Shown here piece after piece: positions 1 to 64,000 of a DNA stretch of 64,000 nucleotides. Below the pieces are notes generated by a model. It was not told the origin of the DNA and ran no database searches. It saw nothing but the letters and a program-made list of their open reading frames with translations. Made by a program: the position numbers and the translations under genes. Each line of letters begins with the position of its first letter. Position 1 is the stretch's first letter. The stretch is from Brevibacillus brevis (lineage in GTDB: Bacteria > Bacillota > Bacilli > Brevibacillales > Brevibacillaceae): NCBI RefSeq assembly GCF_001039275.2, contig NZ_CP030117.1, forward strand, positions 1,137,501 to 1,201,500. Direction: 5' to 3'.

Positions 1-2
1 AT

Positions 3-79
3 GGCGGTCGTGGCGAAGGGGTTAACGCACCGGATTGTGGCTCCGGCACTCGTGGGTTCAAGTCCCATCGATCGCCCCA
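3..79 (+). tRNA. tRNA-His (GTG)
   Basis: A complete cloverleaf. The acceptor stem GCGGTCG pairs with CGATCGC. The extra 5' G typical of tRNA-His faces discriminator C, and CCA is encoded. The anticodon stem CCGGA/TCCGG holds loop TTGTGGC with anticodon GTG. It is the first of five tRNA genes in a row and the cluster probably continues upstream of the window. Confidence 0.95.
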
Positions 80-105
80 TAAATTTATAGTTGGGGATTA
101 CTTAT

Positions 106-180
106 TGGGGTATAGCCAAGCGGTAAGGCAACGGACTTTGACTCCGTCATTCCTAGGTTCAAATCCTAGTACCCCAGCCA
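106..180 (+). tRNA. tRNA-Gln (TTG)
   Basis: Acceptor stem TGGGGTA pairs with TACCCCA. The anticodon stem CGGAC/GTCCG class loop contains TTG. The T arm is CTAGG-TTCAAAT-CCTAG and CCA is encoded. It lies 26 nt after tRNA-His. Confidence 0.95.
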
Positions 181-187
181 TTAATAT

Positions 188-263
188 GCGGACGTAGCTC
201 AATTGGTAGAGCGTCGCCTTGCCAAGGCGAAGGTCGAGGGTTCGAGACCCTTCGTCCGCTCCA
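188..263 (+). tRNA. tRNA-Gly (GCC)
   Basis: Acceptor GCGGACG pairs with CGTCCGC, the anticodon stem CGCCT/AGGCG encloses TGCCA with anticodon GCC, and the T arm is CGAGGGTTCGAGACCCT. Encoded CCA follows discriminator T. It sits within the tRNA cluster. Confidence 0.95.
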
Positions 264-291
264 TTTCTCAAATTGTTTCACCTTATATCAT

Positions 292-365
292 GGAGGCATA
301 GCCAAGGGGTAAGGCACGGGTCTGCAAAACCCTTATCCCCGGTTCAAATCCGGGTGCCTCCTCCA
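292..365 (+). tRNA. tRNA-Cys (GCA)
   Basis: Acceptor GGAGGCA pairs with TGCCTCC. The anticodon loop CTGCAAA gives anticodon GCA, the discriminator is T (U73, as expected for tRNA-Cys), and CCA is encoded. Confidence 0.95.
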
Positions 366-373
366 TAGTACTT

Positions 374-455
374 GCCGGTGTGGCGGAATGGCAGACGCGC
401 GCGACTCAAAATCGTGAGGGAAACCGTGGGGGTTCAAGTCCCTTCACCGGCACCA
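374..455 (+). tRNA. tRNA-Leu (CAA)
   Basis: A class II tRNA with a long variable arm. Acceptor GCCGGTG pairs with CACCGGC, and the anticodon stem CGCGA/TCGTG encloses loop CTCAAAA with anticodon CAA. The discriminator is A and CCA is encoded. It is the last tRNA of the cluster and a terminator follows. Confidence 0.95.
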
Positions 456-469
456 TACTTTTACAAGCT

Positions 470-510
470 AACCCTGAATGTCAAGAAATCTTGATGATTA
501 GGGTTTTTTT
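470..510 (+). terminator. Intrinsic terminator of the tRNA cluster
   Basis: AACCCT pairs with AGGGTT, with an inner TCAAGA/TCTTGA stem, and the hairpin is followed by a run of T. It sits 15 nt after tRNA-Leu. Confidence 0.85.
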
Positions 511-582
511 CTGCTTTAATAAGCACATAGTGTAGACAGGGAAATAGACAACTTGTATACGCAAAAGGACGAGGTGGTTGAG

Positions 583-1911
583 GTGTTTTACAAACTGCAA
601 GACAAGCCGCCAATGGGGATCACGACGCTGTCCGTATTGCAATGGATGATTGTAACTGTTTCCAGCAGTGTGGCGGTACCACTAATGATTGGAGATATGT
701 ACGGCTTGCAGGCTAATGAAATTGGAAAGCTGATGCAGCAGACCATGTTTTACATTGGACTCGCGTCACTACTGCAAGTATGGATTGGACACCGCTATCC
801 GATGATAGAAGGACCGGCTGGATTATGGTGGGGAATCTTTATCATTTTGGCTCAACTCGGAACGAGCATGGGTCTTCATCCACAAGAAATTGGTCAATCC
901 TTTCAAGTGGGGATGATATTAGCAGGTCTACTCTTTTTCATTTTTGGTTTATTAGGCTGGATTGGCAAATTACAGAAATGGTTTACGCCGCTGGTTTCAG
1001 GGACATATATGATTTTGCTTGCTGTTTCTTTGTGTAGTAACATTCTCACGGGTATGCTCGGTATTGGTTTTCAGCATTCAAAAGAGGTACAACCGGGTGT
1101 AGCACTTGTGTCCATAGGGATCGTAGCCCTTGTTGTGTTTATTATGCGGACCAAGCGATTCTCCAGTTTTGCCGTTTTGTTTGGCATGGTTGGTGGCTGG
1201 ATCGTGTACGCTCTTCTTGGATGGACAGAACCTGTCCGACCTACGGAGCAATTATTTTCATGGCCTTCTATTTTCTTTTGGGGACCCCCACGCTGGGATT
1301 GGGGCGTTGTATTAACAAGTATGCTGACAGGATTCGTTCTGTTGACAAACCTCATGACGAGTTTGGCGGTCATGGGAAAAGCGACAGACACTGTGCCTAC
1401 TGAAAGGCAGTACAACCGCGGTGGTATTTTTACAGGAGTATCCCACTTTCTGTCAGGATTGAGCGGTGTGGTTGGTATGATTCCCCTTTCCTTGGCAGCA
1501 GCGGTTATTCAAACGACGAAAATGGCTTCACGCCTGCCATTTGTGATAGCGATGCTGGGGATGATGTTGATTGGGCTGATTCCCACTGTTGCTCATTTTT
1601 TGGCGGCTTTGCCTACTCCAGTGGCATATGCGGCAATGTTTATTTCCTATACGCAACTGCTTGGCTTCGGGTTGAAGGATTATGTGAATGTGAAGATGGA
1701 CGAACGTACGATTATTGTTGGGGGCAGCTCGCTGCTGGTCGGGATCGGAGTCATGTTCGTACCTGCTGTAGCTTGGCAGCAACTTCCGGCATTAGCCAGC
1801 TTTTTGTTCGGCAATGGCTTATTGCTCGGAGTTATTGTGTGCCTGGTCCTAGAACATATTGTTTTTAGAAAAAAGGAAGACAGCGTAGAAAAAGACGGCC
1901 AGGCTGCATGA
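583..1911 (+). CDS. NCS2-type uracil/xanthine permease
   Basis: A polytopic membrane protein of about 443 residues with 12-14 hydrophobic segments, resembling the nucleobase:cation symporter-2 family that imports uracil, xanthine or related bases with H+ or Na+. The first segment (LQWMIVTVSSSVAVPLMIGD) matches the conserved NCS2 TM1 region, although the usual His after Gln is a Trp here, so substrate specificity is unclear. I prefer the GTG at 583 because GGACGAGGTGG stands about 8 nt before it. A TTG at 553 in the same frame would add ten residues but has only a weak ribosome binding site. The gene is monocistronic: a tRNA terminator lies upstream and a terminator overlaps its stop codon. 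Confidence 0.8.
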   Translation: MFYKLQDKPPMGITTLSVLQWMIVTVSSSVAVPLMIGDMYGLQANEIGKLMQQTMFYIGLASLLQVWIGHRYPMIEGPAGLWWGIFIILAQLGTSMGLHPQEIGQSFQVGMILAGLLFFIFGLLGWIGKLQKWFTPLVSGTYMILLAVSLCSNILTGMLGIGFQHSKEVQPGVALVSIGIVALVVFIMRTKRFSSFAVLFGMVGGWIVYALLGWTEPVRPTEQLFSWPSIFFWGPPRWDWGVVLTSMLTGFVLLTNLMTSLAVMGKATDTVPTERQYNRGGIFTGVSHFLSGLSGVVGMIPLSLAAAVIQTTKMASRLPFVIAMLGMMLIGLIPTVAHFLAALPTPVAYAAMFISYTQLLGFGLKDYVNVKMDERTIIVGGSSLLVGIGVMFVPAVAWQQLPALASFLFGNGLLLGVIVCLVLEHIVFRKKEDSVEKDGQAA

Positions 1912-1926
1912 CGGGCCGTCTTTTTC
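1893..1926 (+). terminator. Terminator overlapping the permease stop
   Basis: AGACGGCC pairs with GGCCGTCT and is followed by TTTTTC. The 5' arm is inside the last codons of the permease gene. The hairpin also separates it from the convergent gene ending at 1927. Confidence 0.85.
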
Positions 1927-2598
1927 TTAGGCGGTAACAATAGAGGAGTGAGTCAGCTCGCCGCCGTTGATTTCTGTAAACATGCGACCAACTGAACCTA
2001 CGATTTCTTCTTTTTTAGATGGTTCCATTTTTTCGTGGAAAAAGATGACTTGGAGCAGTGTGCGGCTTTGCTCCGTTACACACGAGCGCTTGGAATCGAC
2101 GATGGGACTCCCAAATGCGCCGTTACTATCAGCGAGTAGCAGCTTCCCTTCCATGTTGACTTCGCGTCCATTTAATCCTTCATAGACATCATCGGCATGG
2201 CCGAGGCGACAAGTAATATCACCCGTTAAGTGATCGATGTCATAAATCCCAAATGGAAGAGCGTGCAAAACCGAGAAAAAATTATTAACATCAACAGCGC
2301 TGTTGATCCAGAAAAAAGGATTTCCCTGTAGCAGTCGACGCAGTAATGCTTCAGAGGAAGGGCGGTATCTGGATGGATCAATGCCAACTTGCTTAAAGCA
2401 GGCCCTCCACTCACGGACGCCTTCGATTTCTGTCAGGTTTGCAGTATCGTGCTCCAGCCGCAAGCTCTCCACATAATAATTAATGCGTCCTTGCAGCATT
2501 TTAGGGGAGTCACTGACGGAAGCATTGCTGTATTGTAAAATGCCGAGAGAAAATTGCGGCAGACGCTCGGATACGGAAGAATCTAGCTGAACTTGCAT
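1927..2598 (-). CDS. B3/B4 tRNA-binding domain protein
   Basis: A 223-residue protein resembling the stand-alone B3/B4 domain family, the fold that in the beta subunit of phenylalanyl-tRNA synthetase flanks the editing site. Family-like segments include YYVESLRLEHD, GVREWRACFKQVG followed by a Ser/Arg-rich stretch, and a central VDVNNFFSVLHALPFGIYDID. The ATG is preceded by AAGGGG. Stand-alone members are proposed to bind or edit tRNA or amino acids, but none is well defined, so the function stays open. The gene is convergent with the permease and divergent from rnhA. Confidence 0.75.
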   Translation of the reverse strand: MQVQLDSSVSERLPQFSLGILQYSNASVSDSPKMLQGRINYYVESLRLEHDTANLTEIEGVREWRACFKQVGIDPSRYRPSSEALLRRLLQGNPFFWINSAVDVNNFFSVLHALPFGIYDIDHLTGDITCRLGHADDVYEGLNGREVNMEGKLLLADSNGAFGSPIVDSKRSCVTEQSRTLLQVIFFHEKMEPSKKEEIVGSVGRMFTEINGGELTHSSIVTA

Positions 2599-2707
2599 CT
2601 ATAGACACCCCTTACTAAACCTATTTTTGGTAGTATAACAAAAAATTTTTGTGGAAGCGACTAAGCTTCGATACAATAGAAGAGAACAGAGGAGGGAACC
2701 CCTGACG

Positions 2708-3148
2708 ATGACGATGCGTGAGGTTGATATTTATACAGACGGAGCTTGTTCCGGCAATCCAGGACCAGGTGGTTGGGGAGCTGTACTGATGTACGGCCAA
2801 CACATCAAGGAAATGTCCGGTGCCGAACCACATACAACGAATAACAGAATGGAGCTGTTGGCGGCCATCAAGGCTCTCTCTACATTGAAGGAGCCTTGTA
2901 AGGTGACGTTGTACAGCGATAGTGCATACTTGGTTAACTGCTTTAAACAAGGCTGGTATAAAGGTTGGCTGAAAAACGGTTGGAAAAACAGCAAAGGCCA
3001 GCAGGTGGAGAATCAGGATTTATGGAAAGAACTGCTGCAATTGATGGACACCCACAAGGTAGAGTACGTAAAAGTCAAAGGACACGCCGACAACAAATGG
3101 AATAACCGCTGCGACGAATTGGCGACAGGAGCGATTAAACAGCTGTGA
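2708..3148 (+). CDS. rnhA: Ribonuclease HI
   Basis: A 146-residue type 1 RNase H that cleaves the RNA strand of RNA-DNA hybrids using two Mg2+. The catalytic acidic residues are visible: Asp11 in YTDGACSGNPG, Glu49 in NNRMELLAA, Asp71 in LYSDSAYL and Asp136 in RCDELA, with the helper His126 in KGHADN. The basic-protrusion region GWYKGWLKNGW matches the E. coli type. The start is the ATG at 2708 behind GGAGGG; another ATG follows two codons later. The stop overlaps the GTG start of queG (GTGA), so the two are translationally coupled. Confidence 0.93.
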   Translation: MTMREVDIYTDGACSGNPGPGGWGAVLMYGQHIKEMSGAEPHTTNNRMELLAAIKALSTLKEPCKVTLYSDSAYLVNCFKQGWYKGWLKNGWKNSKGQQVENQDLWKELLQLMDTHKVEYVKVKGHADNKWNNRCDELATGAIKQL

Positions 3149-4296
3149 ACGATTTGCAGTACTGGGAGCAGACAAAGCAGTCCATCATTGACTATGCCAA
3201 GAAAATCGGAATCGATAAGATCGGGTTTGCCAGTGCCGACCCATTCATGACCTTAAAAGAACGGCTTCTTGTACACCGGGAAAAGGGTTATGAATCTGGA
3301 TTTGAAGAGCCTGATTTAGAAAAGAGGACGAACCCGGAACTGTTGTTGGACGGGGCACGTTCGCTGATTTCTATAGCACTGGCCTATCCATCCAAGCTCA
3401 AAAATCCACCAAAATCAGAGCCGGGTGCGTATCGGGGAATCTTGTGCCGTGCGGCATGGGGAACCGATTACCATCACGTTCTGCGCGACAAGCTGGACAA
3501 GCTGACTCGTTTCATTATGGAGCTGGAGCCAGGGGCTCGGATCGAATCTATGGTAGACACGGGAGCATTGTCTGATCGTGCGGTTGCCGAACGGGCTGGG
3601 ATTGGATTTGTAGGAAAAAACTGTGCCATCATAACGCCGGAGTTCGGATCATGGGTGTACTTGGGGGAGCTTGTAACGAATCTTCCGTTGCCAAGCGACC
3701 TACCGATCGAAGAAGGCTGTGGCGACTGTAACATATGTGTAGACGCTTGTCCGACCGGAGCCTTGATTCAGGGCGGGCAGCTTGATGCACAGCGATGTGT
3801 TGCGTATTTGACTCAGGTAAAAGACTTTATTCCAGATGAATTTCGCGCGAAAATCGGAAATCGGCTGTATGGTTGCGACACTTGTCAGACGGTATGTCCT
3901 AAGAATCGTCGCATCGACAACAACCATCATGCTGAATTTCAGCCTGATCCGGAGATTGCCAAGCCTTTGCTGATTCCGCTGCTTCAGATGAGCAATAAGG
4001 AGTTCAAGGAAAAGTTCGGCCAATCTTCTTCATCTTGGAGGGGCAAAAAGCCCATTCAGCGCAATACGATACTAGCGCTTGCACATTTCAAGGATCGGAC
4101 GGCTGTTCCTCACTTGGAACGTCTTTTGTTCGAAGACCCTCGTCCAGTCATTCGTGGAACTGCTGCATGGGCACTAGGAAAAATCGGAGGAGAGCAGGCA
4201 CACGAAGCGCTCATTACCGCAAAAGCAAAAGAGGCGTTACCAGAAGTGGTGGAAGAGATAGAAAAAGGTATGAGCATGATTCGTTCACAGGCTTAG
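3145..4296 (+). CDS. queG: Epoxyqueuosine reductase QueG with C-terminal HEAT repeats
   Basis: A 383-residue enzyme that reduces epoxyqueuosine to queuosine at position 34 of GUN-anticodon tRNAs, using cobalamin and two [4Fe-4S] clusters. Both ferredoxin motifs are present: CGDCNICVDACP near residue 193 and CDTCQTVCP near residue 250. The segment MVDTGALSDRAVAERAGIGF carries the conserved catalytic Asp region. The C-terminal 90 residues (AVPHLERLLFEDPRPVIRG, WALGKIGGEQAHEAL) are PBS-lyase-type HEAT repeats, usual in Bacillus-type QueG. Translation starts at GTG 3145, overlapping the rnhA stop. Confidence 0.92.
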   Translation: MNDLQYWEQTKQSIIDYAKKIGIDKIGFASADPFMTLKERLLVHREKGYESGFEEPDLEKRTNPELLLDGARSLISIALAYPSKLKNPPKSEPGAYRGILCRAAWGTDYHHVLRDKLDKLTRFIMELEPGARIESMVDTGALSDRAVAERAGIGFVGKNCAIITPEFGSWVYLGELVTNLPLPSDLPIEEGCGDCNICVDACPTGALIQGGQLDAQRCVAYLTQVKDFIPDEFRAKIGNRLYGCDTCQTVCPKNRRIDNNHHAEFQPDPEIAKPLLIPLLQMSNKEFKEKFGQSSSSWRGKKPIQRNTILALAHFKDRTAVPHLERLLFEDPRPVIRGTAAWALGKIGGEQAHEALITAKAKEALPEVVEEIEKGMSMIRSQA

Positions 4297-4324
4297 CTTG
4301 AAAGAGAGAGGGAGGACGTAGAAA

Positions 4325-4858
4325 ATGGCAAAGGAATTAGGCTATACCATGATGGATTCACCGATTGGACCATTGCTCTTGGCTTCTACAGAAGAAGGGC
4401 TGTGCTACATTCAGTTTGCCAATGAACAAGACGGATTGGCGCCACTTGTGCGCTGGTGCAAAAAAACGTTTTTAGGAATTACCCCGACGCGCAACGATTC
4501 GATCAATGAGTCTGCCAAAAAACAATTAGATGAGTATTTTGCAGGCAAGCGAAAGACGTTTGATGTTCCAACCGTATTGTACGGTACTCCCTTTCAAAAG
4601 TCTGTATGGAATGAGCTATCGAACATCCCCTATGGAGAAACTCGTTCTTACAAAGATATTGCCTTGGCTATTGGAGCGGCGAAAGCTGTTCGGGCCATTG
4701 GTGGTGCGAACAATCGCAATCCGATTCCTGTCATTATACCGTGCCATCGTGTCATTGGCTCGAATGGTGCCTTGGTCGGATACGGCGGTGGGTTATCCAT
4801 TAAAGAATATTTGCTGTCCTTAGAAGAAGGTCCACTATTTGCTCACGCTTCTTCCTAA
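4325..4858 (+). CDS. ogt: Methylated-DNA-protein cysteine methyltransferase (Ogt type)
   Basis: A 177-residue suicide repair protein that transfers the alkyl group of O6-methylguanine to its own cysteine. The active-site motif IPCHRVIG is intact, preceded by the helix-turn-helix Arg finger region RAIGGANNRNPIP and followed by GYGGGLSIKEYLL. An N-terminal RNase H-like domain (GYTMMDSPIGPLLLASTEEG) completes the family layout. The ATG lies 10 nt behind GAGGGAGGACG. The gene is 28 nt after queG and probably co-transcribed. A terminator follows directly. Confidence 0.92.
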   Translation: MAKELGYTMMDSPIGPLLLASTEEGLCYIQFANEQDGLAPLVRWCKKTFLGITPTRNDSINESAKKQLDEYFAGKRKTFDVPTVLYGTPFQKSVWNELSNIPYGETRSYKDIALAIGAAKAVRAIGGANNRNPIPVIIPCHRVIGSNGALVGYGGGLSIKEYLLSLEEGPLFAHASS

Positions 4859-4893
4859 TAAGCTGTCTGCTTGCTCGGGCAGCTTTTCTTTTT
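4859..4893 (+). terminator. Terminator of the rnhA-queG-ogt unit
   Basis: AAGCTG pairs with CAGCTT around a GC-rich loop and is followed by TTCTTTTTCTTC, directly after the ogt stop. Confidence 0.75.
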
Positions 4894-4986
4894 CTTCTGA
4901 ATGCCCCACTAGCGACATATTCTTCATTGAGACGAACGGTTCATGAGTCTATGTTGCAGTCTGGAGGCGGAAAGGAGGAGAGGAAA

Positions 4987-5955
4987 GTGGAGTGGCGTGA
5001 ATTCGTTCAGCAATACTTTCAAGCAGTTCACCAGTCATCTATGGACGGAAAGTATGAGCGGCTGTTGCCTTTTTATTGCACAGGAGAGTCTGGCGTACAG
5101 GATGAATGGGATCGACTGAACCGGGAGAAGCGGAAAATCGAGGAGCGGGGAGTCAAATTATTGGCTGTCCAGGGACAAGTAACGCCCATGTGCTGGGTAA
5201 ATACCGATGCCACCATGGAAATAACAGTTCAATGGCAAGAAAATAAAACACTGGGGATCAAGCATACCAAGTATAAAGAGACAAACAAGCGATTGTTCCA
5301 GCTCCAATTGCTCAAAACGAATGAAAAATGGTCGATAATCGGGGCAAGGGAGTCGAATGGGGATCAAAAATTGGTCATCGAAGAAGAGGAGGAGCCTATC
5401 ATCGTTGTGTCAGGCGTCGAGGATGCCATTGACCAGCCTATGCTGATAGTGCATGGAGCGGGAGGGTACAACGCTGCAAATGCAGTCGCGTATGCGGAAC
5501 GCTACTGGAATACGACCAATCCCGTGTACCCTCGTTTTACGGATGACTGTACGAATTTTATTTCGCAATGTTTACACGCTGGCGGAATCCCTATGCTGAT
5601 GTCGAAAGAGATGGGCAAGGGCTGGTGGATTCGCACGGGAAAAGGTGCCTCTTGGAGCTATAGCTGGACGGTGGCGCATAGCTTGTATTTGCTTTTGAAA
5701 TCGGGTGGACCACCTATGCGGGCGGTTACGAAAAGCTCTGCGGCCGAATTGGTTCCAGGTGATATCATTTGTTATGACTTTAACGGGGATGGACGTTTTC
5801 AACATAATACGATCGTGGTCGCAAAAGACGCGAATCAGATGCCGTTAGTGAATGCCCATACGACAGATAGCAGCATGCGTTATTGGGCATATGAGGATTC
5901 TACAGCCTATACGCCCAAAATGCGCTATGCCTTCTTTCATATAAGAGGGGTATAA
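4987..5955 (+). CDS. Amidase-domain (Amidase_6-like) protein
   Basis: About 322 residues. The C-terminal half (from YNAANAVAYAERYWN) resembles the putative amidase domain found in Bacillus cell-wall or spore-associated proteins. The likely nucleophile is in FTDDCTNFISQCLHAGG, followed by a domain ending in FQHNTIVV, which could supply the His, and VNAHTTDSS. The N-terminal half is a charged alpha/beta region of unknown role. The GTG start at 4987 follows AAAGGAGGAGAGG closely. An ATG-like frame 20 codons upstream lacks such a site. No signal peptide is obvious, so cell location is uncertain. Confidence 0.7.
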   Translation: MEWREFVQQYFQAVHQSSMDGKYERLLPFYCTGESGVQDEWDRLNREKRKIEERGVKLLAVQGQVTPMCWVNTDATMEITVQWQENKTLGIKHTKYKETNKRLFQLQLLKTNEKWSIIGARESNGDQKLVIEEEEEPIIVVSGVEDAIDQPMLIVHGAGGYNAANAVAYAERYWNTTNPVYPRFTDDCTNFISQCLHAGGIPMLMSKEMGKGWWIRTGKGASWSYSWTVAHSLYLLLKSGGPPMRAVTKSSAAELVPGDIICYDFNGDGRFQHNTIVVAKDANQMPLVNAHTTDSSMRYWAYEDSTAYTPKMRYAFFHIRGV

Positions 5956-5961
5956 TTGCCG

Positions 5962-6663
5962 CTAGCGAAAAAAAGCTCTTCGTATAAAAGAGATGCCGCG
6001 AATCATCCAAATTATAGCTGCGAAAACGAGCATGTCTGAAAAGGTATGCGGTTCTCCTTTAATGGATTGAATGTAAATCAAGCCATGGATCAAGATGATG
6101 ATAAAAAGCCATGGATTGGCGAGATGAAGCCTTTTCCAACTGGAGCCACCCAGCCATTTCTCTGCCTGAGCAGAAGAAGTCAGCCACAGGGCTAGTAGAA
6201 CGAAAAAAGCAAGCAGCCCAAGGTAGTTCGCAACGCCTGTAAGGGTCCAGTTGGGAGATGGCCACATGGTTGGATCAGAGGAAGCGAAAAAGAACAGACC
6301 CAGCCAGCCATCAGCCTTTTCAGAACGATTTTCATGTATGATCATCAGGCGGGGCTCACCTTCAAAAAGGACGAGTACAAGAATGACGTGCAACAGTCCA
6401 GTTAGCCCAGCCCATATGCCGATATCTCGACGGATGGACAAGCTGACGGCCATCCAGCCAGCAGGGAGCCAGGACTGGAGTGGACCAATCAGCAAGGTGC
6501 AGCCAATCAAAATAAATGAGAGATAGCCGAGAAGCATGCTCCATGCTTCCAGTGCAGGGAACGAAGAAAACTCAGTCCACATCCAACTGGCGCTTAACAG
6601 GATCAAACTCACGATGCTCACATGTGCGACAAGGCGTCGCCCAAATGAAATAGGTGTCCCCAT
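5962..6663 (-). CDS. Ferric reductase-like transmembrane protein (YedZ/MsrQ-like fold)
   Basis: A 233-residue protein with about six hydrophobic helices and the layout of the ferric-reductase-like transmembrane domain. Candidate haem-ligand histidines sit at equivalent helix positions: GLLHVILVLV, WKRLHLANPW and ILIHGLIY. These proteins pass electrons across the membrane through b-type haems; the partner enzyme is not encoded next door, so the acceptor is unknown. It is convergent with the amidase gene (6 nt gap) and divergent from trmL. Confidence 0.7.
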   Translation of the reverse strand: MGTPISFGRRLVAHVSIVSLILLSASWMWTEFSSFPALEAWSMLLGYLSFILIGCTLLIGPLQSWLPAGWMAVSLSIRRDIGIWAGLTGLLHVILVLVLFEGEPRLMIIHENRSEKADGWLGLFFFASSDPTMWPSPNWTLTGVANYLGLLAFFVLLALWLTSSAQAEKWLGGSSWKRLHLANPWLFIIILIHGLIYIQSIKGEPHTFSDMLVFAAIIWMIRGISFIRRAFFR

Positions 6664-6731
6664 CTAATCGTCACTCCTTCAACAGCCAAAGTTTTCTGAT
6701 TAGATGCAGCAGGCACTCCATTTGTTACAGA

Positions 6732-6752
6732 AGCTGGGCACGGTGGTATAAT
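6732..6752 (+). promoter_or_regulatory. Probable sigma-A promoter of trmL
   Basis: A perfect TATAAT at 6747-6752 stands 16 nt after TTACAG (6725-6730 region). It precedes the trmL ribosome binding site AAGGAG by about 35 nt. Confidence 0.45.
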
Positions 6753-6801
6753 AGGACGAGTACAGGTATCAAGTTCGCAATTTACAAGGAGATTTTCAGA
6801 T

Positions 6802-7272
6802 ATGCCGTTACATATTGTTTTGCATGAGCCGCTTATTCCGGCCAACACAGGAAACATCGCCCGTTCATGTGCAGCGACAGGAGCGCATCTGCATTTGATT
6901 CATCCGCTCGGATTTTCGACGGACGATCGTTACCTGAAGCGGGCTGGTCTCGATTATTGGCATGCGGTTAACGTTCACCATCATGAGAGCTTTGAGCACT
7001 TTGCTGCGGCACAAGGGGAAGGGGCGGGTACCTTTTACTTTGTGGAGACCTGGGGGGAAAAGTTGTATACGGACGTTTCTTTCCGGGATGGCGACTACAT
7101 TATCTTGGGCAAGGAGACGACGGGCTTGCCGGAAGAGCTCACAGAAAAATATCGGGAACAAACTATTCGTATTCCGATGAGCGGTGCGACCCGTTCTGTG
7201 AACCTGTCCAATTGTGCAGCGATTGTCTTGTTTGAAGGACTTCGTCAGTTAGGTTTTCCATCGCTATCGTAA
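6802..7272 (+). CDS. trmL: tRNA (cytidine/uridine-34 2'-O)-methyltransferase
   Basis: A 156-residue SPOUT-class enzyme that 2'-O-methylates the wobble nucleotide of tRNA-Leu isoacceptors using S-adenosylmethionine. The knotted C-terminal motifs are clear: ILGKETTGLPEEL, then IRIPMSGATRSVNLSNCAAI. The N-terminus (IVLHEPLIPANTGNIARSCAATGAHLHLIHPLGF) is the diagnostic first motif. The length is typical of TrmL/CspR. The start follows AAGGAG at 6786. The HAD gene begins 25 nt later, suggesting an operon. Confidence 0.93.
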   Translation: MPLHIVLHEPLIPANTGNIARSCAATGAHLHLIHPLGFSTDDRYLKRAGLDYWHAVNVHHHESFEHFAAAQGEGAGTFYFVETWGEKLYTDVSFRDGDYIILGKETTGLPEELTEKYREQTIRIPMSGATRSVNLSNCAAIVLFEGLRQLGFPSLS

Positions 7273-7297
7273 GGCATTTGGGAGGGAGAAATCCATT

Positions 7298-8023
7298 ATG
7301 ACTGTGAACACCATCCTGTTTGATTTGGACGGTACGTTATTAGAGATGCAGACAGAACCCTTTGTCAAAAGTTACTTGGTTGAAGTAGGCCGTCATGTCG
7401 GAGATAAGTACGATACCGAAAAGCTGTTGGCGCTGATTTGGGATGCGACCAAGGCAATGATCATGAACCAAGAGCCTGACAAGACGAACGAGCAAGTTTT
7501 TATCGAACATTTTACGGAACATAGTGAGTGGGATCGGGAGGAAATATGGCCTCTGTTCGATTCGTTTTATCGCGATGTATTTCCGACACTTTCTCACCTG
7601 ACGTATCCTTCGCCATGGGCAAAGCAGATTATTGCTGCCGCCAAAGAGCAAGGATTCCGGGTTGCAGTAGCGACGAATCCTGTTTTCCCGCGTGATGCGA
7701 TTCACCATCGCCTCGCTTGGATCGGGATGTCCCCGGATGATTTCGAGCTGGTCACCGTCTACGAGGAGTCGCATTTCACGAAGCCGAATCCTGGTTATTA
7801 CAAGGAGATTTGTCAAAAGCTCGGGGTGGAACCGACAGACTGTGTCATGGTGGGAAATCACATGCAGGAGGACATGGTCGCATCCAAGCTGGGAATGAAA
7901 ACGTTTTTGGTAACCAATTGGATGGAAGACCGAGGTGAGCCTCAGTATTTGGTAGATCAGCGGGGATCATTAGAAGAGCTGTTTACAGCGATTTCTGAAA
8001 AAAGCGGTGTGTTTGCAGGTTAA
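7298..8023 (+). CDS. HAD-family hydrolase
   Basis: A 241-residue haloacid-dehalogenase-like phosphatase. Motif I is FDLDGTLLEM with the nucleophilic and acid/base Asp pair. Motif II is probably VAVATNP. Motif III has the Lys in TKPNPGYY, and motif IV is MVGNHMQEDMVASKLGMKTF. An alpha-helical cap lies between motifs I and II. The substrate cannot be read from sequence. GGGAGG precedes the ATG, and a terminator follows at 8051. Confidence 0.85.
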   Translation: MTVNTILFDLDGTLLEMQTEPFVKSYLVEVGRHVGDKYDTEKLLALIWDATKAMIMNQEPDKTNEQVFIEHFTEHSEWDREEIWPLFDSFYRDVFPTLSHLTYPSPWAKQIIAAAKEQGFRVAVATNPVFPRDAIHHRLAWIGMSPDDFELVTVYEESHFTKPNPGYYKEICQKLGVEPTDCVMVGNHMQEDMVASKLGMKTFLVTNWMEDRGEPQYLVDQRGSLEELFTAISEKSGVFAG

Positions 8024-8050
8024 GGAATGACTATGAAAGAATAGGCGAGA

Positions 8051-8092
8051 AGCAGGCTGTCCGTTTGAAAAAATGGTCAAGCCTGCTTTTTC
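8051..8092 (+). terminator. Terminator after the HAD gene
   Basis: AGCAGGCT pairs with AGCCTGCT and is followed by TTTTTC. Confidence 0.85.
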
Positions 8093-8169
8093 ACATACTT
8101 TTCCCAAAATCATCAGGTAGGCTAGGTGTTGTACGACCACGTTTTACATAATAAAAGGAGGAAATCTGT

Positions 8170-8730
8170 ATGAAAAAAATTATTTCATCTCTGGTAATGG
8201 CTACTTTGCTGTTTAGCGGTATCTCTGTTGTGAGTGCGGCAGATACAGGAGCGGATGCTACAGTAACCCACTCGAAAGCGGAGAAAAAGGAAGAAAACAG
8301 AGCAAAACTGAACGCGAAGGCTACCAAGTGGGGCGTAGAAACCACAGATAAAACAAATAAGGAAGTAAAAGCAGCCATTCAAGAAGCAAAAGCGGCAAAG
8401 AAAGCAGAAAACGCTGAGAAAAAAGCAGCAAAAGAAGCGAAGAAGCAAGAACAACTCGTCAAGCTAAAGGATAAAGCTGTGAAGCTGGGCGTTGACACGG
8501 CAGGTAAGACGGCGAAGGAAGTAAAAGCGGCTATTAAAGAAGCAAAAGTAGCAAAAAAAGCAGCAAACGCTGAGAAAAAGGCAGCAAAAGAAGCGAAGAA
8601 GCAAGAACAGCTCGAGAACCTGAAAGAAAAGGCAGCCAAGTGGGGCGTTGACACAGCAGGAAAGAGCGCAAAAGAAATCAAAGCTGAAATCGAAGCGAAG
8701 AAAGCAGAAAAGAAAGAGAATAAGAAATAA
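8170..8730 (+). CDS. Secreted Lys/Ala-rich three-repeat protein
   Basis: A 186-residue protein of unknown function. An N-terminal signal peptide (Lys pair, hydrophobic core, likely cleavage after VSAA at residues 21-24) is followed by three copies of a 52-residue unit beginning near residues 47, 99 and 151. Each has an L-K-x-K-A-x-K-(W/L)GV-(E/D)T core and a long KA/EA helix rich in AEKKAAKEAKKQEQ. The third copy is shortened. Composition is almost only K, A and E, predicting extended, highly charged helices outside the cell. The ATG lies behind AAAGGAGG, and a strong terminator follows. A cell-wall or spore-matrix role would be a guess. Confidence 0.75.
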   Translation: MKKIISSLVMATLLFSGISVVSAADTGADATVTHSKAEKKEENRAKLNAKATKWGVETTDKTNKEVKAAIQEAKAAKKAENAEKKAAKEAKKQEQLVKLKDKAVKLGVDTAGKTAKEVKAAIKEAKVAKKAANAEKKAAKEAKKQEQLENLKEKAAKWGVDTAGKSAKEIKAEIEAKKAEKKENKK

Positions 8731-8740
8731 CAAGAAAACA

Positions 8741-8778
8741 AAAAAAGCAGGTTGCCATAAGCGGCAGCCTGCTTTTTT
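8741..8778 (+). terminator. Terminator of the repeat-protein gene
   Basis: GCAGGTTGCC pairs with GGCAGCCTGC, with A-run before and TTTTTT after, so it can act in both directions. Confidence 0.9.
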
Positions 8779-8791
8779 CCCTGGATGATCT

Positions 8792-8884
8792 TTACATGTT
8801 CCAGGTTTTGTCCTCGTTGTAGCCAGCTGTCAGAATGAAAAACAGAAAAGCTCCGAAGACCAATGCTACGATAAATGTACCCAC
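8792..8884 (-). CDS. Small (30 aa) single-span membrane protein
   Basis: A short reading frame starting at GTG with AAAGGAG nine bases upstream. It encodes 30 residues: MGTFIVALVFGAFLFFILTA, then GYNEDKTWNM. One hydrophobic helix precedes a short polar tail with an aromatic end. The strong ribosome binding site, the isolation from other genes and its own space between two terminator-like features support it as real. No family was recognised. Confidence 0.55.
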   Translation of the reverse strand: MGTFIVALVFGAFLFFILTAGYNEDKTWNM

Positions 8885-8968
8885 GGTTGACAGCTCCTTT
8901 CGTAAACAAACTACTCCCATTATAGCGTAGCCTGCCCACTTTGCAAACGAATTAAAGCTGTTGTGCCC

Positions 8969-9169
8969 TTACGTAAGTGATAATTTTCGATGGTCGTTCA
9001 CGAGTTTCAAGAAGGCACAAAGCGAAATGGGCACACTCAGTATTTCTCCTGTATCCAGTTCCATTCCTGTCACTGCTTGGTAAATAAATATCGAAAGAAT
9101 CACCAAGGTTGCGATGCCGGTCAAATAAAGTCCTTTTTTCACTTGAATGCGTTCTACTTGGATGTCCAT
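8969..9169 (-). CDS. Small (66 aa) two-helix membrane protein
   Basis: MDIQVERIQVKKGLYLTGIA begins a 66-residue protein with a first hydrophobic span (LTGIATLVILSIFIYQAV) and a second weaker one (ILSVPISLCAFLKLV), ending in HRKLSLT. The ATG at 9169 follows GGGAGGAACGAA, which decides the start over longer in-frame options. No family recognised; probably an integral membrane protein. Confidence 0.6.
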   Translation of the reverse strand: MDIQVERIQVKKGLYLTGIATLVILSIFIYQAVTGMELDTGEILSVPISLCAFLKLVNDHRKLSLT

Positions 9170-9527
9170 GTTCGTTCCTCCCGTTATTTTACGCCAATCC
9201 GTATTGGCTGCCCGTGTATGCTGCTTATGATTGTATTTTACAGGGGAGAAGGGATTACAAACCATCGAATCAGCTTACAGCTACGCTCGTTAAACCTTAC
9301 AATTCCGTAATCCTCCAAGCCGTAAAAAAGCAATGTGCCGTATTTTTATGGGAAGATTGCTGAAACTTGTGCAGATGTCTCGCATACACATATGTAAAGG
9401 CTGTAAGAGCCTGTTGGCAACCGGAGAAAACGGCTTGCACGTGAATGCGTGACCGCAGGCGGACATATACATGAGAGTACATTGTCGTTGGGAAGAGAGA
9501 GGGGCTTAAGAGGGAGGAGTGTCGAAC
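9170..9527 (+). promoter_or_regulatory. 358-nt intergenic region upstream of prkA
   Basis: Divergent spacer between the 66-aa gene and prkA. CATACACA at 9383-9390 resembles the -10 element recognised by sporulation factor sigma-E, which is known to drive prkA and yhbH in Bacillus. No convincing -35 partner was found, so this is only a suggestion. I see no RNA gene or other coding frame with a ribosome binding site here. Confidence 0.25.
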
Positions 9528-11426
9528 ATGGACATTTTAAAACGGATCGCTGAGCACCGGGCCCGCGAAGAAAACCTGATGTGGAGAGGAACATTCGCCG
9601 AATATTTGCAACTGGTACGTAAAAATCCGCAAATTGCCCAGACGGCGCACTCACGCGTCTACAACATGATTAAAAGCGCGGGGGTTGAAGAGAACGAGGA
9701 CGGCTCACGTTCGTATCAATTTTTTAGTCGAGAAATCTTCGGATTGGATCGTTCTGTTGAGCGCCTAGTGGAGGAATATTTCCACTCGGCTGCACGTCGT
9801 CTGGATGTCCGCAAGCGCATCTTGCTCTTGATGGGACCTGTCAGTGGCGGTAAGTCTACGCTCGTAACGATGCTAAAGCGAGGACTGGAAGAGTATTCTC
9901 GGACGGAAGCCGGAGCGATCTTTGCACTTGATGGTTGCCCCATGCACGAGGAACCTCTTCATCTCATCCCGCATGAGCTGCGTCCAGAGGTAGAAGAAGA
10001 GCTGGGAATCAAGATTGAAGGAGAATTGACGCCCTATAACCGGATGAGGTTGGAGACCGAATACGGAGGGTGCATCGAGGATTTCCCTGTTCGCCGGATT
10101 TTGTTTTCCGAAGCCAATCGTGTCGGGATCGGTACATTTAGCCCTTCCGATCCGAAGTCTCAGGATATTGCCGATTTGACGGGGAGTATCGACTTTTCGA
10201 CGATTACGAAGTACGGCTCTGAGTCCGACCCACGTGCGTATCGTTTTGATGGGGAGCTGAACAAAGCCAATCGCGGATTAATGGAATTCCAGGAAATGCT
10301 GAAATGCGACGAGAAATTTTTGTGGCATCTCCTGTCGCTGACACAGGAAGGAAACTTCAAGGCAGGTCGTTTTGCCCTCATTTCTGCGGATGAGCTGATT
10401 GTTGCGCATACGAACGAATCGGAGTACAAGGCTTTTATTGCGAATAAGAAAAATGAGGCACTGCAATCTCGGATTATCGTCATGCCGATGCCGTATAATC
10501 TGCGTGTCAGTGACGAAGAAAAAATATACGCGAAATTAATCAAGCAATCCGACTTGGGGCATGTGCATATTGCACCGCATGCGCTCCGGTCAGCAGCAGT
10601 CTTTTCCATTATGACCCGCCTAAAAGAATCGAAAAAACAGGGGGCCGATCTGCTGAAAAAGATGCGGCTGTATGACGGTGAATCGGTGGAAGGCTTCAAG
10701 GGAGCCGATCTGGAAGAGCTGCGTAACGAGCATGCCGATGAAGGAATGTCCGGTATTGATCCCCGTTATGTCATCAACCGTATCTCCAGTGCACTGATCC
10801 GCCGCGACACGGAGTGCATCAATGCGCTAGATATTCTTCGGGCGCTAAAAGAAGGCTTTGACCAGCATCCATCTATCACCAAGGAGCAGCGGGAGAGGTA
10901 TATGAACTTCATCTCTATTGCGCGCAAGGAATACGACGAGCTGGCGAAAAAAGAAGTGCAGAAGGCGTTTGTCTACAGCTACGAGGAGTCGGCAAAAACG
11001 CTCATGGATAACTATTTAGACAATGTGGAAGCTTATTGCAATATGAATAAAATCCGTGACCCCGTTACAGGTGAGGAGATGGATCCAGATGAGCGCCTGA
11101 TGCGTTCCATCGAGGAGCAAATTGGCATCTCGGAAAATGCAAAGCGGGCCTTCCGTGAAGAAATTCTCATCCGTATCTCGGCCTATGCGCGTAAAGGGAA
11201 GCGGTTTGACTACAGCACGCATGATCGTCTGCGGGAAGCTATCGAGAAGAAGCTGTTTGCCGATCTGAAGGATGTCGTCAAGATTACGACCTCGAACAAA
11301 ACACCGGATGAGCATCAGCTCAAGAAGATTAATGAGGTCACCAAGCGACTTATCGAAGAGCATCAATATTGCCCAGTTTGCGCAAATGAGCTGCTGCGCT
11401 ATGTGGGTAGCCTGTTGAACAGATGA
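9528..11426 (+). CDS. prkA: PrkA serine protein kinase / AAA+ protein
   Basis: A 632-residue PrkA. The N-terminal AAA+-like domain carries Walker A MGPVSGGKSTL near residue 105, and ALDGCPMHEEPLHLIP is characteristic of the family. The C-terminal PrkA domain ends in a Cys pair (HQYCPVCANELL). In Bacillus PrkA acts during sporulation and stress, and has been described as a kinase and as a protease-type ATPase. The ATG follows GGGAGGAG with 8 nt spacing. It is followed 70 nt later by yhbH, the usual partner; a small hairpin GGCGCA/TGCGCC lies between them. Confidence 0.95.
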   Translation: MDILKRIAEHRAREENLMWRGTFAEYLQLVRKNPQIAQTAHSRVYNMIKSAGVEENEDGSRSYQFFSREIFGLDRSVERLVEEYFHSAARRLDVRKRILLLMGPVSGGKSTLVTMLKRGLEEYSRTEAGAIFALDGCPMHEEPLHLIPHELRPEVEEELGIKIEGELTPYNRMRLETEYGGCIEDFPVRRILFSEANRVGIGTFSPSDPKSQDIADLTGSIDFSTITKYGSESDPRAYRFDGELNKANRGLMEFQEMLKCDEKFLWHLLSLTQEGNFKAGRFALISADELIVAHTNESEYKAFIANKKNEALQSRIIVMPMPYNLRVSDEEKIYAKLIKQSDLGHVHIAPHALRSAAVFSIMTRLKESKKQGADLLKKMRLYDGESVEGFKGADLEELRNEHADEGMSGIDPRYVINRISSALIRRDTECINALDILRALKEGFDQHPSITKEQRERYMNFISIARKEYDELAKKEVQKAFVYSYEESAKTLMDNYLDNVEAYCNMNKIRDPVTGEEMDPDERLMRSIEEQIGISENAKRAFREEILIRISAYARKGKRFDYSTHDRLREAIEKKLFADLKDVVKITTSNKTPDEHQLKKINEVTKRLIEEHQYCPVCANELLRYVGSLLNR

Positions 11427-11496
11427 CAGAACGTTGGCGACATGAGGAGCACGTCATATTCGGCGCAGATTGCGCCAGTTGCTAGGAGGAGACGGC

Positions 11497-12654
11497 ATGA
11501 AAGATGAATCATCGTTCATTGTCTCCCGGGAAGACTGGTCGCTGCACCGCAAAGGGTACCAGGACCAAAATCGACACCAGGAAAAAGTGAAAGAAGCGAT
11601 CAAAAAAAATCTGCCCGATCTCGTCAGCGAAGAAAACATCATCATGTCGAATGGTCGGGAAGTCATTAAGATCCCTATTCGCTCCCTGGATGAATACCGA
11701 TTGCGTTTTAACTTCCAAAAGGGAAAACATGGCGGTCAAGGTAAAGGAAACAGTAAAGTAGGCGATGTCGTAGCCCGTGACGGCGATCCGGCGCAAGGGC
11801 CAGGAAAGGGTCAGGGAGCAGGTGATCAGCCGGGTGTAGACTACTACGAGGCTGAAATCAGCGTAGAAGAATTGCAGGAGATGCTTTTCGCCGAGCTGGA
11901 GCTGCCGAACCTTCAACAGAAAGACGAGGAACAAATCGTCGTAGAAGAGACTCGGTTCAATGATGTCAGGAAAAAAGGCTTGATGGGCAACATTGATAAA
12001 AAACGTACCCTGATCGCGGCCATTCGCCGAAATGCGCTGGCAGGCTACAGTGATATGGAGCTGGGGATCACCGATGATGACCTGCGCTTCAAGACGTGGG
12101 AAGAGATCATCAAGCCTCATTCCAATGCTGTCATTATTGCGATGATGGATACGTCGGGAAGTATGGGCGTGTTTGAAAAGTATATCGCCCGCAGCTTTTT
12201 CTTCTGGATGGTACGTTTTCTGCGCACCAAGTACGAAAAAGTCGAGATCGTCTTCATTGCCCATCATACGGATGCGAAGGAAGTAACGGAGGACACCTTT
12301 TTCTCGAAAGGGGAAAGCGGGGGGACGATCTGCTCCTCTGCTTACAAAAAAGCGTTGGAGATCATCGATAGCCGCTACCCGACATCGCAGTACAACATTT
12401 ACCCGTTCCATTTTTCCGATGGCGACAACCTCACATCTGACAATGAGCGTTGCGTAAAGCTGGTGAAAGAGCTCATGGAGAGATGCAACATGTTCGGCTA
12501 TGGCGAAGTGAATCAGTATAATAGGCACAGCACCCTCATGTCAGCATATCGCCACATCAAAGAGCCGAAATTCATGCATTGTGTCATTCGGGAAAAGGGC
12601 GAGGTATACAAGGCGTTGCGTACTTTCTTTGGCAAGAAAGAAGCTGTGAAGTAA
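11497..12654 (+). CDS. yhbH: Sporulation protein YhbH
   Basis: A 385-residue protein with a DUF444/YeaH-YhbH layout: an N-terminal basic region, a Gly/Gln-rich linker (residues about 75-110) and a von Willebrand A-like domain with a metal-site motif MDTSGSMG near residue 218. It is the standard neighbour of prkA and is thought to act with it in sporulation; the molecular role is unknown. The ATG at 11497 lies 6 nt behind AGGAGGAGA. Confidence 0.93.
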
Positions 12655-12741
12655 TTCATAGAGACAACCGGGCGAGAAATCGTCCGGTTGACTTCTATTT
12701 GTTTGCATGAGCCACATGAACAAAACGTGAGGGGTGTTACT

Positions 12742-13029
12742 ATGTATCCACAAAAGCATCGGATGCGCAACACGGGAGCCTTCACTTTCTTGGCATACTT
12801 TACATTGGGCGCAGGTGTCCTGCTATTTTCCATCGGTTTATACAATGCAACAGGTCTTCAGCTGCACGAAAAGGGGTATTATATCGCATGTATGCTTCTG
12901 GTAGCAGTTGGATCGATTTTGACACAAAAAGTAGTGAGAGATAACGCAGAGGATCGAGCGATTATTGAGGAGCAGGAAAGAGAATTTAACTTGAAGGTAT
13001 CGAAAGCGGAGAAAGAAACGCCGAAATAG
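12742..13029 (+). CDS. YiaA/YiaB-family membrane protein
   Basis: A 95-residue protein with two hydrophobic spans (FTFLAYFTLGAGVLLFSIGL and IACMLLVAVGSILTQ) in the YiaAB two-helix layout, then a charged cytoplasmic tail rich in Glu and Lys. Function unknown. GTGAGGGGTG precedes the ATG at 12742. A pair of arms AACCGG/CCGGTT between yhbH and this gene (12667-12690) may be a weak terminator. Confidence 0.75.
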   Translation: MYPQKHRMRNTGAFTFLAYFTLGAGVLLFSIGLYNATGLQLHEKGYYIACMLLVAVGSILTQKVVRDNAEDRAIIEEQEREFNLKVSKAEKETPK

Positions 13030-13065
13030 CCTGGTTACATATGGGAGAATGGATGATAAAAGAAG

Positions 13066-13135
13066 CCCATGATTGATTCATGTCAAATGAATGCACGATG
13101 GTTCATTTGCGCAGGAGATCATCATGGGTTTTTTG
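13066..13135 (+). terminator. Terminator between YiaAB gene and GMC gene
   Basis: CCCATGAT pairs with ATCATGGG, an inner CAAATGAA/TTCATTTG stem lies within, and TTTTTT follows. Confidence 0.75.
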
Positions 13136-13198
13136 TAAGGAAGAGTAGAGCCTCGGGAATTTAACGGTTGAGACTACAGCAACATAGGATGGTATAGA

Positions 13199-14929
13199 TT
13201 AATCATCATCGTCGTCACAATCCTCGTCACGATGGTCTTTCGCCTCTTCACGGATAAATCGTACTGCGTTTAAACCGATCATCTGTGCCGGTGTGGAAGT
13301 GTTGCCGTCAGGTAAGATAGGGGCGATGGATAGATCAGCGACTTTGAGATTTTCCGTTCCAAATACATTCAGGTACCCATCCACAACACCCTCGGAAATG
13401 CTTTTTCCCATTTTACATTGCCCACCATAGTGAGCGAAAATGCTACAAGATGCTCTCACATAAGCAGCGAGCAAGCTTCGCTTTTCTGCTTCATCCTGTA
13501 TATGGAATAGGGGCTCGGGAGGATATACCACCTTGTAAATACCCTCAGGATCGAGTTCACGAGCCTTCGTGATCACCTTGAACATTTCGATATATTGGTC
13601 TATCAAAAAGTTTAGATCATCAGGATTTTCAAAGACATTGAATTTGATCGATGGGTACGCTTCCGGATCACTATGTGCGACCGTAATCGTACCTTTACTT
13701 TTGGGGTTCAAGTCTGCTAGGCCAATACTCATGATATTGCTTTCCTTTGTGGGAACAAATTGCCAACCATTGATAAGCACATCTTGAATGGGGACAAAGA
13801 ATGGTAACGGAAGCCCTAATATTTGCAGGCGACGACTCGGTCCGTTTTCTTTTTTAAATGCACCAAGTGCTACAGGCTGATCAGGGTCAGCAGCTAATAC
13901 TGGAAGGAGTCGGTCTGTTTTTACCTCGATTCCCATGCCAATACTATACTGCGACTGAAGATTGTGACCGACATTTGGACTCTCTACTAATGTAGCTATC
14001 CCTGTTTGGGCTAAATCTGTCGTTCTGCCAATTCCTGATCGTTGCAGGATAACCGAGGAGTAGTTACCAGCAGAGACAATAATTCCTTTTTTCGCATAAG
14101 CGATTTGTGTCACACCGTTTCGTACAAATTCAACCCCGACAGCAGTCAGCACTTTCTTTTTTTTGTTATTTGTAAAGAGGATTTTATTCACGGTTGTTTT
14201 TCCGAAAATGACTAACTTTCTGCCTCCAATCCCGAATTCATCTGGCTGAAACTCATTGCCCTGTGTCACGATTTGGTTATTTAAATACCCGGCTCTGGTG
14301 GAGGAACGGACAAACTTCCCATCTACTTCTTGTTGAATAAATTGTGATTGGAAAAAGGTACAATCTCGTATGCCCGTATTATAATCTTCGACAATGGGGA
14401 TACCCAAAACCTGAGAGGTTGCTTCTGCTAATGTTTGGATAAGCCCGCCATTCGGAATCTGTTGCTGTCTGACAAAAATAGGGCCTTTTGTACCGCGTTC
14501 TTTTGGGCTTTGTGTATCTCCCGAATAGGATTCGTTTTTCTTGAATAAGGAGCGGATATTATCGTAGCTCCATTGATCTCCGACGAGTTTTGCCCATTGA
14601 TTATAAAGCTCGCGGCTTCCGCGGACAGCATACATAAAATTATGTTCGGAGCTTCCACCAATTACTCTCCCACTCCATAGCGGAAGCTGGCGTCCAATCG
14701 CTTGTTCGATTTTTGAGACGGCTATGAAGGATAGCTTGTTATCATCTGCCATATTCACTGCTGCCTCAAGAGAAGCGCTCAGGTTGGGCATATTTGTACC
14801 TGCTTCCAGAACAAGTACAGAAGTCTTCTTGTCATCTGTTAATTCCTTGGCGATTACCCCTCCGGCAGTTCCGGCACCAATCACGATATAATCATACTTT
14901 TCACTTGCTGAGCTTGAACTTTGTCCCAA
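13199..14929 (-). CDS. GMC-family FAD oxidoreductase
   Basis: About 576 residues of the glucose-methanol-choline family. The N-terminal FAD-binding fold is YDYIVIGAGTAGGVIAKEL followed by an LVLEAG acidic strand. The C-terminal signature is GNTSTPAQMIGLNAVRFI, preceded by a His-containing AHYGGQCKMG that probably supplies the catalytic base region. These enzymes oxidise alcohols or sugars with FAD; the substrate is unknown. The start is uncertain: GTG at 14938 abuts GGAA, while TTG at 14929 sits 9 nt behind it and is preferred. The protein ends in an unusual acidic tail (DEDCDDDDD). No partner gene is adjacent. Confidence 0.85.
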   Translation of the reverse strand: MGQSSSSASEKYDYIVIGAGTAGGVIAKELTDDKKTSVLVLEAGTNMPNLSASLEAAVNMADDNKLSFIAVSKIEQAIGRQLPLWSGRVIGGSSEHNFMYAVRGSRELYNQWAKLVGDQWSYDNIRSLFKKNESYSGDTQSPKERGTKGPIFVRQQQIPNGGLIQTLAEATSQVLGIPIVEDYNTGIRDCTFFQSQFIQQEVDGKFVRSSTRAGYLNNQIVTQGNEFQPDEFGIGGRKLVIFGKTTVNKILFTNNKKKKVLTAVGVEFVRNGVTQIAYAKKGIIVSAGNYSSVILQRSGIGRTTDLAQTGIATLVESPNVGHNLQSQYSIGMGIEVKTDRLLPVLAADPDQPVALGAFKKENGPSRRLQILGLPLPFFVPIQDVLINGWQFVPTKESNIMSIGLADLNPKSKGTITVAHSDPEAYPSIKFNVFENPDDLNFLIDQYIEMFKVITKARELDPEGIYKVVYPPEPLFHIQDEAEKRSLLAAYVRASCSIFAHYGGQCKMGKSISEGVVDGYLNVFGTENLKVADLSIAPILPDGNTSTPAQMIGLNAVRFIREEAKDHRDEDCDDDDD

Positions 14930-15119
14930 TTGTTGCACTTCCTTTTGGTGATTTTGCTAGCACTTTTAATTTATTCATGCAGAAAGACAAGGGTTCCAGT
15001 AACAAGTGAGGCAAAAGCATTATTTGTAAGCTTTTGTGTGAATGACGTTGGAAAGACAGGAATAGAAATGTGGCTTCAATAGCTATGAGGTGTAAAATTG
15101 GGTACTTTACTCGTCAGGG

Positions 15120-16169
15120 TCATGCCCTGACGGTTTTTCGAATGAGCTCTATAAACTCCTCTGCTTTCTCGATGTGTGGAGCGTGCCCCACATTTTCCAT
15201 GACAATCTCCTGACAGGAACCACCAGCGCGCTGATATTGTTCAAGCACGTCACGAATTTGGGAGACCATCGGCTGCGGTGGATATTCGTCTTCCCCTGGC
15301 CATCCGGGGACATAGCCAAGCTTGCCCAGCGTACCGAAATCAGCAAGCGACTGATCCGAGATAATGGCATCATCCGCACCGCGAATCCATAAAATCGGGC
15401 ATTTCGGCTCAATCTGGACAATACCGGACAAATTTACGTATTTGGGAGAAATCGCATTCGTAATCCCTGTCGTTCCAGGAGCAACACCGGGCCAATCGTT
15501 TACGTATTCAAAAGCACCGGGGTAAAAGCCCTCTCCCGTTCTTGTAGAGAGTATTGCGCTCACATAACGGTCTTCCTGCTCAGGGCCAACTTGGAATGGG
15601 GGCTTGAAATAAAGCTGATTCATGACATTGCGAGGACTGGAGGGGGAGTCACTACTCATATCTTTAGCGGCTATCCTTTTGACGAGCTCCGAGTTGGCGG
15701 CTCCTCCACCCGAGCCTGAGAAGCTGCTGTAGCACGGGGTACCAGCAATATCCTTGGTTCCACCAAAGCCGTAAGGGGACATGGGGGCGATTAGAATCAG
15801 GGAGCAGACTTCCTGTGGGTGATCGATGGCAAACTGCATCACGATCCCTCCACCCAAAGACCAGCCGGCAAGATGGACAGGTGTTGGCAAGTCCAATGCC
15901 CGAATAAACGAATGAAGGTCATCCGACCAGTCTCGCAAACCGCGTGTCGCATCGATAGGCAATGCTTCACTTGCTCCATAGCCACGCATATCAGGTGCAT
16001 ATACACGGTACTGGTCACATAGAGCCGCAATGGTATCATCCCAGAACAAGTTGGCTGATGCATTACCGTGAATGAGGAGAAGCGGTTCTCCTTCCGGTAC
16101 GCCTGCTGTCAGATAGGAAACGAGCAATCGATCGGTCTGAATCGTTTTTGTTTCGATTCGTGCATCCAT
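15120..16169 (-). CDS. Alpha/beta hydrolase
   Basis: A 349-residue alpha/beta-hydrolase. The oxyanion region is LLLIHGNAS, the nucleophile elbow is HLAGWSLGGGI, the acid is probably in LWIRGADDAIIS, and the catalytic His is in ENVGHAPHIEK. A long Ser/Gly-rich insertion (SSFSGSGGGAANSE) belongs to the cap region. The substrate is unknown. The ATG at 16169 follows AAAGGTGG by about 10 nt; an earlier ATG contains that site and is unlikely. A hairpin CGTCAGGG/CCCTGACG overlaps the stop codon, with its T-run on the opposite strand. Confidence 0.85.
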   Translation of the reverse strand: MDARIETKTIQTDRLLVSYLTAGVPEGEPLLLIHGNASANLFWDDTIAALCDQYRVYAPDMRGYGASEALPIDATRGLRDWSDDLHSFIRALDLPTPVHLAGWSLGGGIVMQFAIDHPQEVCSLILIAPMSPYGFGGTKDIAGTPCYSSFSGSGGGAANSELVKRIAAKDMSSDSPSSPRNVMNQLYFKPPFQVGPEQEDRYVSAILSTRTGEGFYPGAFEYVNDWPGVAPGTTGITNAISPKYVNLSGIVQIEPKCPILWIRGADDAIISDQSLADFGTLGKLGYVPGWPGEDEYPPQPMVSQIRDVLEQYQRAGGSCQEIVMENVGHAPHIEKAEEFIELIRKTVRA

Positions 16170-16249
16170 CAATGATGTGCCACCTTTCATTGTATGAGAT
16201 TGTAAATATCAGAATATTTTTATTATATATCTGTTCGGTTACAAAATGA

Positions 16250-16283
16250 GAAAAGAAAACAACCGCCTATAAAAGGCGGTTGC
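16250..16283 (-). terminator. Terminator of the chemoreceptor operon
   Basis: On the minus strand AACCGCCT pairs with AGGCGGTT and is followed by GTTTTCTTTTC. Confidence 0.85.
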
Positions 16284-16290
16284 AGGAAGG

Positions 16291-17763
16291 TTACATATGG
16301 AGACCACGCATCTGTTGTTCGATTTTCTCAAAGCCGCCAGAAACCTTAACGACTTCGTCTTTTTGCTCAGAAACGAGAACAAGTACTTCTTCCAGGCTCT
16401 CTTTGTTCTTGTCGGTAATATCTGCGTTGACTTCTACTTTTGCGCCGACTTCCTGAATCATGCTGTGAACATGGACGATGAACTCTTGCAGGTTTTTCGT
16501 TTTATCCGCAAAATTTTGCATGTAGTTGTCTACATTGGTGAACATTTCTTGTACTTCGAGGATGCCTTCGCTATTTTTCTCAAAAGAAGTCTGTGACTCG
16601 GAAATCATATCCGATACGAGCTTCATTTTTTCGCGAATGGTCATCAGCAGGCTCGAGATCGACTCTGAGGATAGCTTGGAGGATTCCGCCAGCTTGCGTA
16701 CTTCATCTGCTACGACAGCAAATCCTCGGCCATGCTCGCCTGCGCGAGACGCTTCAATCGTGGCATTGAGTGCCAACAGATTGGTTTGTGCAGAAATCTC
16801 GGAAATGGTTTGAATGATTTTCCCAATCGATTCGGTTTCTTTATTGAGCTCTTGAATTAGCTGGTTCGTACCTTGGATGTCCGTGATAAATCGTTCAAAG
16901 TCATTGCCGATGTTGCCAATGCGTTTGCCGCTCTCGCTAGTGGCTTCTTTGGTCGATTCTACGTACTCATGCATCTCTGTAACAGAGCGGGTCATGTCCT
17001 CAACTTGCAGATTCGTCGAGCTCATTTCCCGACGCAGCTCGTCCGTATTGCTGGTTTGGATCGTAAAGGACTCCATAATGTCTTGCAGGGAAGCGACGGT
17101 TTCGACAGCGCGAACATTTACACCGTCCGTCACCTTGTTCAAATTCTCTTGATAGTCTTGCATAGAGGTGAGTGATTCGTTGATCTGATCCAGAACACGT
17201 TGCAACGATTCCTTCGAGGCAATCGCTTCTTGCTTTTGTTGCTCACTTTCCTCTTGCAGCTTGTTATTGAATACAGCATGCATCATGCTCGTGACAGAGA
17301 CGAAGCAGAAGGTAAGCAGGAAGTACATCAGATCAAGATTGCTTGTCGAATGGAAAATCGTTTCTCTCTGTGTCAGGAAGTAGTAAGAGACAATGCCCAA
17401 TGTCGATACAATCGTCAAAATATTAATGAGTCGGTCTTGATAAATCCCCATGACTGCTACAAAGAACATAATGGTCATGATATTGATCATATGCGGGTCC
17501 AGTCCAACTATGATGAACATGAAGATCCCGATTACGGCGAAGTTGAAAAACTTCATGAAGGGCGCTGCTTTTTCACGGAAGCTCGGGCGATTGGAGATGT
17601 AAGTAAAAGGTGCCAGCACGCCATACAAAATACCCAGCACCGTGAAAACGAATGTGTACGGTACGCCTAGAAAGAGGTTTAAGACTTGAACAACCGTAAT
17701 AATACTGGCGAATACGATTACGACCCAATTATTTCTTCTTCTCAATAGATCAATGTTATCCAT
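16291..17763 (-). CDS. Methyl-accepting chemotaxis protein
   Basis: A 490-residue chemoreceptor. Residues 10-165 hold five or six hydrophobic spans with almost no extracellular loop, so ligand sensing must occur in or near the membrane. No clear HAMP domain is seen. A coiled coil leads to the signalling hairpin [20 protein letters not shown], then [17 protein letters not shown], which docks CheA/CheW. It is the second gene of an operon, 3 nt after the acetyltransferase-like gene, with a c-di-GMP-I riboswitch in the leader. This ties chemotactic output to second-messenger level. Confidence 0.9.
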
Positions 17764-17766
17764 GTT

Positions 17767-18321
17767 TTACCCACCTACCTCGACTTTTACTTGGTTGGAT
17801 GACGACGAATTGTACCAGGAATATTTCGGATCATGCTTATTGTCATAGACATCTTTTAGATGGAAGAGGGTCGGAATGGCATCGGCCCCTTTGTAAAAGA
17901 CGATTTCTTTGGTCTGAGTCGCCTTTACATGATACTTCTTGTTGATGAACGTAAAAAAAGTTGGATCTGCTACCCCGATTGCGTGGGTATATCCATGCTT
18001 TTCAGCGTAATCTATCATCAAGCAAATTCCTTTTTGCCCTAGTTGTCCACGGTATTTCGGCAAAACAGCGAGACTGTCTACCTCCATTACTTTCATGTCT
18101 TCTGTAACAACATCCTGAAAAAGTGATTTCATATAAGCACTTGATTTGGAAAAGGGCGTCATTTCAAATGTTCCACCTGCTTCACCATCTTCGGCAATTA
18201 AGAGGAACAGAGCCGAGCCTTCTTTCGCGTACTCCATCTCGAAGCCCATGCTTGTCCATACTGTTTCTTTGATCTCATGAAATTTTGCTAACTCTTGTAC
18301 GGTTTCTACTTGTTTGTACAT
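17767..18321 (-). CDS. GNAT-like N-acyltransferase domain protein
   Basis: A 184-residue protein with a GNAT-like core: acidic beta strand MEVDSLAVLPKYRGQLGQKG matches the acetyl-CoA-binding motif A region (R/Q-x-x-G), followed by LMIDYAEKHGYTHAIGVA. The N-terminus begins YKQVETVQELAKFHEIKETV, reminiscent of autoinducer-synthase-like GNATs, but no specific substrate can be named. It is the first gene behind the c-di-GMP riboswitch and almost touches the chemoreceptor gene. TGGAGTGG precedes the ATG. Confidence 0.6.
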   Translation of the reverse strand: MYKQVETVQELAKFHEIKETVWTSMGFEMEYAKEGSALFLLIAEDGEAGGTFEMTPFSKSSAYMKSLFQDVVTEDMKVMEVDSLAVLPKYRGQLGQKGICLMIDYAEKHGYTHAIGVADPTFFTFINKKYHVKATQTKEIVFYKGADAIPTLFHLKDVYDNKHDPKYSWYNSSSSNQVKVEVGG

Positions 18322-18439
18322 AACTTGTCCACTCCATCATTTTCTCTGATTGAACCATGTTGTGTATGTTTGACGTCTCAAAAGTTATGTTTTTCCATCC
18401 GTTACGAAAATGAAAGTGCTTTCATCCTCCTTTCAAAAA

Positions 18440-18482
18440 TGTAAACACCAAAAAAGGCCGTTCCATCGAAATGGAACAACCG
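18440..18482 (-). terminator. Riboswitch expression-platform terminator
   Basis: On the minus strand GTTCCAT pairs with ATGGAAC around TTCG, followed by GGCCTTTTTTGG. It lies about 35 nt downstream of the aptamer and 120 nt before the first gene. Confidence 0.75.
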
Positions 18483-18512
18483 AAGCTACCAACATCAAAA
18501 AATGGTCTCAAG

Positions 18513-18592
18513 ATGATGGCAACCCGGCTATCATGGTCAAAGACTGTAGACCCGTGGTTTTGCGTCGCCACCTTTCGATGACTTTGCCTTTT
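18513..18592 (-). promoter_or_regulatory. Cyclic di-GMP-I (GEMM-I) riboswitch aptamer
   Basis: Read on the minus strand, the P1 arms GGCAA and TTGCC enclose the class signature: CGAAAGGTGGCGACGCAAA, an ACCACGGGTCTA helix, then GATAGCCGGG. The GAAA tetraloop, the GACGCAAA three-way junction core and the GCCGGGTTGCC receptor side match the GEMM-I consensus. It controls the GNAT-like/MCP operon through the terminator that follows. Confidence 0.88.
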
Positions 18593-18729
18593 GCATTTAT
18601 TAGCAAAATTTGTAAAAACGTGTCGAATTTTGCTAGACATAATCATGCAAAATATAAGCCAAAAGATATATCTTTGTCAAGTTTTGGTAGGGAAAAGAAA
18701 CTAATTGTTCATAAAGTATGAACGTACGA

Positions 18730-18762
18730 AAAAACCAGTTGCTGTTTCAACTGGTTTTTCAT
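18730..18762. terminator. Bidirectional terminator
   Basis: AAAAAACCAGTTG pairs with CAACTGGTTTTT; A-run before and T-run after. It ends the peroxiredoxin gene on the minus strand. Confidence 0.85.
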
Positions 18763-18772
18763 TTTAGGGACT

Positions 18773-19435
18773 TTAGGTTATGGTTTGCAGAATGTCTAGA
18801 ACTTCAGTAGGCTCCATTCTCTTTTTGTAATCTGGATCTAAGCATGCTGACCGGATTACGCCCTGGTTGTTGAGGATATAAGTAGCAGGAATGGGGAGCG
18901 TCCAGGAATCGTCACTGTTAAAATGCTTGAGATCAATATCCAATGATCGGTAAGTATCCTGTAAATAATCAGGCAGTCTGAATCTGAGTTTATATTTTTC
19001 TGCCACCTGGTTATTGGTATCGCATAACAAAGGAAAGCTCAATTCGTTTTTCTCTTGCATAGTAAGAGAGTGTGCAGGAGATTGTGGACTAATGGTAAGC
19101 AATTGGGCACCCAGAGAGGTTATCGTATCGATCTGTTTTTGGTATGCTTGCAGCTCCAAATTGCAGTAGGGGCACCATGATCCACGGAAAAATGTGAGGA
19201 CGACGGGACCTTTTACGACTTCTTCCGACAGGGTAAAGGTCTTGCCAGTGTGGTCGTTCAACGTAAAATCAGGCGCAATCGAACCAATCGGCAAGCCCTT
19301 TGCCTGCCCAGAGGTCCGCAGCTCCTCGAGTGATCTTGTAAATGCATCCGTTACTTCACGAGTGAGGAAGTCTGCTATTTGAATGGTTGTATGATCTAGC
19401 TCTTCGCGCAGGCTCTGAAAATGTGGTTTATTCAT
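18773..19435 (-). CDS. Peroxiredoxin-like (AhpC/TSA) protein
   Basis: A 220-residue thioredoxin-fold protein. The redox motif is FFRGSWCPYCNLELQAYQ, a CxxC arrangement rather than the PxxxTxxC of typical two-Cys peroxiredoxins. Residues 1-45 form a helical N-terminal extension and the AhpC/TSA domain starts at IGSIAPDFTLNDHTGK. It is likely a thiol-dependent peroxide or disulfide reductase. The ATG at 19435 follows AGAGGGG. A Crp-family regulator is encoded 84 nt upstream on the same strand and might control it. Confidence 0.85.
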   Translation of the reverse strand: MNKPHFQSLREELDHTTIQIADFLTREVTDAFTRSLEELRTSGQAKGLPIGSIAPDFTLNDHTGKTFTLSEEVVKGPVVLTFFRGSWCPYCNLELQAYQKQIDTITSLGAQLLTISPQSPAHSLTMQEKNELSFPLLCDTNNQVAEKYKLRFRLPDYLQDTYRSLDIDLKHFNSDDSWTLPIPATYILNNQGVIRSACLDPDYKKRMEPTEVLDILQTIT

Positions 19436-19519
19436 ATGTCGTTCCCCTCTTTTTCGAAAGAATAGTAGAAGCCATAGCTTTACGATATCTTTCTTTTGGA
19501 GGGAAAGATGTAATCTGAA

Positions 19520-20200
19520 TTACATTTTCTTCAAAATTTTGTCCCGATGAATGGAAATGGATTTAAAGCCTGTTTGAATCAGTTCTTCTCTTGCTAAAGC
19601 ACGTAATGCTACCGTCACAGCTTCCCTGGATGCCCCGACAAAGTGGGCGAGTTCTTGATGGGAAAGAGGTAAATCAATTTTTTGAAACGCCGAACTGCTG
19701 GGATTGCCAAATTGATCGGCAAGCTTTACTAACGTGGAAAGAATGCGATCTTGTAAAGGGAGAAGGGCAAGATTTTCGGCTGCCTGGCTGATCGAAACCA
19801 TTCTATCGCTAATGAGCTTCATGATCTTCATCATCAGTTGAGGATGTTCGATTATGTAGCTCTCAAATTTTGCTTTGCTCATTTTACAAATGAGGCAGTC
19901 TTCGATGGTTTCTATATACATCTCCCTCGTACCTAATGAGAGCAAATCCATTTCTCCAAACACATTGCCTTCCCCGAGGATATCAAATGTGAACTGCCGC
20001 CCATCCCGATTTACTTTATATAAACGTACTTTCCCCTGTTTGATGAAGTAGAAGCCCTCTGAAAAAGTTTCTGGTGTTTGAATGCACGTATTTTGGGGGA
20101 AAGGGGTTAGAGAGGTTAATTGATCAATTAAGCGCAAACTTTCCTCGGATAATGAATTCAACAAATAAAATTGGGATAAATATGTGATTCGGTTCATCAT
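19520..20200 (-). CDS. Crp/Fnr-family transcriptional regulator
   Basis: A 226-residue regulator with an N-terminal cyclic-nucleotide-binding-type beta roll (SEGFYFIKQGKVRLYKVNRDG, GEGNVFGEMDLLSLGTREM) and a C-terminal winged helix (LSHQELAHFVGASREAVTVALRAL). No cluster-binding Cys set of Fnr type is present, so the signal is unknown. Its ATG overlaps the stop of the upstream HEAT-repeat gene by 4 nt, so they are coupled. Confidence 0.88.
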   Translation of the reverse strand: MMNRITYLSQFYLLNSLSEESLRLIDQLTSLTPFPQNTCIQTPETFSEGFYFIKQGKVRLYKVNRDGRQFTFDILGEGNVFGEMDLLSLGTREMYIETIEDCLICKMSKAKFESYIIEHPQLMMKIMKLISDRMVSISQAAENLALLPLQDRILSTLVKLADQFGNPSSSAFQKIDLPLSHQELAHFVGASREAVTVALRALAREELIQTGFKSISIHRDKILKKM

Positions 20201-21036
20201 TTCTGTTCGGTTTGGGTCTTCAGGATCGTTCTTTTCGCTTTAGTGACAATTCTTTTCGTTTCCTTTGTATCAGAGATTCTTAGCCACTCGTCACAAAGCT
20301 GCGTTACCCAGTCTGGTTGTGATTTACTCGCATCGTTCAACCAATTCCCTACAGAATCTTGAACATATTTAGATGCATCTGATTTCACTTGCGTGAGTAA
20401 AGGCAGGCAGCGAGCAGGCTCATTTTTCAATGCGTCAATATGCTTACACCAGACCCCTCGTGGGCGTGTGGCTTCTACCGCAAAGCGGCGAATATTTTCG
20501 TCGGTATCAAGTACCCATTCGTTCAGGAGTTGAATGGAATGATTCAAATCATGCACGAGAGAATCTCGAATCGCCATCCATGCGATCTCTCTTACTCCAA
20601 AATGATGATCAGCTGCTAGTTTTCTTATTTGCTTTAGCTTTTCTTCGAGCGATAAGGTGTTGTCCAGACCGATGATATAGGCGCTCCAGCAACGTACACT
20701 GTCTGACTTGTGGGTGGTCAACGATAGGAAAACAGGAGACGTAGCTGTGGATTCACCCGATTTGTGTAAGATCGTAAGCACTTCTTGTCCAATTAGACGG
20801 ATAGCTTTCATTCCGCTCGTTGAACCAGTCTCTTCTAAGTGACCAACAAGTTGAGGGACATACGCGCCTAACGTAACATGAGGCAGAACGCTTCGTAACA
20901 GATGAATATGATCAACAGCCTGCCACTCAGTCAAATTGACGCTTTCTAATTCTCCAGCATGAAGGAGTGCTAATACATTTTCAGGGATGAGCGAGGCTTT
21001 ACTTGCTCCTTTTCTCGTGCGCACCGAATCAGGCAT
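20197..21036 (-). CDS. HEAT-repeat DNA alkylation repair protein (AlkC/AlkD superfamily)
   Basis: A 279-residue all-helical protein with the HEAT-like repeats of DNA alkylation repair enzymes. The middle has VRCWSAYIIG, FGVREIAWMAIRDSLVHD and LLNEWVLDTDENIRRFAVEATRPRG. The latter matches the AlkC/AlkD active-site side, where an Asp/Glu and aromatic residues handle extruded alkylated bases. The true ATG is at 21036 behind AAAAGGAG; an upstream in-frame ATG would add 20 hydrophobic residues without a site. It is coupled to the Crp regulator. A second AlkD-like gene lies 420 nt away on the other strand. Confidence 0.75.
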   Translation of the reverse strand: MPDSVRTRKGASKASLIPENVLALLHAGELESVNLTEWQAVDHIHLLRSVLPHVTLGAYVPQLVGHLEETGSTSGMKAIRLIGQEVLTILHKSGESTATSPVFLSLTTHKSDSVRCWSAYIIGLDNTLSLEEKLKQIRKLAADHHFGVREIAWMAIRDSLVHDLNHSIQLLNEWVLDTDENIRRFAVEATRPRGVWCKHIDALKNEPARCLPLLTQVKSDASKYVQDSVGNWLNDASKSQPDWVTQLCDEWLRISDTKETKRIVTKAKRTILKTQTEQK

Positions 21037-21143
21037 TTTCAACGAACTCCTTTTCGCAATAATGGTAAAAGTATACATAAAAATCACCGGTAACAAAAAT
21101 TTTCCAACTATCCGATAACTAGAAGGAATAGGAGGGGATTTTG

Positions 21144-21329
21144 ATGAAGGAAGTAAAAGTGATTCAATTTTACTTTTCCGGAGGCGGTGAAATGATTAGC
21201 ATCGAGACGACGGAACCGGAAGAGATCATTCAAATGGTCGCGAATCAAAACGACGGATGGCTCCAGTATGATGATGTTGTCATTAACGTGAGAAATGTTT
21301 TGTATATCAGAGTACGCGATCAGGCGTAA
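21144..21329 (+). CDS. Small hypothetical protein (61 aa)
   Basis: Sixty-one residues starting MKEVKVIQFYFSGGGEMISI and continuing with an acidic middle (ETTEPEEIIQMV) and a beta-rich end (VVINVRNVLYIRV). The ATG is preceded by GGAGGGG, and a terminator follows the stop. No family recognised; the pattern suggests a small alpha/beta cytoplasmic protein. Confidence 0.6.
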   Translation: MKEVKVIQFYFSGGGEMISIETTEPEEIIQMVANQNDGWLQYDDVVINVRNVLYIRVRDQA

Positions 21330-21355
21330 GAATAGGAAAAGAGTGTCAAGCTCTA

Positions 21356-21402
21356 ACACGAAAAAGCTCTCCTTTGAATGTGGAGGGCTTTTTCGTGTTG
21401 GA
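21356..21402 (+). terminator. Terminator after the 61-aa gene
   Basis: CACGAAAAAGCTCTCC pairs with a GGAGGGCTTTTTCGTG arm; long stem with an internal T-run. Confidence 0.8.
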
Positions 21403-21453
21403 GGCACCGCTGCTGGTTATCCTATTTAATAGAAGAAAAAGGAGGGTGGCAAG

Positions 21454-22161
21454 ATGACGCTGGAAGAAGTCATGCAGCAGCTCGAAGCGATGGGGACAGA
21501 GCAGACGAAAAAAACGTTATTGCGGCATGGTGCAAAGGAGCCTTTGTTTGGCGTGCGAGTCGGTGATATGAAGAAGCTGGTCAAGGAGGTAAAGCGTGAT
21601 CAGCAGCTCGTCCAGGCGCTGTACGATACGGGAAACTACGACGCCATGTACTTGGCCGGATTGACGGTTGACCCGAAGAGCATGACAAAAGAGCGGCTAC
21701 AGGCTTGGGTCAAGGAAGCGTCATGGTACGCGCCCGCCGAATATACGGTTGCGAGTGTAGCTGCTGAGAGTCATTTTGCTATGGAGTTGGCACGGGAATG
21801 GATCGAGTCAAAGGAAGAGATGGTAGCTACATGTGGGTGGAATACGTATTCGAACTATTTATCGATTACTCCAGATAAACAGCTAGATAAAGAAGAAATC
21901 AAACGGCTCCTCGTGAGAGTGAAGGCGACGATTCATCAGGAACAAAATCGCGTCCGGTACACCATGAATCAATTCGTTATTTCAGTAGGTGCGTATGTAC
22001 CGGAACTTCATCAGGAGGCGTTGGAAGTGGCCGCAGCGATTGGCAAAGTACATGTAGACGTCGGACAGACAGCGTGCAAGGTTCCGTTGGCTACTGAGTA
22101 TATCAAAAAGATAGAGGAACGAGGGAGTGTCGGAAAAAAGAAAAAGACATGCATCTGCTAG
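21454..22161 (+). CDS. AlkD-like DNA alkylation repair protein
   Basis: A 235-residue HEAT-repeat protein close to Bacillus AlkD, a glycosylase that excises positively charged 3- and 7-alkylpurines without base flipping into a pocket. Typical segments are GAKEPLFGVRVGDMKKLVKE, YDAMYLAGLTVDP and WYAPAEYTVASVAAESHFA, with the conserved Trp/Asp surface near CGWNTYSNYL. The C-terminus is Lys-rich (GKKKKTCIC). The ATG is behind AGGAGGGTGG. Confidence 0.85.
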   Translation: MTLEEVMQQLEAMGTEQTKKTLLRHGAKEPLFGVRVGDMKKLVKEVKRDQQLVQALYDTGNYDAMYLAGLTVDPKSMTKERLQAWVKEASWYAPAEYTVASVAAESHFAMELAREWIESKEEMVATCGWNTYSNYLSITPDKQLDKEEIKRLLVRVKATIHQEQNRVRYTMNQFVISVGAYVPELHQEALEVAAAIGKVHVDVGQTACKVPLATEYIKKIEERGSVGKKKKTCIC

Positions 22162-22321
22162 TCGGGCATTTTTCTCATTCATTTGGCGTATATTTCTAGG
22201 GTGCTTTTGTTTACTAAAGTATCGACTATTCCTTGCTAATGTGCTATCATGATACCTTGTTAACGTATTACCACTTTATCAGAGTAAAATGTAGAGTAGG
22301 GAAACGAGGGGGATCATCACG

Positions 22322-23098
22322 ATGAAGAAAATAGCATGGATGTCATTGCTGTTGAGTGCAATAGTTTCATTGGTAGTGGGCTGTTCCAGCGCAAAAACTG
22401 GCGCTGACGCGAACAAGCTGATTATCGGTATTGACGATAAGTTCGCACCAATGGGATTCCGGGATGAAAAAAATGAGCTAGTCGGTTTTGATATTGATTA
22501 CGCGCGTGCAGCCAGCGAAAAGATGGGAAAACAAGTCGAGTTTCAACCAATCGATTGGAGTGCAAAAGAGTCTGAGCTAAACAGCGGTCGTATCGACTTG
22601 ATCTGGAATGGATATACGATTACAGATGAGAGAAAAGAAAAGGTTCTCTTTACCAAGCCTTATCTGAAAAACGCGCAAGTAGTTGTTACGATGGCAAATA
22701 GCAACTTGACCAAGCTGTCAGACTTGGCCGGTAAAGGAATTGGATTGCAAAAGCTGTCTTCCGCAGCTGACGCTGTCAATGCAAGTGACATGAAAAATCA
22801 GGTCAAATCAATTACCGAGTACCCAGATAATGTACTGGCATTGAGCGATATGAAGATTGGCCGCGTGGAAGCAGTTGTCATCGACCAGATTGTAGCCGAT
22901 TACTACATGGCAAAAGAACCTGGAACCTTTAAGCTGTTGGAAGAATCGCTTGCACCCGAGGAGTATGGAGTTGGCGTCAAAAAAGGGAATGAAGCGTTAT
23001 TGAACGAACTGCAAAAAGCGTTGGATACCATGAATCAGGATGGAACAGCAGCTAAAATATCGGAAAAATGGTTTGGCGAAAATCGCGTGTTGAAATAA
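22322..23098 (+). CDS. Amino-acid ABC transporter substrate-binding lipoprotein
   Basis: A 258-residue family 3 extracellular solute-binding protein. The lipobox LVVGC places the lipid-modified Cys near residue 21. The mature domain begins IIGIDDKFAPMGFRDEKNEL and has VGFDIDYARAASEKMG, the amino-acid-binding signature. It collects a polar amino acid at the outer membrane surface and hands it to the permease encoded 72 nt downstream. The leader shows no riboswitch or T-box. Confidence 0.92.
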   Translation: MKKIAWMSLLLSAIVSLVVGCSSAKTGADANKLIIGIDDKFAPMGFRDEKNELVGFDIDYARAASEKMGKQVEFQPIDWSAKESELNSGRIDLIWNGYTITDERKEKVLFTKPYLKNAQVVVTMANSNLTKLSDLAGKGIGLQKLSSAADAVNASDMKNQVKSITEYPDNVLALSDMKIGRVEAVVIDQIVADYYMAKEPGTFKLLEESLAPEEYGVGVKKGNEALLNELQKALDTMNQDGTAAKISEKWFGENRVLK

Positions 23099-23110
23099 AC
23101 GGAAGATACG

Positions 23111-23138
23111 ATGGCTTCGCCGAATGATTGGCGAAGCC
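23111..23138 (+). other. Intercistronic hairpin
   Basis: TGGCTTCGCC pairs perfectly with GGCGAAGCCA between the binding-protein and permease genes, without a proper T-run. Such hairpins often protect the upstream message and keep binding protein in excess over permease. Confidence 0.6.
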
Positions 23139-23170
23139 ACGCTTTATTATAAGGATTAGGAGCATACCAG

Positions 23171-23830
23171 ATGAGCTTAGACTATATTATCTCCATTACC
23201 GTGCCCATGCTAGAAGGGGCGCAGATGACGGTGTTGCTGTTCTTCATCGCTATCCTGGCATCAATTCCATTGGGATTTCTCATTACCTTAATGGCGAATA
23301 GCAGCAACAGAGGTCTGTCTTGGTTCGCGCACACCTATGTGTATGTCATGCGTGGAACGCCTCTATTATTACAGCTATTGTTTTTTGTCTTTGGCCTCCC
23401 CCTCTTGCCAGTGATCGGAGAATACTTGGTTATGGATCGATTCGTAGCTGCATGCCTCGGCTTTGTACTGAACTACGCAGCGTATTTCGCGGAGATTTTC
23501 CGTGGAGGACTGCTGTCGATCGACAAAGGACAGTACGAGGCGGCGCAGGTCCTCGGCTTTAGCAAATGGCAGACGACCAACAAGATTATTTTGCCGCAAA
23601 TGTTTCGCGTGGCTTTACCTGCCGTCGCAAATGAATCCATTACGCTCGTAAAAGACACCGCGTTGCTCTATGCAGTTGCCGTCCCAGAATTGCTTCACTT
23701 TGCACAAACGGCTGTGAATCGCGATTTTACCATCGTTCCGTTTTTTATTGCGGGAATCATTTATTTGTTGATGACGCTATTGTTAACGTTGTTCTTTAAG
23801 TGGCTGGAGAAAAGGTTCAAATTCGAATAA
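23171..23830 (+). CDS. Amino-acid ABC transporter permease
   Basis: A 219-residue HisMQ-family permease with about five membrane spans. The EAA loop is recognisable in [41 protein letters not shown] is the other family signature. It pairs as a homodimer, or with itself and two ATPases, in polar amino-acid uptake. The next gene begins 14 nt after the stop. Confidence 0.92.
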
Positions 23831-23844
23831 AGGGCTGGCGCAAT

Positions 23845-24591
23845 ATGGATATCATTCAAGTATCGAATCTAAAGAAATCGTTTGGCAATCAGGAAGTTTT
23901 GCGAGATGTCTCGTTTTCGGTGAAAAAGAACGAAGTCGTAGCGGTCATTGGACCATCTGGCTCCGGTAAAAGCACAATGCTGCGCAGCTTGGTCAATCTG
24001 GAGCAGGTGAATGGCGGCAGCATTCGTGTGCAGGATGATTATTTGGTGAAGGACGGCGTTTACACCAGTAACCAGGAAATCAAGCAGATCACATCGAGAA
24101 TGGGCATGGTCTTTCAGCATTTTAATCTGTTTCCTCATCTCACAGTAAAAGAAAATCTGGAGATCGCACCACGCGTAGTCAAAGGTGAGGCGCCCCAGGA
24201 CATCCGCAGAAAGAGTGCAGATCTCTTGGAAAAGGTCGGCCTGTCTGATAAGGCAGACGCGTATCCGGCGAAGCTCTCAGGCGGACAGAAGCAGCGTGTG
24301 GCGATCGCCAGAGCACTGATGATGAATCCGCAAATCTTGTTGTTTGACGAGCCTACGTCTGCGCTCGATCCCGAACTGACGGGTGAGGTCCTGCAAGTCA
24401 TCAAGCAGCTTGCCCAGGAGCATATTACGATGATGGTTGTGACGCATGAGATGGGATTCGCGCGCGAGGTAGCGAACCAAATTATGTTTATGGACAACGG
24501 GGAATTCGTAGAGTCGGGGACGCCTGAGCAATTGTTTACAAACGCTAAATTTGAGCGGACCAAATCTTTTTTGCATCGTGCATTAAAATAG
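23845..24591 (+). CDS. Amino-acid ABC transporter ATP-binding protein
   Basis: A 248-residue ATPase of the GlnQ/HisP class. Walker [11 protein letters not shown]-loop [14 protein letters not shown], signature [15 protein letters not shown], Walker [15 protein letters not shown] and the switch His in VVTHEMGFA are all present. The ATG at 23845 begins [15 protein letters not shown]. It energises uptake by the two preceding gene products. A terminator ends the operon. Confidence 0.93.
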
Positions 24592-24607
24592 AAAAGATCA
24601 ACAACAA

Positions 24608-24649
24608 ATGCCCTCAGAGTCGAGAAGACAGACTGAGGGCATTTTTGTA
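24608..24649 (+). terminator. Terminator of the ABC transporter operon
   Basis: ATGCCCTCAG pairs with CTGAGGGCAT and is followed by TTTTTG. Confidence 0.9.
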
Positions 24650-24657
24650 TAGACAGG

Positions 24658-24921
24658 CTACATCACCTGATAGTTCAAGTAGCGTTGGCTGATGAACGAA
24701 TGAAAATGATCGCTGAACGAGTCAGCATTTAAAAACGCATTGTAAGCGTAAGGAGTGACCCGACAGTAAACGACCTCGCGTCCATCGTGAAAACGGATAT
24801 AGAGGTGGCTTGCAGACAGATCGTAGCGAGCAGCTTTGATCAATTTCGAATCCAGTTCCTTGTAGGTAATTTCTTGGGGTTGATTCTGTCGTGGCAGAAA
24901 TTGGCGGAAAAAAGATCTCAA
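24658..24921 (-). CDS. KTSC-domain protein
   Basis: An 87-residue protein. From YKELDSKLIKAARYD onward it matches the KTSC domain: aromatic/Asp near ARYDLSASHLYIRFHDGREVVY, then VTPYAYNAFLNADSFSDHFH, and an end I-x-x-RY. The domain is found alone or next to lysyl-tRNA synthetase-like and phage genes; its role is unknown, perhaps nucleic-acid binding. The start appears to be TTG at 24921, about 12 nt after AAAGGAG. Confidence 0.7.
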   Translation of the reverse strand: MRSFFRQFLPRQNQPQEITYKELDSKLIKAARYDLSASHLYIRFHDGREVVYCRVTPYAYNAFLNADSFSDHFHSFISQRYLNYQVM

Positions 24922-24954
24922 TGTACGTGCAAACTCCTTTATCTAAAAATCGGT

Positions 24955-25080
24955 TTATCTATTTCTACGAGTCTTCATTTTACGCAAAAATTTGGATTCG
25001 GAATACAAAAATAGCACACCGATTGCAAAATAGGCTAAGAGAACCGTATTCAGAACGATCATCGGAAAGTCGGCAAGCAT
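24955..25080 (-). CDS. Small (41 aa) membrane protein
   Basis: ATG at 25080 lies 7 nt behind a perfect AGGAGG. The frame encodes 41 residues: MLADFPMIVLNTVLLAYFAI, then GVLFLYSESKFLRKMKTRRNR. One transmembrane helix is followed by a strongly basic cytoplasmic tail. It lies 33 nt upstream of the KTSC gene on the same strand and may share its message. No family recognised. Confidence 0.6.
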   Translation of the reverse strand: MLADFPMIVLNTVLLAYFAIGVLFLYSESKFLRKMKTRRNR

Positions 25081-25342
25081 GTAAGTGCCTCCTGTTAGAG
25101 AGAATGAAGTCACGAATGAAAAGCAACCTGCTCCAAAAAAGTGAAAATCTTCTTTTTTCTTCGTTCTATGGACCTATCATATGGTTGTGTGTAGAAAGAA
25201 ATGATCATCCGAAAGTATGTAGACTCATGAAAAATGTTGTCGAATATAGTCTATATTACCTATTTTATTATTGTCAATAATTGCATAGAACCAAAAATCT
25301 TTCCGCAAATTTCATTTGATCACCATCGCCATGAACGATTTG
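25081..25342. other. Intergenic region without a recognisable gene
   Basis: This AT-rich stretch carries the presumed promoter of the 41-aa/KTSC pair on the minus strand. I see no further coding frame with a ribosome binding site and no structured RNA. Confidence 0.4.
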
Positions 25343-25382
25343 AAAAAGGCTGTCCGCGAAAATGAAGCGGCAGCCTTTTTTT
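25343..25382 (-). terminator. Terminator of the LysR gene
   Basis: AAGGCTG-x-CCGC pairs with GCGG-CAGCCTT; the outer A/T-runs make it able to work in both directions. Confidence 0.8.
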
Positions 25383-25383
25383 G

Positions 25384-26310
25384 CTAAAGAGTGGGTGGGT
25401 ATTTCTTGCTTTTTAAATCGTATTGGAGCCGATTGATAAAGTTCATCGAAATCCGGGAATAATGCCGTTCCTCCGAACGCACCCAGCCGTAATAGATGGG
25501 TTGTTGATACGGAATATCCAAATCAAGCGTGATTGAATCGGAGTCTTGCAAATGAGGTTCATGAACAAAAGAGTAGTCCAGTCCGATGGTTACCGCGAGA
25601 TTTTGCCGGATTGCATTGCGGAGTGCTTCTGTGTTGTTCGACGTAAACAAAATGTCGACGGGACCATAAGTAGCGGCAAAATCCTCTACGAACCATTTGA
25701 CGTAGTCGTCGTTGTACAGGACGAAGGATTGCTTGCGAAGCTCTTCAGGTGTGACGGAATCCTGATAGGCAAGCGGCGAGTTTTTGCCCACACCAACGAC
25801 CATTTTTCCCTCTAGTAGCTGTTCGAACACCAAGCCGAGGCCCTCGCTCTTTTTGAGCAGGTTCTCGTGAATAATGACCAGACCAATGTCCAGCTTGTCC
25901 TGAAGAATGTCCTCTAAGATCTCCTGTGTGCCTTTTTCTGCAATTTCGGTACGGATGTAAGGATAATCTTTTTTAAAGCTCGCGACGGCATCGACCAAAA
26001 GATTCATGGGACCGGGAATCGTGGCGAGCCTCAACTCTCCGCTCAACGAGTTCGTGTAGTTTTGTGCTTCCTCCAAGATCTCCTGGATCTTTCCCAAGGC
26101 TTCAAATGCTTTTTTGATGATAATGCGCCCTTCTGGGGTCGGTACTGCTCCAAGACGCGAACGTGTAAAAAGAGTAACGCCCAGCTCTGCTTCCAGACTG
26201 GAGAGCGATTGGCTGATGGCGGAGAGGGTCACATGCTTGTTCTGGGCGGCTTTGGTCAAGGAGCCTGCCTTCGCTATTTCTACGATATATTCCAGTTGTT
26301 CCAGATGCAT
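25384..26310 (-). CDS. LysR-family transcriptional regulator
   Basis: A 308-residue LysR regulator. The N-terminal winged helix is LEYIVEIAKAGSLTKAAQNKH with recognition part LSAISQSLSSLEAELGVTLF. The C-terminal periplasmic-binding-like domain has ELRLATIPGPMNLLVDAVASF. The ATG at 26310 follows AAAGGATG with 11 nt. It is divergent from two short-chain dehydrogenase genes, which are its likely targets; a T-N11-A motif was not confidently located. Confidence 0.88.
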   Translation of the reverse strand: MHLEQLEYIVEIAKAGSLTKAAQNKHVTLSAISQSLSSLEAELGVTLFTRSRLGAVPTPEGRIIIKKAFEALGKIQEILEEAQNYTNSLSGELRLATIPGPMNLLVDAVASFKKDYPYIRTEIAEKGTQEILEDILQDKLDIGLVIIHENLLKKSEGLGLVFEQLLEGKMVVGVGKNSPLAYQDSVTPEELRKQSFVLYNDDYVKWFVEDFAATYGPVDILFTSNNTEALRNAIRQNLAVTIGLDYSFVHEPHLQDSDSITLDLDIPYQQPIYYGWVRSEERHYSRISMNFINRLQYDLKSKKYPPTL

Positions 26311-26446
26311 TTGGTAACAGCACATCCTTTAGTCGTACTTAAGGAAGGGTAAGTATGTTTACATATTTTTTAATATAAAAGAGTCCTATAATGAAAGCAA
26401 GGCAAGAGATCAGGTACAAAAGACATCATAAATGGAGGCGTTTACA

Positions 26447-27202
26447 ATGGCGAGACTCGAAGGGAAAGTAGCGATCATTTCGGGTGGCGGAACAGGAATC
26501 GGAAAAACAACGGCGATTCGTTTTGCCAAGGAAGGTGCGAAAGTAGTCGTTACCGATATCAATCTGGAAAGTGCCTCTCAGACGGTAGCCGAAATCAAGG
26601 ATGCGGGTGGTAAAGCCATTGCGATTGCGCATGATGTAAGCCGTGAAGAGCAATGGCAGCAAGTAGTGGCAACCACTGTAGAACAATACGAGAAAGTAGA
26701 TATCCTGTTCAACAATGCAGGTATTTATATCATTAAACCATTAGCGGAGATTACCATAGAGGAATGGAATCGTCTCATGGCGATTAATGTAACGGGCGTC
26801 TTTTTGGGAATGAAGCATGTGATGCCACTCATGGCAAAACAACAAGGTGGTTCTGTCATCAATGCCTCTTCCATTGCTGGGCTTTTTGGTGCACCGGGTC
26901 ACGTCTTGTACGGAGCGAGCAAGGGAGCGGTTCGCATCATGACTAAAGATGCAGCGATGGAGTATGCGGCACAAGGTGTGCGCGTGAACTCGATTCATCC
27001 TGGCTATATCGATACAAACATGGTGTCCTATGCTTCGGAAACGACAAAGCATTCCAAAGCAGAGCTGGCACAAGCTACTCCAACAGGCCGACTTGGAACT
27101 GTCGAGGATGTAGCCAATATGGTGCTGTTCCTCGCTTCTGACGAGTCTTCCCATGTCACAGGAGCGGAATTCGTCATCGATGGTGGTGCAACAGCGCGAT
27201 AA
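26447..27202 (+). CDS. Short-chain dehydrogenase/reductase (SDR) 1
   Basis: A 251-residue classical SDR. The cofactor motif is [13 protein letters not shown], with Asp in VVTDINLES suggesting NAD preference. NNAG is FNNAGIYI. The catalytic Ser and Tyr-x-x-x-Lys are INASSIAG and YGASKGA. The C-terminal [15 protein letters not shown] is standard. It begins behind GGAGGCG and is followed 41 nt later by a related SDR. The substrate is unknown. Confidence 0.9.
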
Positions 27203-27243
27203 AACGGTACGAATACCCTTTTCGAAAATAGGAGGAGTTATCC

Positions 27244-27987
27244 ATGAGACTGGAAAATAAAGTCGCGATCGTAACAGGTGGAGCAAGTGGAATCGGTGAA
27301 ACGACCGTCCGTCTCTTCGCGAAAGAAGGGGCGAAAGTAGTGATTGCTGACTTCTCCCCACGTGGAAATGAATTGGCGGAAGAGCTGAATCAAGCGGGCT
27401 TCGATGCGTTGTTCGTGAAAACGGACGTAACGAAAGAAGACGAAGTAAAAAACATGGTAAGTGCCACTGTAGAAAAGTACGGAAAGGTAGATATTCTGTT
27501 TGCCAATGCGGGTATCGCAAAAGACGCACCTAGTCATTTGTTGAGCATGGATGACTGGCAAAGAACGATTGATATTAATCTGACCGGCGTGTTTTTGTGT
27601 GATAAATACGTCATCGAGCAAATGCTGGCGCAAGGGACTGGCGGCGCGATTGTCAACTGCGGCTCGATCCATAGCCATGCCGGAAAAGCAGGTGTAACAG
27701 CATACTCTTCCGCCAAAGGTGGCGTGAAGCTCCTGACCCAGACACTGGGACTTACGTATGCGAAGCAAGGGATTCGCGTAAATGCTGTCTGCCCAGGCTA
27801 CATTGATACACCACTGATTGCTGGGCGCAATGAAGCCTTGAATGAGCACCTGATCGGGTTGCATCCAATGGGACGTTTGGGGAAACCAGAAGAAGTCGCC
27901 AAGGCTGTTCTGTTCCTCGCCAGCGACGATGCTTCCTTCGTCACAGGGACAAGCCTGCTGGTCGACGGCGGTTATACCGCACAATAA
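27244..27987 (+). CDS. Short-chain dehydrogenase/reductase (SDR) 2
   Basis: A 247-residue classical SDR with VTGGASGIGETT, acidic residue after strand 2 (VVIADFSPRG), FANAGIAKD, catalytic Ser in NCGSIHSHA and YSSAKGG. The end is VTGTSLLVDGGYTAQ. It forms an operon with the preceding SDR, to which it is clearly related, and AGGAGG stands before its ATG. They may catalyse successive or alternative steps on one substrate. Confidence 0.9.
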   Translation: MRLENKVAIVTGGASGIGETTVRLFAKEGAKVVIADFSPRGNELAEELNQAGFDALFVKTDVTKEDEVKNMVSATVEKYGKVDILFANAGIAKDAPSHLLSMDDWQRTIDINLTGVFLCDKYVIEQMLAQGTGGAIVNCGSIHSHAGKAGVTAYSSAKGGVKLLTQTLGLTYAKQGIRVNAVCPGYIDTPLIAGRNEALNEHLIGLHPMGRLGKPEEVAKAVLFLASDDASFVTGTSLLVDGGYTAQ

Positions 27988-27998
27988 ACAGTTCTTTC

Positions 27999-28032
27999 TC
28001 CTCGCGTAGATTTGTCTACTCGGGGAGATTTT
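27999..28032 (+). terminator. Terminator of the SDR operon
   Basis: TCTCC-TCG-CGTAGA pairs with TCTAC-TCG-GGGAGA and is followed by eight T. Confidence 0.85.
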
Positions 28033-28140
28033 TTTTCACAAGACTACATCGGACAAATGCCCTCAACCATCGTCCAAGCGGGCGCAAAACCGATCGAATA
28101 TGATGGGAATAAGCCATTACGCGACGGGGAGGGAGGAGTT

Positions 28141-28401
28141 TTGCCGACTTTTGTGGGCACGGTGACCATTACCAACAATGTCGGGAATATCAACTTTGGC
28201 GATACGGCAAACAACTCTCCGAAAAGCGTAACCAAAGCGTTTTCCGGTTCGGGTGGAAACAATAGTGGAAACGTAGTAAAGGTCATTAATGAAAACAGCC
28301 AAACCAATACATGGATAGGTTCAGGAGCGGCTGGAATGAAGACAGTGAAGACAAAGAAACGGAGCCGTCGAGCATCTCGAAAAGGCAAAAAGAAAAAGTA
28401 G
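28141..28401 (+). CDS. GerPA/GerPF-family spore germination-like protein
   Basis: Eighty-six residues from a TTG start just behind GGGAGGAGG. The GerPA/GerPF pattern is clear: VGTVTITNNVGNINFGDTAN, then a SP-K-x-x-x-K-x-FSGSGGNNSGNVV segment and SQTNTW. GerP proteins sit in the spore coat and help germinants reach the inner membrane. Unlike the family norm, this one ends in a very basic tail (KTKKRSRRASRKGKKKK) instead of the usual acidic/Asp-containing end. The frame is open for 43 more codons upstream, without a start-site signal. It stands alone, not in a gerPA-F operon. Confidence 0.7.
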   Translation: MPTFVGTVTITNNVGNINFGDTANNSPKSVTKAFSGSGGNNSGNVVKVINENSQTNTWIGSGAAGMKTVKTKKRSRRASRKGKKKK

Positions 28402-28525
28402 CCTTGAAAAAGGCACGTGTGAAAGTGGACAAGCTCGATAATAGAATTCAGAGTAAGACTATTGCGAATTTATGTGAATTGAGATAAAAAAGATGAAAGA
28501 CGATCGCAGAAAGGAAGCAAACCAG

Positions 28526-29671
28526 ATGACGAAAACAAATGAGGAATCACTCTTATTTACCCGTGTGAACAAGGACACGCAGGCACTGCCGATTTCGATT
28601 GAGGATTGGGAGAAAAAGGCACGCGAGGTTTTGCCGGATGGGCCATTTGATTATGTTGCCGGGGGATCAGGGGCAGAGGAAACGCTGGTAGAAAACCGGA
28701 CAGCTTTTTCCCGTTGGGCAATCATTCCGCGGATGATGCGGGATGTGACGAATCGCACCCTTGGTATTTCGATGTACAATCAAGCGTTGCGCACTCCGAT
28801 CTTTTTGGCACCTGTAGGCATGCAGACGATTTCACATCCCGATGGAGAGCTGGCGTCTGCCAGGGCGGCTGCATCAGCCGGAGTGCCGTTCGTAGCCAGT
28901 ACAGTTTCCGCTCACTCACTCGAGCATATTGCCGAAGTGATGGGTGATGCCTATCGTTGGTTTCAGCTCTATTGGTCGAATGATCGAGAGGTTTCTGCGA
29001 GCATGGTCAGACGAGCAGAAAAGTCTGGCTATTCTGCCATTGTCCTCACGGTAGATACCGTTATGCTAGGGTGGAAGCGCAGAGACTTCCGCAACGGGTA
29101 TTCGCCACTGCGGGAAGGAAAAGGACTGGCGAATTACTTGACAGACCCTGTTTTTTGCTCGCGACTTCCTGAGGTTACGCCAGAAAATGCAGTAGAAGAA
29201 GTGTTGAAAAACATTTATCATCCAGCACTCAATTGGAACGATATCGCCTTTTTGCGTGAGCATACTCGTCTACCGATTTTGGTAAAAGGCATTTTGCATC
29301 CGGATGATGCGCGACTTGCTTTAGAGCATGGTGTCGATGGAATCATCGTTTCCAATCACGGAGGGCGGCAGATGGACGGCGCCATTTCTACGCTGGATGC
29401 GTTGCCAGCGATTGCCGAGGTGGTAGCTGGCAAAATACCTGTCTTGCTCGACAGTGGCGTGCGTACAGGAGCAGATGTCGTTAAAGCGATTGCTTTAGGA
29501 GCCGATGCCATCCTGATTGGTCGTCCATTCCTGTATGGACTGGCTGTGGCCGGAGAGCAGGGCGTAGCGAGTGTCTTAGATACACTCATCCATGAATTTG
29601 ACGTCGCGATGGCACTGTCTGGCAGTAATTCTGTCGCAGACCTCAATCGCAGCATTCTTGCCCGCTTGTAA
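28526..29671 (+). CDS. FMN-dependent alpha-hydroxy-acid oxidase/dehydrogenase (lactate 2-monooxygenase-like)
   Basis: A 381-residue TIM-barrel flavoprotein. The active-site signature SNHGGRQMD with catalytic His and Arg is present, FMN contacts include APVGMQTISHPDGE and LLDSGVRTGADVVKAIALGADA, and the Tyr near the start is in FDYVAGGSGAEET. It oxidises L-2-hydroxy acids such as lactate. Overall length and the LYWSNDREV and DTVMLGWKRRD segments resemble lactate 2-monooxygenase more than plain lactate oxidase, but the product is not certain. The ATG at 28526 is behind AAAGGAAG. Confidence 0.87.
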   Translation: MTKTNEESLLFTRVNKDTQALPISIEDWEKKAREVLPDGPFDYVAGGSGAEETLVENRTAFSRWAIIPRMMRDVTNRTLGISMYNQALRTPIFLAPVGMQTISHPDGELASARAAASAGVPFVASTVSAHSLEHIAEVMGDAYRWFQLYWSNDREVSASMVRRAEKSGYSAIVLTVDTVMLGWKRRDFRNGYSPLREGKGLANYLTDPVFCSRLPEVTPENAVEEVLKNIYHPALNWNDIAFLREHTRLPILVKGILHPDDARLALEHGVDGIIVSNHGGRQMDGAISTLDALPAIAEVVAGKIPVLLDSGVRTGADVVKAIALGADAILIGRPFLYGLAVAGEQGVASVLDTLIHEFDVAMALSGSNSVADLNRSILARL

Positions 29672-29696
29672 GGGAAGCAGCTCAATCGTACCCATT

Positions 29697-29745
29697 GTTG
29701 AAAAAAGTGAGCCAGTCTACATGCGCTGGTTCATTTTTTTCGCAA
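29697..29745 (+). terminator. Terminator after the hydroxy-acid oxidase
   Basis: TGAGCCAG pairs with CTGGTTCA, preceded by an A-run and followed by TTTTTTT. Confidence 0.8.
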
Positions 29746-29774
29746 AAATGTTATTTCTACCGTAACTGTTCTCG

Positions 29775-29802
29775 TTGATCTTTCGGAAAAACATGGTAAA
29801 AT
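29775..29802 (+). promoter_or_regulatory. Sigma-A-type promoter of the GGDEF-EAL gene
   Basis: TTGATC and TAAAAT are separated by 16 nt. Transcription would begin near 29809, placing a strong hairpin-plus-T-run about 20-45 nt into the leader. Confidence 0.55.
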
Positions 29803-29829
29803 GGAACGAACTTGTATTCAGAACGTTAC

Positions 29830-29857
29830 GATCCTTCTGTAAGGATCATTTTTTTTG
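29830..29857 (+). terminator. Intrinsic terminator inside the GGDEF-EAL leader
   Basis: GATCCTT-CTGT-AAGGATC followed by A and eight T. It lies between the predicted promoter and the start codon 25 nt further on, so it could act as an attenuator. Confidence 0.75.
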
Positions 29858-29882
29858 ACTGTATCCAAAGCAGGTGATGGAA

Positions 29883-32009
29883 ATGAAAAACCAAATGATG
29901 TCTTCACTGACACCCCAAGATTGGGTAGGGCTACTACGTGAAAAAGATGGTGAGCTGAACATGGTTGTGAATGAGCTGGCAGATGTCAAATACGCTTTGG
30001 ACCAATCCACGATCTTGGCAATTACGGACAATAAGGGGATAATTTTGCGGGCAAATGAGCAATTTTGCCTCATATCGAAATACGAACGAAGCGAATTGAT
30101 TGGAAATGACCATCGTATTCTTAATTCGGGTTTTCATCCGAAAGGCTTTTTTAAAGATATGTGGTCTTGTATTCGATCTGGCCAGGTCTGGCGGGGGGAA
30201 ATTCGCAATCGCGCAAAAGATGGCAGCTATTATTGGGTCGATACCACCATCGTGCCATTTAAGAATCAAGCGGGCGAAATCTATCAATACCTTTCCATTC
30301 GCAGTGATATCACGGCTCGCAAGCAGATGGAAGACGAGCTCAAGCGGAGTGAAGAAAAGTATCGCATCATCGCGGAAAACACGTCAGATATCATCAGCAT
30401 CATCAACCTGGATGGAGAGTTTCTCTATTTGTCCCCATCTCACAAGCGTGTGTGGGAGCATACCGTTCCTGATGAGGAAATCCATAACTTGTTCGAGTGG
30501 ATTGTAGAGGATGACCGGGATATTTTTGCTTATGCGATTCAGCATGCCTTCTCTACACGTAAAGAGTACATGGTAGAGTGCCGGATTAACACCCAAAGAA
30601 ACGATGTGATCTGGACAGAAAGCAAAATCAATCCGATAGCGGATGAAGAAGGAAATGTGACCAAGCTGCTCCTCGTTACCCGTGACGTCACAGACCGAAA
30701 ACAGTCCGAAGAGACGATTCACCACTTGGCTTATCACGATGCGTTGACAGATCTGCCGAATCGACGAATGTATGTCCAACAGCTCAGCAAGGAAATGATG
30801 CAGGCCAAGCGTTTCCAATCGAATCTGGCTGTGCTGTTTTTGGATTTGGATCGGTTCAAGGATGTGAACGATTCGTTTGGTCATGACGTAGGGGATATGT
30901 TGCTGATCGAAGCATCAAAGCGTCTACAGGCATGCCTCAAGCCAGGAGATGTCGTGGCCAGGTTGGGTGGAGACGAATTTACGATTATGCAGAACCAGTT
31001 GCAAGATCGAAACGAAGCGACTGCATTGGCAGAGCAGATCATGAATCAGTTGCAGCGGCCGTTTGAATTGGATGGTCATGTGTTCAACGTGTCGTGCAGC
31101 ATCGGCATCGCCTTGTACCCGCAGGATGGGGACAACCCTGAAGATTTGTTGAAACGGGCCGATACGGCGTTATATACAGTGAAATCGCGCGGGAAGAATG
31201 GATATGACTTTTTCGATCCGACGATGGAGGCGAAGTCGCTGGAGCGTATCTTGATGGAAAATGAGATGCGGAAAGCCATTGAACAAGAGCAGTTCCAAAT
31301 TTACTACCAGCCCAAGATCGATATCGCGACTAGCGCGATGACAGGCATGGAGGCGCTCGTCAGATGGGTGCATCCAGAGCTTGGCATCATTCCGCCGAAT
31401 CGTTTTATCCCTATCGCTGAGGAGACAGGGATGATTCTGGCACTCGGGGAATGGATATTGAAACAGGCGTGCAAACAAAATAAAATTTGGCACGATCAAG
31501 GATATACGCTGAAGGTCTCTGTGAATTTGTCAGCAAGACAGATCTATCAAAAAGATCTGGTCGAGATGATCAAGGATATACTTCGGGAAACAAATCTGTC
31601 TCCTGATTGGCTGGAGCTCGAGATTACGGAGAGCATTTTTGTCAAAATGGAAGAGGCGACGGCAGTCCTGCAACAGATTCGAGACATCGGCATCCAAATT
31701 TCGATTGATGATTTTGGGACAGGCTATAGCTCGTTTAGTTATATTAAAAGTTTGCCAGTCGATACGATCAAAATTGACGCCTCGTTTATTCGCGACATTC
31801 ATCACAACCAAGAGAGTCAAGCGATTGTAAAAGCGATTGTTACGATCGCGCAAAGTCTCAATATGAATGTCATCGCAGAGGGAATTGAGCTCCATGATCA
31901 AGTAGCGGCTTTGAAGGAAAATGGCTGCGACCACGGTCAAGGCTATTTGTTCAGCAAACCGCTTCCGACAGATGATTTTGACCAGTTCCTTCGTCAAGAG
32001 CAGCAATAA
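29883..32009 (+). CDS. PAS-PAS-GGDEF-EAL cyclic-di-GMP protein
   Basis: A 708-residue cytoplasmic sensor-enzyme. Two PAS domains occupy about residues 40-150 (with NRAKDGSYYWVDTTIVPF and a PAC end) and 155-275. The diguanylate cyclase domain has an intact RLGGDEFTIM near 365, and an upstream R-x-x-D inhibitory site is not obvious. The phosphodiesterase domain has MEALVRWVHP, the loop-6 IDDFGTGYSS and ELEITESIF. Both enzymatic motifs look active, so it may make or degrade c-di-GMP depending on PAS input. The ATG at 29883 follows CAGGTGATGG. It is a plausible partner for the c-di-GMP riboswitch at 18.5 kb. Confidence 0.92.
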   Translation: MKNQMMSSLTPQDWVGLLREKDGELNMVVNELADVKYALDQSTILAITDNKGIILRANEQFCLISKYERSELIGNDHRILNSGFHPKGFFKDMWSCIRSGQVWRGEIRNRAKDGSYYWVDTTIVPFKNQAGEIYQYLSIRSDITARKQMEDELKRSEEKYRIIAENTSDIISIINLDGEFLYLSPSHKRVWEHTVPDEEIHNLFEWIVEDDRDIFAYAIQHAFSTRKEYMVECRINTQRNDVIWTESKINPIADEEGNVTKLLLVTRDVTDRKQSEETIHHLAYHDALTDLPNRRMYVQQLSKEMMQAKRFQSNLAVLFLDLDRFKDVNDSFGHDVGDMLLIEASKRLQACLKPGDVVARLGGDEFTIMQNQLQDRNEATALAEQIMNQLQRPFELDGHVFNVSCSIGIALYPQDGDNPEDLLKRADTALYTVKSRGKNGYDFFDPTMEAKSLERILMENEMRKAIEQEQFQIYYQPKIDIATSAMTGMEALVRWVHPELGIIPPNRFIPIAEETGMILALGEWILKQACKQNKIWHDQGYTLKVSVNLSARQIYQKDLVEMIKDILRETNLSPDWLELEITESIFVKMEEATAVLQQIRDIGIQISIDDFGTGYSSFSYIKSLPVDTIKIDASFIRDIHHNQESQAIVKAIVTIAQSLNMNVIAEGIELHDQVAALKENGCDHGQGYLFSKPLPTDDFDQFLRQEQQ

Positions 32010-32023
32010 TATGGCAGGAACCA

Positions 32024-32055
32024 AAGCCGGGTGAGAACATCCGGCTTCTTCTTTT
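32024..32055 (+). terminator. Terminator after the GGDEF-EAL gene
   Basis: AAGCCGG pairs with CCGGCTT and is followed by CTTCTTTTG. Confidence 0.75.
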
Positions 32056-32121
32056 GTGTGGTACTATAAGAGGCGGACAAAAACATAAGAGCAAGTTTGC
32101 AGCTAGAAAGGGAGGCCCCTC

Positions 32122-33027
32122 GTGGGAAAGTTTTCAGGTAAGACTGTTGTCGCTATTGCAAGTTTGGTATTGATGTGGGGATTAAGCTGGTCGATCTACA
32201 AAATGTCACTCGCCTATACGCCACCGATTTTGTTCGCAGGAATGCGTTCGCTGATTGGCGGACTTCTGCTCGCTTTATTTATTTTACCGAAATGGAAAAA
32301 GATCAACTGGCGTGAAAACTGGTTGCGCTATTGTATATCTGCCTTTCTGAATACATTGTGCTTTTACGGCATTCAGACGGTTGGACTCGTGTATTTGCCA
32401 GGTGGATTATTCTCTGTGCTGGTGTACTTCCAGCCAATCTTGATTGGACTCTTTGCCTGGTTGTGGCTGGGTGAGAGCATGACGGTGCTCAAGATCATTG
32501 GGCTGATCATGGGATTCCTCGGGATACTTGCGGTCAGTGCAGATGGACTGACTGGACAGGTTTCCATCGTGGGCGTCATTTTAGGTTTGTTGACGGCTCT
32601 GACGTGGGCGCTGGGCGTGATCTATGTGAAAAAGGTCAGTGCCAAGGTAGATTCTCTGTGGATGGTTGCCATGCAATGTATCATTGGTGGCGCGGCCTTA
32701 ACTCTTTTGGGGACAGGTGTAGAGAGCTGGTCCGACATTGTCTGGAATGTACCTTATTTGATCGGTCTGAGCTATGGCGCTACATTTGGTGTACCGATTG
32801 CCATTGTCATTTACTTTGGGCTCGTGAATGCAGGCGAAGCGAGCAAGGTAGCAGCCTTTACGTTTCTCGTGCCGCTCATCGCAGTTGTCACGGGCACTAT
32901 TTTCATGGATGAGCCGGTTACGTATTCACTCATCGCTGGTCTGGTATTGATCGTGTGCAGTATTTGCTTGGTGAACTATCAGAAAAAGATACGACAGCCT
33001 GCAATTGCCAATACTCTCAATCGTTAA
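32122..33027 (+). CDS. EamA/DMT-family transporter
   Basis: A 301-residue membrane protein with ten predicted spans in two EamA repeats (first: FAGMRSLIGGLLLALFILP; second: VGVILGLLTALTWALGVIYV). This is the drug/metabolite transporter layout, usually exporting amino acids or small metabolites. The specific substrate is unknown. The start is GTG at 32122 behind GGGAGGCCCCTC. A terminator follows. Confidence 0.85.
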   Translation: MGKFSGKTVVAIASLVLMWGLSWSIYKMSLAYTPPILFAGMRSLIGGLLLALFILPKWKKINWRENWLRYCISAFLNTLCFYGIQTVGLVYLPGGLFSVLVYFQPILIGLFAWLWLGESMTVLKIIGLIMGFLGILAVSADGLTGQVSIVGVILGLLTALTWALGVIYVKKVSAKVDSLWMVAMQCIIGGAALTLLGTGVESWSDIVWNVPYLIGLSYGATFGVPIAIVIYFGLVNAGEASKVAAFTFLVPLIAVVTGTIFMDEPVTYSLIAGLVLIVCSICLVNYQKKIRQPAIANTLNR

Positions 33028-33040
33028 TGGAGACGACACA

Positions 33041-33075
33041 AAAACAGCCGACACTTCACAGGTTCGGCTGTTTTT
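33041..33075. terminator. Bidirectional terminator
   Basis: AAAACAGCCGA pairs with TCGGCTGTTTT between the convergent EamA and nadD genes. Confidence 0.85.
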
Positions 33076-33085
33076 ATTATGGGGA

Positions 33086-33724
33086 CTATAGGTAAGGCTC
33101 TTTGTAGATTCCTTTTTCATAAATGTACTGTAGGCAGGTATCCGGCAACAGGAAGCTGGGGTCGCCGCCCTTGCGGATTTCGTCTCGGATGTAGGTAGAG
33201 CTGATTCCCATGTTGATGCCCTTGCTCATGATGAGAAAATGCTCGTCGTGATTGCGCAACAGCGCGTCCTCTGCGATCAGGTCAGCGGTCGGATAGCCTT
33301 CACGAGACATCACGATGAAATTGAAGCCTGCAACCAGCTTTTCAGCGTTGCCCCAGTTCGACAGTCCCTCTAACAAATCCGATCCCATGATGAAAAAGAG
33401 CTCGTCGTTTGGGTACTTCTTTTTCATGTGCATCATCGTATCATACGTATAGGTTTCACCTGGCAAGCCATCCATCTCGACTGTAGAAATTTCGAAAAGT
33501 GGCTCTCCATACTTGTTTGTTTTGTGTGTACTGCTCGCCAAAGCCAGTTTGAGCATGTGCAAGCGATGGACGTCCTCTGTCTGCAATTTTTTATCATGAC
33601 GCTTTGAAGAGCATGGTACGAAAATGACTTTGTCCAGTCGTCTCCGGTGAGCGACGGTCGCTGCCGTGAACAAATGGCTGTACGTGATGGGGTCAAAGCT
33701 GCTGCCATAAATGCCGATTCGCAT
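33086..33724 (-). CDS. nadD: Nicotinate-nucleotide adenylyltransferase
   Basis: A 212-residue nucleotidyltransferase of the NadD fold that joins NaMN (or NMN) with ATP. The (H/T)xxH site is IYGSSFDPITYSHLFTA, where the usual HxGH appears as TYSH. LFFIMGSDLLEGLSNWGNAEKL and the C-terminal ISSTYIRDEIRKG are diagnostic. It is the last gene of an nrtR-pncA-nadD run. This may be a salvage-dedicated copy, with another nadD elsewhere in the chromosome; that is inference from the context and the atypical motif. Confidence 0.83.
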   Translation of the reverse strand: MRIGIYGSSFDPITYSHLFTAATVAHRRRLDKVIFVPCSSKRHDKKLQTEDVHRLHMLKLALASSTHKTNKYGEPLFEISTVEMDGLPGETYTYDTMMHMKKKYPNDELFFIMGSDLLEGLSNWGNAEKLVAGFNFIVMSREGYPTADLIAEDALLRNHDEHFLIMSKGINMGISSTYIRDEIRKGGDPSFLLPDTCLQYIYEKGIYKEPYL

Positions 33725-33753
33725 GAAAATTGCCTCCTATCGTCATGAGCCTA

Positions 33754-34299
33754 TTATTTTTTGCGGATAGTCATGCCAAGCTGGTTCTGAAAGTGACCGA
33801 GAGCCCATTTGTGACCTTCTGGAAGAAAGCTCGCTACTGCATCCTCGTGGATGACGACAGAAAAGCCGTTATAGAAGCCTTCAATCGCTGTATGCAATAC
33901 ACAAATGTCCGTGCAGACACCTACCAGATGAACCTCAGTGATACCTCTCGTCCGCAACAATAACGCAAGGTCGGTACCTTGGAAAGCACTGTAGCGGGTC
34001 TTATCCATCCAGTGAATCGTATCTTCGAATTCCTCGTAAATCTCCTGAATGCTGCCATACAAATTCCGGCCAGCCGTACCGATAATGTTGTGCGGAGGGT
34101 AGAGTCCTGTCTCAGGGTGGTACGGGTCCTGCTCTCGATGAGCGTCGACTGCCATGACGACAAAATCGCCTTCTGCGAGGAAGTCGCGGATCAATTCTCC
34201 AATGCGTCCTTCAATAGCCTGACCAGGCTCTCCACAAGTCAATGCACCATCTGTCGCGACAAAATCATTCGTGTAGTCGATCACGATCAAAGCTTTCAT
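33754..34299 (-). CDS. pncA: Nicotinamidase-like cysteine hydrolase
   Basis: A 181-residue isochorismatase-fold amidohydrolase that converts nicotinamide to nicotinate. The catalytic triad Asp-Lys-Cys is visible: Asp in VIDYTNDFV, Lys in WMDKTRYSAF and Cys in VGVCTDICVLHTA. The metal-binding region is AVDAHREQDPYHPET. Flanking NrtR and NadD genes fit the NAD salvage role well. GGAGG precedes the ATG. Confidence 0.87.
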   Translation of the reverse strand: MKALIVIDYTNDFVATDGALTCGEPGQAIEGRIGELIRDFLAEGDFVVMAVDAHREQDPYHPETGLYPPHNIIGTAGRNLYGSIQEIYEEFEDTIHWMDKTRYSAFQGTDLALLLRTRGITEVHLVGVCTDICVLHTAIEGFYNGFSVVIHEDAVASFLPEGHKWALGHFQNQLGMTIRKK

Positions 34300-34327
34300 G
34301 GAAAAAACCTCCTGAATGTGGACTTTT

Positions 34328-35116
34328 TCAGTAAATCATGGCAGTTGGCGTAAAGCCGGTAAAGCGATAGAGCTTGGCTGGCGAATTCGAAAACTCGGTC
34401 GAGTAGACAGGCTGTCCGTCAGCCGATAGAACTGGCTCGAGCAGTCCTTGCCGTCTGGTTGTCGCAAGCAGGCGCCGCTCAAAATTGCCGCGATCTTTTG
34501 CCGAAAAGGATGGAACGACGGACTCGATCACTTGCAGCAGTTCGCTCAAGGTAAACTCATCTGGCAAAAACGCTTTGGCGATAGTCGTTTGCAGCATCTG
34601 CTCACGAACGCGCTGTAAGGCGTCAGTCAAAATTTCACGATGATCAAAAGCAAGGTTGAGGGCAAAAGCTTCCTCAATCGGAAATAGCCGCGCGTCGGAT
34701 GCATCGTCGTTTGCCTGTGCGTGCTTCAATAAATCTTCATGGACGAGGGAGACATAGGCAACACTCGGGATCCAACCACGAGGGTCTCTTCCGGGCCTGT
34801 AGTACGTCTTCAACTGCTCGATGTGTACATCGCGGTCGATATTCGTCTCTTCTTTCAACTCGCGATAGGCGCATTCGTCCAGAGTCTCCGATTCATGGGA
34901 AAAACCGCCAGGCAAGGCCCATTGCTCTCCAAATGTATCGCTTTTTCGCTTGATCAGAAGAACGGCCAATTGTTTGAGTGGCAGCGATTTGGTTTTTGTT
35001 TGGCGCGGGATGGAAAGGATCGTAAAGAGGCAAATATCTGTTGGAAGTCCATCCGGTGAGCGGTACTTTTTGGTCCGAAAGTGGATGCGTTTGGCTCGAA
35101 GGGGAGACGTACTCAC
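34328..35116 (-). CDS. nrtR: NrtR-type Nudix transcriptional regulator
   Basis: A 262-residue protein: an N-terminal Nudix domain (about 30-170) with the box GGFSHESETLDECAYRELKE followed by ETNI (the last Gly of the consensus is Asn), then a C-terminal winged helix (about 180-255: TLSELLQVIESVVPSFSAKDRGNFERRL). This architecture is that of NrtR, which represses NAD genes and senses ADP-ribose or related nucleotides. The GTG start at 35116 follows AAAGGATG. It heads the operon with pncA and nadD and probably represses its own promoter through the palindrome at 35165. Confidence 0.87.
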   Translation of the reverse strand: MSTSPLRAKRIHFRTKKYRSPDGLPTDICLFTILSIPRQTKTKSLPLKQLAVLLIKRKSDTFGEQWALPGGFSHESETLDECAYRELKEETNIDRDVHIEQLKTYYRPGRDPRGWIPSVAYVSLVHEDLLKHAQANDDASDARLFPIEEAFALNLAFDHREILTDALQRVREQMLQTTIAKAFLPDEFTLSELLQVIESVVPSFSAKDRGNFERRLLATTRRQGLLEPVLSADGQPVYSTEFSNSPAKLYRFTGFTPTAMIY

Positions 35117-35158
35117 AAGATCATCCTTTCCGTTTGCTCGAATCAGTTATCATGCTTT

Positions 35159-35188
35159 TATGTTATGATATCATTTTAACAATGTCAA
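35159..35188 (-). promoter_or_regulatory. nrtR operon promoter with operator-like palindrome
   Basis: On the minus strand TTGACA (35183-35188) and TAACAT (35160-35165) are 17 nt apart. The perfect palindrome ATGATATCAT (35165-35174) lies in the spacer against the -10 element, flanked by TGTTA and TAACA outer half-sites (35161-35181). A repressor bound here would block RNA polymerase. Confidence 0.7.
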
Positions 35189-35208
35189 TATTACAATGTA
35201 AAAAACTG

Positions 35209-35241
35209 TGAAAAAAGACGTCTGTGAATGTCAGACGTCTC
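35209..35241 (-). terminator. Terminator of the yceI gene
   Basis: On the minus strand GACGTCTG pairs with CAGACGTC and is followed by TTTTTT. Confidence 0.85.
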
Positions 35242-35270
35242 TCGAAGTCATACCTGCGAAAAGCGATTGA

Positions 35271-35957
35271 TTAAACAGCATCCAACGCGAGTCGCAATGT
35301 AATGTTAATGTTTTCTTCCGTTTTGGCCACGATCGTATGAGGGCTGGTCAATCCGAAGTCACCAAACGTTACGACGGACGTTCCTTCCAACTGTAGTTTG
35401 CCTTGGGAATAAATCGCGTCAGCATTCATTTTCACGTCTTTGGCAATTCCTCTTACAGTCAGGACGCCATTGATGGTGAACGAAGCCTTTTGTCCTTCGA
35501 TCCATGTAGTTGGCCAGTTCTCAAAAGATTTCGCTTCAAAAGTAGCAGTTGGGTGCACGGCGGTATCAAAGTAATCAGGAGATTTGATATGGGTGTCGCG
35601 CTTTTCATTACCGGAGTTCAGCTTATTCAAGTCGGCAGAAGCTGTTGCTTTCATTTGATCTGGTGCAGAGAGGTTCACATTCCAGCTACCAGTAATGCCG
35701 TCCATTTCAAAGTTTACCGTTTCTTTCGACGTAGTGACGGAGAAATAGACTTTGGACTGGTCATTGATTGTCCATTTTTTATTCAGTTGATCTGCTGTCA
35801 GAGGTGTTGATGAAGCGGTAGATGAGGCTGTGGTTACCGTAGCTGCAGGCTGAATCTCCACATGGTTTCCCACGAAATAGTCATAGAGCATGTAGCCCCC
35901 GATACCGACCACGAGCGTGGCAACTGATGCTGTCAGGATAACCGAATTCTTTTTCAT
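35271..35957 (-). CDS. Membrane-anchored YceI-family protein
   Basis: A 228-residue protein. An N-terminal hydrophobic span (VILTASVATLVVGIGGYMLYDYF) anchors or exports it, a Ser/Thr-rich linker (ATVTTASSTASSTPLTA) follows, then a YceI beta-barrel: KWTINDQSKVYFSVTTSKE, PDYFDTAVHPTATFEAKSFE and FTINGVLTVRGIAKDVKMNA. YceI domains bind polyisoprenoid-type lipids. It is divergent from a two-component system, and an array of 11-bp repeats covers its presumed -35 region, so it is probably a target of that system. Confidence 0.85.
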   Translation of the reverse strand: MKKNSVILTASVATLVVGIGGYMLYDYFVGNHVEIQPAATVTTASSTASSTPLTADQLNKKWTINDQSKVYFSVTTSKETVNFEMDGITGSWNVNLSAPDQMKATASADLNKLNSGNEKRDTHIKSPDYFDTAVHPTATFEAKSFENWPTTWIEGQKASFTINGVLTVRGIAKDVKMNADAIYSQGKLQLEGTSVVTFGDFGLTSPHTIVAKTEENINITLRLALDAV

Positions 35958-36041
35958 TATTGGATAACCTCCATATTTTTGAAGTGTTCAGACTTGAGTC
36001 GTATGTATTTGACTACGCAGGGATCATTATGAGAGAGGAAG

Positions 36042-36085
36042 CTGAGTGGGTCTTGAAAGCTGGCTGAAAGTTTGTTGAAAGTGTA
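36042..36085 (-). promoter_or_regulatory. Array A: four 11-bp direct repeats facing yceI
   Basis: Units of exactly 11 bp begin CTGAG, TTGAA, CTGAA and TTGAA (36042, 36053, 36064, 36075), so on the minus strand the core is TTCAG or TTCAA. This is the spacing used by OmpR/PhoB-family regulators. A CATAAT-like -10 (36026-36031, minus) follows, with the array overlying the -35 position. Confidence 0.65.
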
Positions 36086-36153
36086 AGGGTAAGAGAATTA
36101 TCAACGTTCTTTATATTTAATTTACATTTTTTGGTTTGTGATTTTGTAAAAAG

Positions 36154-36197
36154 CTTTCAGCTCGTACTCAGTGCATATTCAGCAAACATTCAGCTAC
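36154..36197 (+). promoter_or_regulatory. Array B: four 11-bp direct repeats facing the two-component operon
   Basis: Units CTTTCAG, TACTCAG, TATTCAG and CATTCAG begin at 36154, 36165, 36176 and 36187, exactly 11 bp apart. TAAAAT at 36214-36219 is the likely -10, so the last repeat occupies the -35 site, as in activator-dependent PhoB/PhoP-type promoters. This suggests autoregulation. Confidence 0.7.
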
Positions 36198-36237
36198 TCT
36201 TGGCCTGATCAGGTAAAATGGAGATGAGGTGAAAGAA

Positions 36238-36921
36238 ATGAGCCTAAGCAAAGGCATTAAAATATTGCTTGTCGATGATGAACCGACCATCCTGCAATTT
36301 TTGGAGATGGGTCTTGAAAATGAAGGCTTCCAGGTATTGACGGCACAAGATGGGATGACTGCGGTGACCATGGTGAAGGAGCATCAGCCCCATGTCGTCA
36401 TTCTCGATGTGATGATGCCAGGCATGGACGGCTTCGAGGTATGTCGGATGTTGAAAAAGATACAGAATGTAGCAACGATCATGCTGACAGCCAGAGAAGA
36501 CGTAGAGGATCGGGTAAAAGGGCTGACGCTTGGTGCCGATGATTATATGATCAAGCCGTTTAGCTTTGAGGAGCTGCTTGCCCGTATCCATGCGCGCATT
36601 CGTAATCATTACCCACATTTGCTCTCCAAGGTACACCTCGGCCCCTTCCAAATCGATGACAGGCGAAAGGAAATTACTTACGAGGAAACGCTTCTGGAGC
36701 TATCGCCAACGGAATACTCTTTGCTGAAATATTTAGTGACCAATCACGGGTTGGTTTTGAGTAAACCAATGATTCTGGATAACGTGTGGGGCTATGATTT
36801 CGGTGGGGAGGAGAACATTGTCGAGGTGTATATTCGCTCCCTGCGTGACAAACTGAACGATCGTCAGCATCGGATCATTCGCACATTGCGAGGTGCGGGC
36901 TATCGGGTTGATTTTGTATGA
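36238..36921 (+). CDS. OmpR-family response regulator
   Basis: A 227-residue response regulator. The receiver phosphorylation Asp is in VVILDVMMPGMDG, acidic residues are in LLVDDEPT, and the Lys is in DDYMIKPFSFEELL. The C-terminal winged helix has LELSPTEYSLLKYLVTNHG and VYIRSLRDKLND. The ATG at 36238 follows GAGGTG. The kinase gene overlaps its stop (ATGA), so both are co-translated. The two 11-bp repeat arrays upstream are its probable binding sites. Confidence 0.93.
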   Translation: MSLSKGIKILLVDDEPTILQFLEMGLENEGFQVLTAQDGMTAVTMVKEHQPHVVILDVMMPGMDGFEVCRMLKKIQNVATIMLTAREDVEDRVKGLTLGADDYMIKPFSFEELLARIHARIRNHYPHLLSKVHLGPFQIDDRRKEITYEETLLELSPTEYSLLKYLVTNHGLVLSKPMILDNVWGYDFGGEENIVEVYIRSLRDKLNDRQHRIIRTLRGAGYRVDFV

Positions 36922-38414
36922 CGATGAATCGAAACAATCAATGGGCCGCCTTCCTAGAACCGAACTCTTTGCGTTATCAGCTGTTGTCTCGTTCGTTATT
37001 TATCTTATCCGGGTTGCTGCTTCTAATCGGTATGATTCAATACTTATTGATGGAGCAGTTCTTGTATCGCAGCAAAGCGGAAAGCTTGTTAAATCTGGCA
37101 GTCACTGTTCCGTATCAGGTCTTGGAAGATACGGAAACGCTCCCGAAATACGATCAGTATGTCAGCGCGTTGCTTTCCTTGCGTACTCCCGATATCAAGT
37201 ATGCCTTTATTGACAACGACGCCAACGTGACGGAGCTGTTTGCGAATCCGAGCGAAGGGTATTCCCCTCGCTTTCCAGATAGTTTGTACCGCGAGATCCT
37301 GGCTAGTGGCGTATGCACGTTTAAATACAAAATATTGGAAGGTAGCACCGGGAAGGATTATTTGGTCGTGCTGGCACCTATCAAATCACCTGAACAACTG
37401 CAAGGAATCGTACAACTGAGTACACCTGTCGGCTCGATGCGGGAAGTGCTGTTTCCACAGTTGATCATTTTCTTCTCTGCATCTGCACTCGCCTTGCTTA
37501 TCGGCTTGTTAACCTACGTGCCTGTGCTCCGCCGTACGCTGAACCCACTTTCGCGTATTGAGGTTACAGTTGAGCGGATTAATGCGGGTAATTTGGATGA
37601 ACGACTGCCGATGGATCAAGGCCAGATGGAAATTGATCAATTATCGGCGGTCTTTAACGGAATGCTGGAGCGGCTGGAAACCTCATTTAAAATTGAGCAA
37701 GAAGCAGGAGAGCGGATGCGACGCTTTGTGGCGGATGCCTCGCACGAATTGCGAACACCGCTGACTTCTATCCATGGTTTTTTGGAGGTGCTGTTGCGTG
37801 GTGCGGCGTCAAATCCCGAACATTTGCAAAAAGCATTGAAAAGCATGCACGGCGAGACAGAGAGACTGAATAAACTCGTCAACGATTTGCTGTACCTGGC
37901 TCGGATGGATCGGGAACCAGCTTTCCTTTTGCAAGAAGGGCAGTTGGACGCGGTCGTGTACAGTATGGAATCGCAGCTCATGGTCCTGGCCGGTGACCGA
38001 AACGTTCATTTCCGCGTAGAACAGAATGTTACGGCTACTTTCGACTGTGACGGAATGAAGCAAGTTATTCTCAATCTGTTTCAAAATGCGGTTCAGCATA
38101 CTGACCCTGTGAACGGTGAGATCGAGCTTACGTTGAGCAAGATTGCCAATGGGATTGAACTGACGTTTAGAGATAATGGAACCGGGATCGCACCGGAGCA
38201 TGTCCCGCATGTATTTGACCGTTTCTACCGGATTGAATCCTCACGCGCACGCAAAAGCGGAGGGGCTGGCTTGGGGCTGTCGATCACCCAAGCGATCGTA
38301 GAAAATCATCGAGGAAAAATGGACGTACAAAGCAGCTTGGGAACAGGGACGGTGTTTCGCGTCTGGTTGCCTAACGGTTTGAAAGAGGTTCAGAAGACAG
38401 AAGTTGTTGGTTGA
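36918..38414 (+). CDS. Sensor histidine kinase
   Basis: A 498-residue membrane kinase. Two spans (near 20-45 and 175-200) enclose an extracellular sensor of about 130 residues; HAMP follows (RIEVTVERINAGNLDERL). The H-box is FVADASHELRTPLTSIHGFLE, the N-box is LNLFQNAVQHTD, G1 is FRDNGTGIAPEHVPHVFDRF and G2 is GGAGLGLSITQ. It is the cognate partner of the preceding regulator, overlapping it by four bases. The signal is unknown; the divergent yceI suggests an envelope or lipid cue. Confidence 0.92.
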   Translation: MTMNRNNQWAAFLEPNSLRYQLLSRSLFILSGLLLLIGMIQYLLMEQFLYRSKAESLLNLAVTVPYQVLEDTETLPKYDQYVSALLSLRTPDIKYAFIDNDANVTELFANPSEGYSPRFPDSLYREILASGVCTFKYKILEGSTGKDYLVVLAPIKSPEQLQGIVQLSTPVGSMREVLFPQLIIFFSASALALLIGLLTYVPVLRRTLNPLSRIEVTVERINAGNLDERLPMDQGQMEIDQLSAVFNGMLERLETSFKIEQEAGERMRRFVADASHELRTPLTSIHGFLEVLLRGAASNPEHLQKALKSMHGETERLNKLVNDLLYLARMDREPAFLLQEGQLDAVVYSMESQLMVLAGDRNVHFRVEQNVTATFDCDGMKQVILNLFQNAVQHTDPVNGEIELTLSKIANGIELTFRDNGTGIAPEHVPHVFDRFYRIESSRARKSGGAGLGLSITQAIVENHRGKMDVQSSLGTGTVFRVWLPNGLKEVQKTEVVG

Positions 38415-38440
38415 CAATGAGAGAAAACGTCATTTATAAT
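38411..38440 (+). promoter_or_regulatory. Promoter of the T-box operon
   Basis: TTGACA (38411-38416) and TATAAT (38435-38440) are 18 nt apart. The -35 overlaps the stop codon of the kinase gene. Confidence 0.8.
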
Positions 38441-38469
38441 CTGAGACATTCAATAAAACAACCAACACA

Positions 38470-38752
38470 GCCGTGAAAAGGAAAGTAAAAAAGGGATTTT
38501 GACGTCCAGAGAGTTGCCTGTTAGCTGAGAGGGCAGCCGCGAACTCTTTTTGAAAGCCACCTTGGAGCTCTGCTTTTGAAAATGCCAAGTAGAAAGCAGC
38601 GGATGGCCCACGTTATGGGGCGCATGTCTTTGTAGACAGCACGAGTTTGCCTTTTGTGAGAGAGGCAAAAAAGCTGAGTGGTACCGCGATACCTTCGCCT
38701 CAGCAATCAGATTCATGGAAATCATGAGTCTGGTTGCTGGGGCTTTTTGCAT
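38470..38752 (+). promoter_or_regulatory. T-box leader, probable alanine specifier
   Basis: Stem I elements (GTGAAAAGGAAAGTAA, AGAGAGTTGCC to CGCGAACTC) lead to GAAAGCCACCTTGGAGCT, where the specifier is most likely GCC (38556-38558, Ala). The T-box core AGTGGTACCGCG (38677-38688) carries TGGT, matching an A discriminator as in tRNA-Ala. The terminator is CAGCAATCAGATTCATG pairing with CATGAGTCTGGTTGCTG (38701-38743), then GGGGCTTTTT. Uncharged tRNA would favour the antiterminator and read-through into the regulator and aminotransferase. Confidence 0.88.
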
Positions 38753-38830
38753 GATGTCGTCGTTCAAAAAGTCGACTACTTGAACACGCACTTATGTACA
38801 AAAATAAAGAGAAAACTGGAGTGGTGGGGC

Positions 38831-39331
38831 ATGGATCGCTTGAAGCAAAGAGAGCTGTTGCACCTGTTGGAAGAAGACAGTCGCATGAGCGCTGAGCAAA
38901 TCGGAAAAATGATCGGGGAACCGACCGAGGTTGTTGAACAGACGATTACAGCATTAGAAGCCGAGAAGGTCATTGTCAAATATCCGGCGCTGGTGAACTG
39001 GGAGCGTGTGGACGATCATCCGTACGTGAACGCCATGATTGATGTGAAAGTGACGCCGAAACGCGATGTCGGCTTTGATGAAGTGGCGGAGCGAATCTGC
39101 CGTTTCCCAGAAGTGAAGGCTGTTTACTTGATGTCTGGTGCAAGCTATGACTTGTCAATTATTTTGGAAGGCAAAACGATGAAAGAAGTAGCTACTTTTG
39201 TTTCGCAAAAGCTGTCCACTCTCGATTCGGTGGTCTCAACAGCTACACACTTTATTTTGAAACGTTACAAGCACGATGGCATTGAGCTGGAAGATCGTGA
39301 CGAAGATCACAGGATGGTGGTTACGCCGTGA
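38831..39331 (+). CDS. alaR: Lrp/AsnC-family regulator (AlaR-like)
   Basis: A 166-residue Lrp-type regulator with an N-terminal helix-turn-helix (LLEEDSRMSAEQIGKMIGEP) and a C-terminal RAM ligand-binding domain (VYLMSGASYDLSIILEGKTM). It begins at ATG 38831 behind GGAGTGGTGGGG, and overlaps the aminotransferase start (GTGA). The pair matches Bacillus alaR-alaT (yugG-yugH) in order and type. The alanine T-box in the leader supports the alanine assignment, though the orthology itself is inferred. Confidence 0.8.
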   Translation: MDRLKQRELLHLLEEDSRMSAEQIGKMIGEPTEVVEQTITALEAEKVIVKYPALVNWERVDDHPYVNAMIDVKVTPKRDVGFDEVAERICRFPEVKAVYLMSGASYDLSIILEGKTMKEVATFVSQKLSTLDSVVSTATHFILKRYKHDGIELEDRDEDHRMVVTP

Positions 39332-40506
39332 GTACACAAGTCAAAGTCAAAAACCGTTTATCCAGTACAGTTCAATCGTTGAAGCCATCAGGCATTCGCC
39401 GCTTTTTCGATTTGGCAGCATCGATGGAGGGAGTCATTTCTTTAGGTGTAGGGGAGCCTGATTTTGTCACTCCCTGGCGTATGAGAGAAGCTTCGATTTC
39501 TTCCCTGGAGCGTGGACATACAGCTTATACATCCAATGCCGGTATGCTGCCATTGCGCGTGGAAATTCAGAAATACCTGGAAGAACGTTTTTCTGTCAGC
39601 TATCATCCCGAGACAGAAATTCTCGTGACGGTCGGTGCCAGCGAAGCAATTGATATCGCACTGCGTGCCATTCTCGATCCGGGTGATGAAGTATTGGTCG
39701 TGGAGCCTTGCTATGTCTCCTATGAACCAGTCATTCGCTTGGCTGGTGGGGTGCCAGTTTTCCTGAAAACAACGATGGAAAACCAGTTCAAGCTGACACC
39801 ACAAGAGCTGGAGTCGCACATCACCGCGCGTACAAAAGCAATCATTTTCTGCTATCCAAATAACCCGACCGGGGGGACTATGACGGCTGAAGAGTGGAAA
39901 ACACTTTTGCCGATCATTGAAAAGCACGACCTCATGGTGATCTCCGATGAAATTTATGCGGAGCTTACCTACGGACGAATGCACGATAGTATCGCGGCTC
40001 TGCCAGGGATGAAAGATCGGACGATCCTCATCTCCGGTTTTTCCAAAGCGTTCGCGATGACCGGATGGCGTCTGGGATATGTCTGCGCATCGCCTGATTT
40101 ACTTGCGGGCATGCTGAAAATCCATCAGTACACCATGCTGTGTGCACCGACGATGGCTCAGATGGCTGCATTGGAAGCCCTGCGTCATGGACGTTCTGAT
40201 ATGGAACGAATGATCGAGAGCTACCGTCAGCGCCGCAATTATGTGGTAGACGGATTCCGTCAAATCGGATTGACTTGCCACGAGCCAGACGGAGCATTCT
40301 ATGCATTCCCGTCTGTAGCTTCTACAGGACTCAGCTCTTCTGAGTTTGCGGAGAAGCTGCTGATGGAGGAAAAGGTAGCTGTTGTACCTGGAGATGTGTT
40401 CGGCGAAAGCGGACAGGGGCATATCCGTTGTTCTTATGCAACATCGATCGAGCAGTTGAAGAAGGCGCTGGAACGTATGGAGCGCTTGATGGGACGAATG
40501 TCATAA
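39328..40506 (+). CDS. alaT: PLP-dependent aminotransferase (AlaT-like)
   Basis: A 392-residue fold-type I class I/II aminotransferase. The PLP Lys lies in ILISGFSKAFAMTGWRLGYV, the cofactor Asn/Pro motif is YPNNPTGGTM, and the phosphate and Tyr contacts sit in VISDEIYAELTYG. Position behind an alanine T-box and an Lrp regulator points to glutamate-pyruvate (alanine) transamination. An aromatic or aspartate specificity cannot be excluded from sequence. The start is GTG at 39328 overlapping alaR. Confidence 0.85.
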   Translation: MSTQVKVKNRLSSTVQSLKPSGIRRFFDLAASMEGVISLGVGEPDFVTPWRMREASISSLERGHTAYTSNAGMLPLRVEIQKYLEERFSVSYHPETEILVTVGASEAIDIALRAILDPGDEVLVVEPCYVSYEPVIRLAGGVPVFLKTTMENQFKLTPQELESHITARTKAIIFCYPNNPTGGTMTAEEWKTLLPIIEKHDLMVISDEIYAELTYGRMHDSIAALPGMKDRTILISGFSKAFAMTGWRLGYVCASPDLLAGMLKIHQYTMLCAPTMAQMAALEALRHGRSDMERMIESYRQRRNYVVDGFRQIGLTCHEPDGAFYAFPSVASTGLSSSEFAEKLLMEEKVAVVPGDVFGESGQGHIRCSYATSIEQLKKALERMERLMGRMS

Positions 40507-40522
40507 CATTTTCCGGGAAATA

Positions 40523-40556
40523 AAGGGGGGCGGCTTTCAAGCTGCTCCCTTTTTTA
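40523..40556 (+). terminator. Terminator of the alaR-alaT operon
   Basis: AAAGGGGGGC and GCTCCCTTTT arms surround GGCTTTCAAGCT, followed by TTTTTT. The loop region is also the outer arm of the nested inverted repeat that follows. Confidence 0.7.
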
Positions 40557-40806
40557 ACGAGTGGCTGTGGTGGGGAAGAAGCGCATTTCCAGTCTGCACT
40601 TCGGCCTACGCCCCGCAAGGGGATTGACTGTCCGCTCAGGAAAAAATGGCGGGAGCGCTTCAAACGTTGAAGTTTCAAAGAAGGATTCCATGAGTGAAGC
40701 TGAAAACCCCCGCCATTTTTTCCTGAGCTGAGTTGGGCTCCAGAGGCGCTTGACTGGAAATGCGCTTCTTCTTACGCGGCTGTGGGAAGGGAACAGCTTG
40801 AAAGCT
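40532..40806. repeat. 275-bp nested inverted repeat
   Basis: Three pairs of arms are nested around one centre. A is an 18-bp arm at 40532-40549 versus 40789-40806 (16 of 18 match). B is a perfect 20-bp arm at 40575-40594 versus 40752-40771. C is a perfect 20-bp arm at 40634-40653 versus 40709-40728. The 55-nt centre contains a smaller CTTCAA/TTGAAG hairpin. Nothing in it has a ribosome binding site, and it lies between alaT and a kinase gene. It looks like a non-coding palindromic element or large cruciform/RNA structure. Confidence 0.85.
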
Positions 40807-40851
40807 AATGCAAGAGGATGTTTTGCAAGTAGTTCGAGGAGGAGATTCTTA

Positions 40852-41763
40852 ATGATTTCACTGCCAACACATTTTACCCAAACAGTTGTGGGCGTACATA
40901 AAGAAGACGGGCGTCTCTGGCTGGATTCCTTTCATGAGTTGATTGCCGAATGCGAAGCACGATGGTCATTAAAAGTGCTTGAGCATTTTCCACTCTCTTA
41001 TAATTTTGTTGCACCTGTTGTGTTAGAGGATGGGAGAAACGCCGTGTTGAAGCTGGGCGTGCCTGGGCTGGACTGGCAGAAAGAGCTGACGGCAATTCGG
41101 GCTTTTGCGGGGCGGGGAATGGTGCAGCTACTCGATTCGGACGAGGAAAAAGGCATCATGCTTTTGGAGCGCATCATGCCAGGAGAGACACTGGACAAGC
41201 TGAGTAATGAAGACGAGCGAATTCAATGCTTGGCGGACGTGATCAAAAGGATGCATACACCCGTTTCCAGAGTGGGTAAGCTTGTGTCTACGTTTCCGAC
41301 AATAGCGGACTGGGCTGTGGGACTGGTAGGGATTCGCTCTCATTTCCGAGGTGGGACAGGACCGATTCCCGAGCAAATGGTGGAGCAGGCCATGCAATGG
41401 TACAAAAAGCTTCTCTCCACACAAAAAGAACAGTGCCTGCTACATGGTGATCTTCATCATGAAAATATTTTGCGGGCACAAAGAGAGCCGTGGCTGGCAA
41501 TTGATCCAAAAGGGCTGATCGGGGAGACAGAATACGAGGTGATTCCGTTTTTGCTGAACCATTTGCCAGAGGATGGGGTAGAAGAAGTAATGAAGCAGCG
41601 GGTCGATGGGCTGACGAAGGCCCTGTCTTTGCAAAAAGAGAGAGTGCTAGCGTGGGCGTATTGCCACAGTGTGCTATCGGCTTGGTGGTTCATAGAGGAT
41701 TTTGGTGTAGACGGTGGTCGTCTGGTGATGCCAGGAGTTTTTGAGAGGCTAATAAATGAGTAA
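40852..41763 (+). CDS. Aminoglycoside 6-phosphotransferase-like kinase
   Basis: A 303-residue kinase resembling the aminoglycoside/hydroxyurea kinase family (APH(6), streptomycin 6-kinase). The Lys strand is NAVLKLGVPG, the catalytic Brenner motif is CLLHGDLHHENILRA, and the metal Asp is in LAIDPKGLIGETEYE. It may confer streptomycin tolerance or phosphorylate an endogenous metabolite; chromosomal homologues often lack clear resistance. The ATG at 40852 follows AGGAGGAG. The nested inverted repeat occupies its upstream region. Confidence 0.8.
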   Translation: MISLPTHFTQTVVGVHKEDGRLWLDSFHELIAECEARWSLKVLEHFPLSYNFVAPVVLEDGRNAVLKLGVPGLDWQKELTAIRAFAGRGMVQLLDSDEEKGIMLLERIMPGETLDKLSNEDERIQCLADVIKRMHTPVSRVGKLVSTFPTIADWAVGLVGIRSHFRGGTGPIPEQMVEQAMQWYKKLLSTQKEQCLLHGDLHHENILRAQREPWLAIDPKGLIGETEYEVIPFLLNHLPEDGVEEVMKQRVDGLTKALSLQKERVLAWAYCHSVLSAWWFIEDFGVDGGRLVMPGVFERLINE

Positions 41764-41800
41764 AGGCTTCACCCTGTGGGATGAAGCCTTCTTTATTTTA
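41763..41800 (+). terminator. Terminator after the APH(6)-like gene
   Basis: AAGGCTTCA pairs with TGAAGCCTT and is followed by CTTTATTTTA. Confidence 0.8.
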
Positions 41801-41834
41801 AATGAATAAATGAGATCCTTCGTAATGCGAAATA

Positions 41835-42890
41835 TTAATAACCAGTCAACTGGTTCAAGGTGATAGCAGCGAGATTGTATTGATAAACTGATTCGATTGC
41901 TTTTGTTTCGGAGTCAAACAGGTTTGCTTCGTCTTTTATCAGTTCTTTCATCGATGCTTTTCCTAATCTATATTGATCGATTGTTGCCTGATAGCGCTCC
42001 AATGCGGTTTCTTTCTTTGCTGTACTTTCCTCTAATGCCTTTTTCGCTGCCAGTACCTTCGTATAGTTGTCACTTACTTCTTGACCGATTTTCTTTTGTG
42101 TTTTTTGTTTTTGCAGTTCTGCCTTTTTGTGCTCGTTTTTTGCAATTGTACCTTTATATGTGCTGAGTGCGGAATACTCGGCTGTGTAATCAATTCTTAC
42201 TTGGGCAAAGTCTATTTCTGCTTGTGCCTTGATCATCTCAGGACGTTTTTCATAAGCTTTTGCTTGCAATTGCTCCAAGGAAAGCAGCTCGTGCTGGGTC
42301 AAATCAGTAGCGATCATCTTCCATTGTCTGTCCGCTTTTTCATTCAATAAATCGTTGAGCTTGGCCAATGCTTGTTTGTAGCTGGCTTCAAGGGCAGCAA
42401 GATTTTTGTGAGCTTCTGTTTCTTGGGAGTCCAACCAGTACTGTCTTTGCAAGCTTGTCTTTTGCGCTTTGATTTTGGCATCTAATGATTGGACTTCGAA
42501 GAATGCTTTTTGCACTTGTAATTGTATGGTGTTTTTTTGCGTATTCAGGGCGACTTCATCGACAACTACTTCTTTGATTGCTTTGGCAGCGTCTTCGAAT
42601 TTCTTTTTTGCATCAGCCAGAGTCATGATATCGGCTTTTTTTATTTCTGCTTTTTCTCTCAGTGTGATGGATGTTTCGTACTTCGTAATATCTAATTCAA
42701 GCCGAAGCACCTCCAGATCAACGCTGTTCTTAATTGCCTGTTCAACTGCGAAATCTAGCGACAAAGGGGAAACATCCGTCTGTTCAGCAGTGGCCACGAG
42801 TGGTGCGGCCAGAGCTATATGGGCGCCACCTGTGAGGAGAGAAGTGACTAATGTTGTGCTGTAAATGTGTTTGAAGAGCCTGGATTTCAT
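41835..42890 (-). CDS. TolC-family coiled-coil exported protein
   Basis: A 351-residue protein with a signal peptide (cleavage near ALA-AP, residue 28) and long alpha-helical repeats that resemble the outer membrane efflux (TolC) family: SLDFAVEQAIKNSVDLEVLRLEL, VQKAFFEVQSLDAKIKAQK and ERYQATIDQYRLGKASMKEL. A true outer-membrane beta-barrel insert is not evident, consistent with a monoderm host in which such proteins probably form helical scaffolds at the cell surface. Directly upstream lies a Fur-type box, so iron limitation probably induces it. No efflux partner is adjacent. Confidence 0.75.
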   Translation of the reverse strand: MKSRLFKHIYSTTLVTSLLTGGAHIALAAPLVATAEQTDVSPLSLDFAVEQAIKNSVDLEVLRLELDITKYETSITLREKAEIKKADIMTLADAKKKFEDAAKAIKEVVVDEVALNTQKNTIQLQVQKAFFEVQSLDAKIKAQKTSLQRQYWLDSQETEAHKNLAALEASYKQALAKLNDLLNEKADRQWKMIATDLTQHELLSLEQLQAKAYEKRPEMIKAQAEIDFAQVRIDYTAEYSALSTYKGTIAKNEHKKAELQKQKTQKKIGQEVSDNYTKVLAAKKALEESTAKKETALERYQATIDQYRLGKASMKELIKDEANLFDSETKAIESVYQYNLAAITLNQLTGY

Positions 42891-42923
42891 GGGGCAACCT
42901 CCTGATTATATATGCAAAGATTT

Positions 42924-42942
42924 GATAACGATTCTCATTATC
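42924..42942 (-). promoter_or_regulatory. Fur box upstream of the TolC-like gene
   Basis: GATAACGATTCTCATTATC matches the 19-bp Fur consensus at 16 positions and is embedded in a longer palindrome (TTTGATAA to TTATCAAA). It is 34 nt before the start codon. Confidence 0.8.
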
Positions 42943-43107
42943 AAATCCATGAAAAGTATATATTTCCAATAGAATTTCGTCAATAAGAAAATGTTTTTTC
43001 ACCATGTTCTTGGTTAGAAATCCAAAAGAAATCCCCTTCAGGAAAAAGGCAAAGTGAGCATCTGCCTGTTTCCCCAAAGGGGAATTGTTCTTCGTAATGG
43101 GGAAAAA

Positions 43108-43254
43108 CTATTCTTTCTCCCTGTTTTCTTTTTTTGCCGCAGTCGTCTTGTCAGCTTGATCCAATGTCCCTTCCTTTGGTGTAAGGGAATAACCATGCAT
43201 ATTACTTCCGTTATAACCCATGTCCGGTTTTTCCTTTGAGATGCGATCAGTCAT
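43108..43254 (-). CDS. Small hydrophilic protein (48 aa)
   Basis: MTDRISKEKPDMGYNGSNMH begins a 48-residue, highly polar, Lys/Glu-rich protein with no membrane segment. Its ATG overlaps the end of the upstream small gene by eight bases, and AAGGGGG provides the ribosome binding site. It looks like the small hydrophilic proteins common in sporulating bacilli. No family confirmed. Confidence 0.55.
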   Translation of the reverse strand: MTDRISKEKPDMGYNGSNMHGYSLTPKEGTLDQADKTTAAKKENREKE

Positions 43255-43438
43255 TTGCGTCCCCCTTATTTTGTCCAGTGGGTTTAGAGTCTTGCTGCAC
43301 ATACGGATTGTCGACGTCATTTGGTTCCTTGTCCAGATTGGTACGGATTGCGATTATTGGGCTAGTCGGAGGTTGAGCGATCAGTCTGTCATCCAGTTGT
43401 TTGAAATCAGGCAGGTCGTTTTCGCGATTGTCATCCAT
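43247..43438 (-). CDS. Small hydrophilic protein (63 aa)
   Basis: MDDNRENDLPDFKQLDDRLI starts a 63-residue polar protein rich in Asp, Asn, Gln and Pro, probably disordered. A strong AAAGGAGG sits 7 nt before the ATG. The next small gene overlaps its stop, so they form a two-gene unit. Function unknown. Confidence 0.6.
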   Translation of the reverse strand: MDDNRENDLPDFKQLDDRLIAQPPTSPIIAIRTNLDKEPNDVDNPYVQQDSKPTGQNKGDAND

Positions 43439-43526
43439 GTTCGTCTCCTCCTTTACGGGTTAGTATGTCCACCACCTGCCAGTCCCTTTCCTTAACTGGA
43501 AAAGGAAAGAGACTGGTACTACACAA

Positions 43527-43570
43527 GAAAAAACAGCCCCAGTCCCAGGGAAGTTCGGGCGGAGGCTGTG
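43527..43570 (-). terminator. Terminator of the 287-aa gene
   Basis: On the minus strand ACAGCC-TCC-x and GGGGCTGT arms are followed by TTTTTT. Confidence 0.7.
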
Positions 43571-43588
43571 ACGATCATCTTTGTGAAG

Positions 43589-44452
43589 TTAACTCGTTTT
43601 CTTGGCTAGGATCTTCATAAAAGAGGCAAGATTCGTTTGTAGCAATGGTGTGAAGGCAGAAACGGAAGCATTTTCAGCAAGCGTATTCATTTGACGAACA
43701 AAGTCAGTAGCGTCCTTTGTATTTACATTCTCAAAACGGTTAGCGATTTTTGTATTTTTTAAATCAGAGAGAAGTGTAGCTTGTTCGTTCCGGTATTGTG
43801 CGATCCAGTCTGGACGATGTTGCAGCTTTTTGACGAATTGAATCAGTATGCTTACTTTCTCTGTTTGATTGGTTGTGACCGCTTGCATTTTTTTGTAGGC
43901 TTCAGGGTCATACCGCTCCATCAGCTTGGACGGATTAACATAGTCGTTCGGCGCCCCCTGCGGTTTTTGCGGAAGCTCTACGTAGCTGACACTGCCAGTT
44001 GCAGGGTCAACCTTTCGTGTTTTGGCAACGCCAGCAAGCAGATGGAGGGTATCCAAAAATTCAGCAGCATTTTTTTCATCAGTCATGTATTGGTCTGCCA
44101 AATATTTGCCTTGGGTTAAACCCACTTCTACCAAAGTAGCTCTTTCTTCATCGGTGTAGGTGGATTGGGAGTTGAAAAAATTTCGCTCCAGGATGTGGTC
44201 AAAGCCCTTTCGAGCCTCGGGTGGTTTATCTGCGAAAATTTTATCCAAACGCTCATTAATCTCTGTGCTAAAGAAAAATTGGACGCTGTGATGTTCAATG
44301 GCATCAGCAGGTAGCTCGCGTGCCTTGTGTGAACGAAGGTCTACAGTATCGGGCTTGGGCAATGCCAAACTAGTTCCTGTCACCATTTTAGGTGCAGTTT
44401 GGTTAGTTGGAAGCTGGGGGGATAGGTAGCGGGAATACGATTGGATTTGCAT
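43589..44452 (-). CDS. Hypothetical protein (287 aa)
   Basis: A 287-residue, probably cytoplasmic, mainly helical protein. The first 60 residues are Ser/Pro/Thr-rich and likely disordered (SYSRYLSPQLPTNQTAPK). A helical core follows (FSTEINERLDKIFADKPPEA, LLAGVAKTRKVDP, YVNPSKLMERYDPEAYKKM). No signal peptide or membrane span. I do not recognise the family. The N-terminus resembles that of flagellar-hook-associated accessory proteins only in composition, so no role is assigned. Confidence 0.6.
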   Translation of the reverse strand: MQIQSYSRYLSPQLPTNQTAPKMVTGTSLALPKPDTVDLRSHKARELPADAIEHHSVQFFFSTEINERLDKIFADKPPEARKGFDHILERNFFNSQSTYTDEERATLVEVGLTQGKYLADQYMTDEKNAAEFLDTLHLLAGVAKTRKVDPATGSVSYVELPQKPQGAPNDYVNPSKLMERYDPEAYKKMQAVTTNQTEKVSILIQFVKKLQHRPDWIAQYRNEQATLLSDLKNTKIANRFENVNTKDATDFVRQMNTLAENASVSAFTPLLQTNLASFMKILAKKTS

Positions 44453-44622
44453 GTTCTACTCTCCTCACATGGATTCATGTTCAGTCGTGATGGCAGGAGA
44501 TCTGGTTTACCTTTTATCAGGTGACTGGTATGAGTTGTGAGAACGGAAGGAAACGGATCTCAATTGCTTCTTTTCTATACTATCGGCTATTTTAGGGCAG
44601 TTTTTAATATGCTGGCAAACAC

Positions 44623-44656
44623 GAAAAAGGACTCCCGTTTAGATAACGGAAGTCCG
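44623..44656 (-). terminator. Terminator of the lysine permease gene
   Basis: On the minus strand GGACTTCCGTT pairs with AAACGGGAGTCC and is followed by TTTTTC. Confidence 0.85.
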
Positions 44657-44670
44657 TAATTTTTCTTCGA

Positions 44671-46119
44671 TTACTTCGTGTATTCATCCATGCTGAAGTC
44701 CACTTGTTCTAGAGGGACGAGCTTGGTCTTTTGGGTGACTTTATAAGCGAGCCAAATGATTAAGAAGAGTGGCAGGCCAATGTAAGAGACCAGGACGCCA
44801 TACCAGTCGATCGTTCCACCCATGAATGCGGAATAGTTTTGCCCCAAAATAACGATACAGCAAATGATGAAGGCAAAAATCGGACCAAACGGGAACCACT
44901 TTGCCCGATAAGGCAATTCGCTTAAGTCACGGCCCTGAGCGATAAACGCTTTGCGGAAACGGTAGTGACTAATGGCAATTCCCAGCCAGGCGATGAAGCC
45001 TGACATACCGGAAGCATTCAAAAGCCAGACATACACTTCGCCTTCTCCAAACAGAGAGGACAGAAAAGCAAGGGCGCCGATGAGCGCAGTCAAGATCAGG
45101 GCATTGATCGGTACGCCGTTACCGGTTACTTTTGCGAACCATTTTGGTGCTTTTCCTTCTTTCGCCAGGTTCCACAGCATGCGTGTAGAGGCGTACATGC
45201 CAGAGTTACCAGCAGACAATACTGACGTGAGAATAACGGCATTCATGACGGATGCTGCAAAAGCAAAACCGGCATTTTCAAATACAATCGTAAACGGGCT
45301 GATCGCAATATCCGTAAGGTCGCCGCTGATCAGATTTGGATTATCGTATGGAACCAGCAACCCGATGATCAAAATAGCGAGAATGTAGAAGAGCAGGATG
45401 CGCCAAAAAATTTGACGGATGGCCTTCGGAATGTTGCGGGCAGGGTCTTCGCTCTCTCCAGCTGCGACACCAACCAGCTCTGTCCCTTGAAAAGAGAATC
45501 CGGCAATCATAAAGACACCGAGCAGGGCCATGAAGCCGCCGTTGAATGGCGCGTCGCCTTTGGTGAAGTTTTGGAAGCCGACTGCTTGACCGCCCATAAT
45601 GCCAAAAATCATCAACACACCCACAATAATAAAGATGATAACCGTTATTACTTTAATCAAGGCGAACCAATATTCAGATTCTCCATAGGCTTTCACAGAC
45701 AGGAGATTCAAGGCAAACAGCAATCCGAGGAACAAAGCACTCCACAATATCGCTGGGGTATCCGGGAACCAATATTTCATAATGAGTGCGGAAGCTGACA
45801 GCTCGACGGCAATGGTAATGGCCCAGTTGTACCAGTAGTTCCAGCCGAGAGCAAAACCGAGAGATGGATCGACGAACCGTGTGGCATACGTCGAAAACGA
45901 ACCGGAAACAGGCATGAAGGCCGCCATTTCCCCCAAGCTGGTCATTAAAAAGTAAACCATGATACTAATGGCGAGATAGGCGACTAAAGCTCCACCAGGT
46001 CCGGCGGAGTGGATCGAGCCTCCACTCGCAAGAAACAATCCCGTCCCAATCGAGCCGCCGATGGCGATCATCGTCAGGTGTCGGGCTTTTAAACCACGTT
46101 GCAATTGATTTTGTGACAT
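44671..46119 (-). CDS. lysP: Lysine-specific amino-acid permease
   Basis: A 482-residue APC-superfamily permease with twelve spans. The AAT-family signature is RGLKARHLTMIAIGGSIGTG, and SFQGTELVGVAAGESEDPARN is characteristic of LysP-type carriers. It imports lysine with protons. A lysine riboswitch with terminator directly upstream identifies the substrate more firmly than the protein does. The ATG at 46119 is chosen because conserved homology begins there; AAAGG is about 14 nt away, which is long, so initiation is a little uncertain. Confidence 0.88.
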   Translation of the reverse strand: MSQNQLQRGLKARHLTMIAIGGSIGTGLFLASGGSIHSAGPGGALVAYLAISIMVYFLMTSLGEMAAFMPVSGSFSTYATRFVDPSLGFALGWNYWYNWAITIAVELSASALIMKYWFPDTPAILWSALFLGLLFALNLLSVKAYGESEYWFALIKVITVIIFIIVGVLMIFGIMGGQAVGFQNFTKGDAPFNGGFMALLGVFMIAGFSFQGTELVGVAAGESEDPARNIPKAIRQIFWRILLFYILAILIIGLLVPYDNPNLISGDLTDIAISPFTIVFENAGFAFAASVMNAVILTSVLSAGNSGMYASTRMLWNLAKEGKAPKWFAKVTGNGVPINALILTALIGALAFLSSLFGEGEVYVWLLNASGMSGFIAWLGIAISHYRFRKAFIAQGRDLSELPYRAKWFPFGPIFAFIICCIVILGQNYSAFMGGTIDWYGVLVSYIGLPLFLIIWLAYKVTQKTKLVPLEQVDFSMDEYTK

Positions 46120-46169
46120 AAGCTGCTTGCACGACCTTTCTTGATTTTTGAGAAGGAAGGTCGGAAACG

Positions 46170-46210
46170 AAAAAACCGCCATAGCCAAAAAAATGGCATA
46201 GGGCGGTATC
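46170..46210 (-). terminator. Expression-platform terminator of the lysine riboswitch
   Basis: On the minus strand ATACCGCCCTATGCCA pairs with TGGCTATGGCGGT and is followed by TTTTTTC. Confidence 0.9.
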
Positions 46211-46230
46211 ATCCAATCCCCACCAAGCCT

Positions 46231-46420
46231 TCACTGAAGATAGCTCACCACGTTTGCTTGGCATGCAAACGTGACAGTTCTGCCCCTTTCGAGTACAGCC
46301 CCAACCCAATCGCACAGAGACGCGATATGAGCTTCGGCGGATTTTCCTTACCTGGAGTCATTGATTTTCTCTGAATCTCGTACAGGATGATATAAAAGCC
46401 GCGACCTCTATCCTCACCGT
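46231..46420 (-). promoter_or_regulatory. Lysine riboswitch (L-box)
   Basis: On the minus strand the P1 arms GAGGATAG and CTATCTTC enclose AGAGGTCGCG, GGAAAATCCGCCGAAGC, GGGTTGGGGCTGT and AACTGTCACG, all conserved L-box blocks. An intrinsic terminator follows. Bound lysine would favour termination and shut off lysP. Confidence 0.92.
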
Positions 46421-46502
46421 GAAAGATGAGGATAACATGTATGAAATTATGTGATTCATCAACTATAAAGGATTGTTTGTGATTAATCAATGTGAAATTT
46501 TG

Positions 46503-46997
46503 TTATTCAAATGATCGTCTGGCAGGCCAGGAGCCTTGCAGCTTGCGAATTTGGACGATTTGTCCCGTATGAAACGCATCATGCAGGACCAGACTCATCA
46601 CATTTTGGTAAATGGGCGTATAAGTAGCCATCTGATTTAACTCCTCATCCGTCAGCAAGGAAAGCTTTTCGTGAATGTGGCGGTGGACGCTTTCCATGCG
46701 AGCGAGAGTAGCTTGCCAAGCGTCTTCGTCATCGGGACCGCCGGACGGGATGAAGGTATCATCGTTCGTCTCAGCCGATCCAGGAAATTCAGTGCCCATT
46801 AGACGATGCAACAGGCGTTCTTTGTAATAAAGAAGGTGGCTGACGTTTTCCCAGATCGTGTTGGCTGCTTCTCCCACAGGGCGCCAGCTCGCCTCGGCTG
46901 CTGATACGCCGGAAAGCGCTTCTTTTAAGGGTGGATACCAGTCTTCCTTGTCATACGTACATTCCCATCCGTGCAAAAGCAATTCCTTCCGATTCAT
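46503..46997 (-). CDS. DinB-family protein
   Basis: A 164-residue four-helix-bundle protein of the DinB/YfiT type. The three metal-ligand histidines are likely in NVSHLLYYKERLLHRL and LVLHDAFHTGQIVQIRKL. Family members are often bacillithiol- or thiol-dependent transferases or stress-induced proteins. The ATG follows AGGAGGAAG. It lies between the lysP leader and a divergent regulator and stands alone. Confidence 0.83.
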   Translation of the reverse strand: MNRKELLLHGWECTYDKEDWYPPLKEALSGVSAAEASWRPVGEAANTIWENVSHLLYYKERLLHRLMGTEFPGSAETNDDTFIPSGGPDDEDAWQATLARMESVHRHIHEKLSLLTDEELNQMATYTPIYQNVMSLVLHDAFHTGQIVQIRKLQGSWPARRSFE

Positions 46998-47159
46998 ACG
47001 CTTCCTCCTGTGAAACAGATTGATGAAACGCTATAATAGCAATAAGAAATGAGGTTGTAACCGGTTAATGTTATTACGGTGGTTACGAATAGAGATTACC
47101 ATATCCTGTATGATCATACAAGAGAGAAAATAAAGGGTTTCGTCAGGAGAGATGATGAC

Positions 47160-47717
47160 ATGGACTGGCTTTGTATCGATTTTTTAAATAGTGATTGGCG
47201 GGATTGGCGCGGTTCTGGTCGTGGGGAAAATCGCCTGGAGAACCAGGAATGGCTGTCATCCTTTTTGCAAACATACAAGCTAACCGCACCGCTGCCGATG
47301 AATGAGGCGTGTGCCGCTTCACTTTTGCAGTTGCGCGAGCGTTTGCGACGTATGCTGGAAGCAGTTGTCCGTGGAGAGCGATTCCAAGAGGAGGACCTAG
47401 CGGAATTGAACAGAGCTTTGGCTCTCGCTCCTTTTCATGTGCAGGTGTTGTATGTAGAAGAGGAGGGTAGCTACAGGCAAGAGCAATCCAGCTCAACAGA
47501 GGGCTGGCCCCTCGTCATGGCACAAATTGCAGCCTCTTTCGCGGAGTTGCTTGCCCCGCAGCATCTGGAGCGAGTCAAAATATGTGACAACGAGGATTGC
47601 TGCTGGGTGTTTTATGATGAAAGCCGCAACCGGGTGCGCCGCTGGTGTGATGACAAAATGTGCGGAAACCTGATGAAGGTGCGCCGTTTTCGCGAACGGA
47701 AAAAGGAGAAAGGGTGA
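47160..47717 (+). CDS. CGNR zinc-finger (ABATE-domain) putative regulator
   Basis: A 185-residue protein. The C-terminal CGNR zinc finger has four Cys ligands in CDNEDCCWVFYDESR and RWCDDKMCGN, followed by a basic helix (RRFRERKK). The N-terminal ABATE-like domain begins CIDFLNSDW. These proteins are thought to be stress-responsive transcription regulators. The ATG at 47160 lies behind AGGAGAG with 9 nt; longer in-frame starts lack a site. Confidence 0.82.
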   Translation: MDWLCIDFLNSDWRDWRGSGRGENRLENQEWLSSFLQTYKLTAPLPMNEACAASLLQLRERLRRMLEAVVRGERFQEEDLAELNRALALAPFHVQVLYVEEEGSYRQEQSSSTEGWPLVMAQIAASFAELLAPQHLERVKICDNEDCCWVFYDESRNRVRRWCDDKMCGNLMKVRRFRERKKEKG

Positions 47718-47742
47718 TGCGCATAGGCTCACCCTTTTTATC
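47712..47742 (+). terminator. Terminator after the CGNR gene
   Basis: GGGTGA and TCACCC arms around GCGCATAGGC, followed by TTTTTA. Confidence 0.75.
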
Positions 47743-47748
47743 TGCTCT

Positions 47749-48549
47749 TTATGAAGCGGGAGTCAATTGGATCAGCTTAGGGTAGATGGTCGAGCCTGCT
47801 GCTACGATGCCTGTGCTTTTCCAGCAAAAATCATTCCCTTGCGTATCCGTAATTGTGCCTCCCGCTTCCTGGACCAAAAGAGCACCAGCCAGCCAATCAT
47901 ACACCCCTTCACCGTATTCCCAGTAACCGTCGAGTCGTCCGCACGCCACATAGGCGAGATGGAGCGAAACCGCGCCTTGCATACGGATGGCAAAAGCTTC
48001 TGGCATCACTCGCGTCAAGGAATTCGCTGTATACTTTCCGACCAAGAGGTTCATCGGCTCGGAGGAAGCAAAGAGCGTCCCTAGAATGCACTCACTTAGC
48101 TGCGATTTGGATGAGGTACTGATTTTTTGTCCGTTTAAAAAAGCTCCACGCCCGTTAATTGCGGTAAACAGTTCATCACGGCATGGATCATAGACAAAAG
48201 AAACAACCGTGCGTCCTCCGTCAATCAGGCAGAGGGAAGTAGCCCACATCGGCATGTTTTGCAGAAAGTGAACCGCTCCATCGATTGCATCCATCACCCA
48301 ATAAGGACTTGTGAATTCAGGCTTTTCCTGTGCAGCCAGATTGAATTCCGCGTCAGAGAATTCATAGGTGGGGAATCGCTCGGATAATGAGCGCTTCAAT
48401 CGAGCTTCAACCACGGGATTCACCTCTTCAAAGCGTTTAGTCATTGCTTCCTTGCTGTGGCAGGGCACGCCTTTTTCAAATTCCACTAGCAACTCCTTTC
48501 CCGCACTTCTTACCAGTTCCTCGCAAAATTGCACATCCTGTAGATTCAT
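47749..48549 (-). CDS. Inositol-monophosphatase-family protein
   Basis: A 266-residue member of the lithium-sensitive phosphatase family. The metal motif is WVMDAIDGAVHFLQNMP (canonical D-P-x-D-G-T appears as D-A-I-D-G-A), and the second motif is EGVYDWLAGALLVQEAGG. SDAEF supplies an upstream acidic ligand. The Ala replacements suggest altered activity. The ATG at 48549 follows AAGGGATGGG and overlaps the stop of a small broken gene upstream (ATGA), showing former coupling. The substrate could be inositol phosphate, PAP or sugar phosphates. Confidence 0.82.
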   Translation of the reverse strand: MNLQDVQFCEELVRSAGKELLVEFEKGVPCHSKEAMTKRFEEVNPVVEARLKRSLSERFPTYEFSDAEFNLAAQEKPEFTSPYWVMDAIDGAVHFLQNMPMWATSLCLIDGGRTVVSFVYDPCRDELFTAINGRGAFLNGQKISTSSKSQLSECILGTLFASSEPMNLLVGKYTANSLTRVMPEAFAIRMQGAVSLHLAYVACGRLDGYWEYGEGVYDWLAGALLVQEAGGTITDTQGNDFCWKSTGIVAAGSTIYPKLIQLTPAS

Positions 48550-48743
48550 AACAATTCCCATCCCTTCTCTTTTTGGTAAAAATCGAGTAGTTTTTCGTAA
48601 TGGTCTCCGGACTTTTGTTTTGAGCGCCGTAGGCTTTACTGATCCGCCAAAACTACCCCAGACAGGTCTGCTTCTTCGTGCACGGTCAAGTAGCACCGCG
48701 CTTCCAAATCGGATAAACCCATTCGTTTTACGTGCTCAATCAT
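48546..48743 (-). pseudogene. Small TrmB-like HTH gene with in-frame stop
   Basis: ATG at 48743 sits behind GGAGGTTTTTCTC and starts MIEHVKRMGLSDLEARCYLT, like the first helices of a TrmB-type DNA-binding domain. After 35 codons there is TAA, but the same frame continues for 29 sensible codons (KSGDHYEKLLDFYQKEKGWELL) and ends in TGA overlapping the IMPase start. A single base change would restore a 65-residue protein. It may be a recent pseudogene, or a 35-aa protein with an untranslated tail. Confidence 0.5.
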
Positions 48744-48910
48744 GAGAAAAACCTCCAAACAAATATAAGTGGTATGTTTGAATACTACTATTAAAAAATC
48801 AGTTCGTCAACACTGCGAAGATGTCGAGATTCACAATTTATGCACATGAGCAGCGCGTTTGAGACATAATAAGTAGCATCATACATGGGGGCGGAAACGA
48901 GGTGGGTAGG

Positions 48911-49663
48911 ATGAGTCAAGCACGTAAAAAATGGTTTCAGGCACTCGTATTGGTGACACTCGGAGCGATTTGTCTGGCTATATGGTATTTGCAGCCATAT
49001 CAGCCTGATCAGGCAGCGTTAACGGCCATGCAAGGCGGTGAAGGGATTACGGTCATGGATACGAATGACTGGATTATTTTTCAAGGCGGGGAGTCACGCG
49101 AACCGGGACTCATCTTGTATCCGGGAGCACTGGTCAAACCGGAGAGCTATGCACCGATTGCCCGTGCCTTGGCAGGCTCTGGCTACCATGTTTTTCTCGC
49201 ACGAATGCCGCTGAATTTGGCTGTAAGTGATATGACCCGAGCTACACAAGTATTAAAGGCGTACCCGAATAAAACGTTTGTCATCGGAGGACATTCGCTT
49301 GGAGGAACGATGGCAGCTCAATTCGCAGCAAACCACTCGGACCGAATCAGTGGTGTATTTTTACTGGGAGCGTATCCGAACAGTCAGGGGAACTTGAAGA
49401 AGGGGAATTTGCCTGTGCTGTCTTTGCTCGGTTCTCGCGATGGGGTGATCAATATGGAAAAGTTTATGGAGAGCAAGCAATATTTGCCGGATCGTACTGT
49501 GTACATGTCCATAGAAGGGGGGAACCATGCCCAGTTCGGAAGCTATGGATCGCAGGAGGGCGACCAGCCCGCTGCCATTACCCCGCAGGAGCAGTGGCAG
49601 CAAACGGTAGCAGCAATCAAGGATTGGCTGCTTAATGAAGTTACGATGATGAACGTGGAATAA
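48911..49663 (+). CDS. Membrane-anchored alpha/beta hydrolase
   Basis: About 250 residues. The N-terminus has a basic start and a hydrophobic span (FQALVLVTLGAICLAIWYL), so the hydrolase domain is probably outside the cell. The domain shows LILYPGALVKPE, nucleophile elbow VIGGHSLGGTMAA, acid in LLGSRDGVIN and His in EGGNHAQFGSYG. It resembles small extracellular hydrolases (DUF-type dienelactone-like). The ATG at 48911 follows GAGGTGGG. Its 3' end overlaps the convergent gene by about 20 nt. Confidence 0.82.
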   Translation: MSQARKKWFQALVLVTLGAICLAIWYLQPYQPDQAALTAMQGGEGITVMDTNDWIIFQGGESREPGLILYPGALVKPESYAPIARALAGSGYHVFLARMPLNLAVSDMTRATQVLKAYPNKTFVIGGHSLGGTMAAQFAANHSDRISGVFLLGAYPNSQGNLKKGNLPVLSLLGSRDGVINMEKFMESKQYLPDRTVYMSIEGGNHAQFGSYGSQEGDQPAAITPQEQWQQTVAAIKDWLLNEVTMMNVE

Positions 49664-50039
49664 TACCGGATACAACACCTGTAATGCGAATGTTTTCCGA
49701 GGGGAGTAACATGGGGGTGTCTTGCTCGCGTGTGGTTGTAAACAGACACTCCAATGGATTGACGTCTGCAGCGATACGCACAAGGAACTGCCCCTCCTGT
49801 CGGATCAATACAGGTCTGTCTTTTACAGGTTCCATCGAAAAGTCTGAGATCAGGAGAGCATCTCCGGGAAAAATACCGAGTCCACGAAGGCCGTCATCTC
49901 GCATGATGAGAGCAAAGCGAGCCACGTGATAGCTGGCTACCTGCAAAGAGGGTAACAGAGACAGCTCCTCGTCTTGGTCTAAGGCGAGATCAAAAAAATG
50001 AGTCGTGTATGCATCTCCGGCAATAAAGACTCGTTTCAT
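49641..50039 (-). CDS. S24/LexA-fold protein lacking the catalytic dyad
   Basis: A 132-residue protein whose pattern LRGLGIFPGDALLISDFSME, then VKDRPVLIRQEGQFLVR and ITGVVSGIIP, follows the beta-rich C-terminal domain of LexA, UmuD and phage repressors. The nucleophile position (normally G-D-S-M) is D-D-G-L and the Lys position is Arg, so it should not self-cleave. The ATG at 50039 follows AGGAGGCGAT. It is the last of three same-strand genes with ImmA-like protease and XRE repressor, suggesting a phage-derived control unit. Confidence 0.6.
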   Translation of the reverse strand: MKRVFIAGDAYTTHFFDLALDQDEELSLLPSLQVASYHVARFALIMRDDGLRGLGIFPGDALLISDFSMEPVKDRPVLIRQEGQFLVRIAADVNPLECLFTTTREQDTPMLLPSENIRITGVVSGIIPRSSS

Positions 50040-50072
50040 CAGGTATCGCCTCCTACATAATAGCGTTGACAA

Positions 50073-50597
50073 TTACTCATAGACGGGAAAGCCTTTGGCA
50101 TACAGACGGCTCAGTATGCGCTCAAAACGGGCACGAGCAAGAGGCATCGGCACCTGAAAGCGTTGAGCCATGATAGCCGGAGCGTTGTATCGCGAGCAAT
50201 CGGCAAGTAGGGGACTCATCATGTAGATGGGAAGCAGCAAATGCTCGGCAAAATGATTCGCTTGCGATTCTTGCCAGTCAATCATCCATTCGCTGCTCTG
50301 GGGCTGAATGCCTTCATGAAGGAGTAAATGTCCGAGTTCATGCGCGATTTTAACCCGCTGGGTAGCCAGATCGAGTCGTTCGTCCACCGCAATGACATAA
50401 CGTCCCGGCAAAAAGGGATGCGCGTGTGCACGACTTCTGCCGCAAATACGATGGATCTCGATGCCGTACGTCTCGCACAGCAAATACAGATCGATTTGTT
50501 CGGGCTGGTCGATGCCGTGATGCTGAAGTAACAAGTAAACGCGACTCTCGAGCCATGTTTGCGGTTCGCAGATTTCTTTCAAAAGGGAGTGAAGCAT
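50073..50597 (-). CDS. ImmA/IrrE-family metallopeptidase
   Basis: A 174-residue zinc protease of the ImmA/IrrE (M78) type. The HExxH site is VKIAHELGHLLLHEG, with the downstream acidic ligand in ANHFAEHLLLP. Such proteases cleave partner XRE repressors upon a DNA-damage or mating signal, as in ICEBs1. The XRE gene is next upstream. The ATG at 50597 follows GGAGG. A LexA-type palindrome lies 26 nt before it, so expression probably rises in the SOS response. Confidence 0.88.
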   Translation of the reverse strand: MLHSLLKEICEPQTWLESRVYLLLQHHGIDQPEQIDLYLLCETYGIEIHRICGRSRAHAHPFLPGRYVIAVDERLDLATQRVKIAHELGHLLLHEGIQPQSSEWMIDWQESQANHFAEHLLLPIYMMSPLLADCSRYNAPAIMAQRFQVPMPLARARFERILSRLYAKGFPVYE

Positions 50598-50623
50598 CAA
50601 GGACCTCCTAAATGAATGGTAAG

Positions 50624-50635
50624 GAACGTACGTTC
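50624..50635 (-). promoter_or_regulatory. SOS (LexA/DinR-type) box upstream of the ImmA-like gene
   Basis: GAACGTACGTTC is a perfect palindrome of the GAAC-N4-GTTC class used by Bacillus LexA. Confidence 0.6.
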
Positions 50636-50669
50636 TATTTCTCGCTGAAAAGAAAACCCCGCACTGGGG

Positions 50670-51116
50670 TTATTTTTTTTTGATGTCTTCCGTGATATCA
50701 AACAAAGACGGAGGTCGTTCCTCGCGTACTTTACGGACTTTCCACTGTTTCTTCAAGTCGTACCAGTAGCGGCGAATTTCTTTTTTCTCCTCTTCTGAAG
50801 CGTCCAGATACCCGTCTAGGAAATAGTAGTCGTCTGGGTCATCGATCTTTTCCTGCAAGAGCTCGTCCAACGAACGTTGATTTGTCTGCTCAGTTGCGGG
50901 GAGAATATAGGCCGTGACTTCATCTGTGCGGCCCAACAACCAATCGGTCGTGACGTCCAGCACATCAGCCAATTGCCGCAGCATGTCATTCGGTGGTGTG
51001 CTGTGGTTGTTCTCGTAGTTACTGATCGTCCCCTTGGTCGTGCAGACATGCTCTGCCAACTCTTCCTGGGTCAGACCTTTTGTCTTACGAGCTGTGCGTA
51101 AGCGCTGAGATAGCAT
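50670..51116 (-). CDS. XRE-family repressor
   Basis: A 148-residue regulator with an N-terminal cro/cI helix-turn-helix (LRTARKTKGLTQEELAEHVC, then TTKGTISNYENNHSTP) and an acidic helical C-terminal half (DEVTAYILPATEQTNQRSL, LDASEEEKKEIRRYW) of the type that ImmA proteases cut. The ATG at 51116 lies 12 nt behind AGGAAGG. It is divergent from the BhlA-type holin gene, and two GTACAA-N5-TTGTAC palindromes in between are probably its operators. Confidence 0.87.
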   Translation of the reverse strand: MLSQRLRTARKTKGLTQEELAEHVCTTKGTISNYENNHSTPPNDMLRQLADVLDVTTDWLLGRTDEVTAYILPATEQTNQRSLDELLQEKIDDPDDYYFLDGYLDASEEEKKEIRRYWYDLKKQWKVRKVREERPPSLFDITEDIKKK

Positions 51117-51143
51117 GAGCGTGCCAGTCCTTCCTGTGAGGAT

Positions 51144-51160
51144 GTACAAAAATATTGTAC
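51144..51160. promoter_or_regulatory. Operator-like palindrome 1
   Basis: GTACAA and TTGTAC half-sites are separated by five bases, 28 nt before the XRE start codon. The same palindrome with the same spacing recurs at 51216. Confidence 0.65.
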
Positions 51161-51215
51161 TAAATGAAAGAGAAAAAGAAAAGTATGGATATTAATTTTG
51201 TTTTCAACGAATTAT

Positions 51216-51232
51216 GTACAAGCCTTTTGTAC
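51216..51232. promoter_or_regulatory. Operator-like palindrome 2
   Basis: GTACAA-GCCTT-TTGTAC, identical half-sites and spacing to the one at 51144. It lies toward the holin gene. Confidence 0.65.
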
Positions 51233-51256
51233 AAAATACAGATAAGGACGATGTAG

Positions 51257-51268
51257 GAACACACGTTC
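51257..51268 (+). promoter_or_regulatory. SOS (LexA/DinR-type) box upstream of the holin gene
   Basis: GAACACACGTTC fits GAAC-N4-GTTC and is 29 nt before the BhlA start codon, close to operator 2. Confidence 0.6.
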
Positions 51269-51296
51269 TATACAGTGACAAAAGGGGAGATCAAAC

Positions 51297-51491
51297 ATGG
51301 AAGATCAAGTAACAACCGTATTACTTCAGCAAGGGCCATTTGCTGCTTTGTTTGTCTGGTTGTTGTTTTATATTATGAAGGCAAATCGAGAACGCGAGGG
51401 GCGTTTACAGGACTTGCTGGACAAATACAGCGACAAATACGATCTGATCCTCGAGGAATTGCGCGAGATCAAGGGAAAAGTGAGAAAATAA
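51297..51491 (+). CDS. BhlA/UviB-family holin-like peptide
   Basis: Sixty-four residues: a short polar start, one membrane span (PFAALFVWLLFYIMKA), then a charged helix (REREGRLQDLLDKYSDKYDL) ending in a Lys-rich tail. This is the BhlA/UviB holin family, small pore-forming proteins of Bacillus and Clostridium bacteriocin and phage clusters; uviB is UV-inducible. AAAGGGGAG precedes the ATG. Control by the divergent XRE repressor and by LexA is suggested by the boxes in between. No endolysin gene is adjacent. Confidence 0.85.
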   Translation: MEDQVTTVLLQQGPFAALFVWLLFYIMKANREREGRLQDLLDKYSDKYDLILEELREIKGKVRK

Positions 51492-51611
51492 CTCTTCTTT
51501 TTGACATCAAACCTTCTGATGAGCGTGACGAATACAAATCCATTACTTATGTTACCCGATTCCTTGAAGAGCTTATTCAGCAAGGGGGACAAATCGTTGC
51601 AGCCTGTACCA

Positions 51612-51650
51612 GACCTTGATCGGCCTTTAGCCCTTCAAGGTTCTTTTTTA
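51612..51650 (+). terminator. Terminator after the holin gene
   Basis: ACCTTGA pairs with TCAAGGT and is followed by TCTTTTTT. The 120 nt between the BhlA stop and this hairpin show no supported gene. Confidence 0.75.
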
Positions 51651-51727
51651 CTTGCTGTGTCCTTTTCCCCATTCACACGTCATCCATAATAGCTTACCAA
51701 TACTTGGCAAAAAGGAGCAGCAAGACT

Positions 51728-52705
51728 ATGCATTTACCCGTCGTCTACTCAACCATCTGTGAAAAAGCATTACAGAAAGTGCTTCAGGAAGCATATCCAA
51801 CCGAACACATACAATCGGTTCACTACATGCTTCGAGGCATGAACGATACGTACCTCGTGAAGACGATCGATCAAAAACGAATATTCAGGCTGTATCGCAG
51901 TGATTGGCGAACAGAGGAAGCAGCAGTCGCGTTCGAGATGGAGCTGTTGCTCCATTTGAACAGACAAGGCGTATCTGTATCTGTGCCAATTGCGGACGGC
52001 TCAGGAAAGCATGTCTTGAGACTGCAAGCAGCAGAGGGCAATCGCTTTGGGGCGCTGTTCACTTTTGCCTGTGGCAAGGAGCAGGAGATTGATACCGAGG
52101 AACTGAGCGAACGATTCGGCAGAGCCGTTGCCGAACTGCATGTAAAATCAGAAGGCTTTTCCACACAGCAAGCTCGCGAAGTGTGGGACGCCAAGACGCT
52201 GATTCATCGCCCGTTAGCCAATATTGAGCCACGTCTACAGCATCGGAAGGAAGATTTTCAATTTCTCCAAAAGCTGGCGATTGAGCTGGAAGCCAAGCTG
52301 AACGAGCATATCCGTGCCGGACTCGACTGGGGGATTTGTCACGGAGACCTTCAAGGGAATTTTAATACGAACTTTTCTACGGACAACACCTATACCCACT
52401 TTGATTTCGACCTGTGTGGATATGGTTGGCGGGCGTATGATCTGGCTGCTTTCAAGCTGAGCCGAATATTGATCGAAGAAAATGACGAACTGGTGGAGTC
52501 ACTATGGAATGCTTTCCTAAAAGGATATACCGAGGTTCGTCCCTTATCTGAAAACGATCAGGCTGCGGTGTCGCTTATGACAGGTATTCGCCAATTATGG
52601 CTAATGGGGCTGTGCATGCATGATCCTCATATCATGGGTAGCAGCGAATCAGATGATGCTTTCGTGAATGAGAAGATGGAGTTTTTTAAAAAATATTTCG
52701 CGTGA
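51728..52705 (+). CDS. Phosphotransferase (APH/homoserine-kinase-type) protein
   Basis: A 325-residue protein of the aminoglycoside-phosphotransferase/SrkA fold. Brenner motif GICHGDLQGNF has the catalytic Asp, and the Mg-binding acidic motif is HFDFDLCGYGWRAYDLA. The N-lobe contains VHYMLRGMNDTYLVKT and IFRLYRSDW. It probably phosphorylates a small molecule or protein Ser/Thr; substrate unknown. The ATG at 51728 lies behind AAAGGAGC. The next gene starts 94 nt downstream. Confidence 0.8.
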   Translation: MHLPVVYSTICEKALQKVLQEAYPTEHIQSVHYMLRGMNDTYLVKTIDQKRIFRLYRSDWRTEEAAVAFEMELLLHLNRQGVSVSVPIADGSGKHVLRLQAAEGNRFGALFTFACGKEQEIDTEELSERFGRAVAELHVKSEGFSTQQAREVWDAKTLIHRPLANIEPRLQHRKEDFQFLQKLAIELEAKLNEHIRAGLDWGICHGDLQGNFNTNFSTDNTYTHFDFDLCGYGWRAYDLAAFKLSRILIEENDELVESLWNAFLKGYTEVRPLSENDQAAVSLMTGIRQLWLMGLCMHDPHIMGSSESDDAFVNEKMEFFKKYFA

Positions 52706-52799
52706 TCGAGAAGTGTTTTGCAAAGCGTTGTCAGAAAAGCATGCGACCCGAAGTCAATGATAGGTAAGCCATACATTGACGAGAAAGAGGGAGAAAAGC

Positions 52800-53732
52800 A
52801 TGTTACCGTACATCGGAAGTGGCCACTACTGCTACGCAAATTCATCATCAATGCTTTTGGAGACAATTGGGGAGAAGGTAGCTCCTGCCGTTCTCGAAGT
52901 GCTCTCCGGGGTAGGAGTCGGAGCTACCTGGTATGAGGAGCAGAAAGTGATTTATTTCGGACAAGTGATCCCTGACCGTGGTGTCAGTCATGCGCTAGAG
53001 CTGCTTGGTTTTCGTTGGACGGAAAGATCAGGGGATGCGGAGGGCGAGCCACCGTTGGTGGAATTACGGCGCGATTTGGAAAAGGGGCCTGTGTTGCTCG
53101 GACCGCTTGATATGGGCTACCTGACGTATAACCCAAATGCTCAGTATTTGGGTGGCGCTGATCATTTTGTTCTTGCGTATGAGATGGATGATCAAGCGAT
53201 CTATGTGCATGATCCAGCAGGTTTTCCTTTTGTCAGCCTGCCGTTGTCTCAGTTTGTCTTGGCGTGGAAGGCTGAGAAAATTTTTGATGGCCTCTTTTCC
53301 TATCATTATTGGACTGCACCAAAGCGTGTAGGCAGTCCGACAGAGGAGGAGCTGGTTGCAAATGCCCTTCGTTTATACAAAGGAATCTATCAGGAAAGCG
53401 CAGCGGCGGAACAGAACTCTGCGATCCTATACGGAAAGGAAGCGATCTTGCGTGTAGTGCAGCGGATGGAAGAGGAAGGTGGACTTACGCCAGAGGAATT
53501 GGGCCACTTAGCCTATTTTGCTTTCCAGCTAGGGGCGAGGCGAGCGATGGATTTCGCAGGATTTTTCCTGAAGCATGAGCCAGAACTGGCGGTGATCAAA
53601 GAGAAGCAGGCGAAGCAATTCGGACGGTGTCACACATTGACCGTAGAAAAGAAGGAGAAAGAGCTCGCGGATGCCATGCGCGTGCTGGCAGATATCGAAG
53701 AAGAATTTCGCCAAGTGGTTTGCGCCAAATAA
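52800..53732 (+). CDS. BtrH-N/C39-like peptidase-fold protein
   Basis: A 310-residue protein whose start, MLPYIGSGHYCYANSSSMLLE, resembles the BtrH N-terminal/peptidase C39-like domain (a Cys near the N-terminus, and His in GGADHFVLAYEMDD followed by YVHDPAGFPF). BtrH-type enzymes move acyl groups in butirosin synthesis, while other family members occur in peptide-natural-product loci. The last 120 residues are helical and carry a fairly conserved-looking GARRAMDFAGFFL segment. No biosynthetic cluster surrounds it. The ATG at 52800 follows AGAGGGAG. Confidence 0.65.
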   Translation: MLPYIGSGHYCYANSSSMLLETIGEKVAPAVLEVLSGVGVGATWYEEQKVIYFGQVIPDRGVSHALELLGFRWTERSGDAEGEPPLVELRRDLEKGPVLLGPLDMGYLTYNPNAQYLGGADHFVLAYEMDDQAIYVHDPAGFPFVSLPLSQFVLAWKAEKIFDGLFSYHYWTAPKRVGSPTEEELVANALRLYKGIYQESAAAEQNSAILYGKEAILRVVQRMEEEGGLTPEELGHLAYFAFQLGARRAMDFAGFFLKHEPELAVIKEKQAKQFGRCHTLTVEKKEKELADAMRVLADIEEEFRQVVCAK

Positions 53733-53739
53733 TATCGTT

Positions 53740-53777
53740 CCCCCAAGTGAGTAAGCAACGCTCATTGGGGGTTTTTC
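53740..53777 (+). terminator. Terminator after the BtrH-like gene
   Basis: CCCCCAAGTGAG pairs with CTCATTGGGGG and is followed by TTTTTC. Confidence 0.9.
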
Positions 53778-53921
53778 TTTAATTTAAAATATTAGTACTT
53801 TTTTATGATTCATGACAATCTCATCCCGGATGTGTTACCTTGTTATTCATTAGTCCATGTAAAAGAGACATAGTCCATTCCATGTGGACATTATTTACAA
53901 CACGTAACGGGGGTTCAAGTC

Positions 53922-55088
53922 ATGAAACAGTTAGGTTTACTACCCAAAATTCTGATCGCCATTGTCCTTGGGATCGGGATCGGCTCCATCTCGCCGATTT
54001 GGGTTGTGAAAGGATTGGCTACATTTAGTGGCCTATTTGGAAATTTCCTCGGATTTGCGATTCCGTTGATTATCATTGGATTTATCGCGCCAGGCATTGG
54101 TGAGCTGGGCAAAGGGGCAGGGCGTTTGCTTGGGGTAACCACAGGGGTTGCTTACTTGTCTACGATCCTTGCAGGAGCACTCGCTTATTTGGTCAGTACG
54201 AGTATTTTTCCACACATTCTTGAGGTAGGTGGACTGGTGAATCAGTATGCCAATCCGGAGGAAGCACTGGTAAAGCCGTTCTTTACTGTGGACATGCCGC
54301 CGATTGTAGGTGTGATGACAGCATTGTTGCTCGCCTTCACCCTTGGTCTTGGAGCGACTGTCATCAAGGGGAGCGCCCTGCAAAAGGTGATGGTAGACTT
54401 GAGAGATATCGTAGAGAAGCTGATCGCTTCCGTCATTATCCCGTTGCTTCCATTACATATCCTGTCTGTATTTTCCAACCTGACCTATGGTGGACAGGTC
54501 ACGATGATTTTGTCCGTGTTTGTTAAAGTTTTCGTTATGATTATTGTCTTGCATCTATTCTATCTGCTCGTGCAGTACTTGATAGCGGGCCAGATGGGAC
54601 GCAAAAACCCATTCACGCTGCTGAAAAATATGCTTCCCGCTTACTTCACAGCGATTGGAACACAATCATCGGCAGCCACCATTCCTGTGACACTGAGCCA
54701 GACCAAGAAAAACGGTGTGAGCGAAAAGATCGCGGATTTCGTCGTTCCACTCTGTGCGACGATTCATCTTTCCGGAAGCACGATTACGCTTGTCAGCTGT
54801 TCCATGGCAGTCATGATGCTAAATGACATGACGACATCCTTTGGCGTGATGTTTCCGTTCATCTTGATGCTGGGCGTAACGATGATCGCTGCACCAGGTG
54901 TGCCGGGCGGAGCAGTCATGGCGGCACTCGGATTGATGGAGTCGATGCTCGGATTTACTACCACGTTGACTTCGTTGATGATTGCGCTGTACATCGCTCA
55001 AGATAGCTTCGGTACCGCTTGTAACGTAACCGGTGATGGTGCGATTGCGGTGATTACGGATCGATTGAGTGAAGAGAAAGCAGCTTGA
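53922..55088 (+). CDS. Dicarboxylate/amino acid:cation symporter (DAACS)
   Basis: A 388-residue sodium- or proton-coupled carrier of the glutamate-transporter fold. Hairpin 1 has AIGTQSSAATIPVTL, TM7 has SGSTITLVSCSMAVMML, hairpin 2 has AAPGVPGGAVMAALG and TM8 has AQDSFGTACNVTGDGAIA. It imports glutamate, aspartate, serine or a C4-dicarboxylate. The GTDSS of glutamate carriers is GTQSS here, and TM8 residues are also non-standard, so the substrate is open. Monocistronic, with a terminator downstream. Confidence 0.9.
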   Translation: MKQLGLLPKILIAIVLGIGIGSISPIWVVKGLATFSGLFGNFLGFAIPLIIIGFIAPGIGELGKGAGRLLGVTTGVAYLSTILAGALAYLVSTSIFPHILEVGGLVNQYANPEEALVKPFFTVDMPPIVGVMTALLLAFTLGLGATVIKGSALQKVMVDLRDIVEKLIASVIIPLLPLHILSVFSNLTYGGQVTMILSVFVKVFVMIIVLHLFYLLVQYLIAGQMGRKNPFTLLKNMLPAYFTAIGTQSSAATIPVTLSQTKKNGVSEKIADFVVPLCATIHLSGSTITLVSCSMAVMMLNDMTTSFGVMFPFILMLGVTMIAAPGVPGGAVMAALGLMESMLGFTTTLTSLMIALYIAQDSFGTACNVTGDGAIAVITDRLSEEKAA

Positions 55089-55116
55089 TGATGTAATAGA
55101 AATACGTAGGGGAACG

Positions 55117-55147
55117 AGACCTGTCCATTTTTGGATGGGTCTTTTTT
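55117..55147 (+). terminator. Terminator after the DAACS gene
   Basis: AGACCTGTCCA pairs with TGGATGGGTCT and is followed by TTTTTT. Confidence 0.85.
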
Positions 55148-55234
55148 GGTGGATTCTGTTGGTTATGCTATACCTCGACAAATTTTTATGAGAGTCCACA
55201 CAAAACAACAAATATAGGCAAAAAGCATTATGTT

Positions 55235-55263
55235 TTGACAAAAATTGAATAAAATGGTATATT
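55235..55263 (+). promoter_or_regulatory. Sigma-A promoter of PPC gene 1
   Basis: TTGACA and TATATT with 17-nt spacing; the ribosome binding site TAGGAGG follows about 20 nt later. Confidence 0.8.
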
Positions 55264-55295
55264 CCAATTATTCCATAATATAGGAGGCGATCATC

Positions 55296-55676
55296 GTGAA
55301 AAAAATCTTGCTCGCATTGACACTAGTATTTGCACTATCCTCATCCGCATTTGCTGCGAATACGGAAACAGAGCCTAACGATACTATTGCAACAGCGGAT
55401 ACTTTAGAGGTTAACTCCTCTATCTCAGGGAAAGCAGATAACAGCGATGTAGATATTTTTGTTTTTGTAGCAAACCAAACCGGAAAAATGAAAACGAACC
55501 TTACCAATAAGAACCAATCAGTAGTTCCGTACGTTGTATTGGCTTCAGACAAAACTACCAGCCTTGCAGAGAGTTCCGGTGAAGCAGAATTTGAAGTTGT
55601 TGCTGGTGAAACATACTACATAAAACTCATTTCTTTTGGAAAATCCGATTACACACTCTCATTGAACAATCTGTAA
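55296..55676 (+). CDS. Secreted PPC-domain protein, copy 1
   Basis: A 126-residue exported protein with a signal peptide (ILLALTLVFALSSSAFA, cut before ANTE). The rest is a single bacterial pre-peptidase C-terminal (PPC) beta domain: TETEPNDTIATADTLEVNSS, then VDIFVFVANQTGKMKT, ending SDYTLSLNNL. PPC domains usually trail secreted proteases and mediate binding or targeting; here the domain stands alone. The start is GTG behind TAGGAGG. It is the first of two near-identical tandem genes. Confidence 0.85.
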   Translation: MKKILLALTLVFALSSSAFAANTETEPNDTIATADTLEVNSSISGKADNSDVDIFVFVANQTGKMKTNLTNKNQSVVPYVVLASDKTTSLAESSGEAEFEVVAGETYYIKLISFGKSDYTLSLNNL

Positions 55677-55695
55677 TTAGCCTTTAAAAAACGCA

Positions 55696-55748
55696 GATAG
55701 CTTTTTACGAAAGCAGGTTACAGCTTTGTAAAAAGCTATCTTTTTATT
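55696..55748 (+). terminator. Terminator of PPC gene 1
   Basis: GATAGCTTTTTAC pairs with GTAAAAAGCTATC and is followed by TTTTTATTTT. Confidence 0.88.
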
Positions 55749-55863
55749 TTGGAACGCATGGGGACAACTTGGAAGCTTCTTAAAGCACTGAGTGGCTATA
55801 CCTCGACAAAATTTTTATGAGAGTCTACATAAAACAACAAATATAGGCAAAAAGCATTATGTT

Positions 55864-55892
55864 TTGACAAATATTGAATAAAATGGTATATT
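55864..55892 (+). promoter_or_regulatory. Sigma-A promoter of PPC gene 2
   Basis: TTGACA and TATATT with 17-nt spacing, the duplicate of the promoter at 55235. Confidence 0.8.
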
Positions 55893-55924
55893 CCAATTAT
55901 TCCATAATATAGGAGGCAATCATC

Positions 55925-56305
55925 GTGAAAAAAATCTTACTCGCATTGACACTAGTATTTGCACTATCCTCATCTGCACTTGCTGCGAATACAGAAACAG
56001 AGCCTAACGATACTATTGCAACAGCGGATACTTTAGAGGTTAACTCCTCTATCTCAGGGCAAGCGGGAAACAGTGATTTTGATCATTTTGTTTTTGTAGC
56101 AAACCAAACCGGAAAAATGAGTACGAGCCTTACGAATAAGGAAGCATCAGCTGTTCCATACGTTGTAATGACTTCAGACACAAATACCACTCTTGCAATG
56201 AGTTCTGGTGAAGCAGAATTCGATGTAGTTGCTGGTGAAACATACTATATAAGACTCTGGTCTATTGGAAAGTCTGATTACACTCTCTCATTGAACAATC
56301 TGTAA
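55925..56305 (+). CDS. Secreted PPC-domain protein, copy 2
   Basis: A 126-residue paralogue of the preceding gene with nearly the same signal peptide and a PPC domain. It differs mainly around residues 45-100, for example a DFDHFVFVANQTGKMSTSLT stretch and AVPYVVMTSDTNTT. The GTG start, ribosome binding site and promoter are conserved. The two products may have slightly different binding surfaces. Both are probably abundant small extracellular proteins, judging from the strong expression signals. Confidence 0.85.
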   Translation: MKKILLALTLVFALSSSALAANTETEPNDTIATADTLEVNSSISGQAGNSDFDHFVFVANQTGKMSTSLTNKEASAVPYVVMTSDTNTTLAMSSGEAEFDVVAGETYYIRLWSIGKSDYTLSLNNL

Positions 56306-56322
56306 ATAACCTTAAAAAACGC

Positions 56323-56374
56323 AGATAGCTTTTTACGAAAGCAGATTACGGCTTTGTAAAAAGCTATTTTTAGT
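56323..56374 (+). terminator. Terminator of PPC gene 2
   Basis: GATAGCTTTTTAC and GTAAAAAGCTAT arms followed by TTTTAG, the duplicate of the terminator at 55696. Confidence 0.8.
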
Positions 56375-56482
56375 TGCTAAATTGGGCACTTCAATTTCCC
56401 ATTTCCAACTAGTGAGAATTATATTATCATTGGGTATAATTTCATCATTCTACTTTTTGCGAAAAGGGGAATACATAACGCA

Positions 56483-56944
56483 ATGTTTAACGAACGGAAA
56501 GCGTTACAAATGACATTGCAGGCCATGCTAGAGCAGCGTATGGCACTGCGTCGACAGTATGTCGATCAGGACAAGCAGTTGGGAGCTGACATCAAGCAGC
56601 TTTTGAGCCGCATTCGCGAGTTGGATAACGAAGCCGGGATCGGAGACGATGAAAGCTCAGAAGATACAGCTATGTCGACAGAGGAATTTTCCGATGATCT
56701 GATGAAGCGTATGAAGGTGAGAAAGGCGCACATCCGTCACGATTATTTGGAAGTTGCAAAGCACATCGAAAACCTGTTGAGGGAAGCGATGTCTCCGATG
56801 TCATTGGCTGATCTCTGTTCCGTGTTGAAAGCACGGCACCAGGTAGAGTTTGCGAGTCCCTACATAGGTGTACAGAAGTCATTAAAGTATCTACCCCAAG
56901 TAAAAGTAGAAAAGGACGGGCGGAAACTGATTTTTTCACTCTAG
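56483..56944 (+). CDS. Rok-like winged-helix protein
   Basis: A 153-residue protein. The N-terminus MFNERKALQMTLQAMLEQRM continues as a coiled coil that strongly recalls the start of Bacillus Rok (MFNERxAL), the nucleoid-associated repressor of competence and AT-rich foreign DNA. The middle is acidic and probably disordered (GIGDDESSEDTAMS). The last 65 residues form a winged helix of Rok type (IENLLREAMSPMSLADLCSV to QVKVEKDGRKLIFSL). It may bind AT-rich DNA. The family match rests on visual similarity. Confidence 0.65.
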   Translation: MFNERKALQMTLQAMLEQRMALRRQYVDQDKQLGADIKQLLSRIRELDNEAGIGDDESSEDTAMSTEEFSDDLMKRMKVRKAHIRHDYLEVAKHIENLLREAMSPMSLADLCSVLKARHQVEFASPYIGVQKSLKYLPQVKVEKDGRKLIFSL

Positions 56945-56986
56945 GCAACCAGGGGGAGATAGGCAGTTTCACGGGAGACAAGACCC

Positions 56987-57022
56987 AAAAAAGGCGATGT
57001 GTCTATGCACAATCGCCTTTTG
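56987..57022. terminator. Bidirectional terminator
   Basis: AAAAAGGCGAT pairs with ATCGCCTTTT between the convergent Rok-like and dps genes. Confidence 0.85.
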
Positions 57023-57042
57023 GTGTCTATTGATTTACTTGC

Positions 57043-57480
57043 TTATTGCAAGAAGGATTTGAGCATCCAAATGTGTTTTTCCAGGCTGCTGCGGATTCCC
57101 AACAGCATATCGGCTGTCGCTTCATCGTCGGCTTGGTCCGCCGTTTCCATAGCCAGCTTCAGCTCGTCTACGAGAATGGAGAAGTCTCTCGCGATCGTTT
57201 CTACCATTTGCTCGGCTGTTTCGCTTCCTTCTGCTTCGGTGATGCTCGCTGTGTTCAGACATGCAGCCAAAGTCGCTACAGGCTTTCCACCGATGGAGAG
57301 GACACGTTCAGCAAGGGAATCAAGATTCGCTGCTGCTTCGTTGTACAATTCCTCAAATTTTGCGTGGAGCGTAAAGAAGTGAGGTCCTTTTACATTCCAG
57401 TGAAAATTGTGTAGTTTCGTATAGAGGACTGTCCAGTTCGCCACTTGTTTATTTAATGCGCTATAGAGTGTGTTTTCCAT
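57043..57480 (-). CDS. dps: Dps-family DNA-protection ferritin
   Basis: A 145-residue mini-ferritin that stores iron and protects DNA from peroxide. The ferroxidase ligands are seen in LYTKLHNFHWNVKGPHFF and HAKFEELYNEAAANLDSLAER, and ARDFSILVDELKLAM completes the four-helix bundle. An AT-rich PerR-like box lies just upstream, fitting peroxide induction. The ATG follows AAGGAGAG. Confidence 0.92.
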   Translation of the reverse strand: MENTLYSALNKQVANWTVLYTKLHNFHWNVKGPHFFTLHAKFEELYNEAAANLDSLAERVLSIGGKPVATLAACLNTASITEAEGSETAEQMVETIARDFSILVDELKLAMETADQADDEATADMLLGIRSSLEKHIWMLKSFLQ

Positions 57481-57497
57481 CGAGAATCTCTCCTTGT

Positions 57498-57512
57498 TTA
57501 TAATAATTCTTT
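57498..57512 (-). promoter_or_regulatory. Possible PerR box upstream of dps
   Basis: TTATAATAATTCTTT keeps the left half of the PerR consensus TTATAATNATTATAA and part of the right half. A second AT-rich TTATTATAA follows within 20 nt. Confidence 0.4.
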
Positions 57513-57567
57513 TGTTAAACTTATTATAAATTAATAAGGAGTATTGTCAACACCCGGGAGGAAATTT

Positions 57568-58200
57568 ATGCAGCAGTTGCGTATCGGTGCGGTTATTTTA
57601 GCTGGCGGGAAAAGCAGCAGAATGGGCTCGCCAAAGCAAAACTTACCGTGGAGGGACGGAACCTTTTTAACAGAGCTTGTAAAAGAAATACAGGCGGTTG
57701 GCTTGTCTTGTTTCATTGTAGCGAACGATTTTTCGGACACTCAAGTGACACAAAAGGAACAAATTGATGAACAGCCCGTCATAATTACACCAGACCTGGT
57801 ACCATCCTGCGGTCCTGTAAGTGGACTGGTTACTGCCTTCCGCGTAAGTTCCGAGGATGCTTTGCTGGTGCTATCCTGTGACCTTCCTTTTATGGATCGT
57901 GGGCAAATCGCCAGACTCATTGAATTTGCGAGAGAGAGAACCGATTGGGACGTGATTGTCGCCCAATCAGAGGGACGAATCCATCCATTATGTGCTGTGT
58001 ACCATCGGAGAACGCAGCCTAATTGGGAGCAGGCGTTGTTGCATGGACAGCGAAAACTAATGCGGACATTAGATGAACTGCGCGTGGTGCCCATGCCTGA
58101 TGAATGGTTGGACCCTTGGGCTGCTTTTAATGTCAACACGCCGGAAGAGTACGAACAGGCTAAACTTGAAGAAAAACGCAGAAAGACAGGACATGCTTAA
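57568..58200 (+). CDS. mobA: Molybdenum cofactor guanylyltransferase
   Basis: A 210-residue MobA that transfers GMP from GTP to molybdopterin, giving the MGD cofactor used by formate dehydrogenases. The nucleotide-binding signature is VILAGGKSSRMGSPKQNL, then LSCDLPFMDRGQI and HPLCAVYHRR. The ATG at 57568 follows GGGAGG. Its presence near fdhD and an FdhF-like gene suggests joint use. The terminator overlaps the stop. Confidence 0.9.
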   Translation: MQQLRIGAVILAGGKSSRMGSPKQNLPWRDGTFLTELVKEIQAVGLSCFIVANDFSDTQVTQKEQIDEQPVIITPDLVPSCGPVSGLVTAFRVSSEDALLVLSCDLPFMDRGQIARLIEFARERTDWDVIVAQSEGRIHPLCAVYHRRTQPNWEQALLHGQRKLMRTLDELRVVPMPDEWLDPWAAFNVNTPEEYEQAKLEEKRRKTGHA

Positions 58201-58218
58201 GGTATGTCCTGTTTTTTG
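58186..58218 (+). terminator. Terminator overlapping the mobA stop
   Basis: ACAGGACAT pairs with ATGTCCTGT and is followed by TTTTTTG. Confidence 0.85.
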
Positions 58219-58317
58219 TTTGGAAAAAAGGGGCTTTTCATAGAGGGCTATCATACAAGCGTTTCTCTGGACAAACCGTATGAATAGTAGTGATGGCTAA
58301 CGAAAGGAGGGAGCGCA

Positions 58318-58791
58318 ATGACAAGAAAGTGCAAAAAACAGGGTAAACACTACGGTCACCACTGTTGCAGCAAAAAGCACGACAACTATTACGACCACCA
58401 CTGTTGCAGCAAAAAGCACGACAAGTATTACGACCACCACTGCTGTGGCAAAAAACACGACAAGTATTACGACCACCACTGCTGCTGCAAGAAACACGAC
58501 GATTACTATGAGCCTCACTGCTGCTGCAAAAAACAGAGTCATTACGATGAGCCGCATTGCTGCTGCAAAAAGCATGAACATTGCCACGATCACTGCTGTT
58601 GTTGCAAGCGCCATGATTGCAAATGCTTTAAAAAACATGACCACCACTGTTGCAAGAAGCATGAGATAGATGATGAAGACGAAGAAGAGGACGACGACGA
58701 AGACAAAGACAAAGATGAAGAAGATGACGAGGACGAAGATGATGACGATCACTGCAAGCATCACAAAAAGAAGCATTGCTGCTGCAAATAA
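58318..58791 (+). CDS. Cys/His-rich tandem-repeat protein with acidic tail
   Basis: A 157-residue protein built from 13-residue units of the type HHCC-S/G/C-KKHDxYYD, starting near residue 14. At least six units run to residue 91, and the later ones drift to PHCCCKK and CHDHCCCC. An acidic block of about 35 residues (DEDEEEDDDEDKDKDEEDDE) follows, then HCKHHKKKHCCCK. The density of Cys and His implies metal binding or disulfide cross-linking. The Tyr residues and spore-former host recall coat proteins, but that is inference. AAAGGAGG precedes the ATG at 58318. No homologous family was recognised. Confidence 0.75.
   Translation: MTRKCKKQGKHYGHHCCSKKHDNYYDHHCCSKKHDKYYDHHCCGKKHDKYYDHHCCCKKHDDYYEPHCCCKKQSHYDEPHCCCKKHEHCHDHCCCCKRHDCKCFKKHDHHCCKKHEIDDEDEEEDDDEDKDKDEEDDEDEDDDDHCKHHKKKHCCCK
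58357..58590 (+). repeat. Six 39-bp tandem repeats
   Basis: These encode the 13-residue units. The first four are almost identical in DNA (CACGACAAGTATTACGACCA core), and later copies have drifted. They are prone to copy-number change. Confidence 0.85.
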
Positions 58792-58865
58792 AAAATTCCC
58801 ACGTACAAAGAACAAAAAACCGAGAGGCTATCTCAGGCTTTGAGATTACCAGATGAGAAAAACAT

Positions 58866-58904
58866 AAAAAAAGCGGGAAGGCTCTGAGCTTGTCCCGCTT
58901 TTGA
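58866..58904 (-). terminator. Terminator of fdhD
   Basis: AAGCGGGA and TCCCGCTT arms; on the minus strand the hairpin is followed by seven T. Confidence 0.85.
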
Positions 58905-58922
58905 TTGAATCCGAATCCTCCT

Positions 58923-59720
58923 TTAAGGTAGGAGGATTCTCTTTGCTTGTGTATACACGTTCATTTTGTCATTGCGGATAAATCCGACTGCGGTGAGCTT
59001 CAGTTCATCTGCCAATTGCAGGGCGAGATCAGTTGGAGCGGACTTGGACAAAATGATGCCAGCGCCAATTTTGGCAGCCTTGAGCAGCACTTCAGATGAG
59101 ATGCGTCCACTGAATACAAGAATTTTGTCCGTGGTGGAAATGTTATCTCGCAAGCATTTCCCGTAGATCTTGTCGAGAGCATTGTGACGTCCGATGTCGG
59201 AGTACTGAAGCAAAATTTCATCCGGTGTACAGAGGGCTGCATTGTGGACGCCACCTGTTTGGCGGTGGATATCAGACGACGCTTGCAATTCTTTCATCAG
59301 GCGCATGCATTGAGCGGGAGTGACAGTTGTTGTGCTTTCAACGGGCTTTGCTGTGCGCGCATCGCTAAAAAAGTAAAAGGATTGTCTGCTTTTTCCGCAG
59401 CAGGAAGTAATTCTGCGTTTGGAGTAAAAGCTCTGCGACAAAATCGTTTCTTTATGTAAATCAACGTAAGCAAACCCTTGGGCCTCATTAAGCGTAAGCT
59501 GTTTGATTTCCGAGTAGCTCTTGATGACACCCTCGGCTGCGAGAAACCCAATGACCATTTCTTCCAGGTCGGCTGGAGTACATACGATTGTAGCGAATTC
59601 CTCATCATTAAGGAAAATCGTGAGGGGGTATTCGGTAACGATTTCGTCGTCTTCCCAGCCATGTTGGTCAGCCGTAATTTTCAACACGGGCAATCGGGTG
59701 GTGATGGTTAGTTCGGACAT
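58923..59720 (-). CDS. fdhD: Formate dehydrogenase accessory sulfurtransferase
   Basis: A 265-residue FdhD that moves sulfur from a cysteine desulfurase onto the molybdenum cofactor before its insertion into formate dehydrogenase. The reactive Cys pair is in RITSCCGKSRQ; typical segments are TEYPLTIFLNDEEFATIVCT, RQTGGVHNAALC and YSDIGRHNALDKIYG. It is divergent from the OFA carrier and serves the FdhF-like enzyme encoded 2.3 kb away. Confidence 0.93.
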   Translation of the reverse strand: MSELTITTRLPVLKITADQHGWEDDEIVTEYPLTIFLNDEEFATIVCTPADLEEMVIGFLAAEGVIKSYSEIKQLTLNEAQGFAYVDLHKETILSQSFYSKRRITSCCGKSRQSFYFFSDARTAKPVESTTTVTPAQCMRLMKELQASSDIHRQTGGVHNAALCTPDEILLQYSDIGRHNALDKIYGKCLRDNISTTDKILVFSGRISSEVLLKAAKIGAGIILSKSAPTDLALQLADELKLTAVGFIRNDKMNVYTQAKRILLP

Positions 59721-59778
59721 ACGGGCCTCCTTTTTGTCGAATTCATGAAGGTTTCATGGCTATTTTGTGAGGAAAATA

Positions 59779-59811
59779 TTGTCGAGTGAACGCTTACATG
59801 GTAGTATACTA
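59779..59811 (+). promoter_or_regulatory. Likely promoter of the OFA carrier, with palindrome at -10
   Basis: TTGTCG (59779-59784) and TAGTAT (59802-59807) are 17 nt apart. The -10 lies inside the perfect palindrome TAGTATACTA (59802-59811), which could be a repressor site. The leader from here to the start codon is about 300 nt. Confidence 0.45.
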
Positions 59812-59878
59812 TGTGAGATGAAAAGTGTCATAAAATTTTCGTCTTTTCATGTATTCATAGCGTAAGGACAGATTGACA

Positions 59879-60061
59879 CGGAGCAGCGACCCTGCCACCG
59901 ATTATTTTGTAGCCTTGCAGCGAATTACATAGTGAACACAATGCTTGTTGATGCTGATGTAGCGTTCCTGCTGATGATTAACTGCTGTGTTTCATCGTAG
60001 CCCTCGTTTCCATTTGTGGAGACCTGGGTGAGTCGGTGAAATCAGCAGTTTTTCTTTTTTT
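59879..60061 (+). promoter_or_regulatory. Dual-hairpin leader (L1) upstream of the OFA carrier
   Basis: Hairpin P1 (59879-59900) is GCAG-CGACC-CTGC with an outer CGG/CCG. Hairpin P2 (59959-59971) is GTAG-CGTTC-CTGC. Both have the apex AGCGNNCCTG. The 3' arm of P2 is also the start of the terminator arm CTGCTGAT (59968-59975), which pairs with ATCAGCAG (60041-60048) before a TTTTTC-TTTTTTT run. P2 and terminator are therefore mutually exclusive. The same design is found at 61816-61972. Confidence 0.55.
59968..60061 (+). terminator. Leader terminator upstream of the OFA carrier
   Basis: CTGCTGAT and an inner TTTCATCG pair with CGGTGAAATCAGCAG, and a long T-run follows (60049-60061). The start codon is about 60 nt further on. 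Confidence 0.6.
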
Positions 60062-60121
60062 CGAGAAGGCTGCTGATGGATCCACAGCATGCTAGAGACC
60101 ATTGCGAAGGAGATGAATGAT

Positions 60122-61396
60122 TTGGAACAAAAAGTGAAAAACCGCTGGCTCATTGCGTTGGCTGCGGTAGGCATCCACATCTCGATTGGATCGGTATACG
60201 CATGGAGTGTATTCACCAAGCCAATTACCGAGCAGTTCGGCTGGGACTTGCCAGACGTTCAATTTACGTTTAGTATTGCGATCTTGTTCTTGGGGCTGTC
60301 TGCTGCCTTCCTCGGTCATTATGTAGAAAAGCATGGCCCACGCAAAGCTGGCATTCTCGCATCTATCTTTTTTGGAGTAGGAACTGTCGGGGCTGGCTTG
60401 GCGATTCAATTGAGCAGTTTGCCTCTCTTGTACTTGTGTTATGGGGTACTTGGCGGTATTGGTCTTGGTGTAGGGTATATTACGCCCGTATCGACGTTGG
60501 TCAAATGGTTTCCGGATCGCCGAGGTTTAGCAACAGGTCTTGCGATTATGGGCTTCGGCTTTGCTTCCATGATTGCCAGTCCAATTATGAACGCCTTGAT
60601 TGCAAATGTAGGAATTGCGAACACCTTTTATATTTTGGGCATTATTTATTTCGTTGTAATGTTGGCCTCGGCTCAATATTTGGCTCCACCTCCAAAAGGT
60701 TGGGTACCGGCTGGATTTTCCGCTGAGGGAACAGCTGGCAGCAAGCAAATCAAAAAGGATTTGTGCCAATTAACTGCCAACGAAGCGATCAAGACACGCC
60801 GTTTTTACTGGCTGTGGTTGATGCTTTTTATCAACGTGACATGTGGAATCGCCGTTATTTCGGTAGCATCGCCGATGGCGCAAGAAATGGTGGGCATGTC
60901 TGTCGGAACAGCAGCTCTGATGGTAGGGCTAAACGGTTTGTTCAACGGTGGTGGACGAATCGGATGGGCGTCTCTGTCTGATTTCATTGGACGACCAAAT
61001 ACGTACACAGCTTTCTTTGCCATCCAAATGGTATTGTTCTTCCTGTTACCGAATATGTCCAATCCAATCCTGTTCATGGTCGCGATGTTTATCATTATGA
61101 CCTGTTACGGTGGTGGCTTTGCATCCATTCCGGCTTACATTGGTGACTTGTTTGGAACGAAGCAATTGGGCGCGATTCACGGCTACATTTTGACGGCATG
61201 GGCTGCTGCCGGCTTGGCAGGACCGATCTTTGCAGCATGGGTTCGCAAGACGACAGATAGCTATACCGGAACCATGAGTGTTTTCGCAGGGATGTTCGTT
61301 GTCGCTCTCGTGATCTCGCTATTAGTCCGCCTGGATATCAAAAAACTAAAGGAAGAAGCCAAACAAAGAGAAAAGTCTGTTGAATTGGCTAGTTAA
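60122..61396 (+). CDS. OFA-family MFS transporter (oxalate/formate antiporter-like)
   Basis: A carrier of about 424 residues with twelve spans, of the oxalate/formate antiporter branch of the major facilitator superfamily. It has NRWLIALAAVGIHISIGSVY, WSVFTKPI, LGVGYITPVSTLVKWFPDRRG with its conserved loop, and IGWASLSDFIGRPNTY. The formate genes around it suggest formate exchange. The start is uncertain: TTG at 60122 is 9 nt behind AAGGAG, ATG at 60113 touches that site, and ATG at 60089 has none. It is expressed behind leader L1. Confidence 0.87.
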   Translation: MEQKVKNRWLIALAAVGIHISIGSVYAWSVFTKPITEQFGWDLPDVQFTFSIAILFLGLSAAFLGHYVEKHGPRKAGILASIFFGVGTVGAGLAIQLSSLPLLYLCYGVLGGIGLGVGYITPVSTLVKWFPDRRGLATGLAIMGFGFASMIASPIMNALIANVGIANTFYILGIIYFVVMLASAQYLAPPPKGWVPAGFSAEGTAGSKQIKKDLCQLTANEAIKTRRFYWLWLMLFINVTCGIAVISVASPMAQEMVGMSVGTAALMVGLNGLFNGGGRIGWASLSDFIGRPNTYTAFFAIQMVLFFLLPNMSNPILFMVAMFIIMTCYGGGFASIPAYIGDLFGTKQLGAIHGYILTAWAAAGLAGPIFAAWVRKTTDSYTGTMSVFAGMFVVALVISLLVRLDIKKLKEEAKQREKSVELAS

Positions 61397-61449
61397 TCAA
61401 TGGTAAAGTTTAAGTAGAGAATGATTTGAAGTAAAGGTGATTTTCCTCG

Positions 61450-61815
61450 ATGAATAAGTTCGAAGCAGAATTCAGTAATTTGGTCAGGGCTTTCCGAAAG
61501 CGCCATATGGGAAAGGGACCTAGCAAGATCAGCACCACGTTCTGCAAGAACTGGGCGATTTGCGAGATGGAAGGCAACCTTTCTCCGGTGGAAAAGTTCA
61601 TCGCCACTTCGGAAGACGGAAAGCAGACATTACGAGCTGCCCGAACCGAAATGGTCAAAGAGATCTATCGGAAACACCAGCCAGTTGACATGGAAGCGTT
61701 TCTTGGAGCAAAACTCGTTGATCTATTCGTCGATATTGACATTGAACGGGATTTTGGAATGTCGATCTTTGTTTTTGATCAAGACATCGAAAAAAGAATG
61801 AAAAACGAACCGTAA
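61450..61815 (+). CDS. DUF2294-family protein
   Basis: A 121-residue alpha/beta protein. Family-like stretches are ISTTFCKNWAICEMEGNLSP, VEKFIATSEDGKQTL and LVDLFVDIDIERDFGMSIFV. Members of DUF2294 are often next to formate dehydrogenase or transporter genes in bacilli, as here, but their role is unknown. It starts 53 nt after the carrier, without a terminator between, and ends directly before leader L2. Confidence 0.75.
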   Translation: MNKFEAEFSNLVRAFRKRHMGKGPSKISTTFCKNWAICEMEGNLSPVEKFIATSEDGKQTLRAARTEMVKEIYRKHQPVDMEAFLGAKLVDLFVDIDIERDFGMSIFVFDQDIEKRMKNEP

Positions 61816-61972
61816 GTCTAAACGAAGCAGCGTTCCTGTTCACCGGCTTAGACGTAACGGAATTCGCAAAAGCAAACACGAAGTTGAGACTAGGTAGCGA
61901 ACCTGCCGTAGACAACCACCGTGAACACGCTCTTTTCCTATAGGACAAGGGACGGTTTCATGGTGGTTTTTT
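61816..61972 (+). promoter_or_regulatory. Dual-hairpin leader (L2) upstream of the FdhF-like gene
   Basis: Hairpin P1 is framed by GTCTAA (61816-61821) and TTAGAC (61848-61853) and has an apex GAAGCAG-CGTTC-CTGTTC (61824-61841). Hairpin P2 is GGTAG-CGAAC-CTGCC (61893-61907) over a lower stem GTTG/CAAC (61883-61886, 61913-61916). The terminator arm AACCACCGTGAA (61914-61925) shares AAC with that lower stem and pairs with TTCATGGTGGTT (61957-61968) before TTTTTT. The apex AGCGNNCCTG is the one seen twice in L1. Confidence 0.6.
61914..61972 (+). terminator. Leader terminator upstream of the FdhF-like gene
   Basis: AACCACCGTGAA pairs with TTCATGGTGGTT (12 bp with one G-U) and is followed by TTTTTTC, 38 nt before the start codon. 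Confidence 0.8.
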
Positions 61973-62009
61973 CGTCTCAATGGAGTTTATTAGAGGGGAG
62001 ACAAAAGAA

Positions 62010-64000
62010 ATGGGCAAGACCAAGCATGGCGGACCAATTAAGCTGGATACTTCGTGGAAGCCTTCCTTATGGGCTTCACTGATGCCGATGGGACTCGGAA
62101 AAATCAAACCGCATCACATTCGCGATACGATGAAGGTGGCCTATGACAATCGCGATAATTTGGGTTATGCCTATCGCATTTTGACGCAAGGGGTATGTGA
62201 TGGCTGCGCTCTCGGCGTATCCGGTCTCTACGATCAGACGTTGACTGGTCCGCATTTGTGCACTACACGACTGAACGTACTGCGCCTCAATACCATGCCT
62301 GCCATGGATGCCAAATGGTTTGAAGACGTGAATGCCCTGCGTAAGCTGTCTAGCGAAGAATTACGCAAGCTGGGAAGAATTCCGTATCCGCTTTCAAGAA
62401 AGCCAGGCGAAAACAAGTTCACCCGCATTAGCTGGGATGAAGCGTTAAACCGTATCGCGAGAAAAATCAAAAACATCAGCCCGAAACAGTTGGCCTTTTT
62501 CTTGACCGCTCGTGGGATTACCAACGAGGTATATTACACGGCAGCTAAAATGGCTCGTTTCCTCGGAACCAACAACATCGACAACGCATCGCGTATTTGT
62601 CACTCACCGAGTAAGACAGCATTGAAGCGTTCGGTTGGAATTGGTGCATCGAGCTGTAACTATCAGGATTGGATCGGTACCGATGTGCTCGTATTCTGGG
62701 GCTCTGTACCAGGTAACAACCAGCCTGTATCGACGAAATACATGTATGCTGCGAAAAAAGCAGGAACGAAAATCATCCTGATCAACCCGTACAAAGAGCC
62801 AGCGATGGAGAAGTACTGGATTCCATCTGTACCGGATAGTGCTTTGTTCGGAACGAAGATTGCGGATGATTTCTACCAAGTGAACATTGGCGGCGACATT
62901 GCATTCATGAACGGCGTGATGAAGATTTGGTTCGAGATGGAGGAAGCCAAGCCAGGCTCTGCGATCAACCATGAATTCATCAAGGAGCACGCGAACGGAA
63001 TCGAAGAGCTGCGCAAGCATGTGATGAATGAATCGTGGGAGAAAATCGTAGAATCCTCCGGTCTCAGCCGCGAGCGTATCAAAGAATTCGCGCAACTGCT
63101 CGCCAACTCCAAAAATGGTGTATTCGTATGGAGTATGGGTCTGACCCAGCACAAATTCGGTACGGACAATATTTCTCAAGTAGCCAATCTGGCCATCCTT
63201 CGTGGGTTCTTGGGTCGCAAGCACACTGGTCTCATGCCGATTCGCGGACACTCCGGCGTACAGGGCTCCGGTGAAATGGGTGCTGATCCGTTCAGCTTGC
63301 CAGGTGGAGATTTTGAAGAAAAATCCTGGAACCGCATTGAAAAAATTTGGAATTTCCCAATCCCGAAATGGCAAGGAGATATCGTCGGTATTTCTTTGGA
63401 GAATGCCGTGTTGCCAGATGGGCATGAGCGCAAGACCAGATTGTTCTATACGAGTGGCGGCAACTTCCTGGAGACGATGCCAGATCCGGACTTCATGCAA
63501 AAATGCTTGGAGAGCATAGAAGTGCGTGTACATCAGGACATCATTTTCAATACATCTACGTTGGTGGACGCGAAGGAAGAAGTAATCGTACTGCCAGCGA
63601 TGACTCGATACGAGCAGCCGGGTGGCGGTACTTCGACTAGTACAGAACGTATGGTCTACTTCAGTGCCGAAGTGGAAGGGCCACGTATTGAAGAAGCGCG
63701 TTCGGAATGGGAGATTTACGTAGATCTGGCGGCACGGGTAAATCCAGAGAAAAAGCATCTGATGCACTTCTCAAGCGCAGCTGAAATTCGCGCAGAGATT
63801 GCCCAGGCGAATCCGAACTACGATGGTATCCAGCATCTGAAAAACCGCGGAGATGTTTTCCAATGGGGCGGGGCATGGTTGTGTGAAGGCGGCGTATGCC
63901 CGACACAAGATGGCCGAGCGAATCTGATTCCGATTGAAATTCCCGATTTGAACAAGCCAGAGGGACACTTCTATGTAACGACTCGTCGCGGTAAGCAGTT
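62010..64000 (+). CDS. FdhF/YdeP-family molybdopterin oxidoreductase (truncated by window end)
   Basis: The frame runs 663 codons to the window end without a stop. It resembles the FdhF/YdeP branch of formate-dehydrogenase-like molybdopterin oxidoreductases. The N-terminal Cys motif GVCDGCALGVSGL would bind an iron-sulfur cluster. The Mo-ligand site is NASRICHSPSKTALKRSVG, with Cys where E. coli FdhF has selenocysteine. MGD contacts include VFWGSVPGNNQPVSTKYM and MPIRGHSGVQGSGEMGADP. The ATG at 62010 follows GAGGGGAG. Nearby mobA, fdhD and the OFA carrier fit a role in formate oxidation, although some YdeP members serve acid or redox stress. Confidence 0.88.
   Translation, partial: MGKTKHGGPIKLDTSWKPSLWASLMPMGLGKIKPHHIRDTMKVAYDNRDNLGYAYRILTQGVCDGCALGVSGLYDQTLTGPHLCTTRLNVLRLNTMPAMDAKWFEDVNALRKLSSEELRKLGRIPYPLSRKPGENKFTRISWDEALNRIARKIKNISPKQLAFFLTARGITNEVYYTAAKMARFLGTNNIDNASRICHSPSKTALKRSVGIGASSCNYQDWIGTDVLVFWGSVPGNNQPVSTKYMYAAKKAGTKIILINPYKEPAMEKYWIPSVPDSALFGTKIADDFYQVNIGGDIAFMNGVMKIWFEMEEAKPGSAINHEFIKEHANGIEELRKHVMNESWEKIVESSGLSRERIKEFAQLLANSKNGVFVWSMGLTQHKFGTDNISQVANLAILRGFLGRKHTGLMPIRGHSGVQGSGEMGADPFSLPGGDFEEKSWNRIEKIWNFPIPKWQGDIVGISLENAVLPDGHERKTRLFYTSGGNFLETMPDPDFMQKCLESIEVRVHQDIIFNTSTLVDAKEEVIVLPAMTRYEQPGGGTSTSTERMVYFSAEVEGPRIEEARSEWEIYVDLAARVNPEKKHLMHFSSAAEIRAEIAQANPNYDGIQHLKNRGDVFQWGGAWLCEGGVCPTQDGRANLIPIEIPDLNKPEGHFYVTTRRGKQ

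Follow-up and report, generated by a model that had tools for sequence, protein, structure and literature searches.

A conserved CGNNC-loop hairpin overlapping intrinsic terminators in the leaders of formate-dehydrogenase modules of Bacilli

The DNA analyzed here (the window) is a stretch of 64,000 nt from Brevibacillus brevis. At its 3' end, fdhD lies divergent from a leader (leader 1) that is followed by an MFS carrier gene, mpsC, a second leader (leader 2), and an fdhF-like gene (Table 1), and this gene order was common to nearly all of the 30 loci compared. The fdhF-like gene is truncated by the end of the window, beyond which the genome continues with moeA and mobB; the module therefore comprises the MFS carrier, mpsC, fdhF, fdhD, and moeA-mobB. 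An earlier reading of the sequence alone (the sequence-only reading) had named the first gene a formate carrier, a name that was not upheld, as the product scored as an L-lactate MFS transporter of the SfMCT type and was below the cut-off of the oxalate/formate antiporter family TIGR04259 (186.8 against 335 bits). The name FdhF was correct as far as the FdhF/YdeP family is concerned, but the cut-off for formate dehydrogenase alpha (TIGR01591, 666 bits) was reached neither by the part of the gene before the window end (304.9 bits) nor by a 786-aa FdhF homologue in locus L133 (336.5 bits). The product is an FdhF/YdeP-family oxidoreductase of putative substrate, for which the genomic setting points to formate.

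A promoter scan of the window detected no strong sigma-70 site ahead of leader 1. Between a MobA-like gene and fdhD, an open frame of 157 aa (58318-58791, +) with His/Cys-rich repeats (CCSKKHD..DHHCC) may represent a metal-binding protein or a repeat artefact. The RNAs matched by Rfam in the window were a T-box leader (38464-38705, +), a lysine riboswitch (46233-46418, -), a c-di-GMP-I riboswitch (18515-18598, -), and a cluster of five tRNAs (4-452, +).

Table 1. Positions in the window of the module genes and of the hairpins and terminators in the two leaders.
Feature	Position	Strand	Description and basis
fdhD	58923-59720	-	Module member, divergent from leader 1; TIGR00129 232 bits, synteny
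Leader 1 H1	59879-59900	+	CGG-(A)GCAG[CGACC]CUGC-CA-CCG
Leader 1 H2, putative antiterminator	59947-59982	+	Outer stem GUUGAU/AUUAAC, internal loop, GUAG[CGUUC]CUGC; models R1, R2
Leader 1 intrinsic terminator	59980-60050	+	AACUGCUG...CAGCAGUU; U tract to about 60062; AAC 59980-59982 in common with H2
MFS carrier	60089-61396	+	First gene of the module; NCBIfam SfMCT L-lactate type, 466.9 bits (cut-off 320)
mpsC	61450-61815	+	121 aa, DUF2294 (PF10057), candidate trans factor; Pfam 114.3 bits (gathering cut-off 23), H2 co-occurrence
Leader 2 H1	61816-61853	+	Outer stem GUCUAA/UUAGAC, AGCAG[CGUUC]CUGUU; sequence and fold
Leader 2 H2, putative antiterminator	61883-61916	+	GUUG/CAAC, CUA/UAG, GGUAG[CGAAC]CUGCC
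Leader 2 intrinsic terminator	61914-61968	+	AACCACCGUG...CAUGGUGGUU; U tract to 61972; AAC 61914-61916 in common with H2
fdhF-like gene	61980-63998	+	FdhF/YdeP-family molybdopterin oxidoreductase; TIGR01701 801 bits (cut-off 582)

The decamer AGCGNNCCTG was found as an exact match at 59885, 59961, 61829, and 61896, all on the + strand and twice in each leader, as the sequence-only reading had reported. By itself, the decamer is weak evidence, since 1.5 occurrences are expected per 64-kb window and 5 of 100 shuffles reached four. The paired form is no chance occurrence: the 6.4-Mb genome has only two copies of the pattern AGCGNNCCTG-N40-70-AGCGNNCCTG, one in each of these leaders. Among 39 genomes of the order, 32 had the pattern, in most cases exactly two times and 2 kb apart, against 1 of 39 for a reversed-pattern control.

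Each decamer forms the tip of a short stem with a CGNNC loop (YAG[CGNNC]CUG), as had also been noted, but it makes up only part of the two hairpins of each leader, H1 and H2. In the aligned leaders, the consensus of H1 in leader 1 was CGG-RRYAG[CGNNC]CUGUY-A-CCG, and H2 consisted of an outer stem (GUUGR/YUAAC), an internal loop, and an inner stem (GUAG[CGNNC]CUGC), with GUUGG-UACUUGGUAG[CGNNC]CUGCUAAAGA-CUAAC as its general form. A C-G pair in the internal loop of H2 was invariant across the Brevibacillaceae set, and the pentaloop was closed by G-C in all the aligned leaders of this set, the A and G of AGCG being part of the stem. A hexaloop reading of AGCGNN was dropped, as its closing bases (C/U with C) are unpaired. 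The loop occurred as CGNNC, as UGNNC, or lengthened to 6 or 7 nt (for example, CGAAUC and CGGCUAC), and thus the nearly fixed points are the G at the second loop position, the last C of the loop, and the AG/CU pairs below it. A long-range helix between the segment after H1 (CGGUUA in several species) and the 3' strand of H2 with its AAC was likewise rejected, since it showed no covariation and performed no better than interspecies strand swaps.

Compensatory changes were detected in both hairpins. For H1 and H2 together in 37 leaders, 88.5% of the cells were paired and nine pairs had changed on both sides (0/500 shuffles). In the promoter-proximal leaders, five of the eight pairs of H1 had changes on both sides, and the hairpin was kept in all the aligned leaders from the family. 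For H2 alone, eight pairs showed double changes among 45 MAFFT-aligned sequences (0/500 shuffles), and 92.5% were paired on 104 distinct matches (0/500 shuffles for the main measures) in an alignment that was made to the model and hence leans towards the structure. Neither the window leaders nor 13 related loci contained a match reaching the gathering score of any Rfam 15 family, and the window leaders gave only a chance match to an snoRNA at E values up to 5, in agreement with the earlier statement that no known riboswitch fits. These results confirmed both hairpins of each leader as genuine conserved structures.

The overlap between H2 and the terminator was found at the AAC that ends the H2 outer stem. 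Of 149 distinct leaders, 143 have a 3' arm that leads directly into a U tract and pairs at no fewer than 8 of 10 positions with the strand starting at this AAC, compared with 128 of 745 controls with a shuffled 5' arm. The sequence-only reading had located the overlap correctly in leader 2 (61914-61916), but in leader 1 it had proposed 59968-59975 in place of the conserved AAC. The segment 59968-59975 is an alternative complement to the 3' arm of the leader 1 terminator near 60041-60048, and it is absent in most relatives. H2 and the terminator have only about 3 nt in common, and the inner part of the leader 2 H2 is able to coexist with the terminator in the fold. The free folds of both window leaders contain the terminator, with -46.7 kcal/mol in leader 1 against -39.8 kcal/mol when H2 is forced, and -36.3 against -34.1 kcal/mol in leader 2. 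Since the terminator fold is favored by about 7 and 2 kcal/mol, respectively, the formation of H2 should need a stabilizer.

The covariance-model search proposed with the sequence-only reading extended the family well beyond the window. Of 399 genomes of the class, the whole-leader model matched 45, including 11 from families other than that of the window, and the H2-only model matched 51, belonging to 18 of 145 genera, with carriers spanning the relatives of Bacillus, Paenibacillus, and Brevibacillus. A pattern scan of all species (one genome per species; 84,980 species) yielded 77 matches on 75 stretches, all of which were Bacilli by name except three contigs ('Bacillota bacterium', Pseudomonas sp. 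ISL-84, and Chryseobacterium sp. ISL-80). The H2 leader is restricted to formate-dehydrogenase modules: all 77 scan matches were inside the module, where they preceded fdhF, fdhD, the carrier, or mpsC, or directly followed mpsC at the end of a contig piece. The contigs labelled ISL-84 and ISL-80 (L153 and L163) carry a Bacillus-type module and are probably mislabelled or contaminated, since the sister ISL strains are Bacillus. In one genome (G002; L034 and L140), only the last 40 codons of the carrier are left, the H2 of leader 1 has degenerated, and mpsC is interrupted by a single in-frame stop; this module is a decaying copy.

The two hairpins differed in their distribution. In the species-wide set, leaders of first genes (before the carrier or mpsC) had H1 and H2 in 39 of 41 cases, and 67 of the 68 intercistronic leaders outside Brevibacillaceae had H2 without H1. 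H1 was also missing from another five leaders, mostly of Cytobacillus, which stood before fdhF and were counted as first since the gene upstream was unseen or more than 200 nt away. In the second leaders of Brevibacillus, H1 was present in most and degenerate in some; elsewhere the H1 of leader 2 was mostly absent. As intercistronic leaders outside Brevibacillaceae usually have H2 only, the pair is not the essential feature, and H2 is the core unit, with H1 belonging to promoter-proximal leaders. The sequence-only reading is therefore partly supported. Its view that both leaders contain the same regulatory RNA, which overlaps a terminator and places the carrier and the oxidoreductase under one control, stood, while the paired-hairpin plan did not stand as the working unit; its expectation that homologous leaders would keep the pair partly failed for H1, which is often missing, and held for H2, which is kept with compensatory changes.

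H2 precedes three non-orthologous types of formate dehydrogenase (FdhF/YdeP, selenocysteine FdhA, and ForC-type FdhA) in at least 18 genera. In G058 and G060, reading a single in-frame TGA (context CNRTUHAPSVTG) as selenocysteine turns the gene after H2 into one for a full formate dehydrogenase alpha subunit (819 and 829 bits; cut-off 666), and SelB was above its cut-off in both genomes. Genes for formate dehydrogenase that are interrupted by an in-frame TGA were observed at L125:2060-4147 (-) and L127:745-2856 (-), and both genomes contain SelB; these selenocysteine enzymes would be split in two by ordinary ORF calling. In G059, a ForC-type enzyme of 1013 aa (853 bits) lies behind H2, and the ForC enzymes of B. 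subtilis oxidize formate (PMC8808070). Where fdhF is missing, H2 was found before moeA-mobB (G003 and G025) or fdhD (G026 and G028-G030). DUF2294 proteins elsewhere in Bacilli adjoin ForC-type enzymes, DUF1641-like partners, and FdhD, in some genomes together with a similar MFS carrier, as judged from translations without a family scan. The same hairpin ahead of selenocysteine and ForC-type FdhA in other genomes strengthens the formate link, and together with DUF2294 beside ForC-type enzymes it ties the module to formate. In the literature searched, neither a description of such a leader nor a regulator of this formate-dehydrogenase module of Bacilli was found. The H2 leader is thus a real cis-regulatory RNA family of Bacilli for formate-dehydrogenase modules, and apparently an undescribed one.

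The occurrence of H2 was compared with that of MpsC, the DUF2294 (PF10057) member of the module. A close MpsC (at least 210 bits) was found in 47 of the 399 class genomes, and all 47 had H2; the other four H2 genomes had a more distant MpsC within the same module. An FdhF orthologue (at least 69% identity) was present in 67 genomes, of which 40 had both MpsC and H2, none had MpsC without H2, one had H2 without MpsC, and 26 had neither, these genomes being non-independent because of co-inheritance of the module. In the single exception, G161, H2 is accompanied only by a 47% MpsC. When 13 FdhF loci lacking a close MpsC were searched with a sensitive method, no H2 was detected. H2 therefore tracks MpsC and not FdhF, as 26 FdhF orthologues are without it. 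Cytobacillus genomes with a leader but no adjoining mpsC have a 77-79% identical mpsC elsewhere, beside fdhD, which makes a role in trans possible.

The relation between MpsC and H2 is an association inside one module and no proof. DUF2294/MpsC paralogues occur by a ForC-type formate dehydrogenase, a DUF1641-like gene, and FdhD in many Bacilli without H2 (L271-L288), and the family seems to be associated with formate dehydrogenases generally. H2 was absent around the ForC-type DUF2294 loci and around the remote Cytobacillus mpsC, where a simple hairpin scan gave scattered single matches. A lone GCAGCGGCCCUGU hairpin at L286:5499 (-), 33 nt upstream of the mpsC of a ForC-type locus, may be a chance match or a diverged H1. 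Since ForC-type loci have MpsC without H2, MpsC may be a mere accessory of the dehydrogenase that is co-inherited with H2. Its structure model is confident (pLDDT 93.6), and a search of the PDB library returned middling matches only (part of the FtsK motor with Z 7.2, TRAPP, and AlaX), giving no functional hint and no convincing RNA-binding relative. In S. aureus, mpsC follows mpsAB behind a weak terminator and is dispensable for MpsAB function (PMC6689103), whereas here the DUF2294 family is linked to formate dehydrogenases; in the literature searched, DUF2294 was named in an unrelated context only.

On these data, each leader is probably an attenuator, that is, a regulated terminator, in which H2 serves as an antiterminator stabilized by a factor acting in trans, with MpsC as the leading candidate. 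By default, the AACNGCC strand would pair with the 3' arm, and RNA polymerase would halt before the carrier in leader 1 or before fdhF in leader 2. When H2 forms, the 3' side of its outer stem would take the AAC at the start of the terminator strand, and a factor keeping H2 closed would block the foot of the terminator beside the U tract and allow read-through, so that the bound state would be the ON state. H1, which has the same YAG[CGNNC]CUG tip and lies near the transcript start, may provide a second, helping site in promoter-proximal leaders. MpsC would report formate or the state of the dehydrogenase. We propose only tentatively that the module's own MpsC is the factor that stabilizes H2. 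It is rather doubtful whether the leaders represent a new antitermination RNA family read by DUF2294/MpsC, as a formate- or CO2-linked regulator that binds YAG[CGNNC]CUG hairpins and thereby admits RNA polymerase to the dehydrogenase, carrier, and cofactor genes.

A metabolite riboswitch would close H2 without a protein, through binding of formate, a one-carbon compound, molybdate, or Moco to H2, with H1 helping in first leaders. The unpaired CG..C loop positions and the C-G of the internal loop are conserved, and the RNA keeps strictly to one metabolic module regardless of enzyme type, as a riboswitch might. A single hairpin of 36 nt without a junction or pseudoknot would, however, be a very small aptamer; moreover, the other Moco genes of the genome have no copy, H2 goes with the presence of MpsC and not with that of FdhF, and the extra helix between the segment after H1 and the AAC strand lacks covariation. 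We consider a riboswitch unlikely. Another RNA-binding protein, or a ribosome terminating on mpsC just upstream, might instead decide whether H2 forms. Antiterminator hairpins bound by protein are an established class, and in 33 of 60 loci the outer stem of H2 begins 0-19 nt past the mpsC stop (e.g., L132:5193 and L133:5632), where a terminating ribosome would cover the 5' strand of H2 and translation coupling would be possible. This explanation is nevertheless quite unlikely, as the H2 of leader 1 has no reading frame of the module upstream and no further protein family recurs beside the leaders: in ORF clustering of about 90 loci, the frequent families were the module genes and their shadows, with no further regulator.

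It is improbable that the leaders contain ordinary intergenic terminators with hairpins that merely protect or process the mRNA, without regulated read-through; terminators are frequent between genes, but the loop and internal loop of H2 are conserved in sequence and stand in a fixed register to the terminator. ANTAR antitermination of the EutV/NasR type on the dual hairpin is hardly credible, even though two hairpins precede the terminator and the genome has an ANTAR response regulator. The CGNNC loop is no A1/G4 hexaloop, four genomes with leaders (G003, G025, G031, and G036) have no ANTAR gene, and G026 and G028-G030 have ANTAR yet only unpaired H2 by these searches. The wrong loop and the four genomes refute ANTAR as the general factor. 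An attenuator with H2 stabilized in trans is the preferred reading. Whichever factor acts, an RNA that follows the dehydrogenase through three enzyme types offers a concrete handle on the regulation of the module and on MpsC. If MpsC binds H2, it would be a new class of RNA-binding antiterminator and this would be the first function for a widespread protein family; if a small molecule does, H2 would represent a riboswitch of very small size serving one-carbon metabolism.

The dual-hexaloop antiterminators of ANTAR proteins (EutV and NasR) are also leader hairpins, the last of which is exclusive with an intrinsic terminator, and their binding leads to read-through (PMC3369931, PMC8934654). The H2 leaders share this exclusion, but have a CGNNC pentaloop in place of the A1/G4 hexaloop; unlike in ANTAR targets, one hairpin suffices in most intercistronic leaders, and some carriers have no ANTAR protein. 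The Moco riboswitch (PMC2408646) likewise controls molybdoenzyme-related genes, whereas the H2 leaders had no Rfam match and both copies in the genome are in this module. Guanidine-II (mini-ykkC) RNAs also have two small hairpins with CG in their loops, but these loops are ACGR and precede other genes; two hairpins with ACGR loops are not present here, and membership in this class fails, as the sequence-only reading had concluded from the loops for both guanidine-II and ANTAR. The H2 RNA is a member of none of the families tested. RAT antiterminators (BglG/SacY/LicT) are single short hairpins with an asymmetric internal loop, the 3' side of which overlaps the 5' arm of a terminator. No RAT sequence was seen in H2 by eye, and H2 belongs to dehydrogenase genes, whereas RAT belongs to sugar PTS operons; in plan, however, H2 resembles RAT, as it too is a single short hairpin, asymmetric in its internal loop, and overlaps the 5' arm of a terminator.
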